DNA of 64,000 nucleotides. Source: Streptomyces sp. HUAS MG91. GTDB lineage: Bacteria > Actinomycetota > Actinomycetes > Streptomycetales > Streptomycetaceae. Position numbers and translations under genes: made by a program. Under the pieces are notes generated by a model. That model searched no databases. It had not been told where the DNA came from and was given only the letters and a program-made list of their open reading frames with translations. Every line of letters begins with the position of its first letter. The stretch's first letter is position 1. The stretch covers positions 7,068,001-7,132,000 of the forward strand of contig NZ_CP159534.1 in the NCBI RefSeq assembly GCF_040529335.1, read 5' to 3'. Positions 1 to 64,000 of this stretch are shown piece after piece.

Positions 1-169
1 CGTAGCGGCGCGGGTAGCCCTGCCCGGGGCGGGTCTCGACGTTGTTGAACCAGACGTACTCCATGCCGTTGCGGTTGGTCCACGCCTGCTTGCAGGTGAC
101 CGAGCAGGTGTGGCAGCCGATGCACTTGTCGAGGTTCATGACCATCGCGATCTGAGCCATGATGCGCAT
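1..169 (-). CDS. narH: Respiratory nitrate reductase beta subunit NarH, N-terminal fragment
   Basis: Only the first 56 codons lie in the window; the gene runs off the left edge. NarH is the iron-sulfur subunit that carries electrons from NarI to the molybdenum site of NarG at the cytoplasmic face of the membrane. The visible part has the first ferredoxin-like cluster motif CIGCHTCSVTCK, followed by a tract reading WTNRNGMEYVWFNNVE, as in NarH proteins. ATG codons at 169 and, in frame, at 160 are both possible starts; the first lies only four bases past the narG stop, so translation is probably coupled. It follows narG in the usual narGH order, and narJ and narI would be expected beyond the edge. 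Confidence 0.93.
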   Translation of the reverse strand, partial: MRIMAQIAMVMNLDKCIGCHTCSVTCKQAWTNRNGMEYVWFNNVETRPGQGYPRRY

Positions 170-173
170 GGGT

Positions 174-3100
174 TCAGTACTCCACCTTCTGCGAGCGGCG
201 CCGGATGACGGTGACTTCGTCCCGCTGGTTGCCCGTCGGGCCGAGGTAGTTGAACGCCCAGCTCAACTGGGCGTATCCGCCGATGAGATGGGACGGCTTG
301 AGGATCAGCCGGGTGAGCGAGTTGTGGATGCCGCCGCGCCTGCCGTTCGTCTCCGCCTTCGGCACGTTGACCGTGCGCTCCTGCGCGTGGTGCATGTAGA
401 CCGTGCCGGCCGGCATCCGGTGCGAGACGATCGCGCGGGCCACGACCACGCCGTTGCGGTTGACCGCCTCGATCCAGTCGTTGTCCTGCACGCCGATCGA
501 CTCCGCGTCCTGCGGCGACATCCAGATCGACTGGCCGCCGCGCGACAGGGCGAGCATGAACAGGTTGTCCTGGTACTCGGAGTGGATGGACCACTTGTTG
601 TGCGGCGTGAGGTAACGGACCGTCACCTCCTTCTCGCCGTCCGGGCCGAGCTCCGGCTCGCCGAAGAGCCGGTTCATGTCGAGCGGCGGCCGGTACACGG
701 GCAGGGCCTCGCCCAGCTCGTGCATCCAGTCGTGGTCGATGAAGAAGTGCTGGCGGCCGGTGAGCGTGTGCCAGGGCTTCAGATGCTCGGTGTTCAGGGT
801 GAACGCGGTGTAGCGGCGCCCGCCGGACTCGCTGCCCGACCACTCCGGCGACGTGATCACCGGCACCGGCGCGGCCTGCGTGTCCGCGTACGTGACGCGC
901 TTGCCCTCGTGCTCGGCGGACAGATGCGCCATGCCCTGCCCGGTACGGGCTTCGAGGGTGTGGAAGCCCTGGGTGGCCAGGCGCCCGTTGGTGGTCCCGG
1001 ACAGCGCGAGGATCGTGTTCGCCGCCTTGACCGCCGTGTCGAGCAGCGGGCGGCCGTCGGCGACCCCGCCGCGCGCCACGCCGTTGCGCTCGCGCAGCTC
1101 CTCGACCTCCTGGTCGGGCTTGAGGGTGATGCCCTTGGCGGGCAGCCCGAGCTTCTCGACGAGCGGGCCCAGCGAGGTGAACTTCGCGCCGATCGCCGTG
1201 TAGTCCCGCTCGACGACGACCAGGTTCGGCAGCGTCTTGCCGGGCACCGGCTCGCACTCGCCCTTGCGCCAGTCCAGGACGACCCCTCCGGGCTGCGCGA
1301 TCTCGCCCGGGGTGTCGTGCTGGAGCGGGGCCGCCACGAGGTCCTTGCGGGTGTCCAGATGGCCGGCGGCGAGCGTGCTCAGCTTCTCCGCGAGCGCCTT
1401 GAACGTGTCGAAGTCGGTGCGGGCCTGCCACGGCGGGTCCACGGCCGGGGTGAAGGAGTGCACGTAGGGGTGCATGTCCGTCGACGACAGGTCGTGCTTC
1501 TCGTACCAGGTCGCGGCGGGCAGCACCACGTCGGACAGGAGCGTCGACGACGTCTGCCGGAAGTCGAGGGAGAGCAGCAGGTCGAGCTTGCCCTCCGGTG
1601 CCTCGTCCCGCCAGGTCACCGTCGTGGGCCGCTCGTCGGGCGAGGCCTCCTCGGCCCGCAGGGAGGAGTGGGTGCCGAGGAGGTGCTTGGTGAAGTACTC
1701 GGCGCCCTTCGCGGACGAGCCGAGCAGATTGGCCCGCCACAGGGTCAGCACGCGCGGCCAGTTCTCGGGCGCGTCCGGATCCTCGCAGGCGAACTTCAGG
1801 CTGCCCGCCTTGAGTTCGGCGACGGTGTCCTCGACGCTCTGCTCACCGAGGTCGAGCGAGTTGCGGTCGAACGTCGGATACGACGGCATCCAGCCCGAAC
1901 GGGCCGACAGGGCCAGACAGTCGGCGCCCGTCATGCCCTCGAAGGCGCCCTTGCCGAGCGGCGAGGCGAGCACGTCGGCGCCGAACTTGTCGTAGCGCCA
2001 CTGGTCGGTGTTGAGGAACCAATAGGCGGCGCCGATCATCTGCCGGGGCGGCCTCGACCAGTCGTTGGCGGAGGCCAGCGAGGCCCAGCCCGTCACCGGG
2101 CGGCACTTCTCCTGACCCACGTAGTGCGCCCAGCCGCCGCCGTTCCTGCCCTGGCAGCCGGTGAGCTGGAGCAGCGACAGGAAACCCCGGTAGATGGTCT
2201 CCGAGTGGAACCAGTGGTTGGTGCCGGCGCCCATGAGGATCATGCAGCGCCCGCGCGACTTCTCCGCCGTCTGCGCGAACTCCCGGGCGATCTTCACGCA
2301 CTTCGCGGCGGGCACCGAGGTGTGCGCCTCCTGCCAGCCGGGCGTGCCGGGGGAGGTCCCGTCCTCGTACGACGACGGCCACTGGCCCGGCAGCCCGTCG
2401 CGGCCCACACCGTACTGGGCGAGCAGCAGGTCGAAGACGGTGGTGACCAGCGGCCCGTCGGGACCGCCGAGCCGGGTCGCGGGCACGCCGCGCCGCACGG
2501 TGTCGCCGCGGCCCTGCCCGTGCGTGCCGCCGTCGGTGTCGAAACGCGGCAGCAGCACCTCGACGCCGCTCGCGACCTCGCTGCCGTGCAGGCTCAACCG
2601 CGGCCGGATGTTGCCCAGTTCGAGGTTCCACTTGCCCGCGCCGGACTCGGTCCAGCGGAAGCCCAGCGAGCCGTTCGGGACGACGGGCAGCCCGGTCGCC
2701 TCGTCGAGCACCGCCGTCTTCCACTCGGCGCCCTCGCCGCCCTGGCCGAGATCGGCGGCGCGCAGGAACTTCGACGGGACGAACGCGCCGTCGCGCTCGT
2801 CCAGCGTCACCAGGAACGGCAGATCGGTGAACTTCTTGACGTAGTCCGTGAAGAACGGCGTCTCACGGTCGACGAAGAACTCCTTGAGGATGACGTGCCC
2901 CATGGCGAGGGCCAGCGCCCCGTCGGTCCCCGGGTGCGGGTGCAGCCACTCGTCGGCGAACTTGGTGTTGTCCGCGTAGTCCGGCGCGACGACCACGACC
3001 TTCTGGCCGCGGTAGCGGGCCTCGGCCATCCAGTGCGCGTCCGGGGTGCGGGTGACCGGGACGTTCGAGCCCCACATCATCAGGTAGGCCGCGTCCCACC

Positions 3101-3860
3101 AGTCGCCCGACTCCGGTACGTCCGTCTGGTCGCCGAACACCTGCGGCGAGGCGACGGGCAGATCCGCGTACCAGTCGTAGAACGACAGCATCGGCGCGCC
3201 GATCAGCGACATGAACCGGGCGCCCGCCGCGTGCGACACCATCGACATCGCGGGGATGGGGGAGAAGCCGGCGACGCGGTCGGGCCCGTACGTCTTGATG
3301 GTGTGGACGTGCGCGGCCGCGACGATCTCGACGGCCTCGTCCCACGTGGCCCGCACCAACCCGCCCTTGCCGCGCGCCAGTTGGTACCTGCGCCGCCGCT
3401 CCGGATCGCCCTGGATGTCCGCCCAGGCGAGCACCGGGTCCTTCAGCCGCGCCTTCGCCTCCCGGTACAGCTCCAGGAGCACGCCCCTGATGTACGGATA
3501 ACGCACCCGCGTCGGCGAGTACGTGTACCAGGAGAACGCCGCCCCGCGCGGACAGCCGCGCGGCTCGTACTCGGGGCGGTCGGGGCCCACGCTCGGGTAG
3601 TCCGTCTGCTGGGTCTCCCAGGTGATGATGCCGTCCTTGACGTACACCTTCCACCGGCACGAGCCGGTGCAGTTCACGCCGTGCGTGGAGTTCACGACCT
3701 TGTCGTGGCTCCACCGGTCCCGGTAGAAGACGTCCCCGTCCCTGCCGCCCTTGATCCGCACACTGTGCAGGTCGGCCGCGGCCTTGCCACGCCGGAAGAA
3801 CCGGCCGGCCTTCAGCAGCGCCACGTCCGGCTCGGCCGGGGCGCCCGTCGTGTCAGTCAC
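174..3860 (-). CDS. narG: Respiratory nitrate reductase alpha subunit NarG
   Basis: This is the 1228-residue catalytic subunit of the membrane-bound, quinol-linked nitrate reductase, reducing nitrate to nitrite at a bis-MGD molybdenum centre. The N-terminal cluster ligands are visible as H60, C64 and C68 in HGVNCTGSC, with a further Cys in EPRGCPRG. The tract YADLPVASPQVFGDQTDVPE contains the Asp that ligates Mo in NarG, and WGSNVPVTRTPDAHW follows as in the family. The open frame extends upstream to 4235, but that part is antisense-type filler inside the MocR gene. The GTG at 3860 has a GGGAG ribosome-binding site and begins the recognisable sequence TDTTGAPAEPDV. Length matches actinobacterial NarG. 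The promoter must lie in the 94 bases before 3954. Confidence 0.96.
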   Translation of the reverse strand: MTDTTGAPAEPDVALLKAGRFFRRGKAAADLHSVRIKGGRDGDVFYRDRWSHDKVVNSTHGVNCTGSCRWKVYVKDGIITWETQQTDYPSVGPDRPEYEPRGCPRGAAFSWYTYSPTRVRYPYIRGVLLELYREAKARLKDPVLAWADIQGDPERRRRYQLARGKGGLVRATWDEAVEIVAAAHVHTIKTYGPDRVAGFSPIPAMSMVSHAAGARFMSLIGAPMLSFYDWYADLPVASPQVFGDQTDVPESGDWWDAAYLMMWGSNVPVTRTPDAHWMAEARYRGQKVVVVAPDYADNTKFADEWLHPHPGTDGALALAMGHVILKEFFVDRETPFFTDYVKKFTDLPFLVTLDERDGAFVPSKFLRAADLGQGGEGAEWKTAVLDEATGLPVVPNGSLGFRWTESGAGKWNLELGNIRPRLSLHGSEVASGVEVLLPRFDTDGGTHGQGRGDTVRRGVPATRLGGPDGPLVTTVFDLLLAQYGVGRDGLPGQWPSSYEDGTSPGTPGWQEAHTSVPAAKCVKIAREFAQTAEKSRGRCMILMGAGTNHWFHSETIYRGFLSLLQLTGCQGRNGGGWAHYVGQEKCRPVTGWASLASANDWSRPPRQMIGAAYWFLNTDQWRYDKFGADVLASPLGKGAFEGMTGADCLALSARSGWMPSYPTFDRNSLDLGEQSVEDTVAELKAGSLKFACEDPDAPENWPRVLTLWRANLLGSSAKGAEYFTKHLLGTHSSLRAEEASPDERPTTVTWRDEAPEGKLDLLLSLDFRQTSSTLLSDVVLPAATWYEKHDLSSTDMHPYVHSFTPAVDPPWQARTDFDTFKALAEKLSTLAAGHLDTRKDLVAAPLQHDTPGEIAQPGGVVLDWRKGECEPVPGKTLPNLVVVERDYTAIGAKFTSLGPLVEKLGLPAKGITLKPDQEVEELRERNGVARGGVADGRPLLDTAVKAANTILALSGTTNGRLATQGFHTLEARTGQGMAHLSAEHEGKRVTYADTQAAPVPVITSPEWSGSESGGRRYTAFTLNTEHLKPWHTLTGRQHFFIDHDWMHELGEALPVYRPPLDMNRLFGEPELGPDGEKEVTVRYLTPHNKWSIHSEYQDNLFMLALSRGGQSIWMSPQDAESIGVQDNDWIEAVNRNGVVVARAIVSHRMPAGTVYMHHAQERTVNVPKAETNGRRGGIHNSLTRLILKPSHLIGGYAQLSWAFNYLGPTGNQRDEVTVIRRRSQKVEY

Positions 3861-3954
3861 CGTCTGCTCCCTCGGTATCCGTCCTTCGCACGCTAGGGGC
3901 GGGACAGCCGGAGCACATGTCGTAAGGGCCGTACGGGTGCCGGGGCGGCCGGGG

Positions 3955-5367
3955 TCAGGACCGGGCGGCGCACTCCCGCAGCACGGACAGGGCGGCGGCC
4001 AGCGTCGCCCGGTCGTGGGCGAACGGCAGCCGCAGCCGGTCCCGGAAGCCGTCCACCGCCGAGAACGCCGAGCCCGGCACCACCGCGACACCCCGGCGCC
4101 GGGCCAGCTGGGCGAGGGCCTCCGTGTCCGCGCCCGGGACCCGCACCCACAGGGCGGGGCCGCCCGCCGGCGGGGCCCACTCCCAGTCGGGGACCAGGCC
4201 GCGCAGCAGCTCCCCGGCCGTGGCCAGCGCGGCACGCAGCTCCGCCCGGCGCTCGGCGCGGGCCTCGGGCAGCCGGTCGAGCAGGCGCACCGCGAGGAGC
4301 TGGTCCAGGACCGGGCAGGACAGGTCGACGGACTTCTTGATGCCGCCGAGGCGGGCGATCGCGGGTGCCGGGGCCCGCACCCAGCCGATGCGCAGACCGC
4401 CCCAGAAGAGCTTCGAGAACGTGCCGATCGTGTAGTCGGACGAGGACAGCGGGACCGGCGGCGGCCCGCTGCCGGAGGCCAGGGTCAGCTCGGCGCAGGA
4501 GCTGTCCTCGACCGTGACCAGGCCTGCCTCCGAGAGCGCCGTCGTCCAGCCGTGGCGGGCCGCGCTGTCCAGGGTGCGGCCCGTCGGGTTGTGCACCGAG
4601 GGCTGGAGGTAGACGAGCCGGGGCCGCACGCTGGTGCGCAGCAGGGCGCGCAGGCCCGCCACGTCCGCGCCGTCCCGGCCCGCGCCCGGACGGTCGCCGC
4701 CCATCGGCACGATCCGCGCGCCGCGCGCACGCAGCGCCTCCAGCGCGCCCCGGTAGGTGGGGTTCTCCACGACGACGGTGTCGCCGGGTTCGACCAGCGC
4801 CTGCGCGATCAGCCACACCGCCTGCTGCGACCCCGACGTGACGAGGATCTGGCCGGCCGTCGTGGGCAGCCCGGCGGCCCGGTAGGAGGCGGCGATGCCC
4901 TCGCGCAGCACCGGCAGGCCCTGCGGGTGATAACCGTCCGTGGCGAGCGGCTCCGCCAGATCGTCCGGGCCCAGCGCTCCGACGGCCTCCGCCACCATCG
5001 GGAGCCCCGGCAGCGCGCCGCTCGACAGGTCCAGCGGCGCGGAACGGTAGTCGAAGCTGGCCAGCCGTCCCTCGCCCGCGCCGCCGCCCGACGGACCGGT
5101 GCCGCGCAGCCGGGAGCCGCTGCCGCGCCGGCTCTCCAGCCGGCCCGCGCCCTCCAGGAGCGCGTACGCCGCCGTGACCGTGGAGCGGCTGACCCCGAGC
5201 ACCGCGGCCAGCTCGCGCTGCGAGGGCAGCACGGTGCCGGTCGGCACGTCGCCGCGCGCGGTCAGCTCGGCGAGCGCGTCGGCCAGCCGGCGCGGCAGCG
5301 GGCCCGCGCCGTCGGCGGACCAGCCGGTGAGGAGCCGGGAGAGGCGCGAGGCGGTGATACGGCTCAT
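3955..5367 (-). CDS. MocR-type (GntR/aminotransferase) transcriptional regulator
   Basis: This 470-residue protein has the MocR architecture: an N-terminal GntR winged helix (about residues 10-85, with LPSQRELAAVLGVSRSTVTAAY) joined to a fold-type I aminotransferase domain. K319 in GTFSKLFWGGLRIGW is the expected PLP-binding lysine, and NPTYRG and HNPTGRT match aminotransferase substrate and cofactor loops. Such proteins usually regulate vitamin B6, GABA or amino-acid genes and bind PLP as a ligand. The start MSRITASRL was chosen over the upstream in-frame codon at 5460 because that extension is low-complexity Ala/Gly/Arg. It lies upstream of narG on the same strand with a 94-base gap, and nothing in the sequence ties it to nitrate. 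The target is unknown. Confidence 0.9.
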   Translation of the reverse strand: MSRITASRLSRLLTGWSADGAGPLPRRLADALAELTARGDVPTGTVLPSQRELAAVLGVSRSTVTAAYALLEGAGRLESRRGSGSRLRGTGPSGGGAGEGRLASFDYRSAPLDLSSGALPGLPMVAEAVGALGPDDLAEPLATDGYHPQGLPVLREGIAASYRAAGLPTTAGQILVTSGSQQAVWLIAQALVEPGDTVVVENPTYRGALEALRARGARIVPMGGDRPGAGRDGADVAGLRALLRTSVRPRLVYLQPSVHNPTGRTLDSAARHGWTTALSEAGLVTVEDSSCAELTLASGSGPPPVPLSSSDYTIGTFSKLFWGGLRIGWVRAPAPAIARLGGIKKSVDLSCPVLDQLLAVRLLDRLPEARAERRAELRAALATAGELLRGLVPDWEWAPPAGGPALWVRVPGADTEALAQLARRRGVAVVPGSAFSAVDGFRDRLRLPFAHDRATLAAALSVLRECAARS

Positions 5368-5481
5368 GCCGCCATCTTCACCCAGGCGCGAGCGCGGCGC
5401 GGCGCGGGCCGATCCGGCCCCACCGACCGCCGTCGGGGTGCGGGCCGGGCCCGCAGACAAAGCTGTTTCAGGGGGTTGGGC

Positions 5482-6303
5482 TCAACCGGCGTTCCTCTGG
5501 AGGTACTTGACCGTCGCCGGGTCGGCCGGGAGCAGTGTCTCGACGGCCAGCTCGGCGACGGTCACGTCCATCGGCGTGTTGAACGTCGAGATGGACGACA
5601 CGAACGACAGCACGTGCCCGTCGTGCTCGATGACCATCGGCAGCGCGAAGTACGGCACGTCGTCGCCCGGTTCGGGATCGTCGTCGCGCTCCGGCACCGG
5701 ATAGGCGGCCACCTCGTCGTGGAGCGCGCGCAGCGCCGGGGACCGGGCCAGCGCGATCTGCCGCTCCATCTGTGCCAGCAGATGCCCGCGCCACGCGCGC
5801 AGGTTCCGGATCCGCGGCGCCAGTCCCTCCGGGTGCAGCGTGAGCCGCATCGCGTTCATCGGCCCGGCCGCCAGCAGATGCGCGGGCAGCGACTCCAGAA
5901 GGAGTGCGACACCGCGGTTCGCCGCGATCACGTCGTACGTGCCGTCGACGATCAGCGCCGGATACGGTTCGTAGCCGCGCAGCAGCTGGTCCAGGCCCGC
6001 GCGCAGCGCGCCCAGCGCCGGATCGTCCAGGGAGGTCTCGGCGAAGCGCGGCGCGTAACCGGCCGCCAGGAGCAGCGCGTTGCGCTCCCGCACCGGTACG
6101 TCCAGGTGCTCGGCGAGCCGGAGCAGGAACTCCTCGCTGGGCCGCGAGCGGCCCGTCTCCACGAAGCTGATGTGCCGCGCGGAGGAGTCGGCGCGCAGCG
6201 CCAGGTCGAGCTGGCTGATCCGCCGCTCCTCCCGCCAGCCGCGCAGCAGTCGTCCCACTTCGGAGGTGGTTCCGCGCCTCGCGGACATCGCACGCGTCGT
6301 CAT
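5482..6303 (-). CDS. XRE-family regulator with MmyB-like ligand-binding domain
   Basis: The protein has 273 residues. Residues about 12-70 form a Cro/CI helix-turn-helix (GRLLRGWREERRISQLDLAL, then HISFVETGRSRPSEE). The rest resembles the MmyB-like ligand-binding domain typical of actinobacterial XRE regulators: YEPYPALIVDGTYDVIAANRG, then a run ending FNTPMDVTVAELAVETLLPADP. The family has been suggested to sense fatty-acid-like ligands, but no ligand can be read here. Starts at 6303 or 6288 are both possible. It is divergent from the pterin dehydratase gene across 38 bases, so any operator must sit there. These regulators often control an adjacent short-chain dehydrogenase; none is present. 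Confidence 0.88.
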   Translation of the reverse strand: MTTRAMSARRGTTSEVGRLLRGWREERRISQLDLALRADSSARHISFVETGRSRPSEEFLLRLAEHLDVPVRERNALLLAAGYAPRFAETSLDDPALGALRAGLDQLLRGYEPYPALIVDGTYDVIAANRGVALLLESLPAHLLAAGPMNAMRLTLHPEGLAPRIRNLRAWRGHLLAQMERQIALARSPALRALHDEVAAYPVPERDDDPEPGDDVPYFALPMVIEHDGHVLSFVSSISTFNTPMDVTVAELAVETLLPADPATVKYLQRNAG

Positions 6304-6341
6304 GAGGAGACCGTAGCCGGAAGTGGTGGCAGGCTTGGGGC

Positions 6342-6647
6342 ATGCCTACAGAGCCGCTTTCCCAGAAGGAGATCGAGGACCGTCTCGCCGAGCTGCCCGG
6401 CTGGTCGCTCGACGGCGCCCGGATCACCCGCACCTACCGCCTGGGCAGCCACTTCGCGGCGACCGCCCTGGTCGTGCACATCGCCCAGACCCAGGAGGAG
6501 CTGAACCACCACGCCGACCTCACCCTCGGCTACAACACGGTCACCCTCGCCGTGCACACCCACGACGCGGGCGGCGCCGTCACCGAGAAGGACTTCGAAC
6601 TCGCGCGCAGGGTCGAGGAGTTGGCGCCCGGACACGGCGTCTCCTGA
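6342..6647 (+). CDS. phhB: 4a-hydroxytetrahydrobiopterin (pterin-4a-carbinolamine) dehydratase
   Basis: This 101-residue protein matches the small PCD/DCoH fold over its full length. The family motif is present as EELNHHADLTLGYNTVTLAV followed by HTHDAGGAVTEKDFELA, with the paired catalytic histidines (NHHAD) and the later HTHD. The enzyme dehydrates the carbinolamine left by pterin-dependent aromatic hydroxylases. No such hydroxylase is present in the window, so its partner lies elsewhere. The start ATG at 6342 is preceded by a weak purine-rich stretch. Its stop codon is the first part of an eight-copy heptamer repeat that fills the gap to the convergent TetR gene. Confidence 0.93.
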   Translation: MPTEPLSQKEIEDRLAELPGWSLDGARITRTYRLGSHFAATALVVHIAQTQEELNHHADLTLGYNTVTLAVHTHDAGGAVTEKDFELARRVEELAPGHGVS

Positions 6648-6700
6648 GCCCTGAGCCCTGAGCCCTGAGCCCTGAGCCCTGAGCCCTGAGCCCTGAGCCC
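6645..6700. repeat. Tandem heptamer TGAGCCC, eight perfect copies
   Basis: Eight uninterrupted copies of TGAGCCC run from the stop codon of the pterin dehydratase to eight bases short of the TetR stop codon at 6709. The first TGA is the dehydratase stop. Because 7 is not a multiple of 3, copy-number change would not alter that stop but would alter the spacing between the convergent genes. It has no hairpin character. It looks like a slippage-prone microsatellite. Confidence 0.95.
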
Positions 6701-6708
6701 GAGCCGGG

Positions 6709-7422
6709 TCAGAGGCGCGCCGCCCGCAGCTCCACCGCGTCCAGGATCAGCGCGAGCGTCGTCTCGAACTGGTCGTCCTCGTCGGCGGCGGCCAGGTGCG
6801 GGGCCACCGCGGCCAGATCCGGATAGCGGTCCGGGGAGACGGCCAGGTACTCGCGCCGCCACGCCAGCCGGTCGCCCTCCCGCGAGGCGCTGCCCAGCGC
6901 GACGACCGAGGCCTCGTACGCGGCCAGGGCCAGGGAGGTGTCGACCAGGGAGCGGTAGTAGCGGGCCGCGTCCCGGTCCCCGAACCCGGCCGCGCGCAGG
7001 GCGCCGACGACCACGTCCGCGCCGTGGAACTCGGCGTCGCGCCGCGCGACCCGGGTGGCGACGAGCACGGCCACCCGCGGATGCGCCAGACAGGCCGCCC
7101 GCATCCGGCGGGCCAGCGACTCCAGCGTCCGCCGCCAGCCGCCGGACGGCGCGAAACCGTCCATCGCCTCCGCGATCAGCCGCTCGGCGAGGCCGAGCAG
7201 GATCTCGTCCTTGCCGGCGAAGTGCCGCAGCACCGCGGTGTGATTGGCGCCCAGGTCCGCGCCGAGCCGGCGCAGCGTCAGGGCGTCGGGCCCCTCACGG
7301 TCGACCAGTGCGAGCGCGGCGTCCAGGATCACGCCCTGATTGAGCGAGGTGGACGGCGGGCGGCCGCGCCGGGCCGCGGCCTGCGGTGCGGCTTTCGCCC
7401 GGGACGCGCTCATGCCCGTCAT
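6709..7422 (-). CDS. TetR-family transcriptional regulator
   Basis: The protein has 237 residues, with a basic N-terminal tail and a TetR helix-turn-helix at about residues 28-75 (ILDAALALVDREGPDALTLRRLG, then NHTAVLRHFAGKDEIL). The C-terminal part resembles the TetR_C family of tetracycline-repressor-like ligand domains, with helices around ARYYRSLVDTSLALAAYEASV. The ligand and target are unknown. It is co-directional with and just upstream of the serine hydrolase gene (30-base gap between its start and the hydrolase stop lies on the other side), so it is not in a clear operon. Starts at 7422 or at the second Met (7413) are possible. Confidence 0.87.
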   Translation of the reverse strand: MTGMSASRAKAAPQAAARRGRPPSTSLNQGVILDAALALVDREGPDALTLRRLGADLGANHTAVLRHFAGKDEILLGLAERLIAEAMDGFAPSGGWRRTLESLARRMRAACLAHPRVAVLVATRVARRDAEFHGADVVVGALRAAGFGDRDAARYYRSLVDTSLALAAYEASVVALGSASREGDRLAWRREYLAVSPDRYPDLAAVAPHLAAADEDDQFETTLALILDAVELRAARL

Positions 7423-7452
7423 CCTATCGACCGGCGCCCGCCGCCCCGGCGG

Positions 7453-8670
7453 TCACGCGCCCGCCTCCAGCCGGGCCACCAGCGCGGTGAGCGCGGCCAC
7501 CGTCTCCGCGTCCCTGTCCTCGTCCTCCGCCGTGTTCCAGGCGCTGGTCTTCACCACGACGACATCGGCGTCCGGGTCGACCCACAGGTACTGCCCGTGG
7601 ATGCCGATCCCGGTGAACGACCGGCGCTCACCCTCCAGCGTCCACCACTGGTTCGCGTAGCCGTAGTGCCGCGGGAGGTCCGCGCCCAGGGCCCCGGGCG
7701 CCAGGTGCGCGAGGCCCGCGCCGCGGCTGCGCCCGACCCAGGCGGCGGGCACGATCCGCCGCCCGTCCAGTTCGCCGCCGCGGGCCATGACCAGGCCCAC
7801 CCGGGCCATGTCCCGCACCGCCGCGTTGAGCGAGCCGCCGCCGAGCGCGGTGCGCGGCCGGCTCCGGGTGAGGAAGTAGTAGGCGTCCCGCTCCGTGCCG
7901 ATCCGGCTCCACAGACGGCTGTGCGCGTACTGGGCGAGCGTCGTGCCGGCCGCCGCTTCGAGGACCCAGCCGAGGACCTGGGAGTCCACGGTCGAGTAGT
8001 TGAAGGTGCCGCCGGGCTCGGCCGCGCGGGGCAGCGACCGCACCAGGCCGAGCAGCGAGCCGCCGCCGGACACCGCCCGCTCGAACCGGGCGAACGACGA
8101 CTCGGGGTCGGCGTAGTCCTCCGTGAACTCCACGCCGCTGCTCATGTGCAGCAGGTCCTCGACCGTCGGCCCGTCGTAGGCGCTGCCCGCCAGCTCCGGA
8201 AGGTACGAGACGACCTTGTCGTCCAGCGCCCCGACCGTCCCCTCCTCCAGCGCGATCCCGATGAGCAGCGACGTCACCGACTTCGTCAGCGAGAACAGCT
8301 GGAACCTGGCGCGCGGCGACGCGAACCGGCCCGGGTACTCCTCGTGGACCAGCGCACCGCGGTGCAGCACGGCGAACCCGGTCGTGTGGGTGCGCGCGTG
8401 CAGCTCCGCCAGGGTGCGCCGCACGCCCTGGTGCTCGTACGTGAATCCGCGCAGGCCCGGCTCGAACGGCAGCGGCCGCGGTGCCGACGCCCGCCGCACG
8501 GGCTCGGTGGGCAGCACCGCGGACATGTGCGTGAACGCCCACTCGTTGACCGGCCGGGAGAACGCGACGGCCGCCTGGTTCCGCCACAGCCAGCTCGCTC
8601 CCGCGCCCAGGCCCGCGACCGCCGCACCGATCGCGAGAGCGCCGCCCGCCCGCCTCGTGCCCGTTCCCAT
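7453..8670 (-). CDS. Serine hydrolase, class C beta-lactamase / 6-aminohexanoate-dimer-hydrolase-like
   Basis: This 405-residue protein starts with a hydrophobic segment (residues 9-28, ALAIGAAVAGLGAGASWLW) that is a signal anchor or signal peptide, so the enzyme probably acts outside the membrane. Catalytic motifs of the penicillin-binding/EstB-like fold are S127-L-T-K130 and Y225-S-T, with GIHGQ near the C-terminus in place of the KTG box. This pattern fits esterases and amide hydrolases such as NylB rather than true beta-lactamases, and the substrate cannot be predicted. The open frame continues upstream to 9801 through the neighbouring gene; ATG 8670 was chosen because it begins just before the hydrophobic leader. 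Confidence 0.88.
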   Translation of the reverse strand: MGTGTRRAGGALAIGAAVAGLGAGASWLWRNQAAVAFSRPVNEWAFTHMSAVLPTEPVRRASAPRPLPFEPGLRGFTYEHQGVRRTLAELHARTHTTGFAVLHRGALVHEEYPGRFASPRARFQLFSLTKSVTSLLIGIALEEGTVGALDDKVVSYLPELAGSAYDGPTVEDLLHMSSGVEFTEDYADPESSFARFERAVSGGGSLLGLVRSLPRAAEPGGTFNYSTVDSQVLGWVLEAAAGTTLAQYAHSRLWSRIGTERDAYYFLTRSRPRTALGGGSLNAAVRDMARVGLVMARGGELDGRRIVPAAWVGRSRGAGLAHLAPGALGADLPRHYGYANQWWTLEGERRSFTGIGIHGQYLWVDPDADVVVVKTSAWNTAEDEDRDAETVAALTALVARLEAGA

Positions 8671-8768
8671 ACGTCCTCCGTCATGCCGCCCCGGTATTTT
8701 CGAACCGATGGTGACACCGAAGGTCTCAAGGGGGCAAGGGCCGGGCGGGAGCGCCTGGTGAGCGGGGC

Positions 8769-9752
8769 TCAGGCCGCGTCCAGACGCGCCCGCTCCTCCT
8801 GGGTCAGCTCCAGGTCCACCGCGCCCAGGCTCTCCTCCAGCTGCGCGACCGACGACGCGCCGACCAGCGGCACCGCCGGCACGTCGGCGCCCAGCATCCA
8901 GGCGAGGACGACCTGGTTGACGGTCGCGCCCGACGACTTGGCGACCTCGCGCAGCGCCGCGCGCCGGGACTCGCGGCTGCCGTGGTCGTGCCCCGCGCCG
9001 AGCGGCTTGTCGTCCCGTACGTACGCGCCGGCCAGCAGCGGCGAATAGGCGACGAGCGTGAGGTCCCGCTCCGCCCGCACCATGCTGAGCAGATTGCCGT
9101 CGGCGGTGGCGGACACCCCGTCCGGCGACAGCTCGGTGGGCAGGTCGGTCCGGTGCCGCAGATAGCTGTGCTGGTACTGCAGCACCTCGTACCCGGCCAG
9201 GCCCTCGGCGCGCGCGATCGCCCGCGCCCGCTCCACCTGCCAGGCCCAGTGGTTGGAGATCCCGAGCAGCCCGACGGCCCCCTCGCACACGAGGGCGCCG
9301 AACTCTCTTACCGTCTCTGCGAGTTCCACCTTCGGGTCCGGGATGTGCGCGTACAGCAGGTCGAGGCGCTCGACGCCGAGCCGGGCCTTGCTGCCCTCCA
9401 CGGCCGAGCGGATCGCCGCCGCCGACAGCCCCTCCGGGTTGTCGATGTAGCCGGTGCCCGGCGCCAGCGGCGCCGCGCCCAGCTTCGTGGCGATGACGAT
9501 CTCGTCGCCGATGCCACGGCTGCGCCGCCAGTTGCCGAGCAGCGTCTCGCTCTCGCCGCCGACCGTGCCGTCGACCCAGAACGCGTAGTTGTCGGACGTG
9601 TCGATGAACGTGCCGCCCGCCTCCACGTACCGGTCGAGGATCGCGAACGACGTCTTCTCGTCGGTGACCGTGCCCAGCAGCATGGCACCGAGGCTGAGCA
9701 CACTGACCTCGCGCCGCCGCGCAGGGTCGGAGCCGATCGTGCGGTACTTCAT
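8769..9752 (-). CDS. Aldo/keto reductase
   Basis: This is a 327-residue NADPH-dependent oxidoreductase of the aldo/keto reductase superfamily. The catalytic tetrad is visible as D51 and Y56 (FIDTSDNYAFW), K90 (IVIATKLG) and H136 (LLYAHIPDP). The C-terminal tract VPLVGASSVAQLEESLGAVDLELTQEE is the family's cofactor-binding end. The start at 9752 was preferred over the upstream in-frame codon at 9839 because the latter adds a non-conserved leader; GGGGGTCTCCC-like purine richness before 9752 gives a plausible ribosome-binding site. It stands alone between the serine hydrolase and the WYL-linked pair. The substrate is unknown. Confidence 0.92.
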   Translation of the reverse strand: MKYRTIGSDPARRREVSVLSLGAMLLGTVTDEKTSFAILDRYVEAGGTFIDTSDNYAFWVDGTVGGESETLLGNWRRSRGIGDEIVIATKLGAAPLAPGTGYIDNPEGLSAAAIRSAVEGSKARLGVERLDLLYAHIPDPKVELAETVREFGALVCEGAVGLLGISNHWAWQVERARAIARAEGLAGYEVLQYQHSYLRHRTDLPTELSPDGVSATADGNLLSMVRAERDLTLVAYSPLLAGAYVRDDKPLGAGHDHGSRESRRAALREVAKSSGATVNQVVLAWMLGADVPAVPLVGASSVAQLEESLGAVDLELTQEERARLDAA

Positions 9753-9835
9753 GGGAGACCCCCTGTCGGACGGTCCGGCCGCCGGATGCGCGCCGGACCA
9801 CGGGAGGGAGTCAACGTCTTGAAGCGCACACGAAG

Positions 9836-10342
9836 TCAAGCCGGTTCACGGGAGGACGCCTCCATGGCGGAGGCGCGGGTGAAGTCCATCGACCAGTTCG
9901 GCAGCCACGTCTCGCCGGAGTCGACGGAGAACGCCTGCTCCCAGCGGGCTGTCGTCGCGCTGATCCCCGACCACACGAACCGCACCCGCACATCCTTCCC
10001 GTCGTGGGTGTCGTCCCCGAGGAACTCGCCCACGCGGTTCCCGGTCCCGTCGGGCGTGAACCGGCCGGTCACCGGCGGGAAGAGGCGGCCCGTGCGGTCG
10101 GTCGACCAGTTCAGGGACCACAGCCGGGTCTCCGGGTCGAACAGGCGCAGGGTCAGACCGGTCCAGCCCCGCGCGGGTACCGCCATCTCGTCGATGTTCG
10201 CCGCCCCGCCGAACAGGGGCCGACAGCTGCTCGTCGCCCCGAACTCCTCCCAGCCGCTGTCCGGATCGAGGAAATCGAGGCGCCGACGGTGGCCGACCTC
10301 CCACTCGCCGAAGAAGAAGTCGAAGTCGCGGGCGGTGCTCAT
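9836..10342 (-). CDS. Small DUF1579-like protein
   Basis: The protein has 168 residues, with no signal peptide or membrane segment. The N-terminal tract RDFDFFFGEWEVGHRRRLDFL, repeated Trp-rich strands (LWSLNWSTD, ARWEQAF) and short length recall DUF1579/calycin-like beta-barrel proteins, but I cannot assign a function. Its start overlaps the end of the next upstream gene by four bases (ATGA), so the two are translationally coupled. The pair is divergent from the WYL regulator and shares the palindromic operator at 10845-10873, which suggests control by that regulator. Confidence 0.75.
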   Translation of the reverse strand: MSTARDFDFFFGEWEVGHRRRLDFLDPDSGWEEFGATSSCRPLFGGAANIDEMAVPARGWTGLTLRLFDPETRLWSLNWSTDRTGRLFPPVTGRFTPDGTGNRVGEFLGDDTHDGKDVRVRFVWSGISATTARWEQAFSVDSGETWLPNWSMDFTRASAMEASSREPA

Positions 10343-10827
10343 GAGCGTCCTCCGGTCGTGCCCTCGGGCAGGCTGTCGCGTATGTAGGCGTCGAGATCGG
10401 GCCGCTCGGGGGCCAGCATGTGCCGCACCCAGGCGTCACGTTCGTGCAGCAGGGGCGGCAGTTCCCACACGCAGCCGATCCACGGCCGGTCCGACGGTTC
10501 CGTCAGGACGAAGTGGGCCGGGTCGCGGTCGGGGCAGCCCAGCACCGGCTGCCCCGCGGCCGCTCCCCGGAAATGCAGGACGTTGTCCCACACCCAGCTG
10601 TACGCGTTCAGGTAGGCGCCGTCGTCGCCGCCCCGGTGCAGCACCACGAACGTGGCGGCCGGGGTGCCGTCCGGCTCCGGAAACAGCGACGGCAGGATCG
10701 CGTAGGCCGCGCTCTCGACGGCGGGCGCGATGCCGTGTGGGTCGGCGGTCACGTGGTAGCGCTTGACGCGTCGGCCCGCCACCTCGATGGGCGGCGGCAC
10801 GGTCAGCGGTTTCTCTTCGAAGGCCAT
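10339..10827 (-). CDS. Conserved-looking small protein of unknown function, WYL-linked
   Basis: The protein has 162 residues and no motif that I recognise. It contains RVKRYHVTADPHGIAPAVE near the N-terminus and a Trp-rich middle (YSWVWDNVLHF, RPWIGCVWELPPLLHERDAW). It has no signal sequence and is probably cytosolic. It is the first gene of a two-gene unit (ATGA overlap with 9836-10342) and its start codon is only 17 bases from the palindrome shared with the WYL regulator. The end LDAYIRDSLPEGTTGG is hydrophilic. Coding assignment rests on the long frame, codon bias, a sensible start and coupling to the next gene. Confidence 0.7.
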   Translation of the reverse strand: MAFEEKPLTVPPPIEVAGRRVKRYHVTADPHGIAPAVESAAYAILPSLFPEPDGTPAATFVVLHRGGDDGAYLNAYSWVWDNVLHFRGAAAGQPVLGCPDRDPAHFVLTEPSDRPWIGCVWELPPLLHERDAWVRHMLAPERPDLDAYIRDSLPEGTTGGRS

Positions 10828-10844
10828 GGCGGGACGCTAAGACC

Positions 10845-10873
10845 ACTTCACTGACATCCTGTGTCAGTGAAGT
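10845..10873. promoter_or_regulatory. Perfect 12-bp inverted repeat, putative WYL-regulator operator
   Basis: The arms ACTTCACTGACA (10845-10856) and TGTCAGTGAAGT (10862-10873) are exact reverse complements around the 5-base spacer TCCTG. The site fills most of the 39-base gap between the divergent genes and contains the GTG start codon of the WYL regulator (10867). The size and symmetry fit an operator for a dimeric helix-turn-helix regulator. Autorepression with co-regulation of the 10339-10827 and 9836-10342 pair is the natural reading, but it is inferred from position only. Confidence 0.75.
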
Positions 10874-11928
10874 CCCGCCGACTCGTCTCGATCCTGCTCC
10901 TGCTGCAGACCAGAGGGCGGCTGACGGCTGCTCAACTCGCCGCCGAACCGGAGGTATCCGTCCGCACGGTCTACCGGGACGTCGACGCTCTGCACACGGC
11001 CGGGATCCCGCTGTACGGGGATGCCGGGCACGCGGGTGGCTACCGCCTGGTCGACGGTTACCGCACCCGGCTGACCGGTCTGACCACCGAAGAGGCCGAG
11101 GCCCTCTTCCTCGCCGGGGCCCCGGGACCCGCCGCCGACCTGGGCGTCGGACCCGTACTCGCCGCCGCCCAGCTGAAGGTGCGGGCTGCGCTCCCCGCCG
11201 CTCTGCGTGTGCACGCCGACCGGATCAGCGGACGCTTTCATCTGGACGCGCCCGGCTGGTACGCGGAGGGGGAGGCGACGGAGCATCTGCCGGCCGTGGC
11301 GTCCGCCGTGTGGGAACGCCGGGCGCTGCGGATCGTCTACCGCCGCTGGCGTGAACCCACCGACGTGAAGCGGACGTTGCAGCCGTACGGTCTCGTCCTG
11401 AAAGCGGGCCGCTGGTACGTGGTGGCGTCCGCGGGAAGCGGTCCACCGCGTACCTACCGTGTCGACCAGATCCTTGAACTGCACACCACCGAAGATGAGT
11501 TCACCGCACCGCCGGACTTCGACCTGGCGGCGTACTGGCGGGCGTACCAGGAGGACTTCCACCGCCGACTGCGCTCCGGGGAAGCCGTCGTACGCCTGGC
11601 CCCCGGCGCGGTTGACCGCCTCACCGGCGCCACTGGAGAGGCCGCCCGCGCCACGGGCCGCACCGAGGACGACGGCTGGGTCCGCGCCGTGCTGCCCATG
11701 GAGTCGATCGAGCACGCGCACGACGAGTTCCTCCGGCTCGGCACGGCGATCGAGGTTCTCCGGCCGACCGAGCTGCGACGGCGCATCGCGGCGACGGCGA
11801 AGGGCCTAGCTGAGTTGTACTCGGCGGCAACTGCCAGCCCGGGAAAGCTGACTGACGGGCCACCCGCGAACTCCTCGACGGCACCCACATCGACAAGTAC
11901 GGCACCTCTTCCGACGCCCGGCCGGTGA
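10867..11928 (+). CDS. YafY-type HTH/WYL-domain transcriptional regulator
   Basis: The protein has 353 residues. Residues about 1-58 form the winged helix (RRLVSILLLLQTRGRLTAAQLA, then EVSVRTVYRDVDALHTAGIPLYG). A WYL ligand-sensing domain spans about 125-200 (ERRALRIVYRRW, LQPYGLVLKAGRWYVVA), followed by the WCX C-terminal domain (VRLAPGAVDRL, RAVLPMESIEHAHDEFLRLG). The GTG at 10867 gives the usual family start (KSRRLVSILL); GTG 10861 adds two residues. There is no Shine-Dalgarno sequence and the start lies inside the palindrome, so the transcript may be leaderless. The last about 30 residues (after LAELYS) are Thr/Ser/Pro-rich and do not look native; see findings. Confidence 0.88.
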   Translation: MKSRRLVSILLLLQTRGRLTAAQLAAEPEVSVRTVYRDVDALHTAGIPLYGDAGHAGGYRLVDGYRTRLTGLTTEEAEALFLAGAPGPAADLGVGPVLAAAQLKVRAALPAALRVHADRISGRFHLDAPGWYAEGEATEHLPAVASAVWERRALRIVYRRWREPTDVKRTLQPYGLVLKAGRWYVVASAGSGPPRTYRVDQILELHTTEDEFTAPPDFDLAAYWRAYQEDFHRRLRSGEAVVRLAPGAVDRLTGATGEAARATGRTEDDGWVRAVLPMESIEHAHDEFLRLGTAIEVLRPTELRRRIAATAKGLAELYSAATASPGKLTDGPPANSSTAPTSTSTAPLPTPGR

Positions 11929-12180
11929 TCACGACGACCTGAGGCGGTGAGCTGCTGACAAACCGCTTCGGTTAGGTGATGGGAAGGTCATTTGTGCTGG
12001 CGAGGGGTTGGGGAGATTCATTCTCCAGCTCGGCCGGGGGATCAATTCCACGGGCCGGCGGGTGGTGTACGTCGCTTGTCGGTGGCTGGGCGGCGAGACG
12101 CAGTCAGCGAAGCTCAACTTTCTCTCAGCGCACAACCGTTGACGGCATACGGCGCGCGCCAGGCGGACACCATCGTCGGC

Positions 12181-12720
12181 ATGACACCCGCAATCACCAC
12201 CCTCATCTCCGCCTGCATCGCTGGCGTCGCCGCCTTTATCGCCCTCCACGCTGCCCGCGGCAACGCGGCACGCGCCGGCTTCGACCTGGCGCGCGCCCTC
12301 TACAACGACCTCACCACCGACGCTACTGCCGAATCCCGCAGCAACCTCGAGTTCTACCGCCGCGGTAACGCTCCCGCAGACCAACCGCTGGCAGAGATCA
12401 TGAACCACTACTTCGCCCTCCTGTGGCAATTCGAAAAGGTCTACGCAGGACGCGAATCCCTCGCCAGGCAGCAACGACTCAACGGCACGGGACCCGCTGT
12501 CCGCTTCCTCGACGACATGATCGGCTACCACGTCAGCGAATGGGGATCCCGCTGGCTTCAGCTCCACAACCTCATCGACAACCAACTCGGCCCACACGAC
12601 AACCTCGACGATCGGCACACCCTCCAGAGCTTCTGCAAACTCGCCGATCACTTCCCTCAGGCCCGCGAAGCCACCCAAGCGATCCGCGCAGCTGTCCCCG
12701 GCACGGACCACAACGACTAG
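12181..12720 (+). CDS. Small protein with N-terminal membrane helix, unknown function
   Basis: The protein has 179 residues. Residues 5-24 (ITTLISACIAGVAAFIALHA) form one transmembrane helix, and the remainder is a hydrophilic, Trp/His-containing domain (NHYFALLWQFEKVYAG, YHVSEWGSRWLQLHNLID). The reading frame stays open upstream to 11992, but ATG 12181 begins directly before the helix and was chosen for that reason. No family is recognised. Codon use is visibly less GC-extreme than in the flanking genes, with more AAC, CAA and GAA. It stands alone, with 252 bases upstream that hold no other convincing gene. Confidence 0.65.
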   Translation: MTPAITTLISACIAGVAAFIALHAARGNAARAGFDLARALYNDLTTDATAESRSNLEFYRRGNAPADQPLAEIMNHYFALLWQFEKVYAGRESLARQQRLNGTGPAVRFLDDMIGYHVSEWGSRWLQLHNLIDNQLGPHDNLDDRHTLQSFCKLADHFPQAREATQAIRAAVPGTDHND

Positions 12721-13182
12721 GGCCTCCCTTAGGGATCTTGATATTTGAGTCCCGGCCCAGCGCGTAATCCGATGGCCGCATTCCGCGCTGAGTCCGTGCG
12801 GTCGGTGGAATGACACAGCGCACTGTGGACCCGGCGACAGTCACGCCCGAGATGGCCTCTCAGATCCGTACCTGGCCGGTGGATGGGGACCTCGCACCGC
12901 CTGGATCCCTCGTCTCCGTGGATGTGCGGGATCGCATTGAGGAATGTGAAAGGTGTCGGGCCTCAGGAACGGAGCCGCCACCGTGACGGAGCAATCCCCT
13001 GAACGCGGCGCTGCTTACCGCGGAATTCGCGTCAGCCACACTGGCAACGGCTTGTCGTAGGGGCTGGTGCCCCGCGGCAAATGCGCCGGGTACATGCACC
13101 CCGTTGGCTGAATTGCGCACTTGTCGACAATTCAACCGGGCCCCACCCTGACCAGGTCGACCGACAACCACAGGGGGAGCAG
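12721..13182. other. Intergenic stretch with two tiny coupled ORFs and a TTGTCGACAA palindrome
   Basis: This 462-base stretch has no long gene. It holds a 58-codon ORF (12810-12986, listed separately). A 25-codon GTG ORF (12983-13060) starts inside the stop of the first through a GTGA overlap. A perfect 10-bp palindrome TTGTCGACAA lies at 13121-13130, inside an imperfect outer repeat GAATTG / CAATTC (13110-13115 and 13128-13133), about 50 bases before the next start. This last part is the likely promoter or operator region of the 13183 gene. Confidence 0.5.
12810..12986 (+). CDS. Possible 58-residue protein with a CxxC motif
   Basis: An ATG-started ORF of 58 codons begins MTQRTVDPATVTPEMASQIR and ends in an acidic segment with CERC, then Pro residues. 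It has no signal peptide or hydrophobic segment. A GGTGGA purine run touches the start codon, closer than a good ribosome-binding site would be, so expression is uncertain. The next tiny ORF begins inside its stop codon. It was kept because codon choice is plausible and the region otherwise has no explanation; it could be chance. Confidence 0.3.
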   Translation: MTQRTVDPATVTPEMASQIRTWPVDGDLAPPGSLVSVDVRDRIEECERCRASGTEPPP

Positions 13183-14052
13183 ATGGCGATCTTCGGCAAG
13201 GGCAACAGTGATCTGTTACGGCAGACCCTCGCCCAATTGGGAAGAATCGGCGAAGACCTCGCCGCACTCAAACAGCAAGTCGCCGACCAGCAACACGCCA
13301 TCGACCAGACCCGGCGCGAAGCCAACGCCGCGATCGCGAACGGCCTCACCGACAACCGGGCAGCCATCAGCACCGGCCTTACTGGCGCCCGGTCCGTGAT
13401 CCGAGAAGGCCTCGACGAAATCAACGGCAGATTCGGCGACGCACTCACCCGCATCGGCTCCGAACTCGGTGTCATCCACGACGGCATCAATCATCTCGAA
13501 GGCGAGCTCGAACCCCCGGCACCCCGCCAGTCGGCACCCATGGCCGACGGCGTGGCCGAATCCGCCCCAGAACCACAACACGAACCGGCACCCGACACTG
13601 TCGAAGCCCACGAACCGGCGCCCGCACCCGAGCAAGTGGCGCCCGCACCAAACCCCGGAATCCTCCGAGCCGCCGCCGGCATCGCTCACGCCACCCTCGA
13701 AGCTCACCGCGACACCTGGGCCTTCCTCATCCAAGTCGCAGGCAATGAACAGCACTTCCACATTCCTGGCAAGGTCGACGCCCACAAAGGCTTCGTGAAT
13801 GTCCGTGTCTCCGGCCCCAGCCTCGTGGCCGCCATCACCAGCCTCAACCAGGTGACCCACACCGCCGACAGCCCCGTCACACAGGCCATCGCCGACCACA
13901 TTCACGGCAAAATCACCCAGGCTGTGCAGGCCATCATCGACAATCCGCGCACCAACGGCGATGGGACCCCCGTCCGCATCGTCATCGATGACCGCGCACA
14001 AGCCGACCAAGGCGGCGACGATCAAGGCGGGGGCCAGGCCAGTCGCGACTAG
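13183..14052 (+). CDS. Coiled-coil protein of unknown function with a TTA codon
   Basis: The protein has 289 residues in three parts. Residues about 8-105 are a helical, coiled-coil-like region (LLRQTLAQLGRIGEDLAALK, QQVADQQHAIDQTRREANAA). Residues 106-155 are a Pro/Ala/Glu-rich linker. Residues 160-270 form a folded domain (HRDTWAFLIQVAGNEQHFHI, VDAHKGFVNVRVSGPSLVAA) that ends in an acidic Gly/Asp/Gln tail. The start at 13183 has a strong AGGGGGAG site. Codon 12 (13216-13218) is TTA, the rare leucine codon read by the bldA tRNA in Streptomyces, so translation is probably tied to development or late growth. No family is recognised. Confidence 0.75.
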   Translation: MAIFGKGNSDLLRQTLAQLGRIGEDLAALKQQVADQQHAIDQTRREANAAIANGLTDNRAAISTGLTGARSVIREGLDEINGRFGDALTRIGSELGVIHDGINHLEGELEPPAPRQSAPMADGVAESAPEPQHEPAPDTVEAHEPAPAPEQVAPAPNPGILRAAAGIAHATLEAHRDTWAFLIQVAGNEQHFHIPGKVDAHKGFVNVRVSGPSLVAAITSLNQVTHTADSPVTQAIADHIHGKITQAVQAIIDNPRTNGDGTPVRIVIDDRAQADQGGDDQGGGQASRD

Positions 14053-14078
14053 ACACGATGTCGCTCCGTCGATTTGCG

Positions 14079-14405
14079 TCAGGAGGGCAGCAGCTCCGGC
14101 TCCAACAACGTGAGCCGATACGGATCCGGCAGCGGTGGCATCGGCACACGGAACGCCTTACCCAGGAGGTGGCGGGTGATCGTGTCCCGCTCCCGCTCGT
14201 CACGGCTGGCCGGGAGCGCCAGGATGAGGCGGCCACCCTCCGAAAGCACATAGCCGAAGAACTCGCGGTCCGTGATGCGGGTCTCCACCAGCTCCACATC
14301 CAGGTCGGCGAGGAGCTGGGGGACGGGGGTAGTGAGGAGCATCGACGTCGACGGGCGCTTCGGCCTACTCAGGGGCACATGCTGTTGAGCCAAGCGGGTT
14401 GGCAT
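14079..14405 (-). CDS. Small protein of unknown function
   Basis: The protein has 108 residues, hydrophilic N-terminally, with the compact tract VPQLLADLDVELVETRITDR followed by EFFGYVLSEGGRLILALPAS and DTITRHLLGKAFRVPMPPLP. It has no signal or membrane helix. ATG 14405 has GAGGA five bases upstream and was chosen over the in-frame ATG at 14423. It is convergent with the TTA-containing gene, 26 bases away. It resembles small companion proteins encoded beside regulators in Streptomyces, but I cannot name a family. Confidence 0.6.
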   Translation of the reverse strand: MPTRLAQQHVPLSRPKRPSTSMLLTTPVPQLLADLDVELVETRITDREFFGYVLSEGGRLILALPASRDERERDTITRHLLGKAFRVPMPPLPDPYRLTLLEPELLPS

Positions 14406-14536
14406 TCGGATTCCTCGTCTCATTGCGGGGTGGATGGATCCCTGACCTGTGAGTTCGTGCTCGTGGATCGTTGAACTGGCTGGGCGGGTGATGACCGTCC
14501 GGCCAGTTGCCGTTCTGCCGCAGAATCGAACGGCCC

Positions 14537-17176
14537 TCAGGTGACCGAGCAGCTCTGTCCGTCCAGTTTGAAGGCCGTCGGTCTTCCGTTCGCCGTGCCC
14601 GGCCGTGTACCCGTGAAGCCGAACGCCGCCGAACTCCCGGCCGCCACCGCCCCGTTCCAGCTCACGTTCTTCGCCGTGACCGACGCGCCGGACTGGGTGG
14701 CGGAGGCGTTCCACGGCTGGGAGATCTTCTGGCCGTCGGGGAACGTCCAGTCGAGTGACCAGCCGGACCACGCGGTCGTGCCCGTGTTGGTCAGGGTGAC
14801 GTCCGCCTGGAAGCCGCCCGGCCACTCGTTCGTCACCTTGTACGTGACCGTGCAGGCCGCCGGCGTGCCGGGGGAGCCGGGGACGTCCGCCGTGTCGCCG
14901 TAGATGACGCCCCGGCCGTTCGTCGACACGTACACCCGGCCGTACACGCGCGGGTCACCCGTGATCGCCGCGCCGGTCCAGCCCCACTGGTGCGCGTCGT
15001 CGTTGACCCGCGTCCACGTCGCGCCCGCGTCCGTCGAGCGGAAGATGCCGCGCACCCCGCCGATCCTCGCGCTCGCGTACAGCGTCGGGTAGGAGGCGCC
15101 GGGCGCGGCCTTGCCGAAGCCGACGGTGTCGGCCTGCTGCACGTTCGACAGCTTGGTGAACGTCGCTCCGCCGTCCGTCGAGTGCCACAGCCCGTACGCG
15201 CCCGTGGCCGAGCCGCCGGCCAGCCAGATGTCGCCCTTCGCGCCGGGCACCGCCTTGAAACGGACCGGCCCGTCCGTCGGCAGCCCGCTCGACGCCTTCG
15301 CCGTGAACGTCCTGCCGCCGTCCGAACTGGCGTAGAAGGTGCCCGACTTGAAGGCGTAGAAGACCGCGGCGTCCGCGCGGTCCGACTCGACGACCGCGCC
15401 CGCGGGCACTCCGCCCGCCGCCGTCCACGACGACCCCGTACCCGTCTGCACCCCGGCGCCGTCCGGGCTCCACACGACGCGCCCGCCGTCGGCCGACACC
15501 GCGACCGTGCCGCCGCCGGTGACGCCCGACGGATCGGCGCCCGCCGCGTGCCAGGTGGCGCCGTTGTCCTGGGAGAGGGCCACGTGCGGGCCCGAGTCGA
15601 CGTTCCCCGCGCGCACCACCACGTCCGGCTCGCTCTCCGCGAAGTCCAGGCTCGTGCCGGAGGTGACGTTCGGGGAGGTGAACATCATCGACGGCACCTT
15701 CGTCAGGTCCGTGTGCCGGAAGCCGCCGATGTCACCGAGCGCGGAGAGCAGCGGCGCCCCGGACGGCGGCGACACCAGATCGTTGACCGCTGTCTCCTCC
15801 AGCCCCTTGACCATGGGGGAGATCGTGAACGTACCGCCGCTGTCCCACTTGCCGAGATCCTCGGTGCCGTAGACCGTCGCGCCCGTCCCGTACATCATCC
15901 GGTCCGAGTCGAACGGGTCGATCTCCAGCGCCTCCGTCATCCAGCCCAGCTTCGGCGTCTGCTCGGGCGGCGACGGGTTCGCGCCCCACGACAGCCAGGG
16001 CACCGACGAGACGTCCATGGTGTAGCGGTTCGCGCGGTTCGGGTACGACGTGTAGTCCCACGCCTTCGTCCAGGTGCCGCCGCTGTCCGTGGAGCGGAAG
16101 ATCAGTGTGTCCGGCCACCAGGAGCTGTAGCCCGACACCATCACCGTGCCGGGGTGCTGCCGGTCGAGCGTCAGCCCGCTGAAGCCGTAGTAGGTGTCCG
16201 CCTCGGCGACCGGGCTGACGTCCTTCCACTGGCCGGTCCTCGTCGCGTACCGCCACACCCGGCCCTTGCCGCCGTCGTAGGGGCCGCCCTTGTCGCTGTA
16301 GGCGATGTACAGATAGCCGTTCTCGGCGTCGAGGACGCTCTTGTGCGGGAGGTGGCCGGTGGGCTGGCCCGCCACCCGCTCCCAGGTCGCGCCCGCGTCG
16401 GTCGAGCGGTAGACGGAGTTGTCCTGGTCGGCGACGCCGACGTAGAGCGTCCTGGTGCGGTCCGAGCCCGTCGCCGACGACTCGTCGAACGTCACCCACA
16501 CCACACCCTGGTTGTCCGAGGCGTACCCGGAGGTGTCGGACGGGTCCTGCCGGTAGGTGCCGGGGTTGGGGAAGGCCGTGACCTGCGACCAGGTCACCCC
16601 CGCGTCCGTCGACCGCCACAGGCCCTTGCCGCTGGGCGCGCCCAGGTAGAGGACCTTGTCGTCGTGCGGGTCGATCGCGAGCCGCTCGCCCATGCCGCGG
16701 CCCGGCATGTTGCCGCCCAGCTTGAAGGGCAGGTCCGTCTTCTTCCAGGTGGCGCCGCGGTCGGCCGAGCGCAGGACCGCGCCGTCGCCGGGATCCCAGT
16801 CGTTGGTGTACGTGCCGACGGCCGCGTACACCCTGTCCGGGTCGACGGAGTCGCTGGCGAGGGAGGCCACACCTGTGTGACCCCAGTCGTCCCAGCCGAC
16901 CGAGTCCAGGAGCGGGGTCCAGGACCGGGTGTCCTGGTTCCAGCGGTAGGCGCCGCCGATGTCGGTGCGGGCGTAGGCGAGGTTCTTCTCGGAACGGTTG
17001 AAGACGATGCCGGGGACGAACCCCCCGCCGTCGACGCGGGCGTTCTTCCAGGTGTACGTGTCGGCGGCGGGCCCGGCCTTCGGTTCCGCCGCCGTGGACA
17101 GCTGAGTACCCGTCAAAAGACTTGCGGTGAGGGCCAGTACGGCGCTCAGGAGAAGGCGTGTGCGTGGTCGTGGCAT
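14537..17176 (-). CDS. Secreted GH74 xyloglucanase with C-terminal CBM2
   Basis: The protein has 879 residues. A signal peptide (residues 1-30, basic MPRPRTR then a hydrophobic core) is followed by the GH74 double seven-bladed propeller (about 38-760), with repeated Asp-box strands such as WRSTDAGVTWS, YRSTDAGATWE and FRSTDAGATWT. The two catalytic aspartates of GH74 appear as D72 (ARTDIGGAYRW) and D482 (ALGDIGGFRH). The C-terminus (about 778-879) is a cellulose-binding CBM2 (CTVTYKVTNEWPGGFQADVT). It cleaves xyloglucan outside the cell, matching its cellulase neighbours. It follows GH48 on the same strand, but a strong terminator lies between them and no CebR-like box is visible before it. 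Confidence 0.95.
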   Translation of the reverse strand: MPRPRTRLLLSAVLALTASLLTGTQLSTAAEPKAGPAADTYTWKNARVDGGGFVPGIVFNRSEKNLAYARTDIGGAYRWNQDTRSWTPLLDSVGWDDWGHTGVASLASDSVDPDRVYAAVGTYTNDWDPGDGAVLRSADRGATWKKTDLPFKLGGNMPGRGMGERLAIDPHDDKVLYLGAPSGKGLWRSTDAGVTWSQVTAFPNPGTYRQDPSDTSGYASDNQGVVWVTFDESSATGSDRTRTLYVGVADQDNSVYRSTDAGATWERVAGQPTGHLPHKSVLDAENGYLYIAYSDKGGPYDGGKGRVWRYATRTGQWKDVSPVAEADTYYGFSGLTLDRQHPGTVMVSGYSSWWPDTLIFRSTDSGGTWTKAWDYTSYPNRANRYTMDVSSVPWLSWGANPSPPEQTPKLGWMTEALEIDPFDSDRMMYGTGATVYGTEDLGKWDSGGTFTISPMVKGLEETAVNDLVSPPSGAPLLSALGDIGGFRHTDLTKVPSMMFTSPNVTSGTSLDFAESEPDVVVRAGNVDSGPHVALSQDNGATWHAAGADPSGVTGGGTVAVSADGGRVVWSPDGAGVQTGTGSSWTAAGGVPAGAVVESDRADAAVFYAFKSGTFYASSDGGRTFTAKASSGLPTDGPVRFKAVPGAKGDIWLAGGSATGAYGLWHSTDGGATFTKLSNVQQADTVGFGKAAPGASYPTLYASARIGGVRGIFRSTDAGATWTRVNDDAHQWGWTGAAITGDPRVYGRVYVSTNGRGVIYGDTADVPGSPGTPAACTVTYKVTNEWPGGFQADVTLTNTGTTAWSGWSLDWTFPDGQKISQPWNASATQSGASVTAKNVSWNGAVAAGSSAAFGFTGTRPGTANGRPTAFKLDGQSCSVT

Positions 17177-17217
17177 GGAGGGTCCCGGGGGTGAGGGCGG
17201 GGAGGGGACGAGCGGTG

Positions 17218-17251
17218 GCCGGGCGGCCTCCGGGGAGGGAGGCCGCCCGGC
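17218..17251 (-). terminator. Strong hairpin downstream of the GH48 gene
   Basis: A perfect 14-bp stem, GCCGGGCGGCCTCC (17218-17231) with GGAGGCCGCCCGGC (17238-17251), has a 6-base loop and starts about 35 bases past the GH48 stop. It has no U-tract, which is common for Streptomyces. It would partly or fully separate GH48 transcription from the GH74 gene that follows. Confidence 0.8.
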
Positions 17252-17285
17252 TCCTCTGGGCGCGGAGCCGCTGCCGGGCGGGGCG

Positions 17286-20189
17286 TTACTCGAGCAGCTC
17301 CGCGTACGAACCCATGGCGAGCGCGATGTCCGCCTGGGCCCAGAACCGGTGGTACGTGAACGTCGGCGCCGCGCCGCCGGCCAGATAGGCCGCGACCTTC
17401 GGCCAGTTGGGGTCGTCCTCGTAGAAGGAGCGCAGCGAGGAGAACGTCGACGACGAGTTGATCGCGTCGCCGTTCGGCATGGTGCCGGTCCAGCCGGACG
17501 GCACGTACACCGTGTCGCCGAACCGGCTGTAGTCGGCCCGCGTCTCGGGCACCGCGATGCCGAGCGCGTCCCGGTCGTTCTCCCACATGCCGTCGAGCAG
17601 CGCCTTCGCCGTCGACTTGGCCTGCGCGTCCCCGGACCGGGCGGCGTAGTAGGTCAGCGTCTTCGCGTACGCGGCCGCCACGCCCACGTCGTTCGTGTAG
17701 TCGGCGACGGAGACGTGAAGTGACGCGTTGGCGCCGGGAGTCGACGCGTTCCAGGTGTCCGGCTTGCCGGACCACTTGAGGGTGGAGGGGATCCGGAAGG
17801 TGCCGTCGGGGTTGACCGTCGTCTCGGACAGGGCCCAGTCGACCCACTTGTCCAGGACCGTCTTCGCGTCGGCGTCGCCCGTCTGCTGGTAGTACTCGGC
17901 GACGCGCTCCATCGACCACGCCTGGAAGCCGAACCACTGGTTCGACGGCGGGTCGTGGTAGACCGGCGCCTCGTCGTAGTACATGCCGTAGAAGGTCGGC
18001 GTGCCGGACGGAGGCGTCGCGTACCGCCCCTGCCAGCTGTTCGTCGCACCGCCGGCGATGGCGCCCTCGTCCGACTGGAGCCAGCGGTAGAACTCCAGCT
18101 GCCGGTCGAGCGACTTGGCCCAATCCGCCTGCCCGGTGGCCGACTTGGGCTTCAGGTCGGCGGACGAGGAGAGGGCGTACGCGGCGAGCGGGTTCTGGTA
18201 CCCGCCGTGCGTGTGGCTGGAGCCGATGCGCCAGGCCCAGCCCGCCGAGGTGTCGGTGGCGCCGCCCCACGCGTAGTACCAGGACAGCAGATAGTGCGAG
18301 GCGTCCTTGCCGGTACCGGCCGGGCAGCTGCTCGCACCGGCGCAGCCGCCCACCTTCTTGAAGTACTTGTCGTACATGGCGTAGCGCAGATAGTCGCCCA
18401 TCTTCGCGGCCTTGCCGACGGTGGCCGACACCGCGGAGCCCTTGCCCTGCTCCTTGGCCCACACGTCCGCCCAGTACGCGGCCTGCACGGCACGCGCGTC
18501 GGCGTCCGGCGCGTCCGTGTACTTCCACTGTTTCGCGTACGACGAGTCACCGGTGAACAGGTCCAAGTAGCCGTTCTTTCCGCCGTACTTGAACGCGTCA
18601 CAGGTGGGCTGCGGAACCGTCTCCCACACCGACTCCTGCGCGCCGCGCTGGAAGGTGTTGATGTAGGACGGTCCGGTCGCCGTCGGGCCCGCCTCGCACT
18701 TCCCGGGCTCGTTGCCGTAGCCGTACGTGTTGTCGACGTCCTGGAGCCAGTGCATGCCGTAGACGTCGTCGGTGCCGTACGCGCTCTTCAGCTCGGCCGC
18801 GATCGGGTCGGTGCCGACCGGCACCGACGGATCCAGCTTCGCCGGGTACTGCGACGGCAGATCCTCCTCGGGCGCGTACGTCGCGGGCTTGGACGCGTTG
18901 TAGAAGGAGTTCGTCGGCTGGTCCGCGTGCGTGGGGATCATGTACTTCTCCATGATCTCCCAGGCGCCGTTGAACTTCGACCAGTCGCCGCTGACCTTGC
19001 CGTACATGGCCTGGAGCCACAGCAGGTACGAGTACGCCTCGGAGGTCGTCTCGTGGCCCTGGTCCGGCGCCTCGACGATCAGCGTCTCCACCGAGTGGTA
19101 CGGGATGCCCTCCGGCGAGAAGTAGCCGTTCGCCGGATCGGTGATCTTCCCGTAGAGGTCGAGGAAGCGCGTGTCGTACTCCGAGCCCGCCGCGAGCTGG
19201 GTGACCGTGACCGTCGCCTTGGTGTGACCGGGCGCGCCGACCGTGAACGTGGCGGCGCCGGTGCCCGAGGAGTCCGCCGCGACGGTCACCTTCTGCGCCG
19301 AGTTCCAGTTCGACGGCGTGAAGGTGAGGCTCGCGCCGGAGGAGACGGACAGGCCCGTGTTGCCGCCGGTGCGGGCCGTCGTGACCGTCACGTTCGCCGC
19401 CGGCTTCGTCGACAGCTTCACGTCAAAGGTGCCTGACTTCCCCTGCTGGACGGCGAGTTGGGACGGCGTCGCCGTCACCGCGGGGCCTGCCGCGACCGTG
19501 ATGCCGACCGGCGTCGACTCGCCGGACGCGCCCTTCCCGTCGTACGCCCTCGCGTACAGCGAGTGCGTGCCCGCCGCGAGGGAGTCCGTCCCCAGCTCGT
19601 ACGGGGACGTGGTGTCGGTGCCGAGCAGCGTCGTGTCGTCGTAGAACTCGACCTTGGTGATGCCCGCCCCGTCGGCCGCCGCCGCGGTCGCCGCGAGCGG
19701 CACCTTGTCACCGGCCGTGTAGACGGCTCCGGCGGCCGGGCTGGTGAGCACCGTGACCGGCGGCTGATGCGCCCCCGCGCAGGTCGTTCCATTGATCGCG
19801 AAATCCGTGGGGGCTGAATTCGAGCCGCTGTAAGCGAATTGCGCACCCGTGCTCGCGGCGGCTCCCGCCGCGATCTTTCCGTTGTATCCGGCGTCCTTCA
19901 CCGTCACCTTCTTGCCGGATTGCGACCAGGTGCCGTTCCAGCCATTGGCGAGTTTCTGGTCACCGGCGTAGGAGTAGGTGAGGGTCCAGCCGTCGATCGC
20001 CGTCGAGCCTCGATTGGTGATCGTCAGATCGGCGGTGAAGCCGGAGCCCCAGTCGTTGGTCCTGTAGTCGACGCCGCACTCAACTGCCGCTGCCTGAGCG
20101 GTGGTTGGGAGTACTGCGAGCGTGGCGAGGGGTAGTGCTAGTGCTGCCGCGACAGCGGTCCATGGCCGCCGGGCCCGTCTCTTGGGCAT
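17286..20189 (-). CDS. Secreted GH48 cellulase (processive reducing-end exoglucanase) with CBM2 and Ig-like domains
   Basis: The protein has 967 residues. A signal peptide (about 1-34, ending TTAQAAA) precedes a CBM2 (about 35-140, [20 protein letters not shown]). Next come Ig-like beta-sandwich modules (about 142-330, including [20 protein letters not shown] and a calx-beta/FN-like tract) and a GH48 catalytic domain (about 335-967). The GH48 acid region is visible as [20 protein letters not shown]48 enzymes release cellobiose processively from reducing ends and are a main component of actinobacterial cellulolysis. The start [10 protein letters not shown] (20189) directly precedes the leader. 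A perfect CebR-like palindrome lies 42 bases upstream, so induction by cello-oligosaccharides is likely. Confidence 0.95.
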
Positions 20190-20230
20190 GCCCTGGTCCT
20201 TCTCTCGGTGGGGGTGAACCTGTGAACCAG

Positions 20231-20244
20231 TGGGAGCGCTCCCA
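20231..20244. promoter_or_regulatory. CebR-like operator (perfect TGGGAGCGCTCCCA)
   Basis: The 14-bp perfect palindrome TGGGAGCGCTCCCA equals the CebR binding-site consensus described for Streptomyces cellulolytic genes, where the cellobiose-responsive LacI-type repressor binds. It lies 42 bases upstream of the GH48 start in the divergent promoter. Confidence 0.9.
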
Positions 20245-20284
20245 GGATGATGAGGAGTCAAATGGGGGTCAAGAGACTTGAAGA

Positions 20285-20300
20285 GTCGAATTAATTCGAC
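20285..20300. promoter_or_regulatory. Perfect 16-bp AT-rich palindrome between the two CebR-like boxes
   Basis: GTCGAATTAATTCGAC is a perfect palindrome with an unusually AT-rich core for this genome. It lies between the two CebR-like boxes in the GH48/GH5 intergenic region. It may be a second operator or a promoter element; no cognate regulator is visible nearby. Confidence 0.5.
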
Positions 20301-20367
20301 AGTACTTTTCCGTAACGCCTCTGTTGCTTGACCGCAGTTCCTTCTCTACAGTCCACCGAACAACCAG

Positions 20368-20381
20368 TGGGAGCGGTTCCA
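20368..20381. promoter_or_regulatory. CebR-like operator, imperfect (TGGGAGCGGTTCCA)
   Basis: This site matches TGGGAGCGCTCCCA at 12 of 14 positions and lies 54 bases upstream of the GH5 start. With the perfect box at 20231 it gives each divergent transcript its own CebR-like site. Confidence 0.8.
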
Positions 20382-20434
20382 TCAGTCGACGCGCCGGCTT
20401 TCCGCCGTCGCGCCCGAGCTGCAAGGAGTCGCTC

Positions 20435-21910
20435 ATGCGACACCCCCCGCGCTACGTGTCACTGTGGGCGTGCGCCGCACTCGCGGCGGCCGCGCTCGTC
20501 CCGCTGACCGGATCCGCGTCCGCGGCCGCACCCGCCTGCTCGGTGGAGTACTCCGTCACCTCGCAGTGGAACAGCGGCTTCCAGGGCGCTGTGAAGGTCA
20601 CCAACAACGGCGCCGCGAAGGACAGTTGGAGCCTGTCCTTCGACTTCGCCGACGGACAGAAGGTCACCCAGGGCTGGAGCGCCAAGTGGTCCCAGTCCGG
20701 CACGACGGCGACCGCGGCCAACGAGTCCTGGAACGGCACGCTCGCCTCGGGCGGCAGCGTGTCGGCCGGATTCCTCGGCTCGTGGTCCGGCGCCAACACG
20801 GTGCCGAAGACCTTCAGGCTGAACGGCGTCACCTGCAACGAGGACATCACCGATCCGACGGATCCGACCGATCCCACGGACCCCGGTGACGGCACCGCCC
20901 CCGCGCTGAAGGCGTCGGGGAACAAGCTCGTCGACGCCGGCAGCGGAGCCACCCGCCGGATCCTCGGCGTGAACCGCTCCGGCGGCGAGTTCATGTGCGT
21001 CCAGGGATACGGGATCTTCGACGGCCCCGTGGACGACGCGTCGGTGAAGGCCATCGCCGACTGGAAGGCGAACGCCGTCCGCATCCCGCTCAACGAGGAG
21101 TGCTGGCTCGGCCTCGACAACATCAAACCCGAGTACGGAGGTGCGAACTACCAAGCGGCCATCAAGGACCTGGTCACCAAGGTCAAGGCGCACGGCATGA
21201 CGCCGATCCTCGAACTGCACTGGTCCAACGGCCAGTACACCGGGAACTCGGCCGGCTGCTCCGACGTCCACGCGACCTGCCAGAAGCCGATGCCGGACGC
21301 CCGGTACGCACCCGCCTTCTGGTCATCGGTGGCCGGCGCCTACAAGGACGACCCGACGGTCGCCTTCGACCTGTTCAACGAGCCGTACCCGGACCGCGCC
21401 ACCACCACCCTCGATCAGGCATGGGCCTGCTGGAAGGACGGCGGCACCTGCCCCGGCATCGGCTACGAGGTCGCGGGCATGCAGGACCTCGTCGACGCCG
21501 TCCGCACGGCCGGCGCCGGCAACCTCATCCTCATCGGCGGGCTCGCCTACTCCAACGACCTGCGGCAGTGGCTCGCCCACAAGCCGGCCGACCCGGCCGG
21601 AAATCTCGCCGCCGCCTACCACGTCTACAACTTCAACACCTGCGCCGGTGAGAGCTGCTGGGACGAACAGCTCGCGCCCGTCGCGGCCCAAGTGCCGCTG
21701 GTGGCCGGGGAGATCGGCGAGAACACCTGCTCCCACGCCTTCATCGACCGGGTCATGAAGTGGTTCGACGACCGAAAGCTGTCGTACCTCGGCTGGACCT
21801 GGAACACCTGGGACTGCGCCTCCGGCCCCTCGCTCATCAGTGACTACGACGGCACACCGACCGCGTTCGGCGCCGGTCTGCGCGACCACCTGCGAGCCGT
21901 CACCGGCTGA
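20435..21910 (+). CDS. Secreted GH5 endoglucanase with N-terminal CBM2
   Basis: The protein has 491 residues. A signal peptide (1-32, ending SASAAA) is followed by a CBM2 (about 34-135, CSVEYSVTSQWNSGFQGAVK), a Thr-Asp-Pro repeat linker (about 138-152) and a GH5 catalytic domain (about 160-491). The acid/base Glu is in FDLFNEPYP and the nucleophile Glu in VAGEIGENTC. It cuts cellulose chains internally. ATG 20435 has AAGGAG upstream and begins the leader; the open frame reaches back to 20324 across the operator and was not used. The GH6 gene follows 110 bases later with no CebR-like box of its own, so the two are probably co-transcribed. Confidence 0.94.
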   Translation: MRHPPRYVSLWACAALAAAALVPLTGSASAAAPACSVEYSVTSQWNSGFQGAVKVTNNGAAKDSWSLSFDFADGQKVTQGWSAKWSQSGTTATAANESWNGTLASGGSVSAGFLGSWSGANTVPKTFRLNGVTCNEDITDPTDPTDPTDPGDGTAPALKASGNKLVDAGSGATRRILGVNRSGGEFMCVQGYGIFDGPVDDASVKAIADWKANAVRIPLNEECWLGLDNIKPEYGGANYQAAIKDLVTKVKAHGMTPILELHWSNGQYTGNSAGCSDVHATCQKPMPDARYAPAFWSSVAGAYKDDPTVAFDLFNEPYPDRATTTLDQAWACWKDGGTCPGIGYEVAGMQDLVDAVRTAGAGNLILIGGLAYSNDLRQWLAHKPADPAGNLAAAYHVYNFNTCAGESCWDEQLAPVAAQVPLVAGEIGENTCSHAFIDRVMKWFDDRKLSYLGWTWNTWDCASGPSLISDYDGTPTAFGAGLRDHLRAVTG

Positions 21911-21930
21911 ACCGAGCCACCACCACCTGA

Positions 21931-21969
21931 ACCAAGCCGTCACCGGCCGCACCAAGCCGTCACCGGCCG
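21931..21969. repeat. Two 19-bp direct repeats between the GH5 and GH6 genes
   Basis: The unit ACCAAGCCGTCACCGGCCG occurs at 21931-21949 and 21951-21969, and a partial copy (GAGCCGTCACCGGCTGA) forms the end of the GH5 gene. The last residues and stop of GH5 therefore appear to have been duplicated downstream. The function is unknown. Confidence 0.85.
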
Positions 21970-22020
21970 ACTCAAGCCATCGATCAATCGACCCAAGGAA
22001 CAGAAAGGGACACCCCCACC

Positions 22021-23760
22021 ATGAGCCGTACCGTGAACAGCCGTACCAGACTGAGAGGCAGTACCGCGCTCGCCGCGGCGCTCGTCCTCTCCGGCGCCGC
22101 CTGCGTGGGCACCGCCGTCGCCGCCCCCGACAGCGCCGCCGCGCCCGCCTGCACCGTGGACTACAAGGTCCAGAACCAGTGGGACACCGGGTTCACCACC
22201 TCCGTCTCCGTCACCAACAACGGCGCCGCGGTGAGCAGTTGGAACCTCACCTGGTCCTTCGCCGGCAACCAGAAGGTCAGCAGCGGCTGGAACGCGGACA
22301 TCTCCCAGTCCGGCGCCGCCGTCACCGCCAAGAGCCTCTCCTACAACGGCACCCTCGCCACCGGCGGCTCCACCTCCTTCGGCTTCAACGGCACGTACAG
22401 CGGCACCAACGCCGTGCCCACCGCGTTCAAGCTGAACGGCGTCACCTGCAACGGGGACAGCGGGCCGACGGACCCGACCGATCCCACGGACCCGACCGAC
22501 CCGAGCGGCCGCGTCGACAACCCGTACGCGGGCGCCAAGGTCTACGTGAACCCGGAGTGGAAGGCCAAGGCCGCCGCCGAGCCCGGCGGCAGCGCGGTGG
22601 CGAACCAGCCCACCGGTGTCTGGCTCGACCGGATCGCCGCGATCGCCGGTGTCGGCGACGGCATGGGCCTGCGCGACCACCTCGACGCGGCCCTCGCCCA
22701 GAAGGGCAGCGGCGAGGAAGTCGTCCAGCTCGTCATCTACGACCTGCCCGGCCGCGACTGTGCCGCGCTCGCCTCCAACGGCGAGCTCGGCCCGAACGAC
22801 ATCGACAGGTACAAGAGCGACTTCATCGACCCGATCGCCGCGATCCTCGCCGACTCCAAGTACGCGGGCCTGCGCATCGTCACGACGGTCGAGATCGACT
22901 CGCTGCCCAACCTCGTCACCAACGTGAGCGGCCGCCCCACGGCCACCCCCAACTGCGACACCATGAAGGCCAACGGCAACTACCAGAAGGGCGTCGGCTA
23001 CGCCCTCGACAAGCTCGGCGCCATCCCGAACGTCTACAACTACATCGACGCCGGCCACCACGGCTGGCTCGGCTGGGACGACAACTTCGGCCCCTCCGCC
23101 GAGCTGTTCAAGACCGTCGCCACCAGCAACGGCGCGCAGCTCTCCGACGTCCACGGCTTCATCGTGAACACGGCGAACTACAGCGCCCTCAAGGAGGACC
23201 ACTTCGGCATCGACGACTCGGTCAACGGCGTCTCGGTCCGCCAGTCCAAGTGGGTCGACTGGAACCGCTACACCGACGAGCTGTCGTACGCCCAGGCCAT
23301 GCGGACCAAGCTGGTCTCCCTCGGCTTCGACCAGAACCTCGGCATGCTGATCGACACCTCCCGCAACGGCTGGGGCGGCTCGGCCAGGCCCACCGCGGCG
23401 GGCGCCAAGACCGACGTGGACACGTACGTGGACGGGGGCCGCTACGACCGCCGCATCCACCTCGGCAACTGGTGCAACCAGTCCGGAGCCGGACTCGGTG
23501 AACGCCCGCAGGCCAGCCCCGCCACCGGCATCGACGCGTACGTGTGGATGAAGCCGCCGGGGGAGTCGGACGGCTCCAGCACCGCGATCGCCAACGACGA
23601 GGGCAAGGGATTCGACCGGATGTGCGACCCCACGTACACCGGTAACCCGCGCAACAACAACCACCTGTCCGGGGCGCTGCCGAACGCGCCGGTGTCCGGG
23701 CACTGGTTCTCCGCCCAGTTCCAGGAATTGCTGAAGAACGCCTACCCGCCGGTCCGGTAG
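22021..23760 (+). CDS. Secreted GH6 cellobiohydrolase with N-terminal CBM2
   Basis: The protein has 579 residues. A signal peptide (about 1-41) precedes a CBM2 (about 43-145, CTVDYKVQNQWDTGFTTSVS), a (Pro-Thr-Asp)n linker and a GH6 domain (about 165-579). GH6 motifs are YDLPGRDCAALASNGE, with its conserved Asp, and VEIDSLPNLV, with the general-acid Asp. The long loops around DAGHHGWLGWDDN and SVNGVSVRQSK fit an exo-acting cellobiohydrolase rather than an endoglucanase. It acts outside the cell from non-reducing ends, complementing the reducing-end GH48. AAAGGGA lies before the ATG. Confidence 0.94.
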   Translation: MSRTVNSRTRLRGSTALAAALVLSGAACVGTAVAAPDSAAAPACTVDYKVQNQWDTGFTTSVSVTNNGAAVSSWNLTWSFAGNQKVSSGWNADISQSGAAVTAKSLSYNGTLATGGSTSFGFNGTYSGTNAVPTAFKLNGVTCNGDSGPTDPTDPTDPTDPSGRVDNPYAGAKVYVNPEWKAKAAAEPGGSAVANQPTGVWLDRIAAIAGVGDGMGLRDHLDAALAQKGSGEEVVQLVIYDLPGRDCAALASNGELGPNDIDRYKSDFIDPIAAILADSKYAGLRIVTTVEIDSLPNLVTNVSGRPTATPNCDTMKANGNYQKGVGYALDKLGAIPNVYNYIDAGHHGWLGWDDNFGPSAELFKTVATSNGAQLSDVHGFIVNTANYSALKEDHFGIDDSVNGVSVRQSKWVDWNRYTDELSYAQAMRTKLVSLGFDQNLGMLIDTSRNGWGGSARPTAAGAKTDVDTYVDGGRYDRRIHLGNWCNQSGAGLGERPQASPATGIDAYVWMKPPGESDGSSTAIANDEGKGFDRMCDPTYTGNPRNNNHLSGALPNAPVSGHWFSAQFQELLKNAYPPVR

Positions 23761-23878
23761 GCCGGTCGCGGGCCCCGCTTTTGCGCATTCGGCAACTCGG
23801 CTTGCCCGGCGCGGCGGGGCCCGCGCACGCTGGAAGCACCACCGGCACCACAGCGGGACGAAGGGCGGCGACGCACAG

Positions 23879-24793
23879 ATGGCACACGGCCACGACCACG
23901 GGCACGAGCAGGGCCACGGGCACGGACACGGTCACGCGCACGACCACGGCAAGGACATGGACTGGTCCCAGATGATCCCGCACCTGGAGCGCGGCGCGGA
24001 GGTCTACGCCCCCCTGTACACCGAGGCCCTGTCCTGGCTGCGCGCGTCGCGGCCCGGCGGCACCGGACTGATCGTCGACGCGGGCGCGGGCCCCGGCGCG
24101 ATCTCCCTGCAACTGGCCCAGGCCTTCCCGGACGCCCGGATCATCGCCGCCGACCCGGAGGAGGCCCTGCTCGCCCGGGCCACCGAGCGGTTCGCCGCGG
24201 CCGGCCTCGCCGACCGCACCGGCACCCTGCGCGTGGAGCTGCCCGACGCGGTGGACGAGCTGCCGGACGACGCCGATCTGATCTGGGCGGCGCGGTCGCT
24301 GCACCACGTCGGCGACCAGCGGGCCGCGATCGCCGCCCTCGCCGGCCGGCTCGCCCCCGGCGGCACCCTCGCCCTCGTCGAGGGCGGCCTGCCGCTGCGC
24401 AGCCTGCCCCGCGACTTCGGCATCGGCCGCCCAGGCCTGGAGACGCGGGCGGACGCCATCGAGGACGAGTGGTTCGACGAGATGCGCCGCTCGTTGCCCG
24501 GCGCCGAGCAGCACGTCGAGGACTGGCCCGCCCTCCTCACGGCCGCCGGACTCGAGGGCGCGCAGTCCCGCACGTTCCTCCTCGACCTCCCGGCGCCCCT
24601 GTCGGCGGCCGGCCGCGAGATGTTGGTCGACATGTGGCAGCGGCGCCGCGGCGTCTTCGAGGAGGCCCTGGCCGCCGACGACATCGCGGCCCTGGACCGG
24701 CTCCTCGACCCGGAGGACGAGCTGGGCCTGTACCGCCGCGAGGATGTGTTCCTGCTGGTCGCGCACACGGTGCACACCGCCGTGAAGGGCTGA
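23879..24793 (+). CDS. Class I SAM-dependent methyltransferase with His-rich N-terminus
   Basis: The protein has 304 residues. The first 24 residues are a His/Gly-rich segment (HGHDHGHEQGHGHGHGHAHD) that looks metal-binding. The Rossmann methyltransferase core follows, with SAM motif I in LIVDAGAGPGAISLQLA (about residues 64-80), an acidic motif II (RIIAADPEEALLA) and a later IWAARSLHHVGD. The substrate is unknown. The His-rich segment recalls nickel or zinc metallochaperones and may store or sense metal rather than take part in catalysis. It is monocistronic and ends at a bidirectional terminator. Confidence 0.87.
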   Translation: MAHGHDHGHEQGHGHGHGHAHDHGKDMDWSQMIPHLERGAEVYAPLYTEALSWLRASRPGGTGLIVDAGAGPGAISLQLAQAFPDARIIAADPEEALLARATERFAAAGLADRTGTLRVELPDAVDELPDDADLIWAARSLHHVGDQRAAIAALAGRLAPGGTLALVEGGLPLRSLPRDFGIGRPGLETRADAIEDEWFDEMRRSLPGAEQHVEDWPALLTAAGLEGAQSRTFLLDLPAPLSAAGREMLVDMWQRRRGVFEEALAADDIAALDRLLDPEDELGLYRREDVFLLVAHTVHTAVKG

Positions 24794-24808
24794 GGGACCG
24801 CACGGCGA

Positions 24809-24840
24809 AGGCCCCCGGCGCATGCTCGCGCCGGGGGCCT
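24809..24840. terminator. Bidirectional hairpin between convergent genes
   Basis: A perfect 13-bp stem, AGGCCCCCGGCGC (24809-24821) with GCGCCGGGGGCCT (24828-24840), and a 6-base loop lie between the convergent methyltransferase and aldo/keto reductase genes. Confidence 0.9.
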
Positions 24841-24862
24841 CGTCGTACCGGGGTGCCGGGAA

Positions 24863-25696
24863 TCAGGCCACGTCGAACTCCGCCGGGTTCGGGCCGAGCC
24901 GCCGGTCCTCGTTGAGCGCGGAGATCGCGCCGAGGTCCTCGGTGTCCAGCTCGAAGCCGAAGACGTCGATGTTCTCCGCGATGCGCGACGGCGTCACCGA
25001 CTTCGGGATCACCACGTTGCCCAGCTGGACGTGCCAGCGCAGGACGACCTGGGCCGGCGTACGGCCGTGCTTCTGGGCGATCGCCACGATGGCCGGGACC
25101 TCCAGGAGGCCCTTGCCCTGGCCGAGCGGCGACCAGGCCTCGGTCGCGATGCCCAGCTCCGCGTGGCGCTCGCGCGAGGCGTGCTGCTGGAGGTGGGGGT
25201 GCAGCTCGATCTGGTTGACCGCCGGGATGATCGAGGTCTCCGCCGTCAGCCGGTCCAGGTGCTCCGGCAGGAAGTTCGAGACGCCGATGGCCTTGGCGCG
25301 GCCGTCCGCGTAGATCTTCTCGAACGCCTTGTACGTGTCCACGTACAGGTCCTTGGACGGCAGCGGCCAGTGGATCAGGTACAGGTCCACGTAGTCGAGA
25401 CCGAGCTTGTCGAGGGACTGGTCGAAGGCGCGGAGCGTCGCGTCGTGACCCTGGTCCGCGTTCCACAGCTTGGTGGTGACGAAGAGCTCCTCGCGGGGCA
25501 CGCCCGACGCGGCGATCGCCTTGCCGGTGCCCTCTTCGTTGCCGTAGATCGCGGCGGTGTCGATGCTCCGGTACCCGGCCTCAAGCGCCGTCGCGACGGC
25601 CCGCTCGGCCTCGTCGTCCGGCACCTGCCACACGCCGAAGCCGAGCTGGGGCATCTCGACGCCGTTGTTCAGGATGATCGGGGGAACCTTGCTCAC
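24863..25696 (-). CDS. Aldo/keto reductase (2,5-diketo-D-gluconate-reductase-like)
   Basis: The protein has 277 residues and matches the AKR5-like family. The tetrad is visible in SIDTAAIYGNEEGTGKA (Asp and Tyr), VTTKLW (Lys) and YLIHWPLP (His), with the C-terminal NADPH-binding tract VIPKSVTPSRIAENIDVFGF. It reduces small aldehydes or keto-acids with NADPH; the substrate is not predictable. The start is taken as GTG 25696 (SKVPPIILNNG), preceded by AAGGAA; the upstream ATGs at 25747 and 25741 add an unconserved leader. It is convergent with the methyltransferase gene. Confidence 0.93.
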   Translation of the reverse strand: MSKVPPIILNNGVEMPQLGFGVWQVPDDEAERAVATALEAGYRSIDTAAIYGNEEGTGKAIAASGVPREELFVTTKLWNADQGHDATLRAFDQSLDKLGLDYVDLYLIHWPLPSKDLYVDTYKAFEKIYADGRAKAIGVSNFLPEHLDRLTAETSIIPAVNQIELHPHLQQHASRERHAELGIATEAWSPLGQGKGLLEVPAIVAIAQKHGRTPAQVVLRWHVQLGNVVIPKSVTPSRIAENIDVFGFELDTEDLGAISALNEDRRLGPNPAEFDVA

Positions 25697-25780
25697 GAGG
25701 TGTCGTTCCTTCGCGTTGTGAGTCAACAGTCGTACTCCCATGGTCAACGATCACGGGCCCCCGCGCATTCCTGCGCGGGA

Positions 25781-26518
25781 TCAACTCTGTGCCGCAGAGT
25801 GATCCCCTTGTGCCCCCAGATACGCCTCGCGCACCCTGCGGTCCGCCCGCACCGCCTCCGGGGCGCCCTCGGCGAGCACCGTCCCGAGGTCGAGGACCAC
25901 GACCCGCGAGCACAGCTCCATCACGAACGCCACGTTGTGCTCGACGAGCAGCACCGCGCACCCGGACTCCTCGGCGAGGCCGCGCACCACGGACGCGAGC
26001 AGCTCCCGCTCCCCGGCCGTCATGCCCGAGGCCGGCTCGTCCAGGAGCAGCACCCGGGGCCGGTCGGCGGCGGCCCGCGCCAGCTCCACCATGCGGGCCC
26101 GGCCGACCGGCAGCGTGCCCGCCCAGGCGCCGGACACATCGGTGAGCCCGCACGCGTCGAGCAGCCCGTCCGCGCGCCCGGCGTCCGCGCCGCCGCGCCG
26201 CCACTCCTGCGCGACGAGCAGATTGTCCGCGACGGTGAGCTGCCCGAACAGCTGCTGGCGCTGGAACGTGCGGCGCATCCCGTGCCGCGCCCGCCACACG
26301 GGGGAGCGGCGGGTGATGTCCGTACCGTCGAGCAGCACCCGGCCCGCGTCGGGCCGCCGGATCCCCGAGACGACATCGAAGAACGTCGTCTTGCCCGCGC
26401 CGTTCGGGCCGATCAGCCCGCACACCTCGCCGGCCGCGAGCCGCAGGTCCACGCCATCGAGGGCGCGGACGCCGCCGAACCGCACGCCGACGCCCTCGAC
26501 CTCCAGTACGTGACGCAT
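25781..26518 (-). CDS. Branched-chain amino-acid-type ABC transporter ATPase, LivG-like
   Basis: The protein has 245 residues, a single ABC domain: Walker A GPNGAGKTT, a weak signature region (LPVGRARMVELARA) and Walker B VLLLDEPASGM, followed by a LivG-type C-terminal tail (AEGAPEAVRADRRVREAYLG). It supplies one of the two ATPases of a Liv-type importer. It overlaps the upstream permease-ATPase gene by one base (TGATG), so the pair is translationally coupled. The signature motif departs from LSGGQ and reads PVGRAR, as is common in LivG proteins. Confidence 0.92.
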   Translation of the reverse strand: MRHVLEVEGVGVRFGGVRALDGVDLRLAAGEVCGLIGPNGAGKTTFFDVVSGIRRPDAGRVLLDGTDITRRSPVWRARHGMRRTFQRQQLFGQLTVADNLLVAQEWRRGGADAGRADGLLDACGLTDVSGAWAGTLPVGRARMVELARAAADRPRVLLLDEPASGMTAGERELLASVVRGLAEESGCAVLLVEHNVAFVMELCSRVVVLDLGTVLAEGAPEAVRADRRVREAYLGAQGDHSAAQS

Positions 26519-29181
26519 CAGCGCTCCGCCTTCCCGGCCGCCGCGATCCCGAGGTACGCGTCCGTGAGCCGCTCCGTCTCGACCTGTTCGCGCGGCCCGC
26601 ACCAGGTGACCCGGCCCTGCGTGAGATACGCCACGGTGTCCGCGACGCCGAGGATCTCCGACGCCTTCTCCTCCACGAGCAGCAGCCCGGTGCCCGCGTC
26701 GCGGAGTTCGGCGAGCAGCCGGTACACCTCGTCGACGACGCGGGGCGCGAGGCCGAGCGACGGCTCGTCCGCGATCAGCACGCGCGGCGGTGCGTGCAGC
26801 AGCGGCGCCAGCGCGAGCAACTGCTGTTCGCCGCCGGAGAGCGAGCCGGCCGCCACCTCGCGCCGCGCGGCAAGACCGGTGAAGCGCGCGTACACCGCCG
26901 ACCGGTCCTTCTTGAGCGGCAGCCGCAGGGCGAGGTTCTCGTCGACCGTCAGCGACGGGAAGATGCCGCGGCCCTCCGGTGCCAGCACGACCCCGGCCCG
27001 CGCCCGGCGCACCGCCCCCTGCCGTCCGGCCGCCGCCCCGGCGACGTACACCTGGCCGTGCGCCGGGGCCAGCAGTCCGGCCGCCACCTTGCACGTGGTC
27101 GACTTCCCGGAGCCGTTGGGCCCGAGCAGCGCCACGATCTCTCCCGGGCGGACGGTCAGGCCGACGCCCCGGAGGACCGGCGCGCCGTCGTATCCGGCCT
27201 GTACGCCGACGAGTTGGAGCGCGGCGTCCGGGTCCGGGCCGCCGCCGGAGACCGGCTCCCCGTCCACCGCGACGGTCGCGCGCCGCCGGTGCCCGCGCAC
27301 GGAGAACGCCGCGCAGTATCCGTCCGGGTCGTTGGCGAGCGCCAGCCCGGCGAGGCCGAACAGGATCACCGGGAGCTGCGCCGAATCGGTCACGTAGTCG
27401 CTGATCAGGTGGGGGACGACGGCGAAGGTGAGCCCGGCGACCACCGCGAACTGCGGCCGCCGCACCCCGGCCGCGACCACCACCGCGAGCCAGATCAGCC
27501 CGGTCATCGCCGTGAAGTCGGTCGCGGTGATACGGGTGTTGTACGACGCGTACATCACGCCGCCGAACCCGGCGAGCCCCGCCGAGAGCGTGAACAGCAG
27601 CAGCTTGGTGCGGACGACGGACACCCCCGACGCCATCGCCGCCGCCGGTGCCGAGCGCACCGCCAGCATCGCCCGCCCGGCCCGTGAGCCGCGCAGCGCG
27701 CCGAGCCCCGCCACGGCCGCCGCGCACAGCACCAGCATCGCCACGCCCATCGCCCGGTCGTCGCCCAGGTCGACGGGGCCGAGGACCGGGCGGGGGATCT
27801 CCCACCCGGTGTCGCCGTTGCGCAGCGGGCCCATCTGGAACAGGACCTGGTCGGCGAGGAAGGCGAGGGCCAGCGTGGCCAGGGCCAGTGAACGCCCGCC
27901 GAGCCGCAGCGCCGGGAGGGCCACCAGGGCGCCGAGCACGGCGGCCGCGCACGTCCCGATCAGCGCCGCCCCGAGGAACGGCACCCCGTGGCTCATCAGC
28001 AGCCCGGCGACCAGTGCCGCGCCCGTCACGAAGGTGGCCTGCGCGAGCGAGACCATCGCGCCGAGCCCGGTGACCACGGTGAACGACATGAACACCAGGG
28101 AGATCGCCAGGCCCTGGGCGAGGATCCCGCTCCAGAACGGCGTGGTGACGGTGTAGAAGGCGACGGCCAGCAGCGCGCCCGCCACCGCCCACGGTCCCCA
28201 CCGCCGCGCCCACGGCTTCCCCGCCAGATAGTCCACGGGCGGCGCCTCCACCGCGGCCGTGCCCGCCGTGCGCTGCCGCCGGGTGAGCAGCAGCAGCCCG
28301 GCGAACAGGATCAGGAACGGCACCGCCGTGCGGAACCCGGTGATCCGCTCGGCGAACGAGGCGTACCCGGCGACCAGGTTCTGCAGCACGCCGAGTCCGA
28401 GCCCGCCCGCGAAGGCGAGCGGCACGGACAGGAACCGGCCGAGCACCGCGGCCGTCGCCGACACGAACAGGAAGAGCGTGAAGTCGTGCGAGGAGAGACC
28501 GAGCAGGGGAGTGGCGAGCACCCCGGCGAGCCCCGCGAGGCCCGACGACAGCATCCAGGCCACCGACGACAGCCGGTCCGCGCTCAGCCCGCGCAGTTCG
28601 ACGAGGGTGCGGTTGTCGACGGTGGCCCGCAGCCGGAGCCCCAGCGTCGTGCGGCGCAGCAGGATCCACAGGCCCAGCGCGACGACGGCGGTCGTCACCC
28701 ACGTGATCAGCTGGTCGGAGTCGACGCCGACGCCGTCCATCAGCGGCCAGTTCTTCGCCGGGCTCGGCCCGACCCCCGGCAGCCCGAACTGGTTCTCCGC
28801 GGGCAGCACGGCCGCGCCCGCGTCGTCGAGCAGCTCGACCGCCCACAGGCCGAGCGCGGGCAGCGCCACGAGCAGCCCGATCGTGGCGACGATCTGCGCG
28901 GTCTCCCCGACCCGCGCCAGTTTGCGGAACATCAGCCGGTCGAGTCCCCAGCCGAGGGCGGGCGCCACCACCAGGACGAGCAGCAGCGCGGTGGGCACCG
29001 CGGGCCAGCCGAGGCCCGAGTGCAGTTCGTAGAAGGCGAGCGCGCAGAGGTAGGCGGTGGCGCCGTGCGCGAAGTTGAACAGCCCCGACGCCGAGTAGGA
29101 GAGCACGAGCCCGGTGGCGAGCAGCGCGTACAGCGCACCCGACACGAGCCCGCTCAGGACGAAGGCGAGCAGGTCGGTCAT
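26518..29181 (-). CDS. Fused LivH-LivM-LivF: two permease domains and an ATPase in one polypeptide
   Basis: The protein has 887 residues. Residues about 1-300 are a LivH-like permease (SGLVSGALYALLATGLVLSY start, SGLFNFAHGA). Residues about 325-630 are a LivM-like permease (AQGLAISLVFMSFTVVTGLG, SLAQATFVTGAALVAGLL). Residues about 655-887 are a LivF-like ATPase with Walker A GPNGSGKST, signature LSGGEQQ and Walker B VLIADEPSLGL. The three proteins are normally separate. The linkers (about 300-325 and 630-655) are Arg/Pro/Gly-rich and probably cytoplasmic. It overlaps the LivG-like gene by one base and starts 22 bases after the substrate-binding protein gene. It imports an amino acid or related small molecule of unknown identity. 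Confidence 0.92.
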   Translation of the reverse strand: MTDLLAFVLSGLVSGALYALLATGLVLSYSASGLFNFAHGATAYLCALAFYELHSGLGWPAVPTALLLVLVVAPALGWGLDRLMFRKLARVGETAQIVATIGLLVALPALGLWAVELLDDAGAAVLPAENQFGLPGVGPSPAKNWPLMDGVGVDSDQLITWVTTAVVALGLWILLRRTTLGLRLRATVDNRTLVELRGLSADRLSSVAWMLSSGLAGLAGVLATPLLGLSSHDFTLFLFVSATAAVLGRFLSVPLAFAGGLGLGVLQNLVAGYASFAERITGFRTAVPFLILFAGLLLLTRRQRTAGTAAVEAPPVDYLAGKPWARRWGPWAVAGALLAVAFYTVTTPFWSGILAQGLAISLVFMSFTVVTGLGAMVSLAQATFVTGAALVAGLLMSHGVPFLGAALIGTCAAAVLGALVALPALRLGGRSLALATLALAFLADQVLFQMGPLRNGDTGWEIPRPVLGPVDLGDDRAMGVAMLVLCAAAVAGLGALRGSRAGRAMLAVRSAPAAAMASGVSVVRTKLLLFTLSAGLAGFGGVMYASYNTRITATDFTAMTGLIWLAVVVAAGVRRPQFAVVAGLTFAVVPHLISDYVTDSAQLPVILFGLAGLALANDPDGYCAAFSVRGHRRRATVAVDGEPVSGGGPDPDAALQLVGVQAGYDGAPVLRGVGLTVRPGEIVALLGPNGSGKSTTCKVAAGLLAPAHGQVYVAGAAAGRQGAVRRARAGVVLAPEGRGIFPSLTVDENLALRLPLKKDRSAVYARFTGLAARREVAAGSLSGGEQQLLALAPLLHAPPRVLIADEPSLGLAPRVVDEVYRLLAELRDAGTGLLLVEEKASEILGVADTVAYLTQGRVTWCGPREQVETERLTDAYLGIAAAGKAER

Positions 29182-29203
29182 GCGAGAAGCCCTTCAGACG
29201 GAC

Positions 29204-30457
29204 CTACGTGAACGGGATCGGCGTGTAGCACTTGAACGGCGACGACACCGTGTACGCCCCGCCCTTGAGCTGCACCAGCGCTCCGCAGCCGAACGACTCC
29301 TTCTGCCCGGCGGGCAGCCGTCGGCTCCCCACCAGCGTCCCGGAGTCCGAGAACCCGTTCGCCGCCTTCTGGAACGACGCCACCGTCAGGTCCTTGCCGG
29401 CCTTCCGCGCGACGGCGAGGAAGAGATCGGCGCTCATGTAACCGGTCATCATGTGCATGTTCAGCGGGACCTTCTTGCCCGCGGCCTTCTCGATGTCGGC
29501 CTTGAACTGCTTCATCCGGGGCGAGTCCGACTCGAACGGCTCGAAGGACAGCAGCACGTGCACCCCGTCGAGCGCCTGTTTCGTCGCGCTCTTCGCGAGC
29601 AGCCCCGGGTCGTAGTCCGTCGGATCGGTGAGCACCCCCTTGAAGCCGGTGCGCTTGACGGCCGTGAACAGCCCGATGTTGTACGGGGTCTGCATGACGG
29701 AGACGACCACGTCGGGCGCCTTGCCGCCGTCGCTGCGCAGCAGTTCCTTCGTGTACGCCGACCAGTCGCTCGGCACGGACGTCGCGGGCACCGATGCCTT
29801 GGCGTACGTCACCTTGTAGCCCGCCGAGGCGAAGGACTGCTTGTAGGTGCGGATGGCGAAGGTGCCGGCGTCGTTGTCGTTGGCCAGGATCGCGACGGTC
29901 CTTCCCTTCGAGCCGTCCGTGACGTTCTTCAGGCCCTCCGGCCAGGTCTGCGAGATGGTGCCGCCCGGCATCGGCACCATGCAGCCGCCGAAGCCGTAGA
30001 TGTAGGTCGGTCCGCAGAACGACGGCAGGGTGCCCCAGCCGAACGTCGGCACCTTCTGCTTCTGCAGGAAGTCCGCCCCGGAGAACGTCACCGAGCTCAT
30101 CGGCGCGATCGCGAACACCTTCTCCTGCTGGACCAGCTTGCGGGCCGCGGCCAGGTTCTTCGCCGGGTCCTGGCCGTCGTCCTCCGCACCCAGGTAGTCG
30201 ATCCTCCGGCCGTTGACCCCGCCCTCCGCGTTGGCGCGGTCGAAGCGGGCCTTCGCGCCCAGGTCGGTGTCCTTCTTGCTGTATCCGCTCGCGGTCGTCA
30301 TCGAGACGATGCCGCCGACCTTGATGGAGTCGTCGCTCACTCCCCGTACCGAGGCGCCCTTGCCGTCCGGCGAGGAGTCGGTGGCGGTGGAGTTGCAGGC
30401 GGTGGCGAGCAGGAGCGCCGCCACAGTGGCGGTGATGGCGCGGATCGGTCGCGACAC
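29204..30457 (-). CDS. ABC transporter substrate-binding lipoprotein, LivK/Peripla_BP_6-like
   Basis: The protein has 417 residues. The signal peptide ends in the lipobox LLATAC (Cys21), so the mature protein is a lipoprotein on the outer face of the membrane. The body has the type I periplasmic-binding fold of LivK/amide-binding proteins (VGGIVSMTTASGYSKKDTDL, GRTVAILANDNDAGTFAIRT). It is the first gene of the three-gene transporter unit. The ligand is unknown; the family binds branched-chain amino acids, amides, urea and aromatic compounds. Two direct repeats upstream (30503 and 30536) may be operators. Confidence 0.92.
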   Translation of the reverse strand: MSRPIRAITATVAALLLATACNSTATDSSPDGKGASVRGVSDDSIKVGGIVSMTTASGYSKKDTDLGAKARFDRANAEGGVNGRRIDYLGAEDDGQDPAKNLAAARKLVQQEKVFAIAPMSSVTFSGADFLQKQKVPTFGWGTLPSFCGPTYIYGFGGCMVPMPGGTISQTWPEGLKNVTDGSKGRTVAILANDNDAGTFAIRTYKQSFASAGYKVTYAKASVPATSVPSDWSAYTKELLRSDGGKAPDVVVSVMQTPYNIGLFTAVKRTGFKGVLTDPTDYDPGLLAKSATKQALDGVHVLLSFEPFESDSPRMKQFKADIEKAAGKKVPLNMHMMTGYMSADLFLAVARKAGKDLTVASFQKAANGFSDSGTLVGSRRLPAGQKESFGCGALVQLKGGAYTVSSPFKCYTPIPFT

Positions 30458-30502
30458 GGTCGGGCCCCCTCCGTCGAAGTGAGGGTGATTCTGTGTCCGA
30501 CC

Positions 30503-30548
30503 TGATGAACCGTCAATAACTGACGCGTCGCTGATTGATGAACCGTCA
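30503..30548. promoter_or_regulatory. Two direct copies of TGATGAACCGTCA upstream of the Liv-type operon
   Basis: The 13-mer TGATGAACCGTCA occurs at 30503-30515 and 30536-30548, 33 bases apart (about three helical turns, so on the same DNA face). The second copy contains the stop codon of the upstream molybdoenzyme gene. The spacing and location before the binding-protein gene suggest a regulator site or activator repeat; no cognate regulator is in the window. Confidence 0.6.
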
Positions 30549-32852
30549 GATCTGTTGTCGCCGCACCTCGACCGCCAGGTGCTTCATCAGCGGCTGATCG
30601 CTCTGCGGGCTGAAGTCGCCGATCGCGCACAGGACGTTGAGCTCCGGCATGTAGCCCACGGCGCAGCCGCGCGGCAGGTCGTACGGCACCGCGCGGTAGC
30701 CGTGCACCGACCGCCGCGACCCGTCCCGCGCCACCGAGGTGATGTCGACGAGATCCATGTCCGCCAGGCCGCGCTCGCGCATGTCGTCCGCGTTGAGGAA
30801 CACCAGCGTGCGCAGGTTGCGCACGCCCCGGTAGCGGTCGTCGGAGGAGTAGATCGTGGTGTTCCACTGGTCGTGCGAGCGGACCGTCGCCAGGGTCAGC
30901 AGGCCCACGCCGGGGCTGGGATCCGGCAGCGCGGCCAGCGAGAACTCGGCCCGCCCGGACGCCGTCAGGAAGATCCGCTCCCGGGCCGGCTGCCGCAGCC
31001 GGAACCCGTGCGGGCCGCGCACCCGCCGGTTGAAGTCCTCGAACCCGTCGAGCGCGCGCTGCATGGTGTCGCGGATCCGGTCGTAGTCGCCGGTGTACTC
31101 CTCCCAGGGCGTCGCGGAGTCGGGCAGCACGGCCCGCGCCATCCGGGCGATGATCGCGGGCTCGGAGAGCAGATGCGAGGACGCGGGCCGCTTCATGCCC
31201 CGCGACAGGTGCACCATGCTCATCGAGTCCTCGACCGAGACCGCCTGCGGCCCGCCCTCCTGGAGGTCCTTCTCGGTGCGGCCCAGACAGGGCAGGATCA
31301 GCGCCCTGCGCCCGTGCACCAGGTGCGAGCGGTTCAGCTTGGTCGACACCTGAACCGTCAACTCGCAGTTCCGCAGGGCCTCTTCGGTATAGACGGGGTC
31401 GGGGGCGGCCCGTACGAAGTTGCCGCCCATGCCGACGAACACCGTCGCCTCACCGGCGTGCATCGCCTCGATGCCGCGCACGGTGTCGAGGCCCGGCTCG
31501 CGCGGCGGGTCGATGCCGCACGCCTCGGCGAGCCGGTCCAGGAACTCCTTCTTCGGCCGGTGGTCGATGCCGCACGTGCGGTTGCCCTGGACGTTGCTGT
31601 GCCCGCGGATGGGGCACGGGCCCGCGCCCTCCCGGCCGACGTTGCCGCGCAGCAGCAGGAGGTTCACGATCTCGCGGACCGTGTCGACGCCGTGCTCCTG
31701 CTGCGTGATGCCGAGACACCAGCTGATCACCGTACGGGCGGAGCCGAGATAAACCTCGGCGGCCTGTTCCATGGCGTCGCGGCTCAGGCCGCTCGCCGCC
31801 TCCAGGTCCGCCCACTCGGTCCCGGCGCACAGGTCGCGGTAGGCCTCGAAGCCCTCCGTGAAGCGGTCCAGGAACTCCCGGTCGACCGCCTTCGGGTCCC
31901 GCTCGGCGCGCTCCAGGACGTGCTTGGCGATGCCGCGCAGCAGGGCCAGATCGCCGCCGATGCGCGGCTGGAGGTTCAGGGTGCCGGTCCTGGTCGCCTT
32001 GAAGGTGGCCATCGCGGCGAAGTCGTGCGGCACGATCGTGCGGCCCGCCGCCGCCTCCACCAGCGGGTTGATGTGCACGATCTGCGCCCCGCGGTCGTAG
32101 GCACGGGCGAGCGTGGTGATCATGCGGGGGACGTTCGACGCGGCGTTCACGCCCATCACGAACAGCGCGTCCGCCTGGTCGAGATCGTTCAGGTCGACGG
32201 TGCCCTTGCCGGTGCCGAGCGCCGCGGTCAGCGCCCGGCCGCTCGCCTCGTGGCACATGTTCGAGCAGTCGGGCAGGTTGTTGGTGCCGAACTCACGGGC
32301 GAAGAGCTGGTAGAGGAACGTCGCCTCGTTGCTCAGCCGGCCCGAGGTGTAGAACAGCGCCCGGTCGGGGGAGTCGAGGCCGCGCAGCGTCTCGCCGACG
32401 ATGCCGAAGGCGGTCTCCCACGACACCGGCACGTACGTGTCGGTGCCGGCGTCGTACGCGAGCGGGCCGACCAGCCGGCCCTGGTCCTCCAAGTCGTGGT
32501 CCGGCCACGCGGCCAGCTCGGTCACCGTGTGCCGGGCGAAGAACTCGGCGCCCGCGCGCTTCGGCGTCATCTCCCAGGTGGAGTGCTTGATGCCGTTCTC
32601 GCACAGGTCGAGCGTCAGCCCGTGCTGGTCGTCGGGCCAGGCGCACCCCGGGCAGTCGAAGCCGCGGTCCGGGTGGTTCATGGTCGTCATGATCCGCGCG
32701 CTGTTGACCGGCTCCTTCGCCTTCGCCAGCACCTTCCCCACGGACTTCGCCGCGCCCCAGCCCGCCGTGGGGTGGTGGTAGGGCTCGTGCGAGGGCTCGC
32801 CGCCGGACGGTCCGTAGCCGCCGTTCGGGGTCGCGGGGGGTGCGCTGCTCAT
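30546..32852 (-). CDS. FdhF/YdeP-family molybdopterin oxidoreductase
   Basis: The protein has 768 residues. The cluster of FDCPGCAWPD, DCSNMCHEASG and GPCPIRGHSNVQGNRTCG identifies the FdhF/YdeP branch of the bis-MGD oxidoreductases. The C-terminal domain (LATVRSHDQWNTTIYS, VGYMPELNVL) binds the molybdopterin dinucleotide. YdeP proteins are formate-dehydrogenase-like, but their substrate is not established; E. coli YdeP is linked to acid resistance. The start MSSAPPATPN (32852) has an AAGG-type site. It is probably cytoplasmic, as no Tat leader is visible. The FdhD encoded at 37.3-38.1 kb could serve it as well as the formate dehydrogenase. Confidence 0.92.
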   Translation of the reverse strand: MSSAPPATPNGGYGPSGGEPSHEPYHHPTAGWGAAKSVGKVLAKAKEPVNSARIMTTMNHPDRGFDCPGCAWPDDQHGLTLDLCENGIKHSTWEMTPKRAGAEFFARHTVTELAAWPDHDLEDQGRLVGPLAYDAGTDTYVPVSWETAFGIVGETLRGLDSPDRALFYTSGRLSNEATFLYQLFAREFGTNNLPDCSNMCHEASGRALTAALGTGKGTVDLNDLDQADALFVMGVNAASNVPRMITTLARAYDRGAQIVHINPLVEAAAGRTIVPHDFAAMATFKATRTGTLNLQPRIGGDLALLRGIAKHVLERAERDPKAVDREFLDRFTEGFEAYRDLCAGTEWADLEAASGLSRDAMEQAAEVYLGSARTVISWCLGITQQEHGVDTVREIVNLLLLRGNVGREGAGPCPIRGHSNVQGNRTCGIDHRPKKEFLDRLAEACGIDPPREPGLDTVRGIEAMHAGEATVFVGMGGNFVRAAPDPVYTEEALRNCELTVQVSTKLNRSHLVHGRRALILPCLGRTEKDLQEGGPQAVSVEDSMSMVHLSRGMKRPASSHLLSEPAIIARMARAVLPDSATPWEEYTGDYDRIRDTMQRALDGFEDFNRRVRGPHGFRLRQPARERIFLTASGRAEFSLAALPDPSPGVGLLTLATVRSHDQWNTTIYSSDDRYRGVRNLRTLVFLNADDMRERGLADMDLVDITSVARDGSRRSVHGYRAVPYDLPRGCAVGYMPELNVLCAIGDFSPQSDQPLMKHLAVEVRRQQI

Positions 32853-32928
32853 CGTTCGGCCTTCCGCAGGTTCCGGGTGCCTCACTGACGAACGTACGGG
32901 AAGGTCCGGATCGGTGCCCGCCGGAAGG

Positions 32929-34755
32929 TCACCCGCGGTACAGCGCCTCGACCTCCGACGCGTACGCCGTCTCGATCGCCTTGCGCTTCAGCTTCAGGGA
33001 CGGCGTGAGCAGGCCGTGCTCCTCGCTGAACTGGTGGGCCAGTATCCGGAAGGTGCGGATCGACTCGGCCTGCGACACCAGCGTGTTCGCGGCCACGACG
33101 GCGCGCCGCACCTCCATCTCCAGGTCCGGGTCGCGCACCAGCTCGGCCGGGTGCATCATCTGCTTGCCGCGCATGCCCAGCCAGTGCTCGACCGATTCCG
33201 CGTCGAGGGTGACGAGCGCGGCCACGTACGGGCGGTCGTTGCCGACGACGATGCACTGGGCGACCAGCGGATGGTCGCGCACCCGCTCCTCCAACTGCTG
33301 CGGCGAGACGCTCTTGCCGCCGGAGGTCACCAGGATCTCCTTCTTGCGGCCGGTGATGGTCAGATAGCCGTCCTCGTCGAGGGCGCCCAGGTCACCGGTG
33401 GCGAGCCAGCCGTCGTGCAGGGTGCCGTCGGTCGCCTTCGGGTCGTTGAGGTAGCCCTGGAAGACATTGCCGCCGTAGAGCCACACCTCGCCGTCGTCGG
33501 CGATGTGCACGGTGGTGCCCGGGATCGCCTGGCCGACCGTGCCGTAGCGGGTCTGCTCGGGCGGATTGGCGGTCGCCGCGGCCGTCGACTCGGTCAGGCC
33601 GTAGCCCTCGTAGATCGCGACGCCCGCGCCGGCGAAGAACAGGCCGAGCCTGCGGTCCATGCCGCTGCCGCCGGACATGGCGTGCCGGATCCGGCCGCCC
33701 ATCGCCTCGCGCACCTTGGAGTAGACGAGCTTGTCGAAGACGGAGTGCTGCATGCGCAGCGAAGCCGACGGGCCGGAACCCGTGCCGAACGCCTTCGCCT
33801 CCTGCGCGTCCGCGTACTTCACGGCGCACTCGACGGCCTTGTCGAACGCCCCCGATCTGCCTTCCTTCTCGGCCTTTCTGCGGGCCGCGTTGAAGACCTT
33901 CTCGAAGATGTACGGGACCGCGAGGATGAACGTCGGACGGAAGGCCACGAGATCGGGCAGGAGCGCGGCCGCGTTCAGCTGCGGCTGGTGGCCCATCTTC
34001 ACCCCGCCGCGCACCGCCGCCACCTGCACCATCCGCCCGAAGACGTGCGCCAGCGGCAGGAACAGCAGGGTGGACGCCACCCGCTCCCGCTTGGAGGCGA
34101 ACACCGGCTCCCAGCGCGCCACCATGGTGTCGGCCTCGAACATGAAGTTCGCGTGCGAGATGACACAGCCCTTGGGGCGGCCCGTCGTGCCCGAGGTGTA
34201 GATGATCGTGGCGGTGGAGTCCGGGGTCACCGCCTTGCGGTGTCGGTGCACCGTCTCGTCGTCGATGTGCGTGCCGGACGCGCTCACCTGCTCCACCGCG
34301 CCGCCGTCCAGCTGCCACAGCCGGCGCAGATGGGGAAGCTTGTCGATGACCGTGGCGATGGTCATCGCGTGGTCCTCGTGCTCCACGACCGCCGCCGACA
34401 CCTGGGCGTCGTACAGCGTCCAGAAGACCTGCTCGGCCGAGGACGTCGCGTAGATGGGGACGACCTGGGCGCCGACGGTCCACAGCGCGAAGTCGAACAG
34501 CGTCCACTCGTAGCGCGTACGGGACATGATGGCGACCCGGTCACCGAACCTGATGCCCTGCGCGAGCAGGCCCTTGGCCAGCGCCAGGATCTGGTCCCGG
34601 AACTCGGCCGAGGTCACGTCGCGCCACTGGCCCTCGGCGTCCTTGCGCCCGAAGGCGACATGGCCGGGGTCTTCGAGGGCTCGGTCGAACACGGCGTCGG
34701 CCAGGCCGCCCACCGGCGGTGCCGACGCCAGAGCGGGGGTGGTGAACTCACGCAA
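32929..34755 (-). CDS. Long-chain fatty-acid-CoA ligase (AMP-forming)
   Basis: The protein has 608 residues. The AMP-binding signature is YTSGTTGRPKG, with YEGYGLTESTAA and the C-terminal TGDLGALDEDGYLTITGRKK and Lys-containing SLKLKRK. The length and the ending SEEHGLLTPSLKLKRKAIE fit long-chain acyl-CoA synthetases of the FadD15 type. It activates fatty acids to acyl-CoA with ATP. The start is the TTG at 34755, with AAGGAG six bases upstream and the usual family start REFTTPAL. No Met start is available nearby in frame. An inverted repeat at 34904-34921 in the 348-base upstream region may be its operator. Confidence 0.93.
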   Translation of the reverse strand: MREFTTPALASAPPVGGLADAVFDRALEDPGHVAFGRKDAEGQWRDVTSAEFRDQILALAKGLLAQGIRFGDRVAIMSRTRYEWTLFDFALWTVGAQVVPIYATSSAEQVFWTLYDAQVSAAVVEHEDHAMTIATVIDKLPHLRRLWQLDGGAVEQVSASGTHIDDETVHRHRKAVTPDSTATIIYTSGTTGRPKGCVISHANFMFEADTMVARWEPVFASKRERVASTLLFLPLAHVFGRMVQVAAVRGGVKMGHQPQLNAAALLPDLVAFRPTFILAVPYIFEKVFNAARRKAEKEGRSGAFDKAVECAVKYADAQEAKAFGTGSGPSASLRMQHSVFDKLVYSKVREAMGGRIRHAMSGGSGMDRRLGLFFAGAGVAIYEGYGLTESTAAATANPPEQTRYGTVGQAIPGTTVHIADDGEVWLYGGNVFQGYLNDPKATDGTLHDGWLATGDLGALDEDGYLTITGRKKEILVTSGGKSVSPQQLEERVRDHPLVAQCIVVGNDRPYVAALVTLDAESVEHWLGMRGKQMMHPAELVRDPDLEMEVRRAVVAANTLVSQAESIRTFRILAHQFSEEHGLLTPSLKLKRKAIETAYASEVEALYRG

Positions 34756-35103
34756 TGTTGCTCCTTGTGGCGCTCCGCACAGCGTCGGCGACGGTACCGG
34801 ACCGCGCGCCCCGGCGGGAGAGGGTCCGTCTCACCGATGGCGCGCGGAATATGCACAGGTCAGCCGTTTAAATGCGGCCACAAGGGAAGCGGCGGGACAG
34901 ATTACTTACCTTTCAGTAAGTTTCGGTGGCGTAATCTCCCGGCGCTCTTCACCGTTCACCGTCGGTCTCCACCGAATCTGTACGGAGAGGTCACCGGGGA
35001 CGCCCTGGCGTGGGGACCGCCTTTTTGGACGGAGCGGTCGGTTCCACTAGCGGGCCTCCCGGGACCGTACCAGGGTGATCATCGGGAATCCCCCGCTCCG
35101 CGC
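34756..35103. other. Promoter region of the acyl-CoA ligase and end of the LysR gene
   Basis: These 348 bases hold no gene. The part next to the ligase is AT-richer than the surroundings (TTTAAATG at about 34868) and contains the inverted repeat listed separately. The part next to the LysR stop has a weak 6-bp stem, GACCGC (35015-35020) with GCGGTC (35034-35039), with an A-run on the minus-strand loop; this could be a poor LysR terminator. Confidence 0.5.
34904..34921. promoter_or_regulatory. Inverted repeat ACTTAC-N6-GTAAGT, putative TetR-type operator
   Basis: ACTTAC (34904-34909) and GTAAGT (34916-34921) are exact reverse complements with a 6-base spacer, in an AT-rich patch about 150 bases upstream of the TTG start of the acyl-CoA ligase. 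TetR regulators of fatty-acid genes commonly bind TTACT...AGTAA-type sites; that reading is also present here (34902-34906 and 34915-34919). Confidence 0.5.
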
Positions 35104-35961
35104 CTATCCGGCAGCCCGGTGCAACCGCTCCCCGCCACCCAGGATCGCCTGCGCCAGCACGGCCCCCGGCCCCCGCTCGGCGGCCCCCCGAAGCACGAAG
35201 TCGACCTCCCCGAGCTCCGGCAGCCCCACCCGCTCCGGCACCCGCACGAGCCCCGGCGGAATGAGCCCCCGGGAATGCGCCATCACCCCGAGCCCGGCCC
35301 GCGCCGCCGCGATCAGCCCGTTCAGCGAACCGCTCGTACAGGCGATGCGCCAGGCCCGCCCGTGCCGCTCCAGCGCCTCCAGAGCCAGCGCCCGCGAGAT
35401 CCCCGGCGGCGGATACACGATCAACGGCACCGGCCGCTCCGGATCGATCCGCAGCCGCTCCGAGCCGATCCACACCAGCCGGTCGTGCCACACGGACTGC
35501 CCGCCCGGGTCCTCGGGCCGCCGCTTGGCGAGCACCAGATCGAGCTTGCCCGCGTCCAGCTGCTCGTGCAGCGTCCCGGACAGTTCGACGGTCAGCTCCA
35601 GGTCCACCTCGGGATGTTCGACGCGGAACGCCTCCAGGATCTCCGGCAGCCGGGTCAGCACGAAGTCCTCCGAGGCGCCGAACCGCAGCCGCCCGCGCAA
35701 CCGCGTCCCCGTGAAGAACGCGGCGGCCTGCTCGTGCACCTCCAGGATCCGGCGCGCGAACCCGAGCATCGCCTCCCCGTCGGCGGTGAGTTCCACGGAG
35801 TGCGTGTCCCGCGTGAACAGCGTCCGCGCCGTCGCGTCCTCCAGCCGGCGCACGTGCTGGCTGACCGTCGACTGCCGCAGGCCGAGCCGCCGCGCGGCCT
35901 GCGTGAAGCTCAGCGTCTGCGCGACGGCCAGAAACGTCCTCAGCTGCCCGGGGTCGTACAT
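35104..35961 (-). CDS. LysR-family transcriptional regulator
   Basis: The protein has 285 residues, with the N-terminal LysR winged helix (FLAVAQTLSFTQAARRLGLR, QSTVSQHVRRLE) and a type II periplasmic-fold effector domain (about 90-285, RLRFGASEDFVLTRLPEIL). It is divergent from the bile-acid:sodium-symporter-family gene across 124 bases, the classical arrangement for a LysR activator controlling its neighbour and itself. The palindrome CGGTATACCG in the gap is a likely part of its site. The effector is unknown but is probably a substrate of the transporter or a related metabolite. Confidence 0.93.
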   Translation of the reverse strand: MYDPGQLRTFLAVAQTLSFTQAARRLGLRQSTVSQHVRRLEDATARTLFTRDTHSVELTADGEAMLGFARRILEVHEQAAAFFTGTRLRGRLRFGASEDFVLTRLPEILEAFRVEHPEVDLELTVELSGTLHEQLDAGKLDLVLAKRRPEDPGGQSVWHDRLVWIGSERLRIDPERPVPLIVYPPPGISRALALEALERHGRAWRIACTSGSLNGLIAAARAGLGVMAHSRGLIPPGLVRVPERVGLPELGEVDFVLRGAAERGPGAVLAQAILGGGERLHRAAG

Positions 35962-36008
35962 GCCCCGACCCTACGCCCGGTCATCACGCGACACGATCAC
36001 AGTCAGAG

Positions 36009-36018
36009 CGGTATACCG
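36009..36018. promoter_or_regulatory. Palindrome CGGTATACCG in the LysR/symporter gap
   Basis: This perfect 10-bp palindrome lies 48 bases upstream of the LysR start and 68 bases upstream of the symporter start. The position fits a LysR recognition or activation site. There is no experimental support in the sequence itself. Confidence 0.45.
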
Positions 36019-36085
36019 GATTCCCGATCAAGAAGGAGGGGTGGAGGATGGAGAGGGCACGACCTGAACCGAGAGCAAGGAACCA

Positions 36086-37141
36086 ATGAAACGCCTGAGC
36101 TGGCCGTCCTGGATGCCGATCGACCCCTACATCCTGGCGCTGATCGGGACCGTGGGCGTCGCCGCCCTGCTCCCCGCTCGCGGTGGCGCGGCCGACGTGG
36201 CGTCCGGCGCCTCGACCGCCGCGGTCGCCTTCCTCTTCTTCCTCTACGGGGCGCGCCTGTCGACCCGCGAGGCGATGGACGGCCTGCGCCACTGGCGGCT
36301 CCACATCACGGTCCTGGCCTGCACCTTCGTCCTGTTCCCGCTGCTCGGCCTCGCGGCCCGCGGCCTGGTTCCGGTGCTGCTGCCGCAGAACCTCTACGAG
36401 GGACTGCTCTTCCTCACCCTCGTGCCGTCGACGATCCAGTCCTCGATCGCGTTCACCTCGATCGCGCGCGGCAACGTCCCGGCGGCGATCTGCGCGGGCT
36501 CCTTCTCCTCGCTCGCCGGCATCGTGATCACCCCGCTGCTCGCGGCGGCCCTGCTCGGCAACAGCGGCGGCGGCTTCTCGGCCGACTCCCTGGTGAAGAT
36601 CGTGCTGCAACTGCTGGTGCCGTTCGTCGCGGGCCAGTTGCTGCGCCGCTGGGTCGGCGGCTTCCTCACCCGCCACAAGAAGGTCCTCGGCTACGTGGAC
36701 CGGGGCTCGATCCTGCTCGTCGTCTACACGGCGTTCAGCGAGGGCATGGTCCAGGGCATCTGGCACCAGGTGAGCGCGGTCCGGCTGGCCGGGCTGCTCG
36801 TCGTCGAGGCGGTGCTGCTCGCCGTGATGCTGGCGGTGACCTGGTACGGCGCGAAGGCGCTCGGATTCGACCGGGGCGACCGCATCGCGATCCAGTTCGC
36901 CGGGTCGAAGAAGTCGCTGGCCTCCGGACTGCCCATGGCGAGCGTCCTGTTCGGCGCCCATGCCTCGCTCGCCGTGCTGCCGCTGATGCTCTTCCACCAG
37001 ATGCAGCTGATGGTGTGCGCGGTCCTCGCCAAGCGCCGCGCGAAGGACCCCGAGAACACGGGGGCGGACGAGGCACGGGGACACACCCCGGCCGAGGCGG
37101 GCGTCGGCGTCACTTCTTCGGCATCAGGCCCGAATCGATGA
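36086..37141 (+). CDS. Bile-acid:sodium symporter (SBF)-family transporter
   Basis: The protein has 351 residues and about nine or ten membrane helices, starting at about residue 13. Family marks are FLFFLYGARLSTREAMDGLR, the SBF core LVPSTIQSSIAFTSIARGNV and AIQFAGSKKSLASGLPMA. It belongs to the YocS/RCH1-like branch (often annotated as SBF-like or DUF4137), with members moving organic anions, often with sodium. The substrate is not known. It has an AAGGA-type site before ATG 36086. It is divergent from its probable LysR regulator and ends at an overlapping pair of hairpins. Confidence 0.9.
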   Translation: MKRLSWPSWMPIDPYILALIGTVGVAALLPARGGAADVASGASTAAVAFLFFLYGARLSTREAMDGLRHWRLHITVLACTFVLFPLLGLAARGLVPVLLPQNLYEGLLFLTLVPSTIQSSIAFTSIARGNVPAAICAGSFSSLAGIVITPLLAAALLGNSGGGFSADSLVKIVLQLLVPFVAGQLLRRWVGGFLTRHKKVLGYVDRGSILLVVYTAFSEGMVQGIWHQVSAVRLAGLLVVEAVLLAVMLAVTWYGAKALGFDRGDRIAIQFAGSKKSLASGLPMASVLFGAHASLAVLPLMLFHQMQLMVCAVLAKRRAKDPENTGADEARGHTPAEAGVGVTSSASGPNR

Positions 37142-37177
37142 GGCGGGCAGGGGCGTTCACCTCGTAGGAGCGAGGGC

Positions 37178-37220
37178 GGGCCCGTGGCGACGGGCCCCGG
37201 CGCCGCCGGAGCCGGGGCCC
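37178..37220 (+). terminator. Two overlapping alternative hairpins between convergent genes
   Basis: Stem A is GGGCCCGT (37178-37185) with ACGGGCCC (37190-37197). Stem B is GGGCCCCGGC (37192-37201) with GCCGGGGCCC (37211-37220). Stem B uses bases from the 3' arm of stem A, so only one can form at a time. They lie between the convergent symporter and fdhD genes. Confidence 0.7.
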
Positions 37221-37282
37221 GGCCGACGCAGGGGGCGCTCCCCGTCGCACCGGACCCCGTCCGGCGTGCCGCGGGCTCCGCG

Positions 37283-38131
37283 TCAGCTCGACGCGGCCGG
37301 AACCCTCAGGTCGAGCCGGTGTTCACCCGCGTACACGTTCATGTTGGCGCCCCGCAGGAAGCCGACCAGCGTCAGTCCGGTCTCGGCGGCCAGGTCCACG
37401 GCGAGGGACGACGGTGCCGAGACCGCCGCGAGCACCGGGATGCCCGCCATGACCGCCTTCTGCGCCAGCTCGAAGGAGGCGCGGCCGGAGACCAGCAGGA
37501 CCGACCGGGACAGCGGCAGGCCGCCGTTCTGCAACGCGCGCCCCACCAGCTTGTCGACGGCGTTGTGCCGCCCGACGTCCTCCCTTATGTCGACGAGCGT
37601 GCCCGTCTCGTCGAAGAGCGCGGCCGCGTGCAGGCCCCCGGTCCGGTCGAACACCCGCTGGGCCTCGCGCAGCCGGTCGGGGAGCGAGGCCAGCAGCTCG
37701 GGGGTGAGCCGGACCGGGGGAGTGTCGGCGATCGGGAAGCGGGCCGTGGTGCGCACCGCGTCCAGGCTGGCCTTGCCGCACAGTCCGCAGGACGAGGTCG
37801 TGTACACGTTCCGTTCGAGCGTGATGTCGGGCAGCACGATCCCGGGGGCCGTCCGCACATCCACCACGTTGTACGTGTTCGAGCCGTCCTGGGTCGCGCC
37901 CGCGCAGTACACGATGTTCTGGAGGTCGTCGGCGCCGGCCAGCACTCCCTCGCTGACCAGGAAACCGGCCGCGAGCGCGAAGTCGTCGCCCGGGGTGCGC
38001 ATGGTGATGGCGAGCGGCTTGCCGTTCAGCCGGATCTCCAGGGGTTCCTCGGCGACGAGTGTGTCCGGCCGGGACGAGACCTGCCCGCCCCTGATCCGGA
38101 TGACCTTGCGCCGTTCCGTGACTCGTCCCAT
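37283..38131 (-). CDS. fdhD: Formate dehydrogenase accessory sulfurtransferase FdhD
   Basis: The protein has 282 residues. The conserved redox motif CGLCG (C115, C118) that accepts sulfur from IscS is visible in YTTSSCGLCGKASLDAV, with RTPGDDFALAAGFL and EDVGRHNAVDKLVG typical of FdhD. It transfers sulfur to the bis-MGD cofactor and is required for formate dehydrogenase activity. It is the last gene of the fdh unit, starting seven bases after the stop of the iron-sulfur subunit gene, which places it in that operon. It may also serve the YdeP-like enzyme upstream. Confidence 0.96.
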   Translation of the reverse strand: MGRVTERRKVIRIRGGQVSSRPDTLVAEEPLEIRLNGKPLAITMRTPGDDFALAAGFLVSEGVLAGADDLQNIVYCAGATQDGSNTYNVVDVRTAPGIVLPDITLERNVYTTSSCGLCGKASLDAVRTTARFPIADTPPVRLTPELLASLPDRLREAQRVFDRTGGLHAAALFDETGTLVDIREDVGRHNAVDKLVGRALQNGGLPLSRSVLLVSGRASFELAQKAVMAGIPVLAAVSAPSSLAVDLAAETGLTLVGFLRGANMNVYAGEHRLDLRVPAASS

Positions 38132-38138
38132 GTCTTGA

Positions 38139-38995
38139 TCAGTCCCGGTTCTGTACGTGCTGGTAGCCGAAGCGGCCCTTGATGCAGAGGTTGCCGTGGG
38201 TCACCGGATTGTCGTGCGGCGAGGTGACCTTCACGATCTCATTGTCCTGCACATGGAGCGTGAGGTTGCAGCCGACTCCGCAGTACGCGCACACCGTCGT
38301 CGTCTCCGTCTGCGCCGACTCGTCCCAGGTGCCGGCCGCGCGCATGTCGAACTCCGACTTGAACGACAGCGCGCCCGTCGGGCAGACCTCGACGCAGTTC
38401 CCGCAGTACACACAGGCGGAGTCGGTCAGCGGGGCGTCGTGCTCGACGGCGATCCGGGCGTCGAAACCACGCCCGGCGACGGAGATCGCGAAGGAGTTCT
38501 GCCACTGCTCGCCGCAGGCGTCGACGCACTTGTAGCAGAGGATGCACTTGTCGTAGTCGCGCACATAGAGGTCGTTGTCGACCCGTGGTTCCTCACCGAG
38601 ACGGGCCGCGTCCGGGCCGAACCGGGCCGGCTTCGCCTCGTACTCCTTCAGCCAGCCGGCGACATGGGGAGTTGTCGACAGATCCACACTCGACGCGAGC
38701 AGTTCGAGGACGACCTTGCGGCTGTGCCGGACCCGCTCGGTGTCGGTGCGGACCTCCATGCCCGGTTCGGCCCGGCGTGAGCAGGCGGGCGCCAGGGTCC
38801 GCGCCCCCTCCACCTCGACGACGCACACCCGGCAGGCGTTCTTCGGGGTGAGGGTGTCGCCCTGGCACAGCGTCGGGACGTCCTTCCCGGCGGCGCGGCA
38901 CGCGTCGAGGAGCGTGGATCCCTCGGGCGCGCGCACCGGCTCGCCGTCGAGGGTGAACTCCAGCAGGCGCCGGGGGATCCCCAGCGGCACGGTCG

Positions 38996-38999
<4 letters not shown>
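38139..38999 (-). CDS. Formate dehydrogenase iron-sulfur subunit: 2Fe-2S, two 4Fe-4S, and the MGD-proximal 4Fe-4S domain
   Basis: The protein has 286 residues. An N-terminal 2Fe-2S ferredoxin (C45, C56, C59, C73 in LCQGD...NACRVCVVEVEG...APAC) is followed by a NuoG-like His/Cys segment, two 4Fe-4S motifs (CILCYKCVDAC and CVYCGNCVEVCPTG) and a C-terminal 4Fe-4S domain (CAYCGVGCNL, later CIKGRFGYQHV). That last domain is normally the N-terminal part of the catalytic formate dehydrogenase subunit, so this gene holds the front half of a FdhF-type protein, split from the catalytic half at 40804-42759. It overlaps the NuoE-NuoF gene by four bases (ATGA) and carries electrons between the Mo site and the flavin subunit. 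Confidence 0.92.
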
Positions 39000-40801
<1,802 letters not shown>

Positions 40802-40803
40802 CG

Positions 40804-42759
40804 TCAGCCCCTCGCTTCCCGTGCGGTCAGCTTCTCGATCCGGATCGCCGACGCCTTGAACTCCGCCGTCCCGGCGATCGGGCAATTCGCCTCGATCGTC
40901 AGCGCGTTGGTGTCCACCTCGTCGGGGAAGTGCATGGTCATGAAGGCGAGCCCGGGACGCAGCCCCGGATCGACCCAGACCGGCGCGGTGACCACCCCGC
41001 GCCGGGACGACACCCGGACCTCCTCGCCGACCACGACCCCGTACCGCTCGGCGTCCTCCGGGCACAGCTCGACGTACTCGCCGCGGCGCAGCGGAGAGGC
41101 GAAACTCCCGCTCTGCACACCGGTGTTGTACGAGTCGAGGCGGCGCCCGGTGGTCAGCCGGATCGGGTACGCGTCGTCGGTCAGGTCGACCGGCGGATCG
41201 TGCTCGACGAGCCCGAACGGCGCGCGGCGGCCCCTTCGTCCGGGGTCGGTCTCCCACAGCCGCCCGTGCAGGTAGGACGACGGGAGTTCGTCGACGTCGG
41301 GGCACGGCCACTGCAGGCCCTGGTGCGCGTCGAGCCGGTCGTAGGTCATCCCGAAGTGGTCGGGGGACAGGGCGCGCAGCTCGTTCCAGACCGTCTCCGC
41401 GTCCGGGTACTTCCAGTCGTGGCCGAGCCGCCCGGCCACGTCGCAGAGGATGTCGATGTCCTCGCGCGCCTCGCCCGGCGCCCGCAGCGCGGCCCGCACG
41501 CGCTGCACCCGCCGCTCGCTGTTGGTGGTGGTGCCCTCGGTCTCCGCCCACGAGGCGGTGGCGGGCAGCACGACATCGGCCATCTCCGCGGTCCTCGTCA
41601 GGAAGATGTCCTGCACCACGAGGTGGTCGAGCGCGGCGAGCCGGCGCGCCGCCTGCTCGCTGTCGGCCTCCGACTGGGCCGGGTTCTCCCCGATGCAGTA
41701 CACGGCGTGCAGGGAGCCGTGCTCCATCGCCTCGAACATGTCGGTGAGGGTCAGTCCGTAGCGCGGCTGGATGACGGTGTCCCAGGCCCGTTCGAACTTC
41801 AGCCGGTGCCCGTCGTCGAGGATGTCCTGGAAGCCGGGCAGCCGGTTGGGGATGGCGCCCATGTCGCCGCCGCCCTGCACGTTGTTCTGCCCGCGCAGCG
41901 GCTGCACCCCGGCGCCGTACCGGCCGACGTGTCCGGTGAGCAGGGCCAGGTTGATGAGCGCGCGGACGTTGTCGGTCCCGTTGTGGTGCTCGGTGATCCC
42001 CAACGTCCAGCACAACTGGGCGCGTTCGGCGGTGGCGTAGGCGCGCGCGAGATCGCGGATCGCGGCCGCCGGGACGCCGGTGACCTTCTCGGCGAGTGTC
42101 GGCGTCCACGGCTCGACGAGCGCCTTGAACTCCTCGAAGCCGGTCGTCGCCCGCTCCACGAACGCCCTGTTGTACAGGCCTTCGGCGATGATCTCGCGGG
42201 CGACGGCGTGCGCCAGCGGGATGTCCGTGCCGACGTTGAGCCCGAGCCAGCTCTCCGCCCACTCGGCGGTCGAGGTGCGGCGCGGGTCGACCGCGTACAT
42301 GCGGGCGCCGTTGCGGATCCCCTTCAGCACGTGCTGGAAGAAGATCGGGTGCGCGAAACGGGCGTTGGAGCCCCACATCACGATCAGATCCGTGTGCTCG
42401 ACCTCCTCGTACGAGGAGGTGCCGCCGCCCGAGCCGAAGACGGCGGAGAGGCCGGCCACGCTCGGCGCGTGGCAGGTCCGGTTGCAGGAGTCGACGTTGT
42501 TGGTGCCCATGACGACCCGGGTGAACTTCTGGGCCACGAAGTTCATCTCGTTCGTGGCGCGGGCGCAGGACAGCATCGCGAAGGAGTCCGGCCCGTGCGC
42601 GGCGCGCGCCCGCCGGAACCCGGCCGCCGCCGCGTCGAGGGCCTCGTCCCACGTCGCCTCCCGGAACGGCGAGCGACGGTCGCCGGGCACCTCGCGCAGC
42701 AGCGGGCGGGTCAGCCGGGTGTAGCTCTTCGGGGTACGGTCACGACGACTCCGCTTCAT
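40804..42759 (-). CDS. Formate dehydrogenase catalytic (molybdopterin) subunit lacking the N-terminal 4Fe-4S domain
   Basis: The protein has 651 residues. It begins TRLTRPLLREVPGDRRSPFREATWDEAL, which in FdhF-type enzymes comes after the 4Fe-4S domain; that domain is in the 38139-38999 protein. The Mo ligand is C96 in DSCNRTCHAPSV (Cys in place of selenocysteine). MGD-binding tracts follow (VMWGSNARFAHPIFF, LCWTLGITEHHNGTDN, QPLRGQNNVQGGGDMG). The C-terminal domain is PIRLTTGRRLDSYNTGVQSG. It oxidises formate to CO2, probably in the cytoplasm as there is no Tat leader. It overlaps the upstream gene by four bases (ATGA). An active enzyme would need the partner gene for its proximal cluster. 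Confidence 0.93.
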   Translation of the reverse strand: MKRSRRDRTPKSYTRLTRPLLREVPGDRRSPFREATWDEALDAAAAGFRRARAAHGPDSFAMLSCARATNEMNFVAQKFTRVVMGTNNVDSCNRTCHAPSVAGLSAVFGSGGGTSSYEEVEHTDLIVMWGSNARFAHPIFFQHVLKGIRNGARMYAVDPRRTSTAEWAESWLGLNVGTDIPLAHAVAREIIAEGLYNRAFVERATTGFEEFKALVEPWTPTLAEKVTGVPAAAIRDLARAYATAERAQLCWTLGITEHHNGTDNVRALINLALLTGHVGRYGAGVQPLRGQNNVQGGGDMGAIPNRLPGFQDILDDGHRLKFERAWDTVIQPRYGLTLTDMFEAMEHGSLHAVYCIGENPAQSEADSEQAARRLAALDHLVVQDIFLTRTAEMADVVLPATASWAETEGTTTNSERRVQRVRAALRAPGEAREDIDILCDVAGRLGHDWKYPDAETVWNELRALSPDHFGMTYDRLDAHQGLQWPCPDVDELPSSYLHGRLWETDPGRRGRRAPFGLVEHDPPVDLTDDAYPIRLTTGRRLDSYNTGVQSGSFASPLRRGEYVELCPEDAERYGVVVGEEVRVSSRRGVVTAPVWVDPGLRPGLAFMTMHFPDEVDTNALTIEANCPIAGTAEFKASAIRIEKLTAREARG

Positions 42760-43736
42760 GCGGCGTCCCTCCTCATGCCGTGGGCGAGCAGATCGGAGAG
42801 GGCGTGCACGGTGCGCAGGGTCGGCACCTCGACGCCGGTGATGCCGGCCAGCTCCACCACCGCGGCCAGCAGCACGTCCAGTTCCAGCGGCTTTCCGCGC
42901 TCCAGGTCCTGGAGGGTGGAGGTGCGGTGATCACCGACCCGCTCGGCACCGGCGAGCCGGCGCTCCACGGAGATGTCCGGCCGGCAGCCGAGGGCCGCGG
43001 CGACCTCCAGCGTCTCGGTCATCATGATCCCGATGACCCGGCGGGTGCCCCCGTGCAGGCACATCTGCCGCATCGTGGCGCGTGCCAGGGCACTGATCGG
43101 GTTGAACGAGATGTTGCCGAGCAGCTTGATCCAGATGTCGGCGCGCAGGTCGGGCTCGACGGGACACTTCAGGCCGCCGGCCTTCATCGCGTCGCTGAAC
43201 TCCACACACCGCGCCGACACGCTCCGGTCCGGCTCGCCGATGGAGAACCGGGTGCCTTCGAGGTGCCGGACGACGCCGGGCGCCGCCAGCTCGGTCGCGG
43301 CGTACACGACGCAGCCGATCGCCCGCTCGGGCGCGAGCACCGCACTGACCGCGCCCCGCGGATCGACGCTGTCGAGCCGGTGCCCGTCGTGCGGACCGCC
43401 GTGCCCGTGGAAGTACCACCACGGGATGCCGTTCTGCGCCGCGATCACGGACGTACGGGCGTGCAGAAGGGGCTCGATGAGCGGCCCGCACGCCGCGTAC
43501 GAGGTGGCCTTCAGGCCCAGGAAGACATGGTCGACCGGGCCGATGTCGGCCGGGTCGTCGGTGGCGTGGACCCGGGCGGTGAAATCACCGCGCGGGCTGG
43601 CGACCCGTACGCCGTCGCGCCGCATGGCCGCCAAGTGCGGGCCGCGGGCGACGAGATGGACGTCGGCGCCCGCGCGGTGCAGGGCGGCTCCGACATAGGC
43701 GCCGATCGCTCCGGCGCCGAGGACTGCGACTTTCAC
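42756..43736 (-). CDS. 2-dehydropantoate 2-reductase (PanE/ApbA)-family protein leading the formate dehydrogenase operon
   Basis: The protein has 326 residues. The N-terminal Rossmann motif is VAVLGAGAIGAYVGAALHRA. The ApbA catalytic Lys tract is visible as FLGLKATS and the C-terminal helical domain has DIWIKLLGNISFNPISALAR. PanE reduces ketopantoate to pantoate in coenzyme A synthesis, but the family also includes other 2-keto-acid reductases, and being first in a formate dehydrogenase operon (ATGA overlap) suggests a different or additional substrate. Start GTG 43736 directly precedes the Rossmann motif with GGAG upstream; the in-frame ATG at 43877 adds a low-quality leader over the operator. 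Confidence 0.88.
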   Translation of the reverse strand: MKVAVLGAGAIGAYVGAALHRAGADVHLVARGPHLAAMRRDGVRVASPRGDFTARVHATDDPADIGPVDHVFLGLKATSYAACGPLIEPLLHARTSVIAAQNGIPWWYFHGHGGPHDGHRLDSVDPRGAVSAVLAPERAIGCVVYAATELAAPGVVRHLEGTRFSIGEPDRSVSARCVEFSDAMKAGGLKCPVEPDLRADIWIKLLGNISFNPISALARATMRQMCLHGGTRRVIGIMMTETLEVAAALGCRPDISVERRLAGAERVGDHRTSTLQDLERGKPLELDVLLAAVVELAGITGVEVPTLRTVHALSDLLAHGMRRDAA

Positions 43737-43832
43737 TGGAGCGCTCCGTTCGGTCGAGGGTGCCGGATCCGCCCCGCTCGCACGGGCGGTGGCGGTCCGG
43801 AGGAGCCGAATCACGGGAATCGCATCGATCGA

Positions 43833-43848
43833 ATATTGTCTACAGTAT
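43833..43848. promoter_or_regulatory. Palindromic site ATATTGTCTACAGTAT in the fdh/MFS divergent promoter
   Basis: Twelve of 16 positions are symmetric (pattern ATAnTGTnnACAnTAT) in a 240-base gap between the divergent fdh operon and MFS gene. This form is typical of GntR/FadR-type operators. The reverse complement contains ACTGTA directly joined to GACAAT; the same two half-sites occur, 7 bases apart, before the GntR gene at 46677. Confidence 0.6.
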
Positions 43849-43976
43849 GGAAGTTGAGTCGACAAGGGTCCGCGCACGTGTGTGAGGTTTCCCTGTGTGA
43901 GGGTTCATTGCATACGGTCGACCGATTCGGTACGCCCTCTTTCCAACTCCCTTGACCCTGCCTACGGTTCTCGATC

Positions 43977-45335
43977 ATGAGGCCCCCTGTTGCACCCCCC
44001 GGCTGGAGCCGCTGGCTCGTTCCCCCGGCCGCGCTCGCGGTCCATCTGTCCATCGGCCAGGCCTACGCCTGGAGCGTCTTCAAACCCGCCGTCGAGGACG
44101 CCCTGCACGTGAGCGGCACGCAGAGCGCGCTGCCGTTCCAGCTGGCCATCGTGATGCTCGGACTGTCCGCCGCGTTCGGCGGCACGCTCGTCGAGCGCAA
44201 CGGGCCGCGCTGGGCGATGAGCGTCGCCCTGATCTGCTTCTCGTCCGGCTTCCTGATCTCCGCGCTGGGTGCGGGACTCGAACAGTTCTGGCTGATCGTC
44301 CTCGGCTACGGCTTCGTGGGCGGCATCGGCCTCGGCATCGGGTACATCTCGCCGGTCTCCACGCTGATCAAGTGGTTCCCCGACCGGCCGGGCATGGCCA
44401 CCGGCATCGCGATCATGGGCTTCGGCGGCGGCGCGCTGATCGCGTCCCCGTGGAGCGCCCAGATGCTGGAGTCGTTCGGCTCGGGCAACGGCGGTCTGGA
44501 GCTGGCGTTCCTGGTGCACGGGGTGGTGTACGCGGTCTTCATGTCGCTGGGCGTGCTGCTGATCAGGGTGCCGGGAGGCGCACCTTCGGGGGCGCGGGAC
44601 GGTGCCGCGGCCCGGCCGGTCCCCACGGGCCCGCAGGTGTCGGCGAACCAGGCGATCCGCACCCCTCAGTTCTGGTGCCTCTGGGTCGTCCTCTGCATGA
44701 ACGTCACCGCCGGTATCGGCATCCTCGAAAAAGCCGCCCCGATGATCACCGACTTCTTCCAGGACTCCAGCACCCCCGTGACGGCCTCCGCCGCCGCGGG
44801 CTTCGTCGCCCTGCTCTCCGCCGCCAACATGGCGGGCCGCATCGGGTGGTCCTCCACCTCGGACCTCATCGGCCGCAAGAACGTGTACCGCCTGTACCTC
44901 GGCGCGGGCGCCGTGATGTATCTCCTCATCGCCCTGTGGGGCGACACATCGAAGCCCCTCTTCGTGCTCTGCGCCCTCGTGATCCTCTCCTTCTACGGCG
45001 GCGGCTTCGCGACCGTCCCCGCCTACCTGAAGGACCTCTTCGGCACCTACCAGGTGGGCGCCATCCACGGCCGGCTGCTCACGGCCTGGTCCACGGCCGG
45101 CGTACTCGGCCCGCTCATCGTCAACCGGATCGCCGACAGCCAGGAGAGCGCGGGCAAGCACGGCGCGTCCCTCTACGGTCTGTCGCTCACCATCATGATC
45201 GGCCTGCTCGTCGTCGGCTTCGTCGCCAACGAACTCGTCCGCCCGGTCCACGCCCGCCACCACCACGTACCCGCCCCGAGGGAGTCCGCCGATGACGCCG
45301 CCGCCACCGCCCGCGACCAGCAGCAATCCTCCTAG
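43977..45335 (+). CDS. Oxalate/formate antiporter (OFA)-family MFS transporter
   Basis: The protein has 452 residues and 12 predicted membrane helices. OFA-family marks are WLVPPAALAVHLSIGQAYAW near the start, LGYGFVGGIGLGIGYISPVS, TLIKWFPDRPGMATGIAIMG and the C-half YGGGFATVPAYLKDLFGTYQ. It is divergent from the formate dehydrogenase operon, so formate or a related small acid is a reasonable substrate, but the family also carries other anions. No clear Shine-Dalgarno precedes ATG 43977, so the message may be leaderless. A 48-codon membrane-protein gene overlaps its 3' end by 44 bases in another frame. Confidence 0.93.
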   Translation: MRPPVAPPGWSRWLVPPAALAVHLSIGQAYAWSVFKPAVEDALHVSGTQSALPFQLAIVMLGLSAAFGGTLVERNGPRWAMSVALICFSSGFLISALGAGLEQFWLIVLGYGFVGGIGLGIGYISPVSTLIKWFPDRPGMATGIAIMGFGGGALIASPWSAQMLESFGSGNGGLELAFLVHGVVYAVFMSLGVLLIRVPGGAPSGARDGAAARPVPTGPQVSANQAIRTPQFWCLWVVLCMNVTAGIGILEKAAPMITDFFQDSSTPVTASAAAGFVALLSAANMAGRIGWSSTSDLIGRKNVYRLYLGAGAVMYLLIALWGDTSKPLFVLCALVILSFYGGGFATVPAYLKDLFGTYQVGAIHGRLLTAWSTAGVLGPLIVNRIADSQESAGKHGASLYGLSLTIMIGLLVVGFVANELVRPVHARHHHVPAPRESADDAAATARDQQQSS

Positions 45336-45438
45336 GCGCCGGGGTCTCATCACCTTCGCCTGGCTGTGGGTCGGCGCACCCCTCGTCTACGGACTGTACG
45401 AACTGGTGCAAAAGGCGACACAGCTGTTTACGGGCTGA
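45292..45438 (+). CDS. MFS transporter small membrane subunit (48 residues), overlapping gene
   Basis: This ORF begins inside the last 44 bases of the OFA transporter gene in a different frame and ends at 45438. It encodes a Pro-rich, basic N-terminus (MTPPPPPATSSNPPRRRG) and one hydrophobic helix (LITFAWLWVGAPLVYGLYEL), then VQKATQLFTG. Small proteins of this pattern (WLWVG.PL.YG.YE...K...LF) occur downstream of OFA-family transporters and are annotated as MFS small subunits. GGGAG lies before its ATG. The role is probably to associate with the transporter; that is inferred from linkage. Confidence 0.85.
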   Translation: MTPPPPPATSSNPPRRRGLITFAWLWVGAPLVYGLYELVQKATQLFTG

Positions 45439-45579
45439 TCGGTCGGAACTCTCCAAGCCTTTCCCCGCATTCCTGTCGCATACGTCACCGGTTACTCGCC
45501 GGTCGCTGACCAGACTGGAATGTCCGCAGCTCGGACGGGGACACAGGGCCCGCGGGCAAGGCACATGAGGGGACCCTCC

Positions 45580-46527
45580 ATGAACGGTTCGCGCATCGTC
45601 GGCATCGGCCACTACCAGCCGGCCAGGATCCTGACCAACGAGGACCTGGCGGGCATGGTCGACACCAACGACGAGTGGATCCGCTCGCGCGTCGGCATTC
45701 GCACCCGGCACATCGCGGGCCCCGACGAACCGGTCGACGAGCTCGCCGCGCACGCCGCCGCCAAGGCGCTGGCCGCGGCGGGCCTGACCGCCGACGCCGT
45801 GGACCTGGTCGTCGTCGCGACGTCCACCGCGGTCGACCGTTCGCCCAACACGGCGGCCCGTGTCGCCCACCGCCTCGGCGTCCCGTCCCCGGCCGCCCTC
45901 GACCTGAACGTCGTGTGCGCGGGCTTCACCCACGCCCTCGCCACCGCCGACCACACGCTGCGCGCCGGGGCCGCCCGCCGCGCCCTGGTGATCGGCGCCG
46001 ACAAGATGTCCGCCGTCACCGACTGGACCGACCGCACCACGTGCGTGCTGACCGGCGACGGCGCGGGCGCCGTCGTGATCGAGCCGTGCGCGGACGGGAC
46101 GGAGCCCGGCATCGGCCCGGTCCTGTGGGGCTCGGTCCCGGAGATGGGCAACGCCGTACGGATCGAGGGCGAACCCGCGCGCTTCGCCCAGGAGGGCCAG
46201 TCCGTCTACCGCTGGGCCACCCGCTCCCTGCCGCCGCTGGCCCGCGAGGCCTGCGAGCGGGCCGGACTCGCCCCGGCCGACCTCGCCGCCGTCGTCCTGC
46301 ACCAGGCCAACCTGCGCATCATCGAACCCCTCGCCGAGAAGATCGGCGCCGTGAACGCGGTGATCGCCCGGGACGTCGTCGACTCCGGCAACACCTCCGC
46401 CGCCAGCATCCCGATGGCCCTGTCCAAGCTGGTCGAGCGCGGCGAGCTGGAGAGCGGGGCGCCCGCGCTGCTCTTCGGCTTCGGCGGAAACCTCTCCTAC
46501 GCCGGCCAGGTCGTGCGCTGCCCGTGA
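45580..46527 (+). CDS. Stand-alone 3-oxoacyl-ACP synthase III (FabH)-family ketosynthase
   Basis: The protein has 315 residues. The catalytic triad is visible as C113 (NVVCAGFTHAL), His in VVLHQANLRI and Asn in DSGNTSAASIP. The start RIVGIGHYQPARILTNEDLA is typical of KASIII proteins. KASIII enzymes condense an acyl-CoA with malonyl-ACP, but isolated copies in Streptomyces often act in secondary metabolism or ester formation. No ACP or partner reductase is nearby. ATG 45580 has a GAGGGGA site and was preferred to ATG 45565. It may share a transcript with none of its neighbours; a 149-base gap separates it from the GntR gene. Confidence 0.92.
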   Translation: MNGSRIVGIGHYQPARILTNEDLAGMVDTNDEWIRSRVGIRTRHIAGPDEPVDELAAHAAAKALAAAGLTADAVDLVVVATSTAVDRSPNTAARVAHRLGVPSPAALDLNVVCAGFTHALATADHTLRAGAARRALVIGADKMSAVTDWTDRTTCVLTGDGAGAVVIEPCADGTEPGIGPVLWGSVPEMGNAVRIEGEPARFAQEGQSVYRWATRSLPPLAREACERAGLAPADLAAVVLHQANLRIIEPLAEKIGAVNAVIARDVVDSGNTSAASIPMALSKLVERGELESGAPALLFGFGGNLSYAGQVVRCP

Positions 46528-46607
46528 CGGACGGGATTCAGGGGTACCCGGGGCATCCGGATGTGACGAGGCCAACTGCCCCTAGCTGTAGCGATTGTGC
46601 TCGGTAA

Positions 46608-46626
46608 ACTGTATTCCAAAGACAAT
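46608..46626. promoter_or_regulatory. ACTGTA-N7-GACAAT site before the GntR gene
   Basis: ACTGTA (46608-46613) and GACAAT (46621-46626) flank the spacer TTCCAAA, about 50 bases upstream of the GntR start. The same two hexamers are adjacent (ACTGTAGACAAT, minus strand) at 43835-43846 in the fdh/MFS promoter. This suggests a shared regulator, most simply the GntR protein encoded here. Confidence 0.45.
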
Positions 46627-46676
46627 CCGTCGGAATCGGCTCGCCGGAAGGTCTGAAGCCCAGGAGGGGGACCGCG

Positions 46677-47354
46677 ATGTTGTCCACAGGACTGCCGCAG
46701 GGGGCCGTGCCCAAGCTCGAGCGCCCCGGACCGCTGCGCGAGCGGGTCTACGAGGCGCTGCTGGAGCTCATCACCACGCGCGCCCTGCAGCCCGGTCAGC
46801 ATCTGGTCGAGAGTGAGCTCGCCGGACATCTGGGCGTCTCCCGGCAGCCGGTGCGCGAGGCGCTGCAACGGCTGAACACCGAGGGCTGGGTGGACCTGCG
46901 CCCGGCCCAGGGCGCCTTCGTGCACGAACCCACGGAGGAGGAGGCCGATCAACTCCTCGCGGTCCGTACGCTGTTGGAGGCCGAGGCCGCCCGGCTGGCG
47001 GCGGCCAACGCGGGCAAGACCGGCATCACCGCCCTGGAGGACCTGTGCGCCAAGGGTGAGCAGGCCGTGGCCGACGGGGACGTGGACGTGGTCGTCGCGA
47101 CGAACGCCGAGTTCCACGCGAAGGTGATGGAGCTGGCGGGCAACGTCGTCCTCGCCGAACTCGCCGGGCAGGTCGACCGCCGGGTCCGCTGGTACTACCA
47201 GCCGGTGGCCCGCCAGCGCGGCAAGCAGTCCTGGATCGAGCACCGCGAACTCATCGCGGCGATCTCGGCCCGCGACGAGTCCCGGGCGACGGCGGTCATG
47301 CGCACCCACACGGAGCACACCCGGGAGACCTACCACCACCGCGACCGCGACTGA
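46677..47354 (+). CDS. GntR-family regulator with FCD effector domain
   Basis: The protein has 225 residues. The winged helix spans about residues 18-85 (LRERVYEALLELITTRALQP, then LGVSRQPVREALQRLNTEGW). An FCD domain (about 95-210) has the metal/ligand-binding His/Asp pattern (NAEFHAKVMELAGN, EHRELIAAISARDESRATAV, MRTHTEHT). FCD regulators respond to organic acids and sugar acids. It is the closest candidate to bind the shared half-sites at 46608 and 43833 and so could control the formate dehydrogenase/OFA transporter region. It has AGGAGGGGG before its ATG. Confidence 0.92.
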   Translation: MLSTGLPQGAVPKLERPGPLRERVYEALLELITTRALQPGQHLVESELAGHLGVSRQPVREALQRLNTEGWVDLRPAQGAFVHEPTEEEADQLLAVRTLLEAEAARLAAANAGKTGITALEDLCAKGEQAVADGDVDVVVATNAEFHAKVMELAGNVVLAELAGQVDRRVRWYYQPVARQRGKQSWIEHRELIAAISARDESRATAVMRTHTEHTRETYHHRDRD

Positions 47355-47674
47355 CCTCCGGTCGGCACCCCGCGCCCGGCAAGGGGCGCGGGGAACTGTG
47401 CGCTCAGCCACCCCACAACCGCCACCGCACCACGACCGGCACCCAGCGAGCCATCGCCGCCCCCCGATAGGCATCCGCTGGGCCGGTCTGGCGTGTTCTC
47501 GACCAAGCTTTGTCCTGTGACGGGAGAAAGTCATGGGCAATTACTGCGCAACTTCTTCCCACCCCCGGCAGCCACTGCTACGTTCCCCATCGAAAGCCGG
47601 ACGGAGCTGCCGGGTACGACACCGGCGGACATGAGCGACGGTCGGACGGAGCCCGAAGAGGCGGGGAGGGGCAC
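47355..47674. other. Intergenic region carrying one copy of the GGGGCGCGGGGAAC repeat
   Basis: These 320 bases have no convincing gene. At 47380-47398 is CAAGGGGCGCGGGGAACTG followed by an AGCCACC tract, a diverged copy of the repeat found at 50605-50949 and 55433-55471. The sequence nearer the ROK gene is AT-richer (ATGGGCAATTACTGCGCAAC at about 47534) and is the likely promoter region. A 61-codon ORF at 47493-47678 overlaps it but has no recognisable features. Confidence 0.6.
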
Positions 47675-48865
47675 GTGAGACGCATGACGGCTCGGCCCGC
47701 GAACGCGCACCAGGCACGACTTCTGCGGCTGCTGCGCGACGGAGGGCCCAACTCCCGTGCCCAGCTGGGCGATCAGATCGACCTCTCGCGGTCGAAGCTG
47801 GCCGTCGAGGTGGACCGGCTCCTGGAGACCGGACTCGTGGTGGCCGACGGCCTGGCCGCATCGCGCGGCGGCCGCCGCTCGCACAACATCCGGCTCGCGC
47901 CCGAACTCCGCTTCCTCGGCGTCGACATCGGCGCGACCTCGGTCGATGTCGCGGTCACCAACGCCGAGTTGGAGGTTCTCGGACACATCAACCAGCCCAT
48001 GGACGTGCGTGAGGGCCCGGTCGCGGTCTTCGAGCAAGTACTCGCCATGGCGGCCAAGTTGAAGGCCTCGGGACTCGCCGAGGGGTTCGACGGAGCGGGC
48101 ATCGGCGTGCCCGGCCCCGTCCGCTTCCCCGAGGGAGTCCCGGTCGCCCCGCCGATCATGCCCGGCTGGGACGGCTTCCCGGTCCGCGAGGCGCTCAGCC
48201 AGGACCTGGGCTGCCCGGTGATGGTCGACAACGACGTGAACCTGATGGCGATGGGCGAGCAGCACGCGGGCGTCGCCCGCACCGCCCGCGACTTCCTCTG
48301 CGTCAAGATCGGTACCGGCATCGGCTGCGGCATCGTCGTCGGCGGCGAGGTCTACCGCGGCACGACCGGTTCCGCGGGCGACATCGGGCACATCCAGGTC
48401 GAACCGGACGGCCGCCAGTGCGCCTGCGGCAACAAGGGCTGCCTGGAGGCCTACTTCAGCGGCGCGGCACTCGCCCGCGACGCCGAGGAGGCCGCCCGCG
48501 ACGGCCGCTCGCCCGAACTGGCCACCCTGCTGGAGGCGTCGGGCCGGCTCAGCGCGTCCGACGTCGCGGTGGCGGCGGCCACCGGTGACGGCACCTCCCT
48601 CGACCTGATCCGCGAGGGCGGCAACCGCACCGGCCAGGTCATCGCCTCACTCGTCAGCTTCTTCAACCCCGGCCTGGTCGTCATCGGCGGCGGTGTCACC
48701 GGACTCGGTCACACCCTCCTCGCCGCGCTGCGCACCCAGGTCTACCGCCAGTCACTGCCCCTGGCCACCGGCAACCTCCCCATCGTCCTCGGGGAGTTGG
48801 GGCCCACCGCCGGAGTCATCGGCGGCGCCCGCCTGATCAGCGACCACCTGTTCTCACCCGCGTAG
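47675..48865 (+). CDS. ROK-family transcriptional regulator
   Basis: The protein has 396 residues. An N-terminal MarR-like helix-turn-helix (about 10-65, ARLLRLLRDGGPNSRAQLGD) is joined to a ROK sugar-kinase-like domain with the phosphate loop GVDIGATSVDVAVTNAE and the zinc motif CACGNKGCLE. Such proteins usually repress sugar-use genes and are released by the sugar. It directly precedes the Rbs-type ABC operon and is its likely regulator. GTG 47675 has GGAGG five bases upstream and was preferred to ATG 47684. Confidence 0.93.
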   Translation: MRRMTARPANAHQARLLRLLRDGGPNSRAQLGDQIDLSRSKLAVEVDRLLETGLVVADGLAASRGGRRSHNIRLAPELRFLGVDIGATSVDVAVTNAELEVLGHINQPMDVREGPVAVFEQVLAMAAKLKASGLAEGFDGAGIGVPGPVRFPEGVPVAPPIMPGWDGFPVREALSQDLGCPVMVDNDVNLMAMGEQHAGVARTARDFLCVKIGTGIGCGIVVGGEVYRGTTGSAGDIGHIQVEPDGRQCACGNKGCLEAYFSGAALARDAEEAARDGRSPELATLLEASGRLSASDVAVAAATGDGTSLDLIREGGNRTGQVIASLVSFFNPGLVVIGGGVTGLGHTLLAALRTQVYRQSLPLATGNLPIVLGELGPTAGVIGGARLISDHLFSPA

Positions 48866-49027
48866 ACACCCTCGCGGGACCGGCATCTCAGCACAGCGCT
48901 CTGCTCCGCCCTGCCCTGACGCACGTCGCTCGGCCGCACCATGCCCCGCCGCACCTCGCTTTGTCACACCCTGTTCCGCCCTGCTCTGCCCTGAACCCGG
49001 CCCGCACCCGTTCATAAGGGAACCGCC

Positions 49028-50578
49028 ATGGCACCCACGGCACCATCGGCACCTCAGGCACCACCGGCATCAGAATCGCCGCTGCTCACCATGTCCGGCA
49101 TCACCAAGTCGTTCCCCGGTGTCCGCGCCCTCGACGGCGTGGACCTGGAGGTCCGCGCGGGGGAGGTCCACTGCCTGCTCGGCCAGAACGGCGCGGGCAA
49201 GTCCACCCTCATCAAGGTCCTCGCCGGCGCCCACCAGCCCGACGAGGGGACCATCACCTGGCGCGGGGAAACGGTCACCCTGCGCTCGCCGATCGCCGCG
49301 ATGCGGCTGGGCATCGCCACCATCTACCAGGAGCTGGACCTGGTGCAGCACCTGTCGGTGGCCGAGAACGTTCACCTCGGCCACGAGCCGACGGCGGGCG
49401 GGTTCGTCGTACGGCGCCGGGACGCCAAGGCGTCAACAGCCGCACTGCTCAAGCGACTTGGGCACGGTGAGATCGACCCGGGCACCCTGGTGGGCGACCT
49501 CCCGGCGGCCGGACAGCAGATCGTCTCCATGGCCCGCGCCCTCTCCCACGACGTCCGTCTGATCGTCATGGACGAGCCGTCGGCCGCGCTCGACCCCGAC
49601 GAGGTCGACAACCTCTTCCGCATCGTCGCGGGACTCACCGCGGAGGGCGTCGCCGTCGTCTACATCTCGCACCGCCTGGAGGAGATCCGCCGCATCGGCG
49701 ACCGGGTCACGGTCCTCAAGGACGGCCGCTCGGTGGCCGACGGCCTCCCGGCGAAGGACACCCCGACCCGCGACGTGGTCGCCCTGATGACCGGCCGCAA
49801 CGTGGAGTACGTCTTCCCGGACCGGCCGGCCGCGGCCGCCACCGCCGAGCCGGTCCTGAGGGCACGGAACCTCTCCCGCGCCGGCGAGTTCGCCCCGCTC
49901 GACCTGGACGTCCGTCCCGGCGAGATCGTCGGCCTGGCCGGTCTGGTCGGCTCCGGCCGCTCCGAGATCCTGGAGACGATCTACGGCGCCCGGAAACCGA
50001 CGTCCGGTCAGATCACCTTGGACGGAGGGGAGTTGCGTACCGGGAGCGTTCGCGCGGCGGTCCGCGCGGGGCTCGGGCTCGCCCCGGAGGAACGCAAGGC
50101 GCAGGCTCTGCTGATGCTGGAGTCGGTGACCCGCAACGTCTCCGTCTCCTCCATGTCCCGCTTCGCGCGCGGCGGCTGGCTCGACCGGCGCGGGGAACGG
50201 AAGGCGGCGCTGGAGGCCACCCGCGAACTCCACATCCGCCCCGACAACCCCTCGGTCCCCGTCCGTACCCTGTCCGGCGGCAACCAGCAGAAGGCGGTCC
50301 TGGCGCGCTGGCTGCTGCGCGGCTGCAAGGTCCTCCTCCTCGATGAGCCCACCCGCGGTGTCGACGTCGGCGCCCGCGCCGAGCTCTACGCCGTGATCCG
50401 CCGCCTGGCCGACGAGGGCCTGGGCGTCCTGCTGGTCTCCAGCGAGGTCCCCGAGGTCCTGGGCCTGGCCGACCGCGTCCTGGTCCTGCGGGAAGGAACG
50501 GTCGTCCACGAGGCCCCGGCCCGCGACCTGACCGAACACCGCGTCCTGGACCTGGTCATGGAAGGCACCCCAACGTGA
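49028..50578 (+). CDS. Sugar ABC transporter ATPase, RbsA/MglA-type (two ABC domains)
   Basis: The protein has 516 residues with two ATPase domains. The first has Walker A GQNGAGKST and Walker B LIVMDEPSAAL. The second has a degenerate Walker A GLVGSGRSE, signature LSGGNQQK and Walker B LLLDEPTRGVDVG. This asymmetry is usual in RbsA/XylG-type proteins. It energises uptake of a monosaccharide or related polyol. A 162-base gap separates it from the ROK gene. Five 69-base repeats separate it from its permease gene. Confidence 0.95.
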   Translation: MAPTAPSAPQAPPASESPLLTMSGITKSFPGVRALDGVDLEVRAGEVHCLLGQNGAGKSTLIKVLAGAHQPDEGTITWRGETVTLRSPIAAMRLGIATIYQELDLVQHLSVAENVHLGHEPTAGGFVVRRRDAKASTAALLKRLGHGEIDPGTLVGDLPAAGQQIVSMARALSHDVRLIVMDEPSAALDPDEVDNLFRIVAGLTAEGVAVVYISHRLEEIRRIGDRVTVLKDGRSVADGLPAKDTPTRDVVALMTGRNVEYVFPDRPAAAATAEPVLRARNLSRAGEFAPLDLDVRPGEIVGLAGLVGSGRSEILETIYGARKPTSGQITLDGGELRTGSVRAAVRAGLGLAPEERKAQALLMLESVTRNVSVSSMSRFARGGWLDRRGERKAALEATRELHIRPDNPSVPVRTLSGGNQQKAVLARWLLRGCKVLLLDEPTRGVDVGARAELYAVIRRLADEGLGVLLVSSEVPEVLGLADRVLVLREGTVVHEAPARDLTEHRVLDLVMEGTPT

Positions 50579-50604
50579 ACCTTCCGAACAGCCGACAGGA
50601 GTGC

Positions 50605-50949
50605 CCCGTAAGGGGCGCGGGGAACGGCGCGAGCAACCACATACAACCGGCACCCGACAGCCGAGGGAACGCTCCCGTAGGGGGCGCGGGGAACGGCGCG
50701 AGCAACCACATACAACCGGCACCCGACAGCCGAGGGAACGCTCCCGTAGGGGGCGCGGGGAACGGCGCGAGCAACCACATACAACCGGCACCCGACAGCC
50801 GAGGGAACGCTCCCGTAGGGGGCGCGGGGAACGGCGCGAGCAACCACAAACAACCGGCACCCGACACCCGACGGAACGCCCCCGCAAGGGGCACGGGGAA
50901 CGCCGCGACCAGCCACAAACACCCCGCACTCGGCACCCGACACCCCACC
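50605..50949. repeat. Five tandem 69-bp repeats between the ABC ATPase and permease genes
   Basis: Units begin at 50605, 50674, 50743, 50812 and 50881, each about 69 bases, starting CCCGTAGGGGGCGCGGGGAA and containing GCAACCACATACAACCGG and CACCCGACAGCCGAGGGAAC. Copies 2-4 are nearly identical; 1 and 5 are diverged. As 69 is 23 codons, the frame stays open through all units on both strands without being a gene. Single copies of the core lie at about 47380 and 55433. The 406-base gap (50579-50984) holds nothing else except the permease ribosome-binding site AGAAGGG. Confidence 0.95.
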
Positions 50950-50984
50950 CCCGAGCCGCACCCCACAAGAAGGGACCCGGCGCG

Positions 50985-52007
50985 ATGACGCAGCCCGCCA
51001 CACCCACCCGCCCGGCGGAGCCGAACCGCGCCGCCGTCACCAAATCCCGCCCCAAAACCCTCGGCGCCCTCCACATGGACATCCGCACCCTGTCCCTGCT
51101 CGGCGTCCTCGCCGCCCTGATCGTCATCGGCGGCATCACCCAGCCCGACAGCTTCCTGGACGGCGACAACGTCCAGCTGATCCTGACCCAGGCCTCCGTC
51201 ATCGGCGTCGTCACCGTCGGCATGACATTCGTGATCATCTCCGGCGGCATCGACCTCTCCGTCGGCGCGATCGTGGCGCTCGCCAGCGTCTGGGCCTCCA
51301 CCGTCGCGACCCAGGAGTACGGCTTCGTCGGCATCCTGTTCACGGCGATCCTCGTCGGCGTCGGCTGCGGCCTGGTCAACGGCGTCCTCATCGCGTACGG
51401 CAACATCGTCCCCTTCATCGCCACCCTGGCGATGCTGGCATCGGGCCGCGGCCTCGCCCTCCAGATCACCGACGGCAAGACCCAGATGATCACGGTGGAC
51501 TCCGTGCTGAAGCTGGGCGAACGCGACTCCTACATCCTCGGCATCCCGCCGCTGGTCCTCGTCTTCGCCGCGGTCACCGTCATCGGCTGGCTCGTCCTGA
51601 ACCGCACCACGTTCGGCCGCCGCTCCGTCGCGGTCGGCGGCAACCCCGAGGCGGCCCGGCTCGCCGGCATCGACGTCCGCCGCCAGCGGCTCTACCTGTA
51701 CCTGCTGTCCGGCCTGTGCTGCGGCATCGCCGCGTTCCTGCTGCTCGTCCTCGCCGGATCGGGCCAGAACACCAACGGAAACCTGTACGAACTCGACGCC
51801 ATCGCCGCAGCCATCATCGGCGGCACCCTGCTCACCGGCGGCCGCGGCAGCATCGTCGGCTCCGTCCTCGGCGTCCTGATCTTCATCACGATCCAGAACA
51901 TCTTCGCGCTGAACAACCTCGAGACCGCGACCCAGCAGATCGCCAAGGGCGCGATCATCGTCGCCGCGGTGCTGCTCCAGCGACGTACGGCCAACACCAC
52001 TTCATGA
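50985..52007 (+). CDS. Sugar ABC transporter permease, RbsC-type
   Basis: The protein has 340 residues with 8-10 membrane helices. The conserved RbsC-type permease motif reads GMTFVIISGGIDLSVGAIVA, with AVGGNPEAARLAGIDV in the cytoplasmic loop and ELDAIAAAIIGGTLLTGGRG near the end. It forms the channel for the sugar delivered by the 52028 binding protein. The open frame extends upstream through the tandem repeats, but ATG 50985 is the first start with AGAAGGG upstream and a sensible N-terminus. Confidence 0.95.
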   Translation: MTQPATPTRPAEPNRAAVTKSRPKTLGALHMDIRTLSLLGVLAALIVIGGITQPDSFLDGDNVQLILTQASVIGVVTVGMTFVIISGGIDLSVGAIVALASVWASTVATQEYGFVGILFTAILVGVGCGLVNGVLIAYGNIVPFIATLAMLASGRGLALQITDGKTQMITVDSVLKLGERDSYILGIPPLVLVFAAVTVIGWLVLNRTTFGRRSVAVGGNPEAARLAGIDVRRQRLYLYLLSGLCCGIAAFLLLVLAGSGQNTNGNLYELDAIAAAIIGGTLLTGGRGSIVGSVLGVLIFITIQNIFALNNLETATQQIAKGAIIVAAVLLQRRTANTTS

Positions 52008-52027
52008 GTTCGGAAAGGGACGACGCC

Positions 52028-53089
52028 ATGCCAGAGTCGACAAGCGTGTCGAGCCGCAGAAGCCTCCTGTTCGGCGCGGCCGCCGCGGTCACCGCGGGCG
52101 GCCTGCTCACGGCCTGCACCAGCAACGAGCCGAGCGACAAGAGTGACGGCGGCAGCAAGCCCGCCGACCAGCCGGTCGCGGACAGCAAGCCGGGCAAGCA
52201 GGTCACCATCGGGTTCGCGGGCCCGCAGGCCGACCACGGCTGGCTCAACGCGATCACCGACAACGCCAAGGACCGGGCGAAGAAGTACTCCGACGTGACG
52301 CTGGAGGCGACGGAGGGCTCGAACGACACGGCCGCCCAGATCGGCCAGGTCGAGACCCTCATCAACAAGAAGGTCGACGTCCTCGTCGTGCTGCCCGCCG
52401 ACGGCAAGGCGCTGACCCAGGTCGGCCTGAAGGCGATGCGCGCGGGCATCCCCGTCGTGAACCTCGACCGGATCTTCGACACCCCGCAGGCGTATCGCTG
52501 CTGGATCGGCGGCGACAACTACGGCATGGGCCTGTCGGCCGGCAACTACATCGGCGAGAAGCTCAAGGACAAGAAGAACGCGAAGGTCGTCGAGCTCGCC
52601 GGCCTCGACAACCTCGAACTCACCAAACAGCGCAGCCAGGGCTTCGACGACGCCCTGAAGAACTACCCGAACATCAAGAAGGTGGCCCGTCAGGCCGCCG
52701 ACTTCACGGTCGAGTCGGGCCAGGCCAAGATGTCCCAGCTGCTCCAGGCGCAGAAGAACTTCGACGCGCTCTGGAACCACGACGACGACCAGGGCGTCGG
52801 CGCCCTGCGCGCCATCGAGCAGGCCGGCCGCGACGACTTCCTGATGGTCGGCGGCGCGGGCGCCCTCTCCGCGTTCGAGGCGATCAAGAGCGGCCGCGGC
52901 GTCCTGAAGGCCACCGTCCTCTACCCGCCCACGATGGCCGCGTCCGCCATCGACCTCGCCCGCGCCCTCGGCCAGGGCAAGGGGATCGGTGGTATGGCCG
53001 AGTTCGAGATCCCGGCCCACGTGACCCTGTACTCGGCCGTCGTCGACGAGACGAACGTCGACAAGTACATGTCCACCGGCTTCAAGTGA
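52028..53089 (+). CDS. Sugar ABC transporter substrate-binding lipoprotein, RbsB-type
   Basis: The protein has 353 residues. The leader has a twin-arginine-like motif (SSRRSLLFGAAAAV) and a lipobox ending LLTAC, so it may be a Tat-exported lipoprotein. The type I periplasmic-binding fold of ribose/inositol-type proteins follows (TIGFAGPQADHGWLNAITDN, VVVLPADGKAL, GIPVVNLDRIFDTPQAYRCW). The ligand is probably a monosaccharide, inositol or a related compound; not determined. Start ATG 52028 has AAAGGGA upstream. It is the last gene of the importer and is followed 58 bases later by the Gfo/Idh/MocA gene. A weak stem at 53087-53114 may attenuate. Confidence 0.94.
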   Translation: MPESTSVSSRRSLLFGAAAAVTAGGLLTACTSNEPSDKSDGGSKPADQPVADSKPGKQVTIGFAGPQADHGWLNAITDNAKDRAKKYSDVTLEATEGSNDTAAQIGQVETLINKKVDVLVVLPADGKALTQVGLKAMRAGIPVVNLDRIFDTPQAYRCWIGGDNYGMGLSAGNYIGEKLKDKKNAKVVELAGLDNLELTKQRSQGFDDALKNYPNIKKVARQAADFTVESGQAKMSQLLQAQKNFDALWNHDDDQGVGALRAIEQAGRDDFLMVGGAGALSAFEAIKSGRGVLKATVLYPPTMAASAIDLARALGQGKGIGGMAEFEIPAHVTLYSAVVDETNVDKYMSTGFK

Positions 53090-53147
53090 TGCGGCCCGCG
53101 GGCACGGCGCATCAGGCGAACCCGGCGTGGACGAGGAGGACTTCGGC

Positions 53148-54419
53148 ATGGCAGGAAGCAGCACCGGCACGACGGCCCGCGAACCGGGCGGTGACGACGA
53201 CACGAAGGTGAAGCCGGCGACGCCCGGCGAACCGAAGCCCGTCCTCGGCGTCGGCATGGTCGGCTACGCGTTCATGGGCGCCGCCCACTCCCAGGGGTGG
53301 CGCACCGTGGGCCGGGTCTTCGACCTGCCGCTCACCCCGCGCCTCGCCGCGGTCTGCGGCCGCGACGGACAGGCCGTGCGCGCCGCGGCCGACCGGCTCG
53401 GCTGGGCCGCGGCGGAGACGGACTGGCGGGCGCTGATCGCCCGCGACGACGTCGACCTCGTCGATGTGTGCACACCCGGCGACAGCCACGCCGAGATCGC
53501 CATCGCCGCGCTGGAAGCGGGCAAGCACGTGCTGTGCGAGAAGCCGCTCGCCAACTCCGTCGAGGAGGCGCAGGCGATGACGGAGGCCGCCGAACGCGCC
53601 GAGCGGCGCGGCCAGGTGGCGATGACCGGCTTCAACTACCGGCGGGTCCCGGCCATCGCCCTGGCCCGCCGCATGATCGCCGAGGGGCGCCTCGGCACCC
53701 TGCGACACGTGCGCGTCAGCTATCTCCAGGACTGGCTCGTCGACCCCTCCTTCCCGCTGACCTGGCGACTTCAGAAGCCGTACGCGGGCTCGGGCGCCCT
53801 CGGCGACCTCGGCGCGCACGCCGTGGACCTCGCGCAGTTCCTCGCGGGCGAGCCGGTGGCCGGGGTGTCGGCGCTCACCGAGACGTTCGTCCGCGAACGC
53901 CCGCTGCTCGCCGGGGCCTCCTCCGGCCTGTCGGCGGCCGGCGGCCCCGGGGGAGGGGAGTCGGGCCTCGGCCAGGTCACCGTCGACGACGCGGCACTCT
54001 TCACCGGCCGCTTCGCCTCCGGCGCCCTCGCCTCCTTCGAGGCGACCCGCTTCGCGACCGGCCGCAAGAACGCCCTCAAGGTCGAGCTCAACGGCGAGCG
54101 CGGCTCGCTCGCCTTCGACCTGGAGCGCCTGAACGAACTCTTCTTCCACGACCACACCGAGCCCGGTGTCAGCGCGGGCTTCCGCCGCATCCTCGTCACC
54201 GAACCCGACCACCCCTACCTGGAGGCGTGGTGGCCGCCGGGCCACGGCCTCGGCTACGAGCACACCTTCGCGCACCAGGCCCACGACCTGGTGCGGGCGA
54301 TCGCCGAAGGCACCGCGCCCGCCCCGTCGTTCGCCGACGGACTCCAGGTGCAGCGCGTGCTGGCGGCCGTCGAGGAGAGCGCGGCGAAGAACTCGGTCTA
54401 CACCCCCGTACCGGTCTGA
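53148..54419 (+). CDS. Gfo/Idh/MocA-family oxidoreductase
   Basis: The protein has 423 residues. The N-terminal Rossmann domain begins at about 37 (LGVGMVGYAFMGAAHSQGWR), with the EKP dinucleotide-family motif in HVLCEKPLANSVEEAQ. The C-terminal alpha/beta domain has YLQDWLVDPSFPLTWR and GALGDLGAHAVDLAQFL, with the catalytic-type Asp/His pair. The family oxidises or reduces sugars, inositols and 3-keto-sugars with NAD(P). It is encoded between the ABC importer and a sugar isomerase, and probably acts on the imported compound or its product. ATG 53148 has GAGGAGG eight bases upstream. Confidence 0.93.
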   Translation: MAGSSTGTTAREPGGDDDTKVKPATPGEPKPVLGVGMVGYAFMGAAHSQGWRTVGRVFDLPLTPRLAAVCGRDGQAVRAAADRLGWAAAETDWRALIARDDVDLVDVCTPGDSHAEIAIAALEAGKHVLCEKPLANSVEEAQAMTEAAERAERRGQVAMTGFNYRRVPAIALARRMIAEGRLGTLRHVRVSYLQDWLVDPSFPLTWRLQKPYAGSGALGDLGAHAVDLAQFLAGEPVAGVSALTETFVRERPLLAGASSGLSAAGGPGGGESGLGQVTVDDAALFTGRFASGALASFEATRFATGRKNALKVELNGERGSLAFDLERLNELFFHDHTEPGVSAGFRRILVTEPDHPYLEAWWPPGHGLGYEHTFAHQAHDLVRAIAEGTAPAPSFADGLQVQRVLAAVEESAAKNSVYTPVPV

Positions 54420-54431
54420 GGAGGCCCACCC

Positions 54432-55430
<999 letters not shown>

Positions 55431-55432
55431 CG

Positions 55433-55471
55433 CCCCGTAAGGGGCGCGGGGAACTGCGCGACCAGCCACAA
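55433..55471. repeat. Single copy of the GGGGCGCGGGGAACTGCGCGACCAGCC-type repeat
   Basis: The sequence CCCCGTAAGGGGCGCGGGGA, continuing ACTGCGCGACCAGCCACAA, is a solitary copy of the element arrayed at 50605-50949. It starts just after the stop of the TIM-barrel gene. The initial CCCC...GGGG can form a short hairpin and may act as a terminator for the upstream unit. Confidence 0.8.
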
Positions 55472-55697
55472 CGGTCGTGCAGTCGCTGAACCCTGCCCAA
55501 AACCTCCTTTGTCCACGCGCAGGAGAAAGAAAAACGAACCCGCGCACAAGGTCTATCGGCACAAGACAAACGCGGCTAACTTCCTGCCGTGTACATGGCC
55601 TAGATGAACCTTCCGGGGTGACGGCGCACCCCGGCGCCCGCACCGCACGTCTACGCACCCATCCCATACGGCCCACCCCGTTCCCGGAGGGACCTTC

Positions 55698-58600
55698 GTG
55701 CACAGCAGCAGAAACAGAACCCGCAGCAGAACCCGAAACGGGCCCGCACGGCACTCCAGGCTCCGCACCAGCCTCGCCCTGCTCACCGGTTCGGTACTGA
55801 TCGGCTCGTCCCTGGCGCTCGCCGCGCCCGGCACGGCCAGCGCCCACCCGGACCACCCCGACGAGCCCGCCGCCGCATCGGACTTCCAGCAGGTCACCCT
55901 CGCCAAGGGCGCCGACGAGACCGGCGAGCCCATGTCGCTCGCCGTGCTCCCGGACCGCAGTGTCCTGCACACCTCCCGCGACGGCACCCTGCGCCTGACC
56001 GACGAGGGCGGCAGCACCTCCGTCGCCGGCAAGCTCGACGTGTACAACCACGACGAGGAGGGCCTCCAGGGCGTCGGCGTCGACCCGGGCTTCAAGGACA
56101 ACCGGTTCATCTACCTCTACTACGCCCCGCCGCTGGACACCCCGAGCGGAGACGCCCCCGAGACGGGCACGGCCGCCGACTTCGCCAAGTTCGACGGCGT
56201 GAACCGGCTGGCCCGCTTCGTCCTCAAGGAGGACGGCACCCTCGACAAGGCCAGCGAGAAGAACGTCATCGAGGTCAAGACCTCCCGCGGCACCTGCTGC
56301 CACGTCGGCGGCGACATCGACTTCGACGCCGACGGCAACCTGTACCTGTCGACCGGCGACGACACCAACCCCTTCGCCTCCGACGGCTACACCCCGATCG
56401 ACGAGCGCGCCGACCGCAACCCCGCCTTCGACGCGCAGCGCAGCTCCGGCAACACCAACGACCTGCGCGGCAAGGTCCTCCGCATCAAGGTGAAGGCGGA
56501 CGGCACCTACGACATCCCCGAGGGCAACCTCTTCGCGCCGGGCACCGAGAAGACCCGCCCCGAGATCTACGCGATGGGCTTCCGCAACCCGTTCCGCATC
56601 AGCGTCGACAAGCCCACCGGCACCGTCTACGTCGGCGACTACGGCCCCGACGCCGGCGCCGCCGACCCCAAGCGCGGTCCCGCGGGCCAGGTCGAGTTCG
56701 CCAAGATCACCAAGGCGGGCAACTTCGGCTGGCCGTACTGCACCGGTGACAACGACGCCTACGTCGACTACGACTTCGCCACCAAGGCCTCCGGCGCCAC
56801 CTTCGACTGCGCCGCGCCGAAGAACACCTCGCCGAACAACACCGGCATTACCGACCTGCCCCCGGCCCAGGCCGCCTGGATCCCGTACGACGGCGGCAGC
56901 GTCCCCGAGTTCGGCTCCGGCTCCGAGTCGCCCATGGCCGGACCCGTCTACCGCTACGACGCCGACCTCGACTCCCCGGTGAAGTTCCCCGAGGAGTACG
57001 ACGGCGACTTCTTCGCCGGCGAGTTCGGACGCCAGTGGATCAAGCGGATCGAGCAGGACGGCGACGGCAAGGTCTCGAAGATCAACGACTTCCCGTGGAC
57101 CGGCACCCAGGTCATGGACAGCGCCTTCGGCCCCGACGGCGCCCTGTACGTCCTCGACTACGGCCTCTCCTGGTTCGGCGGCGACGAGCACTCGGCGCTG
57201 TACCGCATCGAGAACGCCACCGGCGGCCACTCGCCGATCGTCGAGGCCAAGGCCTCCAAGACGTCCGGGCAGTCGCCGCTGCGCACCACGTTCACCGCGA
57301 CCGGCACCGACGCCGACGACGACCCCATCACCTACAGCTGGGACTTCGGCGACGGCTCCAAGGGCACCGGCGCCAACCCGAGCCACACGTACCGCAAGGA
57401 CGGCACCTACGTCGCGACCGTCACCGGTGACGACGGCACCGGACGCACCGGAAACGCCAGCGTCCACATCACGGTCGGCAACACGGCCCCGACGGTGAAG
57501 TTCCAGAACCCGGCGAACGGTTCGCTGTTCAAGTTCGGCGACAAGATTCCCTTCAAGGTCGCCGTCAGCGACCCCGAGGACGGCACGATCGACTGCTCCA
57601 AGGTCACCGTGCGCTACCTCCTGGGCCATGACAACCACGCCCACGAGCTGACCTCGGTCAAGGGCTGCGAAGGCACCATCACCGTGCCCGCCGACTCCGA
57701 GCACGACCCGAACGCCAACATCTACGGCGTGCTCGACGCCGAGTACACCGACGGCGGCGGAGGCGGCCAGGCCGCGCTGACCACGCACGACCAGGTCCAG
57801 CTCCAGCCGCGCCACCGCCAGGCCGAGCACTACACCAAGCAGCAGGGCACCACACAGCAGAGCAAGACCTCGGCCAACGGCGGCAAGACCGTCGGCGACA
57901 TCAACGACGGCGACTGGATCTCCTTCACCCCCTACAACCTCACCGGGGCCAACAAGCTCACCGCCCGGGTCTCGTCCGCCGGATCGGGCGGTTTCCTGGA
58001 GGTGCGCACCGGCTCGCCGACCGGCACCCTGCTGGGCTCCACGACGGTCCCCGTCACCGGCAGCTGGGACACCTTCCAGAACGTCGACGTCCCGCTGAAG
58101 AACGTCCCGAAGAAGACCACCGACCTGTACCTCGTCTTCAAGGGCGGTGACGGCGCGCTCTACGACGTCGACGACTTCGAGATCACCAGCGACGCCGCTG
58201 TGAAGGGCGCCAAGCGGGTCCTCGTCTTCTCCAAGACGGCCGGCTTCCGCCACGACGCCATCCCCGAGGGCATCGCCGCCCTGAAGGAACTCGGCAAGAG
58301 CAGCGACATCACCGTCGACGCCACCGAGTCCGCCGCCCAGTTCACCACCAACAACCTCGCCCGCTACGACGCGGTGGTCTTCATGTCCACCACGGGTGAC
58401 GTCCTCAACGACGACCAGCAGAAGGCGTTCGAGGAGTACATCGCCAAGGGCGGCGGCTACATGGGCATCCACGCAGCCGCCGACACCGAGTACGACTGGT
58501 CGTACTACGGCGGCCTCGTCGGCGCCTACTTCGACTCCCACCCGGCCATCCAGAAGGCCACCGTGCGCGTCGAGGACAAGACCAACCCGGCCACCGCCCA

Positions 58601-59432
58601 CCTGGACGACGCCTGGGAGCGCACCGACGAGCTGTACAACTACCGCACCAACCCGCGCGACAAGGTCCACGTCCTGGCCACCCTGGACGAGACCACGTAC
58701 ACGGGCGGCAACATGAAGGGCGACCACCCGATCGCCTGGTGCCAGAGCTACGGCGGCGGCCGCTCCTTCTACACCGGCCTCGGCCACACCAAGGAGTCCT
58801 ACGCCGACGACGCCTTCCGCACCCACCTGCTCGGCGGTCTGAAGTACGCCACCGGACAGGCCAAGGCGGACTGCAAGCCCAACAAGGACTACCGGCCGAT
58901 CTTCAACGGCCAGTCCCTGGACGGCTGGAAGCAGGCCGGCCCCGGCAAGTTCAACGTCAAGGACGGCACCCTGGAGTCCGAGGGCGGCATGGGCCTGCTC
59001 TGGTACCAGGCCAAGGAGCTGAAGTCGTACTCCCTCAAGCTGGACTGGAAGATGCGGGGCGACGACAACTCCGGCGTCTTCGTGGGCTTCCCCGCCTCCG
59101 ACGACCCCTGGTCGGCGGTGAACAAGGGCTACGAGATCCAGATCGACGCCACCGACGCCCCCGACCGCACCACCGGGTCGATCTACACCTTCAAGGCGGC
59201 GAACATCAAGGCCCGTGACGCGGTCCTGCGCCCGCCCGGCCAGTGGAACTCCTACGAGATCAAGGTCCAGGGCGAACGCCTCCAGGTGTTCCTCAACGGA
59301 GTCAAGATCAACGACTTCACCAACAAGGACCCCGAGCGGAGCCTGACCGACGGCTACATCGGCATCCAGAACCACGGCGCCGACGACCAGGTCTCCTACC
59401 GCAACATCCAGCTCAAGGAACTGCCCCAGTAG
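55698..59432 (+). CDS. Secreted multidomain protein: PQQ-type sugar dehydrogenase propeller, PKD, CBM6-like, ThuA and DUF1080
   Basis: The protein has 1244 residues. A signal peptide (about 1-49, ending TASA) is followed by a beta-propeller of the glucose/sorbosone dehydrogenase family (about 60-500; HVGGDIDFDADGNLYLSTGD, YAMGFRNPFRISVD). A PKD domain (about 515-595, YSWDFGDGSKGTGANPSHTY) and a CBM6-like beta-sandwich (about 700-835, VGDINDGDWISFTPYNL) come next. A ThuA-like domain (about 840-1055, VLVFSKTAGFRHDAIPEGI) and a C-terminal DUF1080/3-keto-disaccharide-hydrolase-like domain (about 1065-1244, PIFNGQSLDGWKQAGPGKFN) complete it. It probably oxidises and/or cleaves extracellular glycosides. 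Start GTG 55698 has GGAGGGA six bases upstream. Its position after the sugar importer and isomerase supports a glycan-use role. Confidence 0.93.
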   Translation: MHSSRNRTRSRTRNGPARHSRLRTSLALLTGSVLIGSSLALAAPGTASAHPDHPDEPAAASDFQQVTLAKGADETGEPMSLAVLPDRSVLHTSRDGTLRLTDEGGSTSVAGKLDVYNHDEEGLQGVGVDPGFKDNRFIYLYYAPPLDTPSGDAPETGTAADFAKFDGVNRLARFVLKEDGTLDKASEKNVIEVKTSRGTCCHVGGDIDFDADGNLYLSTGDDTNPFASDGYTPIDERADRNPAFDAQRSSGNTNDLRGKVLRIKVKADGTYDIPEGNLFAPGTEKTRPEIYAMGFRNPFRISVDKPTGTVYVGDYGPDAGAADPKRGPAGQVEFAKITKAGNFGWPYCTGDNDAYVDYDFATKASGATFDCAAPKNTSPNNTGITDLPPAQAAWIPYDGGSVPEFGSGSESPMAGPVYRYDADLDSPVKFPEEYDGDFFAGEFGRQWIKRIEQDGDGKVSKINDFPWTGTQVMDSAFGPDGALYVLDYGLSWFGGDEHSALYRIENATGGHSPIVEAKASKTSGQSPLRTTFTATGTDADDDPITYSWDFGDGSKGTGANPSHTYRKDGTYVATVTGDDGTGRTGNASVHITVGNTAPTVKFQNPANGSLFKFGDKIPFKVAVSDPEDGTIDCSKVTVRYLLGHDNHAHELTSVKGCEGTITVPADSEHDPNANIYGVLDAEYTDGGGGGQAALTTHDQVQLQPRHRQAEHYTKQQGTTQQSKTSANGGKTVGDINDGDWISFTPYNLTGANKLTARVSSAGSGGFLEVRTGSPTGTLLGSTTVPVTGSWDTFQNVDVPLKNVPKKTTDLYLVFKGGDGALYDVDDFEITSDAAVKGAKRVLVFSKTAGFRHDAIPEGIAALKELGKSSDITVDATESAAQFTTNNLARYDAVVFMSTTGDVLNDDQQKAFEEYIAKGGGYMGIHAAADTEYDWSYYGGLVGAYFDSHPAIQKATVRVEDKTNPATAHLDDAWERTDELYNYRTNPRDKVHVLATLDETTYTGGNMKGDHPIAWCQSYGGGRSFYTGLGHTKESYADDAFRTHLLGGLKYATGQAKADCKPNKDYRPIFNGQSLDGWKQAGPGKFNVKDGTLESEGGMGLLWYQAKELKSYSLKLDWKMRGDDNSGVFVGFPASDDPWSAVNKGYEIQIDATDAPDRTTGSIYTFKAANIKARDAVLRPPGQWNSYEIKVQGERLQVFLNGVKINDFTNKDPERSLTDGYIGIQNHGADDQVSYRNIQLKELPQ

Positions 59433-59446
59433 GGCACCCCGAACGG

Positions 59447-59480
59447 CGGCGGGCGGAGGACGCCGGACCTCCGCCCGCCG
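59447..59480 (+). terminator. Hairpin downstream of the multidomain protein gene
   Basis: A perfect 13-bp stem, CGGCGGGCGGAGG (59447-59459) with CCTCCGCCCGCCG (59468-59480), and an 8-base loop starts 15 bases past the stop codon. It separates this gene from the Ebo-type operon. Confidence 0.88.
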
Positions 59481-59601
59481 TCCCGCCCGGCACCCCGCCG
59501 GGTGTGGAACCCGGCACACTCCGGCCCCGCCGGCTCCCGCCCGGTGCACCACCACCGGCCCTCGCGCCACCCCCGGTTCGCGTACGACAAGGAGGCTGCC
59601 C

Positions 59602-60741
59602 ATGTCCGCCGAACCGTCCCTCCCCAACCCCGCCCCCCGCTTCGGTGTCTGGCTGATCGGAGCACGCGGCTCCGTCGCCACGACCGCGATCGCCGGCAGC
59701 GCCGCCGTCGCTGCCGGACTCCACCCGCCGACCGGCATGGTCACCGAGACCACCCCCTTCCTCTCCTGCGGCCTGCCGCCGCTGTCCTCCCTCGTCTTCG
59801 GCGGCCACGACACCGTCGACTGCCCACTGCCCAAACGCGCCGAGCACCTCGCCGAAGGCGGCGTCCTGCCCCACGGCCTGCCCGCCGCCGTCCACGCCGA
59901 ACTCGCCGAAGCCGACCGGCAGATCAAGCCCGGCGGCCCGCTGACCGGCCACGACGACCCCCGCTCGCAGGACGAGCTGATCGACGCGTTCGCCGCCGAC
60001 ATCGTTGCCTTCGTCCGGGACCAGGACCTCGCCGGCGCCGTCGTCGTGAACGTCGCCTCCACCGAACCCGTCCCCACCGGCGACACCCTGCCGCCCAGCT
60101 CCCTCTACGCGGCCGCCGCCCTCCGCGCCGGCTGCCCCTACGTCAACTTCACCCCCTCGTCCGGCCTGCACCACCCCGCCCTCGCGGCCGACGCCGCGAC
60201 AGCCTCCGTCCCCTACGCGGGCCGCGACGGCAAGACGGGACAGACCCTCCTGCGCTCCGTGCTCGGCCCGATGTTCCTGCACCGCGCCCTCGCCGTCCGC
60301 GCCTGGTCCGGCACCAACCTCCTGGGCGGCGGCGACGGAGCCGCCCTCGCCGACCCGGCCGCGGCCGCCGCCAAGAACGCGGGCAAGGAACGCGTCCTCA
60401 CCGACACCCTCGGCGCCGCCCCGCAGGGCGAGGTCCACATCGACGACGTCCCCGCCCTCGGCGACTGGAAGACCGCCTGGGACCACATCGCCTTCGACGG
60501 CTTCCTCGGCGCCCGCATGGTCCTCCAGACCACCTGGCAGGGCTGCGACTCCGCGCTCGCCGCGCCCCTCGTCCTCGACCTGGCCCGGCTCCTGCTGCGC
60601 GCGCACACCGCCGGACTCACCGGCCCGCGCCCCGAACTGGGCTTCTACTTCAAGGACCCCGACCCCGGAGCGGGCGCCGCACTCGGCGAGCAGTACGCCG
60701 CCCTGGTGGACTTCGCGGACCGCCTGCGAGGCGCCCGATGA
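59602..60741 (+). CDS. Inositol-3-phosphate synthase-like protein of an Ebo-type operon
   Basis: The protein has 379 residues. The N-terminal dinucleotide fold has VWLIGARGSVATTAIAGSAA. The later tracts YVNFTPSSGLHHPAL, DGKTGQTLLRSVLG and NLLGGGDGAAL are those of the myo-inositol-phosphate synthase family (NAD-dependent cyclisation of a hexose phosphate). The family in such clusters has not been characterised to my knowledge, so a different cyclitol is possible. It is the first gene of a five-gene coupled unit; its end overlaps the prenyltransferase by four bases (ATGA). A CAAGGAGG-type site lies before ATG 59602. Confidence 0.9.
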   Translation: MSAEPSLPNPAPRFGVWLIGARGSVATTAIAGSAAVAAGLHPPTGMVTETTPFLSCGLPPLSSLVFGGHDTVDCPLPKRAEHLAEGGVLPHGLPAAVHAELAEADRQIKPGGPLTGHDDPRSQDELIDAFAADIVAFVRDQDLAGAVVVNVASTEPVPTGDTLPPSSLYAAAALRAGCPYVNFTPSSGLHHPALAADAATASVPYAGRDGKTGQTLLRSVLGPMFLHRALAVRAWSGTNLLGGGDGAALADPAAAAAKNAGKERVLTDTLGAAPQGEVHIDDVPALGDWKTAWDHIAFDGFLGARMVLQTTWQGCDSALAAPLVLDLARLLLRAHTAGLTGPRPELGFYFKDPDPGAGAALGEQYAALVDFADRLRGAR

Positions 60742-61622
60742 CCCGGACGACCCTGCGGGCCTGGGCCGAACTCCTCAGGCTCCCCGCCCTGTTCACCGTC
60801 CCCGGCGACGCACTCGTGGGCACGGCCGCGGTGGGCGCCCGCCCCGGCTGCGGCACCTTCCTGGCCATCGGCTCCTCCCTGTGTCTGTACGAGGCGGGCA
60901 TGGCCCTCAACGACTGGGCCGACCGCGCCGAGGACGCCATCGACCGGCCCCACCGGCCCATCCCCTCCGGCCGCATCCACCCCGGCAGCGCCCTCGCGGC
61001 GGCCGGACTCCTCACCGCGGCCGGAGTCGGCCTCGCCTCCCGGGCCGGGCGAGTGCCCGCGGCGATCTCGGCAGCGCTGGCGGCCACCGTCTGGGCGTAC
61101 GACCTCGGCCTGAAACGCACCCCCGCCGGTCCGGTCGCCATGGGCGCGGCCCGCGGCCTCGACGTCCTGCTGGGAGCGGGCGCCGCCCAGGACGGCGGAG
61201 CCAAACCGCTGGGCTCGGCCACCGGCGCCGCTCTCACCATGACCGCGCACACCACGGCCGTCACCGCGGTGTCCCGCCACGAGACCACGGGCGGCAACGC
61301 CCTCGCACCGGCAGCGGCCCTGGCCACCACCGCCACCCTGGCCGGAGCCCTCCTCAGAACCCCGGTAGGCCGAGGCGCCGCAGCCCCCCTCGGCCTACCG
61401 GGCCCCACCGCGTACGCCCTGACCGCCGCCCGCCCCCTGCTCCACGCCGCGCTCAATCCCTCGCCACCCCTGACCCAGCGCGCCGTGGGCGCCGGCATCC
61501 GCGCGATGATCCCGCTCCAGGCAGCCCTGACGGCCCGCGCGGCAGCCCCGGTGCCGGCCCTTCTCACCGCCGCCCTCGCCCCGCTCGCCCGGCGCTTCGC
61601 GAAGAAGGTGAGCGTCACATGA
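60738..61622 (+). CDS. UbiA-type prenyltransferase (SCO3242-like/EboC-like)
   Basis: The protein has 294 residues and multiple membrane helices. A UbiA-type Asp-rich site is visible as NDWADRAEDAIDRPHRPIPS, with a second region YDLGLKRTPAGPVAMGAARG. The family transfers a prenyl chain to an acceptor, usually in the membrane. Such a protein occurs in Ebo clusters (EboC) and as an SCO3242-type enzyme in Streptomyces. The second motif is less acidic than in ubiquinone-type enzymes. It overlaps both neighbours by four bases (ATGA at 60738 and at 61619), so expression is tightly coupled. Confidence 0.9.
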   Translation: MTRTTLRAWAELLRLPALFTVPGDALVGTAAVGARPGCGTFLAIGSSLCLYEAGMALNDWADRAEDAIDRPHRPIPSGRIHPGSALAAAGLLTAAGVGLASRAGRVPAAISAALAATVWAYDLGLKRTPAGPVAMGAARGLDVLLGAGAAQDGGAKPLGSATGAALTMTAHTTAVTAVSRHETTGGNALAPAAALATTATLAGALLRTPVGRGAAAPLGLPGPTAYALTAARPLLHAALNPSPPLTQRAVGAGIRAMIPLQAALTARAAAPVPALLTAALAPLARRFAKKVSVT

Positions 61623-62497
61623 CCCGCACCGCGCAGCTCGCCACCCCGCGCTGGGGATACGGCACCAACGGCCTCACCGACCTCCGCCTCGACGACGCCC
61701 TCGCCCTCCTGGCCGACCTCGGCTACGACGGCGTCGGCCTCACCCTCGACCACATGCATCTCGACCCCCTGGCCCCCGACCTCGCGGCCCGCACCCGCCG
61801 GGTCGCCCGCACCCTGCACCGCCACCACCTCACGGCCACCGTCGAGACCGGCGCCCGCTACGTCCTCGATCCACGCCGCAAACACGGCCCCTCCCTCCTC
61901 GACCCCGACCCGGACGCCCGCGCGGCCCGGGCCCGCCTGCTCGTCCGCGCGGTCCAGGTCGCCGCCGACCTGGGCGCGCACGCCGTTCACTGCTTCAGCG
62001 GCATCACCCCGGACAACACCGACCGGGACACCGCTTGGAAGCGCCTCGCCGACGCCCTCGACCCCGTCCTGAACGCCGCCGACGACGCCGGGATCCCCCT
62101 CGCCATCGAGCCCGAGCCCGGCCATCTCCTGGCCACGCTCGCCGACTTCCACCACCTGCGCCGCGCCCTCGGCAGCCCCAACGCGCTCGGCCTCACCCTC
62201 GACCTCGGCCACTGCCAGTGCCTGGAGCCCGAACCGCCCGCCGACTGCGTGCGTGCGGCGGCCCCCTGGCTGCGCCACGTCCAGATCGAGGACATGCGCC
62301 GCGGCGTCCACGAACACCTGCCCTTCGGGGAGGGGGAGATCGACTTCCCGCCCCTCCTCGACGCCCTCGCGGCCACCGGCTACCAGGGCCTGACGGTCGT
62401 CGAACTGCCCCGCCACTCCCACGCGGGCCCGGACCTCGCCGCCGCATCCCTCTCGTTCCTCCGGGCGGCCGCGGCACAAGGAGGCAGCAGCGCATGA
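61619..62497 (+). CDS. Sugar phosphate isomerase/epimerase-like TIM-barrel protein of the Ebo-type operon
   Basis: The protein has 292 residues with an AP-endonuclease-2/xylose-isomerase TIM-barrel fold. Metal-site residues are visible in AIEPEPGH (Glu), LDLGHCQC (Asp, His), HVQIEDMRRGVHEHLPFGEG and VVELPRHSH (Glu, His). The N-terminus GYGTNGLTDLRLDDALALLA is typical. The substrate is unknown, and it may act on a sugar-like head group of the product made by the operon. It overlaps the upstream prenyltransferase and downstream EboA genes by four bases each. Confidence 0.9.
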   Translation: MTRTAQLATPRWGYGTNGLTDLRLDDALALLADLGYDGVGLTLDHMHLDPLAPDLAARTRRVARTLHRHHLTATVETGARYVLDPRRKHGPSLLDPDPDARAARARLLVRAVQVAADLGAHAVHCFSGITPDNTDRDTAWKRLADALDPVLNAADDAGIPLAIEPEPGHLLATLADFHHLRRALGSPNALGLTLDLGHCQCLEPEPPADCVRAAAPWLRHVQIEDMRRGVHEHLPFGEGEIDFPPLLDALAATGYQGLTVVELPRHSHAGPDLAAASLSFLRAAAAQGGSSA

Positions 62498-63132
62498 GCG
62501 GACCGACCACCATCGCCGCCCTCCGGGCCCACCTCGACACCGCCCTGCCCGGCGCCGCCCGCGCCTGGCTCGACCAGGCCCTCGCCGAAGCGGCGGCCAC
62601 CGGCCCGACCGGCGACGACCCACAGCCCTCGCTCTGGGAAACACGGTTCGCCGAGGCCGGCCGGCGCACCGGCCAGGACCACGCCGACTCCGCCCGCGTC
62701 CTGCTGCTGCACGCCGTCCGCGCCGACACCGCCACCCTCACCCGCCTGTACGCGCAGGGCACCGCCGACGAACGCCGCGCCGTCCTGCACGCCCTGCCCC
62801 ATCTCGTCCCGGGCCCCGAGGGCCTGCCCCTCGTCGAGGACGCCCTGCGTACCAACGACACCCGCCTGGTCGCCGCCGCCGTCGGCCCGTACGCCGCCGA
62901 GCACCTGCCCGCCCACCCGTGGCGGCACGCCGTCCTCAAGTGCCTGTTCACCGGGGTGCCCACCGACACCGTCGCCGCACTGGGGGATCGGGCCCACGGC
63001 GACGCCGAACTCGCCCGCATGCTCGGGGACTTCGCGCAGGAGCGCACCGCGGCGGGCCGTCCCGTCCCCACCGACCTGACCCGGGTCCTCGCCCTGACCT
63101 CCCCGGCAGCCCCCACGGCGAAGGAGTCCTGA
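62494..63132 (+). CDS. eboA: EboA-domain protein
   Basis: The protein has 212 residues, soluble and mainly helical, with a HEAT-like feel: TRLYAQGTADERRAVLHALP, LVEDALRTNDTRLVAAAVGP and WRHAVLKCLFTGVPTD. These tracts, with length and context, match EboA. EboA is known as part of the eustigmatophyte/bacterial operon (ebo), which in cyanobacteria is needed for moving the scytonemin monomer to the periplasm. Its biochemical role is not known. It overlaps the upstream gene by four bases, has AGGAGG before its ATG, and its stop overlaps the next start by one base (TGATG). Confidence 0.87.
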   Translation: MSGPTTIAALRAHLDTALPGAARAWLDQALAEAAATGPTGDDPQPSLWETRFAEAGRRTGQDHADSARVLLLHAVRADTATLTRLYAQGTADERRAVLHALPHLVPGPEGLPLVEDALRTNDTRLVAAAVGPYAAEHLPAHPWRHAVLKCLFTGVPTDTVAALGDRAHGDAELARMLGDFAQERTAAGRPVPTDLTRVLALTSPAAPTAKES

Positions 63133-63983
63133 TGCGCATCTTCGACCCCCACATCCACATGACGTCGCGCACCACCGACGACTACGAGGCGATGTACGAG
63201 GCGGGCGTGCGCGCCCTCGTCGAACCCGCCTTCTGGCTCGGCCAGCCCCGCACCTCGCCCGCGTCCTTCTTCGACTACTTCGACGCGCTCCTCGGCTGGG
63301 AGCCCTTCCGGGCCGCGCAGTACGGCATCGCCCACCACTGCACGATCGCCCTCAACCCCAAAGAGGCCAACGACCCGCGCTGCACCCCGGTCCTCGACGC
63401 CCTGCCGCGCTACCTCGTCAAGGACGGCGTCGTCGCCGTCGGCGAGATCGGCTACGACTCGATGACCCCCGCCGAGGACACCGCCCTCGCCACCCAGCTC
63501 CAACTCGCCGCCGACCACGGCCTGCCCGCCCTGGTGCACACCCCGCACCGCGACAAACTCACCGGCCTGCACCGCACCCTCGACGTCGTCCGGGAGTCCG
63601 CGCTGCCCGTCGACCGGGTCCTGATCGACCACCTCAACGAGACCACGGTCAAGGACGCCAAGGACGCCGGGAGCTGGCTGGGCTTCTCCGTCTATCCCGA
63701 CACCAAGATGGACGAGGACCGCATGGTCGAGATCCTGCGTACCTACGGCACCGAGAAGGTCCTGGTCAATTCCGCCGCCGACTGGGGAAAGAGCGACCCG
63801 CTCAAGACCCGGCGGGTCGGCGAGACGATGCTGAAGGCCGGCTTCGACGACGACGACGTCGACCTCGTCCTGTGGCGCAACCCGGTCGCCTTCTACGCGC
63901 TCAGCGGCCGGCTCCAACTCGAACCCACCGCACCACCCTCGCCCACGCACGAGGGCAACTCCATCCTCCGCGGCGGAGCGTGA
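63132..63983 (+). CDS. eboB: TatD-like metal-dependent hydrolase (EboB-like)
   Basis: The protein has 283 residues with a TatD/amidohydrolase TIM barrel. The metal-binding DPHIHM at the N-terminus is followed by GEIGYD (Glu), LVHTPHRDK (His), IDHLNE (His) and NSAADWGKSDP (Asp). The substrate is unknown. It belongs to the Ebo set (EboB) and overlaps eboA by one base. The last about 20 residues are Pro/Ser-rich. The next gene begins three bases after its stop, so the operon continues beyond the window. Confidence 0.88.
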   Translation: MRIFDPHIHMTSRTTDDYEAMYEAGVRALVEPAFWLGQPRTSPASFFDYFDALLGWEPFRAAQYGIAHHCTIALNPKEANDPRCTPVLDALPRYLVKDGVVAVGEIGYDSMTPAEDTALATQLQLAADHGLPALVHTPHRDKLTGLHRTLDVVRESALPVDRVLIDHLNETTVKDAKDAGSWLGFSVYPDTKMDEDRMVEILRTYGTEKVLVNSAADWGKSDPLKTRRVGETMLKAGFDDDDVDLVLWRNPVAFYALSGRLQLEPTAPPSPTHEGNSILRGGA

Positions 63984-63986
63984 CCC

Positions 63987-64000
63987 ATGCGCTTCCGCCA
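63987..64000 (+). CDS. Start of next Ebo-operon gene, probable EboE
   Basis: Only the first 14 bases are in the window. ATG at 63987 begins MRFR, three bases after the eboB stop. In Ebo clusters the next gene is often eboE, whose actinobacterial versions, as I recall them, commonly begin MRFRHPDG. The identification depends on position and four residues only. Confidence 0.4.

Follow-up and report, generated by a model that had tools for sequence, protein, structure and literature searches.

The ebo operon has been described from eustigmatophyte plastids, Bacteroidetes and cyanobacteria, where the genes for EboA, EboB, an EboC-like protein, EboE and EboF are tightly clustered (PMC5133447). The idea advanced there that the pathway involves a cyclitol rests on EboD; the word inositol is absent from the main text of that paper, and Actinobacteria are mentioned in it once, in connection with EboA fusions (data not shown). 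In Nostoc, the loss of any ebo gene studied (eboD not being among them) is reported to leave the scytonemin monomer in the cytoplasm, and the ebo cluster of Nostoc punctiforme adjoins genes for secreted enzymes (PMC6282210). The UbiA-297 prenyltransferases of Flavobacteria and Saccharomonospora have been identified as the EboC group encoded in ebo clusters, and the in vitro farnesylation of quinolines by one flavobacterial EboC speaks against taking a cyclitol acceptor for granted; the acceptors tested with farnesyl diphosphate in the accessible part of that study were 14 aromatic compounds and no cyclitol (PMC9235831). Finally, a transferase (SCO3242) and a myo-inositol phosphate synthase (SCO3243) are named among the genes of the calcium-dependent antibiotic (CDA) cluster of Streptomyces coelicolor (PMC3610822). 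Our search of the literature on SCO3237-3240 as the rest of an ebo set yielded a single occurrence of SCO3237, in PMC8981147, and nothing was found under terms for the EboA domain, the EboE name or the SCO3242 family.

The DNA stretch analyzed here, hereafter the window, comprises 64,000 nucleotides of a Streptomyces chromosome (G000:C1:7068001-7132000) and ends within an operon that shares the tight clustering of EboA, EboB, an EboC-type protein, EboE and EboF with the operons described in PMC5133447 but differs from them in lacking EboD, in containing genes for an inositol-phosphate synthase (MIPS) and a TIM-barrel protein, and in its gene order, MIPS-C-TIM-A-B-E-F. All genes lie on the plus strand: an archaeal-type MIPS (59602..60741, 379 aa), an EboC-type UbiA prenyltransferase of the SCO3242 family (60738..61622, 294 aa), an isomerase/epimerase-like TIM-barrel protein, the partner of MIPS (61619..62497, 292 aa), EboA (62494..63132, 212 aa), the TatD-like metallo-hydrolase EboB (63132..63983, 283 aa), and the start of EboE (63987..64000, with the ATG at 63987), which is cut by the window end. 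The preliminary description had reported that the junctions between 59602 and 63983 overlap by 4, 4, 4 and 1 bases and that a sixth gene begins 3 bases later, and reading the sequence directly confirmed this. Examination of the sequence past 64000 for eboE and eboF (in L005, which is identical to the window where the two overlap) revealed both: the complete EboE gene (L005:7987-9159, 390 aa, equivalent to window positions 63987-65159) is followed by a gene for an EboF-type phosphodiesterase (65156-66553), with a 4-base ATGA overlap between the two, which extends the chain to seven genes. Judging from these overlaps and the single short gap, the seven genes are predicted to form a single transcription unit.

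The assignment of the cluster to the Ebo type, likewise proposed at the outset, is supported by the profile matches of EboA (167 bits against NF035938, cut-off 50; 57 bits against the stricter NF035937, under its cut-off of 320) and EboE (429 bits against NF035939, cut-off 250). EboF matches PF01663 with 235 bits and has an EYG motif in common with each of the ten EboF or EboF-like proteins aligned with it. In the profile search, EboB matched PF01026 and no dedicated EboB model; its HxH, GEIG, HTPH and DH motifs are visible in the alignment, which extends through the metal motifs to the EboB proteins of Azospirillum, Mycetohabitans, Deinococcus and three haloarchaea. The prenyltransferase scores 359 bits against NF045897, the family named after SCO3242 (cut-off 260), 70 bits against PF01040 (cut-off 34.2) and 138 bits against the EboC-specific NF035940, below its cut-off of 250; an NDxxDxxxD-type stretch is apparent in the alignment. 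Its membership in the SCO3242-named family is the likeness seen to the CDA cluster of S. coelicolor, in which SCO3242 and SCO3243 are named as genes (PMC3610822).

Beyond what had been noted initially, EboD is missing, and MIPS and the TIM-barrel gene are found in its place. No EboD was detected in the source genome, where the sole match to dehydroquinate (DHQ) synthase lies at C1:1443428, far from the operon; this single match rules out an EboD encoded elsewhere in the genome. The TIM-barrel protein scores 162 bits against PF01261. The possibility that the gene at 61619 encodes EboE was rejected, given that EboE (NF035939) sits three genes downstream. The TIM-barrel and EboA genes read as one frame, a fusion, in one of the 76 assessable loci (4 of the best 80 of the scan could not be assessed); this single case was not used as evidence of linkage.

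Among the PLSDB plasmids, MIPS was found within 9 kb of EboE in 29 of 48 cases, EboD in 15, both in none and neither in 4; these rows are not independent, as they include many near-identical Streptomyces NBC strains, five Ketogulonicigenium and three Mycetohabitans, and the EboD rows are the 16 with at least 44% identity, a set that leaves out AroB rows, further cyclases and a record that was not listed. Close homologs of the TIM-barrel protein (E <= 1e-15) have MIPS within 6.2 kb in all 33 plasmid records and are absent from all 15 EboD-type plasmid loci. Of the best 80 named ebo loci of the scan, 64 extend 9 kb or more upstream of EboE, and 63 of these contain MIPS, while none of the 80 has an EboD match; in the other genera of the phylum sample, all 7 loci above the EboE cut-off contain MIPS, and none of these matches EboD. 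Thus, in terms of gene content, EboD and the MIPS-TIM pair are mutually exclusive in the loci examined. The operon is a distinct variant of ebo in which, from its gene complement, an archaeal-type MIPS together with a TIM-barrel partner appears to stand in for EboD.

The association with EboA in Streptomyces is not a matter of chance. Of 150 genomes sampled, 101 have both EboA and the operon-type MIPS, 41 have neither, 2 have just EboA and 6 just MIPS, a count that omits second fragments of split MIPS matches, a second place of equal score in G090 and weak canonical-like rows (Fisher p = 7e-28, a value that is descriptive only because related species are not independent). At 91 of the 114 Streptomyces MIPS places, EboA lies less than 8 kb away on the same strand. 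Thirteen Streptomyces ebo loci consist of EboC-TIM-A-B-E-F; the sequence retrieved around them gave no match to MIPS and none to EboD, so that there is no sign of EboD taking the place of MIPS in these loci; in two of them (G014 and G068), no operon-type MIPS is matched anywhere in the genome. Two near-complete EboE matches on Streptomyces plasmids also have neither MIPS nor EboD nearby. These cases weigh against the explanation favored below.

The operon MIPS matches both Pfam domains above their cut-offs (PF07994, 108.6 bits; PF01658, 99.9 bits), and its best match among solved structures is the Ino1 of Archaeoglobus fulgidus (1u1i, E 2.6e-55). Equivalents of all four catalytic lysines (K274, K278, K306 and K367), common to it and the A. 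fulgidus enzyme, and of N255 are retained in the alignment. Retention of the domains and lysines would agree with a gene that merely provides additional inositol for mycothiol and ordinary lipids, but we consider this highly improbable, considering that the protein is tied to the ebo genes and is far from canonical Ino1. As the preliminary description anticipated, it stands apart from ordinary actinobacterial Ino1: it scores 25 bits against the mycothiol Ino1 model TIGR03450, whose cut-off is 638, and aligns at about 25-32% with the canonical-like MIPS among the matches listed; this score and distance rule out an ordinary Ino1. Furthermore, a PF01658 match is present in all 150 Streptomyces genomes, with the matches listed scoring 123-132 bits; this resembles the canonical copy of the source genome, which scores 129 bits in the genome scan, and not the operon copy, which scores 103.5. 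The MIPS tree leaves 10 of its 25 inner branches open, and a very long branch leads to canonical Ino1; we therefore make no claim as to where the swap originated.

The actinobacterial ebo-type MIPS differ from the A. fulgidus enzyme in their ebo gene context and in an NLLGGGDG loop, which is also present in their relative L030 and where the remaining aligned MIPS have NILG(N/D)xDG or NVGGNMDF (the fragment L032 excepted). Sugar-phosphate cyclases like EboD yield ring ketones. Together with a weak match of the operon MIPS to 6k96, a five-membered-cyclitol-phosphate synthase, and with the below-cut-off matches of the TIM-barrel protein to isomerases, epimerases and inosose dehydratase, the altered loop could be taken to indicate that the product of this MIPS is not inositol phosphate but, for example, inosose phosphate or the phosphate of a five-membered cyclitol, and that the TIM-barrel protein acts on the ketone, with the remaining pathway unchanged. 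This alternative appears doubtful: the four lysines are retained, and the ebo-like MIPS of haloarchaea and Gemmatirosa have the usual Asn loop, so that an ebo setting does not require the altered loop.

The explanation that we favor as a whole, and to which we assign a probability of about one half, is that this is a variant ebo operon in which MIPS and the TIM-barrel protein replace EboD, and that it makes a prenyl-cyclitol lipid that aids metabolite export. MIPS would convert glucose 6-phosphate to inositol phosphate or produce an inosose-level relative that the TIM-barrel enzyme would reshape, and EboC could then add an isoprenyl chain to the cyclitol ring; the basis for this step is that its matches below the cut-offs include models for geranylgeranylglycerol-phosphate geranylgeranyltransferase, the enzyme that prenylates geranylgeranylglycerol phosphate. 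EboB, EboE and EboF might trim or otherwise process the prenylated ring, and EboA might help to keep the Ebo set together. The product would be a prenylated cyclitol, as the preliminary description had suggested, and the occurrence of an unrelated second ring-forming enzyme at the place of EboD lends independent support to the cyclitol step. In the membrane, this lipid could help the outward movement of a metabolite, upon which secreted beta-propeller enzymes, either of the ScyD/ScyE type or, at this locus, the GSDH-ThuA protein, would act. We infer the role in metabolite transport by analogy with the Nostoc mutants (PMC6282210); compared with the Nostoc punctiforme cluster, EboD is replaced here. 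The swap suggests readily available assay substrates (glucose 6-phosphate and inositol phosphates) and makes the idea of a ring-sugar product testable, and lipid work is far easier in Streptomyces than in eustigmatophyte plastids.

Upstream of the operon, also on the plus strand, lie genes for a ROK regulator, a sugar ABC transporter and a Gfo/Idh/MocA oxidoreductase (47675..54419; Pfam matches to the regulator, ATPase, binding protein and oxidoreductase), for another TIM-barrel protein of this sugar locus, uTIM (54432..55430, PF01261), and for a 1244-aa secreted-type protein that combines GSDH, PKD, CBM6, ThuA and 3-ketodisaccharide hydrolase domains in Pfam searches (55698..59432). These four components were matched in 20 of 20 genomes, uTIM was found 5' of MIPS in all 20, and the hydrolase was found in 19; among the best 80 named loci, the hydrolase is upstream in 61 of the 64 that extend 9 kb or more 5' of EboE. 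Because the chromosomal operon adjoins this importer locus, a carbohydrate role fits as well, and the operon might serve to take up and degrade an unusual glycoside or cyclitol rather than to export. The haloarchaeal loci of Halocatena, Natronococcus and Haladaptatus (three of four) similarly lie next to importer genes that are accompanied by genes for ThuA, PQQ sugar dehydrogenase or DUF1080, but the fourth, in Halobaculum, shows no importer. MIPS and UbiA are, moreover, biosynthetic enzymes, and four genomes (L164, L165, L167 and L168) contain the end of the importer locus with both the hydrolase and ebo missing. Thus, we regard an uptake role as unlikely, and the sugar locus at 47675..54419 is probably a unit separate from the ebo operon.

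A further observation against an uptake role is a complete ebo copy inside a type II polyketide cluster that also contains a ScyD/ScyE gene: no sugar importer was seen in the 49 kb gene list of this cluster. In two other Streptomyces plasmids, ScyD/ScyE is encoded immediately 5' of MIPS, so that some Streptomyces copies, like the Nostoc punctiforme cluster (PMC6282210), have genes for secreted enzymes close by, in their case of the ScyD/ScyE type. The polyketide-cluster copy and the SCO3242/SCO3243 pair suggest that antibiotic producers may use the system in export or late steps. It is conceivable, if rather questionable, that the pathway yields a free secondary metabolite, such as a protective or antibiotic-like prenyl cyclitol, and not a lipid carrier. 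An ebo product of this kind was proposed in section 3.7 of PMC5133447, and the Pseudomonas EDB cluster, as told in PMC6282210, was thought to produce a repellent compound; according to the same paper, however, Nostoc ebo mutants build up the scytonemin monomer, with gene-specific phenol-indole intermediates undetected.

Besides the polyketide cluster, the variant extends to haloarchaea, neither of which had been noticed originally: the MIPS-type version is found without EboA on three haloarchaeal plasmids, as a stripped set of B, C, F, MIPS and TIM, and a MIPS-type version is present in Gemmatirosa as well. Under a broader and more tentative extension of the favored explanation, ebo could be a machinery common to both domains whose product, a small ether lipid composed of a prenylated cyclitol phosphate, would be a carrier for metabolite export. 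The ring would be supplied in two unrelated ways, by either EboD or MIPS and TIM, with copies in Streptomyces antibiotic clusters and a stripped set in haloarchaea, and EboC would use inositol phosphate in the way that the lipid enzymes of archaea use glycerol phosphate. A single weak MIPS match was found in phage records. In one Streptomyces genome (G002), MIPS and the ebo genes are located on different contigs, and the ebo genes begin at the contig start.

The window covers bases 7068001-7132000 of the larger of the contigs of the Streptomyces sp. HUAS MG91 genome (8.6 Mb), and re-reading of the sequence bore out exactly the five genes, with their overlaps, that the preliminary description had assigned to an ebo operon: an inositol-phosphate-synthase-like gene (MIPS, window 59602-60741), an EboC-type UbiA prenyltransferase (60738-61622), a TIM-barrel partner (TIM, 61619-62497), EboA (62494-63132) and EboB (63132-63983). 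EboE and EboF were both found in the further stretch L005, where EboE (L005:7987-9159, plus strand) continues the chain and EboF (L005:9156-10553) completes it with a 4-base overlap. Family scans of the chain identified MIPS, UbiA (SCO3242 family), a xylose-isomerase-like TIM barrel, an EboA domain, a TatD-like protein, EboE and a type I phosphodiesterase. Upstream of MIPS, with 169 bases between, is the gene for a protein (55698-59432; hereafter the hydrolase) with GSDH, PKD, CBM6, ThuA and 3-keto-disaccharide hydrolase domains, a single protein here that appears as two separate matches in some relatives; downstream of EboF is a TIM-barrel protein with, as judged by eye, a twin-arginine type leader.

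The cyclitol idea for ebo rests on EboD, a sugar-phosphate cyclase, according to PMC5133447. The sole DHQ-synthase match of the whole genome is at C1:1443428, so the cluster in the window lacks EboD; of the two genomic MIPS matches, one is in the operon and the other at C1:4256142. In a survey of 72,556 plasmid records, where the counts are not independent because numerous strains are close, EboE was found in 48 records, with MIPS within 9 kb in 29, EboD in 15, both in none and neither in 4. The EboD-type loci inspected (Azospirillum, Mycetohabitans, Deinococcus, Ketogulonicigenium and Aureibacter) contain an annotated 3-dehydroquinate synthase inside the set. Close homologs of the window's TIM gene (E <= 1e-15) are present in 33 plasmid records, all 33 with MIPS at most 6.2 kb away, and in 0 of the 15 EboD-type loci. 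These co-occurrence counts indicate that MIPS and TIM move as a pair and that EboD swaps for that pair. Four of the 33 records (two Methylobacterium, Hymenobacter and Roseomonas) have no EboE nearby; in 3 of these 4 inspected (L128, L129, L135), no other ebo genes were matched, and the pair there possibly belongs to an unrelated cyclitol pathway. In Hymenobacter and Roseomonas, the two annotated EboE-less loci, a YcaO gene lies beside MIPS and TIM.

The top solved match of the operon MIPS is Archaeoglobus fulgidus Ino1 (E 2.6e-55), and the named homologs among the matches listed for the window protein are from Streptomyces. A mycothiol-type Ino1 is ruled out (25 bits vs the 638-bit cut-off), and the same scores separate the protein from the ordinary Ino1 with which, the preliminary description had allowed, it might cluster; canonical-like MIPS among the matches listed align to it at about 25-32%. 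All four catalytic lysines, together with the Asn (equivalents of K274, K278, K306, K367 and N255), are kept in 27 of the 28 MIPS aligned, the exception being L032, a broken-looking fragment; matched PDB mutant entries differ at three of these positions. The loop NLLGGGDG is found in the actinobacterial ebo-type MIPS compared and in L030, and the loop Asn or Asp is retained in the remaining MIPS aligned (L032 excepted), including the haloarchaeal and Gemmatirosa copies. L032 (G043:C3), which lacks the catalytic lysines, and L142 (G090:C1) are degenerate or fragmentary MIPS distant from ebo genes. In L030 (G047:C1:2480000-2497000), an operon-type MIPS without an ebo match adjoins two ScyD/ScyE-like matches.

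Across 150 Streptomyces genomes, EboA was matched in 103 (102 over the cut-off), EboE in 107 (104 over the cut-off) and operon-type MIPS in 107; EboA and this MIPS occur together in 101, EboA only in 2, MIPS only in 6 and neither in 41. Among the 114 MIPS places, 91 are on the same strand as EboA and at most 8 kb away, 1 is distant from EboA on a shared contig and 22 are on contigs without EboA, 13 of these beginning at most 5 kb from the first base of the contig (this end alone considered); 29 of the 120 EboA places have no MIPS within 8 kb. The best 80 loci of the contig scan, hence close relatives, include 64 in which 9 kb or more of sequence precedes EboE, and these contain MIPS and TIM (63/64 each), EboC matches (57/64), EboA, EboB and EboF (64/64 each) and the hydrolase (61/64); EboD was matched in 0 of the 80. 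In a phylum sample of 296 Actinomycetota genomes, 13 exceed the EboE cut-off (6 Streptomyces and 7 others), and all 7 non-Streptomyces genomes have MIPS-C-TIM-A-B-E-F, with 0/7 EboD matches in their loci. G420, from the same sample, lacks both MIPS and TIM and has a split EboE that scores under the cut-off.

Similar sets extend beyond the phylum. Plasmids of Halobaculum, Halocatena and Natronococcus encode an EboB-like TatD, TIM, UbiA, a second TIM, MIPS and an EboF-like phosphodiesterase, with no EboA match in these clusters; three of their TIM proteins score 21-28 bits vs 250 with the EboE model, and for the two UbiA proteins scanned the EboC model scores highest, under the cut-off. Haladaptatus has the set with MIPS absent within about 8 kb, Halomarina has a related MIPS without an ebo match, and Gemmatirosa has EboE, EboB, EboF, EboC, MIPS and TIM, with EboA unmatched. 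No published account of the haloarchaeal or Gemmatirosa sets was found among the open-licence PMC papers that the searches listed.

The ebo gene content, the exchange of EboD and the intact MIPS site are seen in the sequences. In the proposed route, MIPS, with TIM, would make a ring that EboC would prenylate, and the resulting lipid could help export. Models of geranylgeranylglycerol-phosphate enzymes are among the sub-cut-off matches of EboC proteins (third for the window protein, fourth among the others scanned), which suggests that the product could be an ether on a polyol phosphate; however, PMC9235831 reports that a flavobacterial EboC farnesylates quinolines in vitro. Phosphodiesterases usually read DHG at a metal motif where all 11 EboF or EboF-like proteins aligned (L005:9156-10553 and ten others, three of them haloarchaeal) have EYG; EboF could therefore differ from ordinary phosphodiesterases.

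Counting against the route through a MIPS-made ring are 13 of the 20 Streptomyces stretches inspected (L016-L021, L023-L029), which have EboC-TIM-A-B-E-F without a MIPS or EboD match; a P450 gene, named by eye, comes after these genes in L018 and L026, the two read on the downstream side. Two genomes with such MIPS-less loci (G014 and G068) have no operon-type MIPS match genome-wide. Either canonical Ino1 provides the ring at MIPS-less loci, or EboC has another acceptor there. Two near-complete EboE matches on Streptomyces plasmids also have no MIPS nearby, L137 (NZ_CP108489.1) contains an orphan EboE within a type II polyketide cluster with other ebo genes unmatched nearby, and one plasmid EboE is a fragment at the start of its record.

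Upstream of MIPS, a ROK-ABC-Gfo/Idh-uTIM locus (uTIM being the TIM-barrel gene at window 54432-55430) is present in 20/20 genomes, with the hydrolase in 19/20. Among the 150 Streptomyces, uTIM and MIPS are both present in 104, MIPS alone in 3, uTIM alone in 6 and neither in 37. In four of the six uTIM-alone genomes, the following 5 to 17 kb contain neither the hydrolase nor ebo; of the other two, one retains the hydrolase together with an EboF remnant, and one stops at a contig edge past the hydrolase. From these genomes and the neighbor counts, hydrolase-MIPS-ebo-secreted TIM seems to be a unit set beside a sugar importer.

The Streptomyces sp. AMCC400023 plasmid NZ_CP024990 (L143, NZ_CP024990.1 12000-61000) has all seven MIPS-type ebo genes inside a type II polyketide cluster, which presumably resembles kinamycin clusters, flanked by type II polyketide genes on one side and amidase, glutamine-synthetase, adenylosuccinate-lyase and GNAT genes on the other, and the region also contains a ScyD/ScyE gene. 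SCO3242 and SCO3243 are among the genes named for the CDA cluster in PMC3610822. In Nostoc, according to PMC6282210, the ebo genes studied are required for exit of the scytonemin monomer, and ScyE is proposed to act outside. In NBC_00019 and NBC_00663, ScyD/ScyE is encoded immediately upstream of MIPS.
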